Assembly (NCBI GenBank): GCA_026981635.1
Contig: JALSIF010000291.1
Span: 1-9,973 of the forward strand
Direction of reading: 5' to 3'
DNA length: 9,973 nucleotides
Source of the DNA: JALSIF01 sp026981635 [NCBI: bacterium]
Lineage (GTDB): Bacteria > 4484-113 > JALSIF01
Below are positions 1-9,973 of the stretch, piece by piece. Positions within the stretch are counted from its first letter, which is position 1. Every line of letters starts with the position of its first letter. The notes under the pieces were generated by a model. The model had not been told where the DNA came from. It saw only the letters and a program-made list of their open reading frames with translations, and made no database searches. A program made the translations under genes and the position numbers.

Positions 1-1
1 A

Positions 2-1306
2 GGTCTGGTACTGGACGAGGAGGAGATCCGCGATCGGGCTCTGCTGGAAGAGGTTGAGCAGGCCCCCATCGTCAAGCTGGTGGAGACCATCCTAAACGGG
101 GCGGTTGACTACCGCGCCTCCGACATTCACCTGGAGCCCAAGCCCGACCGGATGGATGTGCGCTACCGCATTGACGGCATGCTCCACAAAGTGCTCACCG
201 TACCCAAGAACGCAGTGCGGGCGGTGACTGCACGCCTAAAGATTCTCGCCCACGTGGACACCAGTGAGCGTAGAAAGCCCCAGGACGGACGCATCCGGGC
301 AATCCTCAGGGACAAGGAGTGGGACATCCGCTTCTCCACCCTGCCTACGGTGCACGGGGAGAAGATCGTGATGCGACTGCTTGACCCGGAGAGCTCCAAG
401 GTGGAGATCACCGACCTGGGCTTTGACGAGGAGGAGCTTGAGGTCTATGAGGAGATCATCAGCCACCCCCACGGCATTCTGCTGATCACCGGGCCCACCG
501 GTTCAGGTAAGTCCACCACCCTGATCGCCACCCTCAGAAAGCTGGCCCGGGAAGAGGTCAACGTGACCACCATTGAGGACCCGGTGGAATATCTTTACGA
601 GGGGATCAACCAGGTGCAGGTCAACCCCAAGGTGGGGCTCACCTTCGCCACTGGGCTCCGCTCCATCGTCCGTCAGGACCCCGACATCATCATGGTGGGT
701 GAGATTCGTGACCCAGAGACGGCCGACCTGGCGGTGCAGGCGGCCCTCACCGGACACCTGGTCTTTTCCACCCTGCACACCAACGACGCCCCCGGTGCCA
801 TTCCGCGTCTCAACAACCTGGGGGTGCCCATCTATCTCATTGACGCCTCGGTGCTGGGGGTGATGGCCCAACGGCTAGTGAGAAAGCTCTGTCCCCACTG
901 CAAGCGGGCCAAGGAGCCGGATGAGCTGGAGTGGGAGATCATCCGCAAGACCATCCCCAACCTGGATAAGCCGCCCCTCATCTACGAGGCGGTGGGGTGC
1001 AAGTTCTGCAACCACTTCGGCTACACGGGCCGGACCGGTATCTTTGAGATCTTCCGCATGACCCCCAAGGTGAGGGAGCTCATCAAGAAGAACACCTCCA
1101 TCCACGCCATCAAGCGGGTCGCCCGCGAGGAGGGGATGAAGACCCTGTTTGAGTCGGGGATGAAGAAGGTACTACGGGGCATCACCTCGCTGGAGGAACT
1201 GCTCCGGGTCGCCCGGCCCGACTGGGAGGAGGAGGTCGTGGAGGGCGAGCCGGTCATTGCCAAGCTGGAGGAGGCGGCGCCCAAGCTGGCCGAGGTGGAA
1301 GCCTAG
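2..1306 (+). CDS. pilB: Type IV pilus extension ATPase PilB (GspE family), 5' end missing
   Basis: This is the hexameric cytoplasmic ATPase that drives pilus assembly at the inner membrane. The frame is open to the left edge. The 26 residues before the internal GTG at 80 (GLVLDEEE...APIVKL) match the family's N2 domain, so that GTG is an internal valine and not the start. In the visible 434 residues I see RASDIHLEP (about 39-46), Walker A GPTGSGKST (164-172), an Asp box IEDPVEY, Walker B IIMVGEIRD (229-237), the His box TGHLVFSTLHTND, and a zinc-binding tetracysteine, CPHC (297-300) and CKFC (333-336). All are diagnostic of GspE/PilB. PilT beside it favours pilus over type II secretion. After the usual C-terminus there is an acidic tail of about 30 residues rich in Glu and Ala. 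The missing part is the N-terminal N1 domain. Confidence 0.95.
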   Translation, partial: GLVLDEEEIRDRALLEEVEQAPIVKLVETILNGAVDYRASDIHLEPKPDRMDVRYRIDGMLHKVLTVPKNAVRAVTARLKILAHVDTSERRKPQDGRIRAILRDKEWDIRFSTLPTVHGEKIVMRLLDPESSKVEITDLGFDEEELEVYEEIISHPHGILLITGPTGSGKSTTLIATLRKLAREEVNVTTIEDPVEYLYEGINQVQVNPKVGLTFATGLRSIVRQDPDIIMVGEIRDPETADLAVQAALTGHLVFSTLHTNDAPGAIPRLNNLGVPIYLIDASVLGVMAQRLVRKLCPHCKRAKEPDELEWEIIRKTIPNLDKPPLIYEAVGCKFCNHFGYTGRTGIFEIFRMTPKVRELIKKNTSIHAIKRVAREEGMKTLFESGMKKVLRGITSLEELLRVARPDWEEEVVEGEPVIAKLEEAAPKLAEVEA

Positions 1307-1334
1307 GCGAGAAACGCTCCCCCGCCCCGAGGGG

Positions 1335-1340
1335 TATAAT
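1335..1340 (+). promoter_or_regulatory. Candidate -10 box upstream of pilT
   Basis: A perfect TATAAT preceded by GGGG lies in the 95-base gap between pilB and pilT. I find no convincing TTGACA-like box 15-18 bases upstream (the sequence there is around GAAACGCTC), so this would be a weak or activated promoter. The same GGGTATAA core recurs before pilC (TATAAC, 2555) and before the first prepilin (4005), which adds some weight. Confidence 0.45.
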
Positions 1341-1354
1341 TGTTGCTTAAATAT

Positions 1355-1385
1355 CTGCCCGCAGCCGCCGGCAGGCGGGGGGCAG
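1355..1385 (+). promoter_or_regulatory. Hairpin in the pilT leader, abutting the ribosome binding site
   Basis: CTGCCC (1355-1360) can pair with GGGCAG (1380-1385). Inside it CCGCC (1365-1369) pairs with GGCGG (1374-1378) around a GGCA loop. No U tract follows, so it is not a typical terminator. It directly abuts the Shine-Dalgarno sequence GAGGAGGGTGATC (1385-1397), which suits mRNA stabilisation or translational control of pilT. The function is inferred. Confidence 0.4.
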
Positions 1386-1401
1386 AGGAGGGTGATCGAG
1401 C

Positions 1402-2559
1402 ATGGACTATACGATCCTTGACCTTTTGGTTCAGCTCGTGGAGCACGGGGCCTCGGACCTGCACATCACCGCTGGCGTGCCACCCTCGTTGAGGATTCAC
1501 GGCCACCTGGTCCGGCTGGACTATCCGCCCCTCACCCCGGAGGACACCCGTGCCCTGGCCTACTCCCTGATCCGCGAGGACCAGCGCAAGAAGTTTGAGA
1601 TTGAGCGCGAGCTGGACTTCGGCTACTCCCAGAAGGGAATCGGCCGTTTCCGCTGCAACCTGATGTGGCAGCGCGACTCGGTCGCCCTGGTGATGCGGGC
1701 CATCAACGAGCGTATCCCCACCATGGAGGAACTGCTCATCCCGCCGGTGATGAAGGAGGTGATCATGCTGCCGCGCGGGCTGGTGCTGGTCACCGGACCC
1801 ACCGGCTCGGGTAAGTCCACCTCACTTGCGGCGATGATCAACGTGATCAACGAGACCAAGGACCTGCACATCGTCACCCTGGAAGACCCCATTGAGTATG
1901 TCCACCAGCACAAGAAGTGCAACGTCAACCAGCGCGAGGTGGGGCGCGACACGCTGAGCTTTGCCGAGGCCCTGAAGCGGGTGCTGAGGGCCGACCCGGA
2001 TGTGATCCTGGTGGGTGAGATGCGCGATCTTGAGACCATCTCCACCGCCATCACCGCGGCAGAGACCGGTCACCTGGTCTTTGCCACCCTGCACACCAAC
2101 AACGCCCCGCTTACCATTGACCGGATCATTGACGTCTTCCCCCAGGGCCAGCAGGACCAGATCCGAGCCCAGCTGGCCAACTCCCTGCAGTGTATCATGA
2201 GCCAGCAGCTGCTTCCCCTTGCCGACGGCGGCGGTCGGGTGGCCGCCTTTGAGGTGATGCTTAATATCCCCGCCATCCGCAACCTGATCCGCGAGCGCAA
2301 GGAGTTTCAGATTCACTCCACCATGATGACCCATACCCACCTGGGCATGATGACCATGGACCAGTGTCTGAGGGACCGCTACCTGGACGGGCTCATCACC
2401 CTGGAGGTGGCCATGGCCCACGCCAATAACGTGGGCAACCTGCAGCGGCTGATTGCGGCGGCCACCGCCGGCGAGGGGATGGAGGAGCGGCGCCGTCCGC
2501 GCAAGGGTGGTCCCGGCGAGGGGGGAGGCTTCCTTGAAGGCTCCTCCATCGGGGTATAA
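1402..2559 (+). CDS. pilT: Type IV pilus retraction ATPase PilT
   Basis: PilT is the hexameric ATPase that depolymerises pili and so powers twitching motility, DNA uptake and surface sensing. The protein has 385 residues. It shows GASDLHITAG near the N-terminus (16-25), Walker A GPTGSGKST (132-140), Asp box LEDPIEY (160-166), Walker B VILVGEMRD (201-209), His box TGHLVFATLHTNNA (222-235), and an intact AIRNLIRE motif (291-298), which is the PilT-specific retraction element. It lacks the zinc tetracysteine of PilB. The last 25 residues are a Gly/Arg/Glu-rich tail beyond the usual end of the family. The ATG at 1402 follows a strong Shine-Dalgarno sequence (GGAGG at 1387-1391, 10 bases away). 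It follows pilB by 95 bases with its own candidate -10 box. Confidence 0.97.
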   Translation: MDYTILDLLVQLVEHGASDLHITAGVPPSLRIHGHLVRLDYPPLTPEDTRALAYSLIREDQRKKFEIERELDFGYSQKGIGRFRCNLMWQRDSVALVMRAINERIPTMEELLIPPVMKEVIMLPRGLVLVTGPTGSGKSTSLAAMINVINETKDLHIVTLEDPIEYVHQHKKCNVNQREVGRDTLSFAEALKRVLRADPDVILVGEMRDLETISTAITAAETGHLVFATLHTNNAPLTIDRIIDVFPQGQQDQIRAQLANSLQCIMSQQLLPLADGGGRVAAFEVMLNIPAIRNLIRERKEFQIHSTMMTHTHLGMMTMDQCLRDRYLDGLITLEVAMAHANNVGNLQRLIAAATAGEGMEERRRPRKGGPGEGGGFLEGSSIGV

Positions 2560-2560
2560 C
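2534..2560 (+). promoter_or_regulatory. Weak candidate promoter at the 3' end of pilT, facing pilC
   Basis: TTGAAG (2534-2539), a 15-base spacer and TATAAC (2555-2560, within GGGGTATAAC) overlap the last codons of pilT. The short spacer and the coding overlap make it uncertain. I list it because the GGGTATAA core repeats at two other gene starts in this locus. Confidence 0.25.
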
Positions 2561-2585
2561 TAGGAGGCGGCAGTGACGCAAAAAC

Positions 2586-2603
2586 GGGGAGGCTAGCCTC
2601 CCC
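2586..2603 (+). repeat. Perfect 18-base palindrome between pilT and pilC
   Basis: GGGGAGGCTAGCCTCCCC is a perfect palindrome in the 61-base pilT-pilC gap. It can form a 7-bp G/C stem with a CTAG loop in the transcript, or serve as a dimeric protein site in DNA. On the - strand it is followed by GTTTTT, which resembles a terminator in that direction. On the + strand no T run follows, so termination before pilC is not expected. The pilC ribosome binding site (AAGGGGTGA) starts two bases after it. Confidence 0.6.
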
Positions 2604-2620
2604 CAAGGGGTGAAGCGAGC

Positions 2621-3868
2621 ATGAAAACCTTCATCTATACAGCCAGGGACCCGCAGGGCAAGCTCATCCGCCAGACGGTGCAGGCTGACAACCCCAACAC
2701 GGTGGTTGAGGCCCTGCGCAAGGAGGGCTTCTTCGTCGTCTCCATCCGCGAGCGGCGCCGGCCGTTTAACCCCTTCATCCTCTGGGAGCGCCTGTGGCGC
2801 ATCGGGCTTAAGCAGCTAACCATCTTCAGCCGGCAGTTTTCTCTGCTGCTCAACGCCGGCCTCACCCTGTCGGAGGCGCTGGACACCATTGAGGAGCAGA
2901 CCCCGAGTGGCCACTTCCAGGAGATCATCCACCAGGTAAAGATTGACATCCAGGAGGGGATGACCCTCACCCAGGCCATGAAGCGCCACCGCAAGGCCTT
3001 TTCCGACTTCTTCGTCTCCATGGTCCACGCCGGTGAGATTGGTGGTGCGCTGGACATCATCCTGGAGCGGGTGGCGGTCTTCTACGAGAAGGAGCTTGAG
3101 CTCCGGCGCAAGGTGATCAGCGCCCTGGTCTATCCGGCGGTGGTGGTCTCCTTCGCCTTCATCATCACCATGTTCATGCTGGTCTACATCGTGCCCCAGT
3201 TTGCCGCCTTCTATGAGGAGTTCTCCGAGGGAGAGGCCAGGCTGCCTGAGCTTACCCAGCGGCTGCTTGACCTTTCAACCTGGATGCTCACCCCCTTCAT
3301 GAACATCCCCTGGCTGCCCAACTGGCTGGCGGTGATCATCGGGATGGTCCTCTTCCTGATCATCTTCTGGAAGTTCAGGAACTCCCACTGGGGCCACATC
3401 ATCTTTGACCCCATCGTGCTCCGCATCCCCATCTTTGGTCCCCTCAACCGGAAGGTGGCAATCACCCGCTTCACCCGCACCTTCGGCACCCTGAACCAGT
3501 CGGGCGTGCCCATTCTTGAGGCGCTGGAGGTGGCCAAGCAGACGGCCAACAACTATGTGATTCGGCGGGCCATTGACTACACGGCCGACCGCATCCGGGA
3601 GGGGGAGACCATCCACGGTCCCATGAAGCGCACCCGCGTCTTCCCGCCCATCGTCACCAACCTGATTTCGGTGGGCGAGGAGGCGGGGAACCTGGAGGAG
3701 ATCCTGTTTAAGCTCTCCGACTACTACGACGCGGAGATTGATGCCACGGTGAGGGCGCTGGCCAGTATCATTGAGCCCATCCTCATCGTCATCATCGGAG
3801 GCGTGGTGGGAACCATCGTAATCGCCCTCTACCTTCCCATCTTCAACCTGGTTAACGTAATACGCTAG
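2621..3868 (+). CDS. pilC: Type IV pilus inner-membrane platform protein PilC (GspF family)
   Basis: PilC is the polytopic platform that couples PilB and PilT to pilin subunits in the inner membrane. At 415 residues it has the family's normal length. It carries two T2SSF domains, at about 66-191 and 278-403, each with the typical helical pattern. The paired motifs GEIGGALDIIL (138-148) and GEEAGNLEEIL (352-362) mark the two halves. Hydrophobic segments lie at about 167-191, 235-250 and 383-408. The N-terminal portion (FIYTARDPQGKLIRQTVQAD) is typical of PilC. The ATG at 2621 has the ribosome binding site AAGGGGTGA about 7 bases upstream. No terminator is visible after the stop codon. Confidence 0.96.
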   Translation: MKTFIYTARDPQGKLIRQTVQADNPNTVVEALRKEGFFVVSIRERRRPFNPFILWERLWRIGLKQLTIFSRQFSLLLNAGLTLSEALDTIEEQTPSGHFQEIIHQVKIDIQEGMTLTQAMKRHRKAFSDFFVSMVHAGEIGGALDIILERVAVFYEKELELRRKVISALVYPAVVVSFAFIITMFMLVYIVPQFAAFYEEFSEGEARLPELTQRLLDLSTWMLTPFMNIPWLPNWLAVIIGMVLFLIIFWKFRNSHWGHIIFDPIVLRIPIFGPLNRKVAITRFTRTFGTLNQSGVPILEALEVAKQTANNYVIRRAIDYTADRIREGETIHGPMKRTRVFPPIVTNLISVGEEAGNLEEILFKLSDYYDAEIDATVRALASIIEPILIVIIGGVVGTIVIALYLPIFNLVNVIR

Positions 3869-3982
3869 ACAAGTTTCCGGGGCCCAAACTACCACTTCCC
3901 ATCTTGAATCCTCTCAACTGCTCCCACTCGCCCAGCGCTTGAAACCCTCTGAAAACTCCGCCAGGAAGAGGCTCCTTAGGTA

Positions 3983-4010
3983 TTGAATATTTTTCGAATG
4001 TGGGTATAAT
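3983..4010 (+). promoter_or_regulatory. Sigma70-type promoter for the first prepilin gene
   Basis: TTGAAT (3983-3988), a 16-base spacer and a perfect TATAAT (4005-4010) give a good housekeeping promoter in an AT-rich patch within GC-rich DNA. Transcription would start near 4017 and leave a leader of about 110 bases. The rest of the pilC-prepilin gap upstream of it (3869-3982) shows only a short AGTTT/AAACT inverted repeat at 3872-3890 and nothing else I can support. A strong dedicated promoter fits the high demand for a major pilin. Confidence 0.7.
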
Positions 4011-4030
4011 GGCGGCGGGATGAGAGCAGG

Positions 4031-4053
4031 AGCCGCGTCCGCAGCTAGCGGCT
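4031..4053 (+). promoter_or_regulatory. Leader hairpin with two alternative stems upstream of the first prepilin
   Basis: In the long 5' leader, AGCCGC (4031-4036) is complementary to GCGGCT (4048-4053). CCGC at 4039-4042 competes for GCGG at 4048-4051 with an AGCTA loop. The two pairings exclude each other. I recognise no known riboswitch consensus; in particular the conserved cores of the cyclic-di-GMP riboswitches are absent. It may simply stabilise the pilin mRNA. Confidence 0.3.
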
Positions 4054-4129
4054 AAAGGGGGTGAGAAGCAGGCTCTGCCGTGGCTCTGTGATCGTCCCGA
4101 CAAATCCAAAAAAGAGGGGTGACACGACT

Positions 4130-5299
4130 ATGAGGCGAGGATTTACGCTCATTGAGCTGCTCGTCGTCATCGTGATCATCGGTATCCTCGCGGCCATCGC
4201 CCTTCCCAACTACATCAAGGTGAAGGACAAGGCCAAGGAGGCCGAGGTCAAGGCCAACATGCACAACATCCAGCTCACCGTTGAGCGGTTCGGGGTGGAC
4301 AACGACGGAACCTACCCGCAGTACCTGATCGGTGGTGACTCGAGGCTGGCCGACATCTCCCAGAACGCCGTTGGGCAGGAGAGCATCGGCATCTTCACTA
4401 ACATTCGGCCGGCCCAGAACACCATCGCCTACTCCGACGCTCTGCTGAGGGGTGGGTACACCTCCAGCTACCCGAAGAACCCCTTCGCCAAGAACGGTAC
4501 TGCCATCTACCAGTACCAGGTTGACGCCAACGACCGCCTGCGCATCAACGCCGAGGGAAGTGTCGGCACGCCGGAGACCAACGGCAACCCGCTGGGCCTC
4601 CGCTTCGGTGCGGACGGCACCATCATGGGTCAGGTGCTGGCTGACTTCCGCTTCCCCTTCTTCAAGTTCCGCGACCCCGCCACCGGCAACGTGAGCGCGG
4701 TCAGAAGCTACGCCTGGATCGGGTTTGAGATGTACGACCTGTGGCTGGGCAACCAGCCGCGCGTGGTCTACCTGCCGGGTGAGTTCTTCTACAAGAGCGC
4801 TGGACCCATCCTGGCTACCCGTACCCGGGTGCAGCAGAGCGAGCGGCAGCCCATCCAGCCGGTGGAGATTGACCAGTACATCATGGGCGGCTACGGCTCG
4901 GTGCGCACCAAGGGCTTTGAGATCCTGGGCCGTGAGTTCCCCATCATCGTGCGGACTCAGCTGTTTACCCAGAACAACTCTGAGGGCAGCGGCCTGTTTG
5001 CTCTGAGCGACACGCCCACCGAGACCATTGAGAAGCCGGTCAAGGGGCCCAACGCTCCGGGTGCCGGTCCTGGCGGTGGCGGCATCGGTGGTCCCGGCTC
5101 CGCACTGGGCCCGGGCGAGGCCGCCCTGTGGCACTGGACCCGTTCGCTGGACAGCGACGACCGGCTCGGTTCGCCCTACCGTCCGCGTGGTCCGGGTGAG
5201 GTTGACCTGCTGGCCTACGGCAACCCCGACCTGGGTCTGCGTGACGGCATCGTCATCGCGCTCAACGCTGGTGAGGACGTCAAGATCCGCAACCAGTAG
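4130..5299 (+). CDS. Large type IV prepilin (major-pilin candidate), 389 aa
   Basis: The protein starts with a textbook class III signal, MRRG^FTLIELLVVIVIIGILAAIALP. The prepilin peptidase would cut after Gly4, and Glu5 of the mature protein is present. The helix continues through KDKAKEAEVKANMHNIQL, and the C-terminal body is a long globular region. I chose ATG 4130 because it gives the short basic leader and has GAGGGGTGA upstream. A GTG at 4061 would add 23 residues and destroy a normal leader. At 389 residues it is more than twice the size of usual pilins (about 130-170). Residues 306-330 form a Gly/Pro-rich linker (GPNAPGAGPGGGGIGG...) before a C-terminal segment. There are no cysteines, hence no pilin disulfide loop. 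The dedicated promoter upstream and terminator downstream suggest an abundant product. Whether it is the major pilin or a minor pseudopilin is inferred. Confidence 0.93.
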   Translation: MRRGFTLIELLVVIVIIGILAAIALPNYIKVKDKAKEAEVKANMHNIQLTVERFGVDNDGTYPQYLIGGDSRLADISQNAVGQESIGIFTNIRPAQNTIAYSDALLRGGYTSSYPKNPFAKNGTAIYQYQVDANDRLRINAEGSVGTPETNGNPLGLRFGADGTIMGQVLADFRFPFFKFRDPATGNVSAVRSYAWIGFEMYDLWLGNQPRVVYLPGEFFYKSAGPILATRTRVQQSERQPIQPVEIDQYIMGGYGSVRTKGFEILGREFPIIVRTQLFTQNNSEGSGLFALSDTPTETIEKPVKGPNAPGAGPGGGGIGGPGSALGPGEAALWHWTRSLDSDDRLGSPYRPRGPGEVDLLAYGNPDLGLRDGIVIALNAGEDVKIRNQ

Positions 5300-5324
5300 G
5301 AGCCGAGCAGACGACGAGCACCAC

Positions 5325-5357
5325 GGGGGGCTCCCCTGCGGGGGAGCCCCCTCTCTT
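5325..5357 (+). terminator. Intrinsic terminator after the first prepilin
   Basis: GGGGGCTCCCC (5326-5336) pairs perfectly over 11 bp with GGGGAGCCCCC (5341-5351) around a TGCG loop, with one further G-T pair. It is followed by TCTCTTT, a short imperfect T tract. It sits 26 bases after the prepilin stop. The very stable stem makes at least partial termination likely, which would lower expression of the second prepilin. Confidence 0.8.
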
Positions 5358-5415
5358 TCACCTGGGAGGCTACCCTCACTCCCCATGGGCTAGGCTAGAC
5401 TGGTGGGAGGATGCC

Positions 5416-5422
5416 AGAGGGA
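5416..5422 (+). promoter_or_regulatory. Ribosome binding site that decides the second prepilin start
   Basis: AGAGGGA lies 3-5 bases before ATG 5426. The earlier ATG at 5411 touches GGGAGG (5405-5410) with no spacer, which is too close for normal initiation. This favours 5426, or 5429 immediately after it. Confidence 0.4.
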
Positions 5423-5425
5423 CTA

Positions 5426-6394
5426 ATGATGGGCAGAGCAGGTTTCTCCAGGCTTGAGCTCGCGGTGGCGGCGTCTCTGATTCTCCTTCTTGGTGGAGTT
5501 GCCCTGCCTACGGTAAGCGCTACCGACCGCTATGCCCAGAAGCAGGAACTGATCACCAAGGGGGCCGAGATCCAGGACGCCATTGAGCGCTATTATCTGG
5601 ACCACAAGCCGGGATTTCCAACCTATCTCATCGGGGGGGAGGCGGCGGTGGATGAGAGGGGAAATCCCCGCCCGGAGACGGCCTCCGACCCGCTGATCAG
5701 GGGGGGCTACCTGGTGCGCTACCCCAAAAACCCCTTCCTGAATCAGGGGAAGGGCTTTCTCTACTGCCAGAAGCTTAAGGACGACCCGCTTAGGGAGGGG
5801 GATGTTGGAAGCGAGGGGAGCTATCCCCGCGGGCTCAGGTTTGGCAGGAGCGGCATGCTGATGGGCCAGGTGCTGGCCGAGCACCGCTACCCAAGCTTTC
5901 TGGTTGAGATAGACGGGGAGAGCAAAAAGCTAAGCTCCTTTGCCAAGTTCAGCTATGAGCAGTTTGACACCTGGGAGGGAGAGCGGGGGCGTAACCGGGA
6001 GGGGTTTTATGTGGGCAGCTTTGCCTACAAGTCGGGGGGGCCGGCGGCAAAGATCGTCTCTCGCCTCAGGCAAAACCCGCGGGTGCCCCTGGGGCCCATC
6101 CAGCCCGAGCACTATATCCTACTGATCTTTGGCTACCTTGATGACGAGGGTTCAGACCTGCTGGGTCGTGAGCCAACCATCGGTGAGGGGGGACCGCCAA
6201 GCTGGACCCGGGGCTCCATGACCAAGCCGGAGGGATCGCCCTTCCTGAAATGGGATGAACTGGGTGACTTCTTTGGTTGGCCCAACCCCAACGGCATCTC
6301 TGACGGGGTTATCTGGATGGCCTACGGGATGGATGAGGAGCGCAACCGCCGTTGGCGGGAGAAGATGAGGGAAAAGCTGTGGGAGGATTATTAG
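5426..6394 (+). CDS. Divergent large prepilin-like protein, paralogue of the preceding gene
   Basis: The N-terminus MMGRAG^FSRLELAVAASLILLLGGVALP keeps the essentials of a class III signal: Gly at -1, Phe at +1, Glu at +5 and a hydrophobic helix. It departs from the FTLIELLVVI consensus. The body (322 residues from 5426) shares ordered motifs with the preceding prepilin: YPxYLIGG, RGGY..xYPKNPF, GLRFGxxGxxMGQVLA, a YKSxGP block, LLGRE/ILGRE and a C-terminal DGVI/DGIV. It lacks the Gly-rich linker and ends in a charged helix (NRRWREKMREKLWEDY). It has a single cysteine (114). A start at 5411 would add MPEGL; I prefer 5426 on ribosome-binding-site spacing. It may be a minor pilin, a pilus-tip subunit or a specialised second pilin. 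It probably depends on read-through of the terminator or on a weak promoter around 5391-5401. Confidence 0.85.
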   Translation: MMGRAGFSRLELAVAASLILLLGGVALPTVSATDRYAQKQELITKGAEIQDAIERYYLDHKPGFPTYLIGGEAAVDERGNPRPETASDPLIRGGYLVRYPKNPFLNQGKGFLYCQKLKDDPLREGDVGSEGSYPRGLRFGRSGMLMGQVLAEHRYPSFLVEIDGESKKLSSFAKFSYEQFDTWEGERGRNREGFYVGSFAYKSGGPAAKIVSRLRQNPRVPLGPIQPEHYILLIFGYLDDEGSDLLGREPTIGEGGPPSWTRGSMTKPEGSPFLKWDELGDFFGWPNPNGISDGVIWMAYGMDEERNRRWREKMREKLWEDY

Positions 6395-6404
6395 AACTCA
6401 GGGG

Positions 6405-6421
6405 TGAACAAAGTCTGTTCA
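6405..6421 (+). promoter_or_regulatory. Inverted repeat TGAACA-N5-TGTTCA upstream of phnC (candidate operator)
   Basis: Two perfect 6-base arms separated by AAGTC lie in the 52-base gap before phnC, around the place of the -35 box of the proposed promoter. It is followed by a 10-base palindrome AGCCTAGGCT (6421-6430). No T run follows, so it is not a clear terminator for the prepilin. A dimeric regulator site is plausible, and I cannot name the regulator. Confidence 0.35.
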
Positions 6422-6434
6422 GCCTAGGCTTGCT

Positions 6435-6440
6435 TAAAAT
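6435..6440 (+). promoter_or_regulatory. -10-like box giving a probable leaderless phnC mRNA
   Basis: TAAAAT ends 6 bases before the GTG start of phnC, which would place the transcription start at or very near the G of GTG. There is no Shine-Dalgarno sequence before the GTG and no good -35 box. Both fit a leaderless gene, as is common in Deinococcus-Thermus and Actinobacteria. Confidence 0.4.
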
Positions 6441-6446
6441 CCCAGC

Positions 6447-7211
6447 GTGTCAGTCCTGAAGCTTTCTGAGATCATCCATACCTTCCCCGATGGAACCACT
6501 GCCCTGCGGGGGGTTGACCTTTCAGTTGGGCCGGGGGAGGTGGTGGCCATTATCGGCCCCTCCGGAGCGGGCAAGTCCACCCTCCTTCGGGTGATCAACG
6601 GGCTGGTGATCCCCAGCTCGGGAGAGGTTGAGGTGCTGGGGGAGAGGCCGCGGGGAGAGCGGGCCTGGCGGCGAGTGAGGCGGCGCATCGGGATGGTCTT
6701 CCAGAGCTTTAACCTGATCCCCCACACCAGCGTGCTGATGAATGTCTTGGCAGGTGCCCTGGGCCGGATCCCCACCTGGCGCTCCCTGATAGTGGCCTTT
6801 ACCCGGGAGGAGCGGGAGGGGGCGATGGCCGCCCTGGAGAGAGTGGGCCTTGGGGACAAGGCCCACAAGCGGGTGGAGGAGCTTTCCGGGGGTGAGCGCC
6901 AGCGGGTGGCCCTGGCCCGGGTGCTCATGCAGGAACCGGAGATGGTGCTGGCCGACGAGCCGGTGAGCAACCTTGACCCGGTAATCGCCCGGAGCGTCCT
7001 TGACCACCTGGTTCGCATCTGCCGGGAACAGGGGATCACCACGGTGATGAACCTGCACGCGGTGGACCTGGCCAGAAGCTACGCAGGGCGCATCGTTGGA
7101 CTTAGGGATGGCAGGGTGGTATTTGAGGGAAGCCCCGCCGAGCTGGGGCAGGCGGAGCTTAGGGAGATCTACGGAGAGAGCTACCGGGAGGTGGGGGTTG
7201 GCCAGGGGTAA
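6447..7211 (+). CDS. phnC: Phosphonate-type ABC transporter ATP-binding protein PhnC
   Basis: PhnC is the cytoplasmic ATPase of an importer of the phosphonate/phosphite class. In 254 residues I see Walker A GPSGAGKST (37-45), Q-loop MVFQSFNLI (Q86), signature LSGGERQRVALARV (147-159), Walker B MVLADEP (166-172), D-loop SNLDP and H-loop His204. The stretch NVLAGALGRIPTWRSL (99-114) is characteristic of PhnC relatives and separates it from other ABC ATPases. The GTG at 6447 is the first possible start, since a stop codon (TAA, 6435-6437) lies in frame just upstream, and MSVLKLSEIIHTFPDGTTAL matches the family N-terminus. Its 3' end overlaps phnE by 14 bases. The real substrate (phosphonate, phosphite or another oxyanion) cannot be read from the ATPase. 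Confidence 0.93.
   Translation: MSVLKLSEIIHTFPDGTTALRGVDLSVGPGEVVAIIGPSGAGKSTLLRVINGLVIPSSGEVEVLGERPRGERAWRRVRRRIGMVFQSFNLIPHTSVLMNVLAGALGRIPTWRSLIVAFTREEREGAMAALERVGLGDKAHKRVEELSGGERQRVALARVLMQEPEMVLADEPVSNLDPVIARSVLDHLVRICREQGITTVMNLHAVDLARSYAGRIVGLRDGRVVFEGSPAELGQAELREIYGESYREVGVGQG
7186..7193 (+). promoter_or_regulatory. Ribosome binding site fixing a TTG start for phnE
   Basis: GGGAGGTG inside the 3' end of phnC lies 6 bases (measured from GGAGG) before TTG 7198. It is close to the ideal anti-16S match and is the strongest evidence for the TTG start. The earlier GTG at 7096 would add 34 residues that do not look like a PhnE N-terminus. Confidence 0.65.
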
Positions 7212-8022
7212 GCTGAGCACCGCCCTCAGCCGTGCACTGTGGCTGGGGCTAGGCGTCCTGGGGCTGGCCCTCATCTGGGCCTCGCTGGTGAGGACCGAGT
7301 TTCTCCCCCAGCGGGTGCTGGGGATCGGGCCCAAGGGGCAGGAGGCCTTCGTGAGGCTTATCTCCGCCCTCGCCCATCCTGATCTGACCGTCCTTCCGGA
7401 GATCGCCGACGGGATGTGGGAGTCCATCGCCATGGGCCTGATCGGCACCCTGCTGGCGGTGGTGGCCTCGCTTCTGACCTGCTTTCTTGCCGCGCGCAAC
7501 CTCACTTTTGGCACCCCCCAGGGGAAGGCGGTCTACCTGGTGGTGCGCACGGTCTACAACATCGTCCGCGCCTTCCCCCCCATCGTCTTGGCGATGCTCT
7601 TTGTGGTGCTGTGGGGGGTGGGACCGCTGGCCGGGGTGATGGCGCTGGCGGTCCACTCGGTTGGCATGCTGGGCAAACTCTTTGCCGAGGCCATTGAGGG
7701 GGCCGACCCGGGTCCCATTGAGGCGGTGCGTTCAACCGGGGCAAGCCCCATCCAGGTGGTGGCCTATGGGATCCTTCCCCAAGTGCTTCCCCACTTCGTG
7801 GCCTACTCGGTCTACCGGTGGGACATAAACATCCGCATGTCCATCGTGCTCGGCGTGGTGGGGGCGGGGGGGATCGGCAACCTGCTCCAGCAGTACTTCG
7901 GCTACCTCAAGTATGAGCAGATCTCCACCACCTTCCTGGCCATCCTGGTGGTGGTGACGGCACTGGACCTGGCCTCGGGCTGGATCCGGGAGCGGCTGGG
8001 GGTGGTGAGCGCCCCGGTCTAG
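7198..8022 (+). CDS. phnE: Phosphonate-type ABC transporter permease PhnE
   Basis: PhnE is the inner-membrane permease partner of PhnC and forms the transport channel as a homodimer. From the TTG start the protein has 274 residues, the usual family size. Hydrophobic segments lie at about 14-31, 74-98, 126-158, 213-230 and 245-262. The EAA loop that contacts the ATPase is clear at 164-193 (EAIEG...EAVRSTGASPIQVV), in the form typical of PhnE. The gene overlaps phnC by 14 bases, implying translational coupling. No periplasmic binding protein gene (phnD) and no C-P lyase or phosphite dehydrogenase gene follows; the next gene is on the other strand. The binding protein must lie elsewhere or be shared. 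Confidence 0.92.
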   Translation: MARGKLSTALSRALWLGLGVLGLALIWASLVRTEFLPQRVLGIGPKGQEAFVRLISALAHPDLTVLPEIADGMWESIAMGLIGTLLAVVASLLTCFLAARNLTFGTPQGKAVYLVVRTVYNIVRAFPPIVLAMLFVVLWGVGPLAGVMALAVHSVGMLGKLFAEAIEGADPGPIEAVRSTGASPIQVVAYGILPQVLPHFVAYSVYRWDINIRMSIVLGVVGAGGIGNLLQQYFGYLKYEQISTTFLAILVVVTALDLASGWIRERLGVVSAPV

Positions 8023-9176
8023 CCCTTGGGGGTGTGGGTGGGAACGCCCAGGGGATTGAGGATCACTATCGCCAGGTAGACCAGGTAGAGCAGACCGCCA
8101 ATCATCAGCAGGCGGGGATCCACGTCGCGGTTCTTGCGGATGTTTAGGTAGACGAGAAGGCCACCCAGCAGGGCCAGCAGAACCGAGACGGTCTCAAAGG
8201 ATCGGGGATCAAAGGTCCACTCGGTAAGGAGCATTCCAATGGCCACCGGGATGGTGGACTGGAAGACCATGGCGCCGCTCATGTTGCCCAGGGCGAGGGT
8301 GTCCTTGCCCTCCCTCACCCAGATAACTGAGTTGAACTTCTCAGGTAGTTCTGTGGCGACTGGGATGATAAGAAAGGAAAGAACTAAGGGGCTGATTCCG
8401 AGTTGCTGACTTAGGTCTGTAATAACCCCTACGATTAGATATGCCCCTGCTAGAATCATACCCAGAGCGAAGATAAGCTGTAGAATGATGTAGCGGCGAC
8501 GAGGCACCCCTTTATCCAACAAGATATCCCAGCCCTGTTTCAGAGCGGGGCAAATTCGGTAAACAAGAGAGACAAAATGTAGTTGATCTAAGCCCTCTTG
8601 TTCTGTATGAATTCTACCAGACTTGACTATTCTTCTTACATAGATTACATACGCAAACACAAGAAGAATTGCTAGGACAATTTTGATTATATGTAATATT
8701 GCAGACATCTGCTGAGGACTGTTAGAATACTGTGTTAGATACCAGCTGGCAAGACCAGCAATTACCCCTAGTGGATAAGTAATGAGGAAAAACCTAAAAT
8801 CTTTTTCAGCCACAGTTATATCCACGTGAAAAGGCCGAGACCTACCTAAAGCAAGGGAAATAAAAAATACTGAGCCCACAACAAAAACTCCCAATGTCGC
8901 TAGCATAAAAGGAGCTCCCAAGATAGCCCCAATTCCGATGTGTTCAGCGGCCTGATGGGCTTCATCAGTTCCCATCAAGGAAATGACGATGGCCACTATG
9001 GTTATCAGGGTCTCGGGAAGCGCTGTCCCTACCGCTGCCAAGACACTGCCCACTGCCCCGGTGGAGAGGTTTAGGCGGCTGCCCAACCACTCAACCGCGT
9101 TGGTAAAGACCTCAGCGGCCAACACAAGCAGGGCGAGGATGGCCACGAGCAGGGTGACGTCCAAGAAGATCTTCAT
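8019..9176 (-). CDS. Sodium/calcium-exchanger-type cation antiporter (CaCA superfamily)
   Basis: This is a polytopic inner-membrane antiporter, most likely exchanging Ca2+ for Na+ or H+. The 385 residues show about ten hydrophobic segments. Both alpha repeats that form the ion site are present: GSVLAAVGTALPE (43-55) in the first half, and PVATELPEKFNS (272-283) with GNMSGAMVFQST (297-308) in the second. The acidic residues E55 and E279 are kept. A hydrophilic loop at about 181-228 joins the halves. ATG 9176 is the only possible start, because a TAG lies in frame 7 codons upstream. The ribosome binding site is weak. The stop overlaps that of phnE in CTAG. The central part, 8341-8940 (residues about 79-279), has about 42% GC against about 60% or more on both sides, so the gene looks mosaic. 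Ion specificity is not evident from the sequence. Confidence 0.88.
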   Translation of the reverse strand: MKIFLDVTLLVAILALLVLAAEVFTNAVEWLGSRLNLSTGAVGSVLAAVGTALPETLITIVAIVISLMGTDEAHQAAEHIGIGAILGAPFMLATLGVFVVGSVFFISLALGRSRPFHVDITVAEKDFRFFLITYPLGVIAGLASWYLTQYSNSPQQMSAILHIIKIVLAILLVFAYVIYVRRIVKSGRIHTEQEGLDQLHFVSLVYRICPALKQGWDILLDKGVPRRRYIILQLIFALGMILAGAYLIVGVITDLSQQLGISPLVLSFLIIPVATELPEKFNSVIWVREGKDTLALGNMSGAMVFQSTIPVAIGMLLTEWTFDPRSFETVSVLLALLGGLLVYLNIRKNRDVDPRLLMIGGLLYLVYLAIVILNPLGVPTHTPKG

Positions 9177-9191
9177 GGGCTGGAAGCACCT

Positions 9192-9197
9192 ATTCTA
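9192..9197 (-). promoter_or_regulatory. Weak candidate -10 box for the exchanger gene
   Basis: On the - strand TAGAAT lies 15 bases before the ATG, which would leave a leader of only 8-9 bases. No good -35 box is found at the right distance (CCAGCT at 17 bases). The lack of a strong Shine-Dalgarno sequence is compatible with a near-leaderless message. Confidence 0.25.
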
Positions 9198-9250
9198 GAA
9201 CTCAGCCACCAAAGAGCTGGGCATATCATTGCTGAGCAGTATAGCTCTAC

Positions 9251-9279
9251 TTGACATAACTCCGCCTTGAATATACACT
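9251..9279 (+). promoter_or_regulatory. Sigma70-type promoter for the lipoprotein gene
   Basis: A perfect TTGACA (9251-9256), a 17-base spacer and TACACT (9274-9279, 4 of 6 matches to TATAAT) form a good promoter in the divergent intergenic region. Transcription would start near 9286 and leave a leader of about 25 bases with the strong ribosome binding site GGAGGTGA (9298-9305). Confidence 0.65.
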
Positions 9280-9310
9280 ACAGGCAACTTAATACCTGGA
9301 GGTGACAGCC

Positions 9311-9973
9311 ATGAGAGGGCTTTACACAGTTAGTGTTACGCTGATATTCGTCCTAATTGGTCTGGGCATGTTTTCTTGTGGCGCCGGGGGTGGAGACAGC
9401 ACTGTAACTCAGCCACCCACTACAGGAGCTCCACCCGCAGGCGATGATAATGCTGGCAGCCCGGGCAATCAGGATGGTGAGGGACAGGAGCAGCCTCCAT
9501 TGGGTGGTGATAATGGAGGTAGTGGAGGCCAGCCCGATGGAGACCAAACACAACCACCTTCTCAAAGTTATGGTTCCATCTCGGGATACATTTACAGGAC
9601 AATCTACCCTAGAGAAAGACCGGTTCAGGGAAGCCCGGCTGGGTTTGTGCCCTTGGAAGGGGCAGAGGTAAGGATTGGGGAGCTGAAGGCTACTACCGAC
9701 CAGCGGGGTTTCTTCCGGCTGGAAGGCGTTCCCACGGGAACCCACCAGCTCCAGGTGAGCAAGGCAGGCTATGACACCCTCACCAGGCAGGTGGTGGTCT
9801 CTGCCAACGTTGATACGACAGTCTTTCCCCAAGACAGCCCCAGCGGATACCTGGGAAGAAGTGATGGGGCTGACCTGGCAGTTAACTCCGACCCCAGTGG
9901 TGCGGCGGTGGTGATAGAGCAGATCGGCACTGGAGTCACTACTCCCCACACTTTCAGAGACCTGCCCCCGGGC
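9311..9973 (+). CDS. Surface lipoprotein with carboxypeptidase-regulatory-like and PEGA-like domains, 3' end missing
   Basis: The frame stays open from ATG 9311 to the right edge (221 codons seen). The ribosome binding site GGAGGTGA is 5 bases before the start. Residues 1-22 are a lipoprotein signal peptide ending in MFS^C, with Cys23 as the lipidated residue. Residues 24-86 are a low-complexity linker rich in Gly, Pro, Asp and Gln. Residues 88-171 (GSISGYIY...GAEVRIGELKATTDQRGFFRLEGVPTGTHQLQVSKAGYDT) match the carboxypeptidase regulatory-like beta-sandwich fold. From about 187 a PEGA-like repeat begins (LAVNSDPSGAAVVIE...TTPHTFRDLPPG). These domains usually occur in surface proteins that bind cell-wall components, carbohydrates or other proteins. 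No catalytic motif is visible in this part. Its role and any link to the pili are unknown. Confidence 0.88.
   Translation, partial: MRGLYTVSVTLIFVLIGLGMFSCGAGGGDSTVTQPPTTGAPPAGDDNAGSPGNQDGEGQEQPPLGGDNGGSGGQPDGDQTQPPSQSYGSISGYIYRTIYPRERPVQGSPAGFVPLEGAEVRIGELKATTDQRGFFRLEGVPTGTHQLQVSKAGYDTLTRQVVVSANVDTTVFPQDSPSGYLGRSDGADLAVNSDPSGAAVVIEQIGTGVTTPHTFRDLPPG

Follow-up and report, generated by a model that had tools for sequence, protein, structure and literature searches.

Two adjacent oversized prepilin genes with a common body and contrasting N-terminal helices beside pilB, pilT and pilC

As a rule, the helix of a pilin is conserved and the head is variable. Two neighbouring genes in the stretch of DNA analysed here (the window, 9,973 bases, an entire contig of a fragmented draft genome of 1.75 Mb in 317 contigs, 85% complete) encode prepilins, p1 and p2, that share a body and differ in the helix. 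We asked what this body is, and what a cell that makes a pilus might do with two such proteins. The simplest and most likely reading is that p1 is a major pilin and p2 an accessory one; the evidence for it, and for the alternatives, is set out below.

The gene pair and the pilus machinery

The genes of the window are arranged in the order pilB, pilT, pilC, p1, p2, phnC and phnE, followed by a Na/Ca exchanger on the opposite strand and a PEGA-domain protein. The first three encode a PilB/GspE-type assembly ATPase whose 5′ end is cut by the contig end (2-1306, +; Pfam T2SSE, 468.6 bits), a retraction ATPase assigned to the PilT type by gene order and length (1402-2559, +; T2SSE, 166.7 bits), and a PilC/GspF inner-membrane platform protein (2621-3868, +; T2SSF, 213.4 bits over two stretches). 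The two prepilin genes lie where the initial annotation had placed them, p1 at 4130-5299 (+; 389 aa) and p2 at 5411-6394 (+; 321-327 aa). It had also called both oversized, and this is fair, since passages of PMC4471445 give 140-170 aa for type IVa and 180-200 aa for type IVb prepilins. The p2 protein has 327 aa from the first ATG and 322 or 321 aa from the ATGs at 5426 and 5429, which are the likely starts, being better placed behind the AGAGG at 5416-5420. The phnC and phnE ORFs of a phosphonate transporter (6447-8022, +) overlap as listed, and no binding protein was found among the nine window proteins scanned with Pfam. Third-position G+C is 0.55 for the exchanger gene (8019-9176, -) and 0.54 for the PEGA-domain gene (9302-9973, +), compared with 0.74-0.87 for the other seven genes, and these two were possibly acquired from elsewhere.

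PilB, PilT, PilC, a prepilin peptidase, a secretin and PilM, the set expected of a type IVa pilus, are all encoded in the genome, and PilN gave a sub-threshold match (16.6 vs 22.8 bits). Since these machinery genes are present, the cell very likely builds a retractable type IVa-like pilus. The secretin, which carries long Gly-rich stretches, lies on another contig (C26, L122:986-6095, +) and is followed by a 670-residue PilM plus sub-threshold PilN protein. The order pilB-pilT-pilC-p1 recurs in three genomes (G006, G003 and G009) and pilC-p1 in two others (G007 and G008), so that in these five p1 again stands directly behind pilC; in G005 a p1-like gene begins after pilC and is cut off by the contig end. 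Together with its prepilin signal, this position marks p1 as the likely major pilin. In one relative, the gene directly 3′ of the p1-type gene (L065:6361-8658, -) codes for a protein of 766 residues that carries a SpoIVB-type S55 peptidase domain. In L066 and L067 the p1-type gene is likewise followed on the same strand by an ORF of comparable length, the domain having been checked in L065 only.

A candidate sigma-70-like promoter, TTGAAT-16-TATAAT, was found 5′ of p1 by consensus match (3983-4010, +); the scan of both strands of 3800-6500 returned 3 sites, against a mean of 0.5 in shuffled sequence. A GC-rich, terminator-like hairpin with a weak T tail separates p1 from p2 (5325-5352, +; -31.1 kcal/mol for a 50-base segment), and was not among the terminators listed by a terminator scan. 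Codon adaptation was 0.689 for p1, 0.543 for p2, 0.529-0.574 for three other pilins and 0.626-0.730 for seven ribosomal and elongation-factor genes. This weak evidence does not single out p1, because pilB, pilT and pilC score alike (0.662-0.698).

Body homology and the helix contrast

All six motifs reported by the initial annotation are present in both proteins and in the same order. Full-length p1 and p2 aligned with 35% identity over 270 columns (141 bits, E 3e-43). The claim of a shared body would fall without an alignment of the bodies themselves; with the first 45 residues removed from each, they aligned with 36% identity over 226 columns by BLASTP (120 bits), compared with 25.8 bits for the best of 1000 shuffled p2 bodies against the p1 body. 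The proposed origin by duplication thus stands as homology, but the evidence stops short of a recent tandem duplication, p2 being poorly placed in the body trees. There it forms a long branch (1.29-1.61 changes per column), paired in a 47-row tree with a paralogue of another genome that has no prepilin signal (support 84/82). In a 30-row tree p1, p2 and two such no-signal paralogues group together without resolved order (82/94). A clade of p1 and p2 is absent from the tree, and with an AU p of 0.342 it is neither found nor rejected.

The contrast in the helix was borne out. The p1 protein begins with the consensus helix, MRRG/FTLIELLVVIVIIGILAAIALP, and passes the type IV prepilin signal test (N_methyl, 33.8 bits vs a cut-off of 21.2). 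The corresponding stretch of p2 is GRAG/FSRLELAVAASLILLLGGVALP, and Pfam gave no match to p2 at E≤1, N_methyl included. Across p1 residues 5-26, 9/22 are identical in p2 and 22/22 in six p1 relatives; across residues 27-51 the figures are 4/25 and 21-23/25. Two more divergent relatives of the same class have 16/22 with 15/25, and 20/22 with 19/25. The 4/25 of p2 is the lowest among the 17 rows compared, five tandem no-signal paralogues reaching 10-12/25. Over the largest body segment, on the other hand, p2 is identical to p1 at 36/98 positions and the six relatives at 40-47 of 97 or 98; beyond residue 70, the body segments of these relatives are at most about half identical to p1. The N-terminal 50 residues of p2 have thus lost their usual conservation, while its body has diverged much less.

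A drifted helix is not a lost processing signature, since p2 retains Gly-1, Phe1, Glu5 and Pro22. Residue and hydropathy scans found a class III signal in p2 (G-1, F+1, E+5 and a hydrophobic helix), and to judge from these residues the protein still looks processable by prepilin peptidase. Arg at +3, as in p2, is unusual. We also considered a chimera in which a foreign N-terminus had been joined to a p1-type body, and rejected it, as N-terminal matches in relatives were by eye no better than that of p2 to p1. The N-terminal 63 residues of p2, counted from the ATG at 5429, matched in eight of nine relatives, at 21.7-27.8 bits and 30-35% identity, and all of these were other pilins.

The adjacency of the genes and the body common to both products would suit a pilus built from both proteins, with p2 as another structural subunit. 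Passages of PMC10628169 describe heteropolymeric filaments, and p1 and p2 would then resemble PilE1/PilE2 of Streptococcus sanguinis or the archaellum of Methanocaldococcus villosus. A core subunit is, however, expected to keep the core helix, of which p2 has only 9/22, and codon usage and the hairpin hint that p2 is expressed less than p1. We regard such a heteropolymer as improbable.

Compared with the family consensus, the p2 helix has 13 mismatches in 22 positions, as does the helix of the fourth pilin in a cluster on contig C181, so that drift of this degree occurs in another pilin of the same cell. Minor pilins of tip complexes, the cap excepted, keep Glu5. Both points favour a place for p2 in a tip complex, which the initial annotation had suggested along with the cap. 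Against it, C181 carries a separate set of its own, in which the four pilins are followed by a Glu5-less pilin-like protein without a Pfam match ('K-like' in our labelling), and p2 has the Glu5 that the cap lacks. The apex subunit described in passages of PMC10191384 and PMC10628169 has no Glu5, and this absence, the mark of a GspK/PilK-type cap, was not found in p2. With Glu5 in p2 and a Glu5-less candidate on C181, p2 is, on its sequence, unlikely to be the cap. It may sit elsewhere in a tip complex, although we give little weight to a tip-complex role as a whole.

The body as a probable enlarged pilin head

Searches of Pfam and NCBIfam with 12 family bodies, p1 and p2 among them, returned no credible match. 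A PHROGs search with the p1 and p2 bodies gave no match, and among the records listed by literature searches there was nothing on a family with this type of body. When the p2 body alone was compared with three solved GspG heads (4lw9, 3fu1 and 3gn9), residues 42-148 of the 327-aa reading (5534-5854, +) aligned by phmmer with E values of 1.2e-4 to 7.5e-4, 'FPT...RGGYLVRYPKNPF' in p2 standing against 'YPT...GGYIKRLPKDPW' in GspG. Beyond this GspG-like first third, the p2 body matched no Pfam or NCBIfam family. The link to GspG depends on p2, because the p1 alignment to GspG was confined to the N-terminal 64 residues (3-64) and a profile of the 12 bodies (A2) did not match GspG. The curated whole-protein cut-off of the GspG family TIGR01710, 88.85 bits, was not reached by p1 (51 bits) or p2 (22.2 bits). 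In p1, a GspG-like pilin domain has probably grown to about 330 residues to form the head. Two other sets of matches were judged to be chance: the phage protein 8jou, the sole body-profile match in the PDB (E 0.0088), and matches of family proteins to GMP reductase.

AlphaFold models of moderate confidence (pLDDT 75.6 and pTM 0.74 for p2; 67.4 and 0.70 for p1) showed one long helix with strands after it in both proteins. A Foldseek search of the PDB with both models gave nothing at E≤0.001. Among the candidates re-examined with Z≥2, type IV pilins made up 6/7 for p2 and 8/9 for p1, weak matches with Z of at most 4.7. Structure prediction thus returned the expected order of helix and strands and mostly type IV pilin matches, but no fold match at that threshold, and the models are consistent with an enlarged pilin head, short of proof.

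The major pseudopilin of type II secretion, GspG/EpsG (TIGR01710, PF08334), is like p1 and p2 in having a prepilin signature and a head with 'YPT...GGY..R.PKDPWG', the counterpart of which in the family is 'YPxYLIGG...RGGY..YPKNPF'. Unlike GspG, p1 and p2 score far under its cut-off, the remaining 180-270 residues match nothing, and the genes belong to a PilB/T/C-type operon. With the type IVa major pilins (PilA/PilE) they share the helix, the signature, PilB/T/C, secretin, PilM and prepilin peptidase, as well as most of their few, weak structural matches. At 389 aa, however, p1 far exceeds the type IVa range cited above, and its body lies outside the Pfam and NCBIfam families. Minor-pilin helices can drift, and p2 is large and adjoins the major pilin, as do the modular minor pilins PilB and PilC of S. 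sanguinis. Unlike in modular pilins, the extra mass is common to p1 and p2 and reaches the C-terminal strand, and so, from the models and the alignment, the impression is of a head that has grown, not of a module grafted onto it. The suggestion that the body defines a pilin family of its own is favoured by the 12 bodies without a Pfam or NCBIfam match and by the restricted distribution described below. The resemblance of the first third of the p2 body to GspG, a known pseudopilin, counts in part against it.

Head and helix across the family

The body-only profile A2 (12 rows) matched 16/385 genomes, of which ten make up the full set from the window's class and six lie outside it. In the two groups outside this class every genome examined has a family body (4/4 and 3/3), and the total comes to 17/17 genomes of three phyla and 0/369 others, where absence means no A2 match and applies to the nearest genomes only. 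The phylum count follows the grouping of the genome set, and 'candidate' status is taken from record names. In G002, a member of the window's class, the match spans only 68/313 positions, and the member found there (L079) is distant and has several helices. Used as a single query, the p1 body matched 9/60 genomes, missing G002, and the whole p2 protein 11/60; the single p2 match outside the window's class (G024) covered residues 6-84 only and was discounted as a generic pilin helix. A contig scan with p2 alone as the query gave no match. Adjacent pairs of the exact p1-p2 kind were not seen in other genomes, but mixed neighbours do occur: in G385 (L152) a drifted copy, cut by the contig end, comes after two consensus copies, and in G118 (L150) a drifted copy lies upstream of two consensus copies.

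The fetched stretches, a sample of the matching places, held 86 distinct family ORFs, 81 with a readable N-terminus and 5 without. We classed N-termini as consensus (0-8 mismatches in the 22 helix positions), drifted (10-17; 13 in p2) or no-signal (a hydrophobic segment without G-1/E5), and counted 60, 8 (p2 included) and 13, respectively. No row has 9 mismatches, but the cut is a mere convenience, because the other pilins of the window's genome have 1-9 and 13 mismatches (18 in the Glu5-less one). The seven drifted rows besides p2 are all in the second group, and the no-signal rows occur in all three: 10 in the window's class, two in the second group (L154 and L161) and one in the third (L129). 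In L077, which was counted as no-signal, the signal returned by a loose scan was spurious (19 mismatches). In G007, five tandem pilin bodies stand behind ordinary membrane helices without a prepilin signature (contig C120, L072:10828-16061, -) and adjoin a consensus copy at 8727-9881. In G005, zinc-ribbon-like cysteine pairs and a Pro-rich linker were seen by eye ahead of the membrane helix and pilin body (contig C111, L075:10162-11355, -), and in G004 the helix keeps Glu5 and Pro in register, with Tyr replacing Gly-1 (contig C28, L074:6186-7124, -). The L075 protein and one from L072 (11903-13051) have a Gly near position -1 and no Glu5, and may undergo GspK-like cleavage.

A body-only tree of 65 rows gave 10 changes away from the consensus helix, at least 6 of them forced by starred branches. 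Drift accounted for 5 changes, all forced, and signal loss for 7, at least 3 forced. This tree was built by a quick method with SH-aLRT only, from 65 of the 86 ORFs; rows that were cut short, scored <40 bits or had no placed domain start were omitted, the drifted L150 copy among them. The N-terminus labels are clustered on it (10 changes vs a shuffled mean of 17.2). A careful 47-row tree agreed on signal loss (7 changes, at least 3 forced), and the 30-row tree gave 4 changes, at least 2 forced. A single origin of the ten no-signal rows of the window's class was not rejected on the 30-row tree (AU p 0.142), and we therefore drew only on those changes that starred branches make necessary, together with the presence of the state in all three groups. 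As far as sequences can tell, the switch away from the consensus helix is recurrent on the family tree. We infer that its direction was loss of the consensus helix or signal, since the change counts cannot separate gain from loss.

Genes of each type were then matched between the related genomes G385 and G381 by the 65-row tree. Body identity was 224/319 and 160/245 for two consensus pairs, 158/247 for a drifted pair and 171/295 for a no-signal pair, and helix identity was 26/26, 26/26, 10/26 and 9/25, respectively. In all four bodies, differences that alter the amino acid were much rarer than silent ones (pN 0.19-0.28, pS 0.67-0.79), the silent sites being close to saturation; the no-signal body had pN 0.28 and pS 0.75. 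The drifted and no-signal helices, over 25-26 codons, gave pN of 0.34 and 0.47 and pS of 0.65 and 1.01, and by these measures are relaxed rather than neutral. Unlike in p2, the 29 residues after the helix are fairly well kept (22/29 in the drifted and 20/29 in the no-signal pair). A second drifted pair, perhaps not orthologous, was identical at 153/286 body positions and 2/26 helix positions. This comparison indicates that the head is selected in every type and that the helix is tightly held only in the consensus type.

The same may extend to p2, a gene without a matched partner, whose body appears constrained because, of 61 positions that do not vary among 11 other family bodies, p2 has the common residue at 49. 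This number, the intact 327-codon frame and the retained signature residues all speak against p2 being a decaying duplicate of p1. Its long branch, a codon adaptation below that of p1 and the fact that no p2 orthologue was seen in the genomes searched are what decay would predict, yet we consider it very improbable.

Proposed roles of the two proteins and of the head

It is less unlikely that p2 is a membrane-anchored, non-polymerising pilin head, facing the periplasm and, for example, binding p1 heads during assembly or retraction, with its prepilin signature as a remnant. In the sample, 13/81 relatives carry the same body on a membrane helix without the signature, the five tandem G007 genes and L075 among them; the no-signal gene kept in G385 and G381 has a constrained body; and p2 is the least p1-like of all rows compared at residues 27-51. 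The joint retention of G-1, F1, E5 and P22, needless in a protein that does not polymerise, argues the other way.

Our preferred reading, to which we assign a probability of about 0.5, is that the PilB/T/C pilus has p1 as its major pilin, and p2 as an accessory subunit with the same head, a freed helix and a function exerted through its body. The homology, the signature residues kept, the drift of the helix, the conserved body, the genes around the pair and the spread of the family in the genomes searched were observed directly; what we infer of cleavage, stoichiometry, incorporation and body function is as follows. The p1 protein would be the main subunit of a retractable type IVa-like pilus assembled by the adjacent PilB, PilT and PilC, and p2 an accessory (minor) pilin carrying the p1-type head. 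Prepilin peptidase would cut p2 at Gly-1 and Glu5 would serve docking, while the p2 helix would no longer be constrained to a sequence that packs in the fibre core. The protein might enter the fibre rarely, or stay behind in the membrane with a head still compatible with the fibre, and would act through its body in either case. The 4/25 of p2 at residues 27-51, where the drifted pair keeps 22/29, counts against an accessory subunit and would fit a protein outside the fibre altogether.

What goes beyond the ordinary is found outside the window, in three phyla where this head is met again behind helices that have drifted or are ordinary membrane helices. We put forward, tentatively and as somewhat less probable than not, that in these three candidate phyla the enlarged GspG-like head is a general membrane or surface module that was repeatedly copied and freed from the fibre helix, first through drift with the cleavage signature retained, as in p2, and later through substitution of ordinary membrane helices, and that works outside any pilus. 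The family offers a natural comparison, since within the same two genomes the heads evolve at similar rates while the helix does not vary at all in some matched genes and varies much more freely in others. Such a comparison separates the demands of fibre packing from the function of the head, and makes the idea of a pilin head that works without polymerising a testable one.
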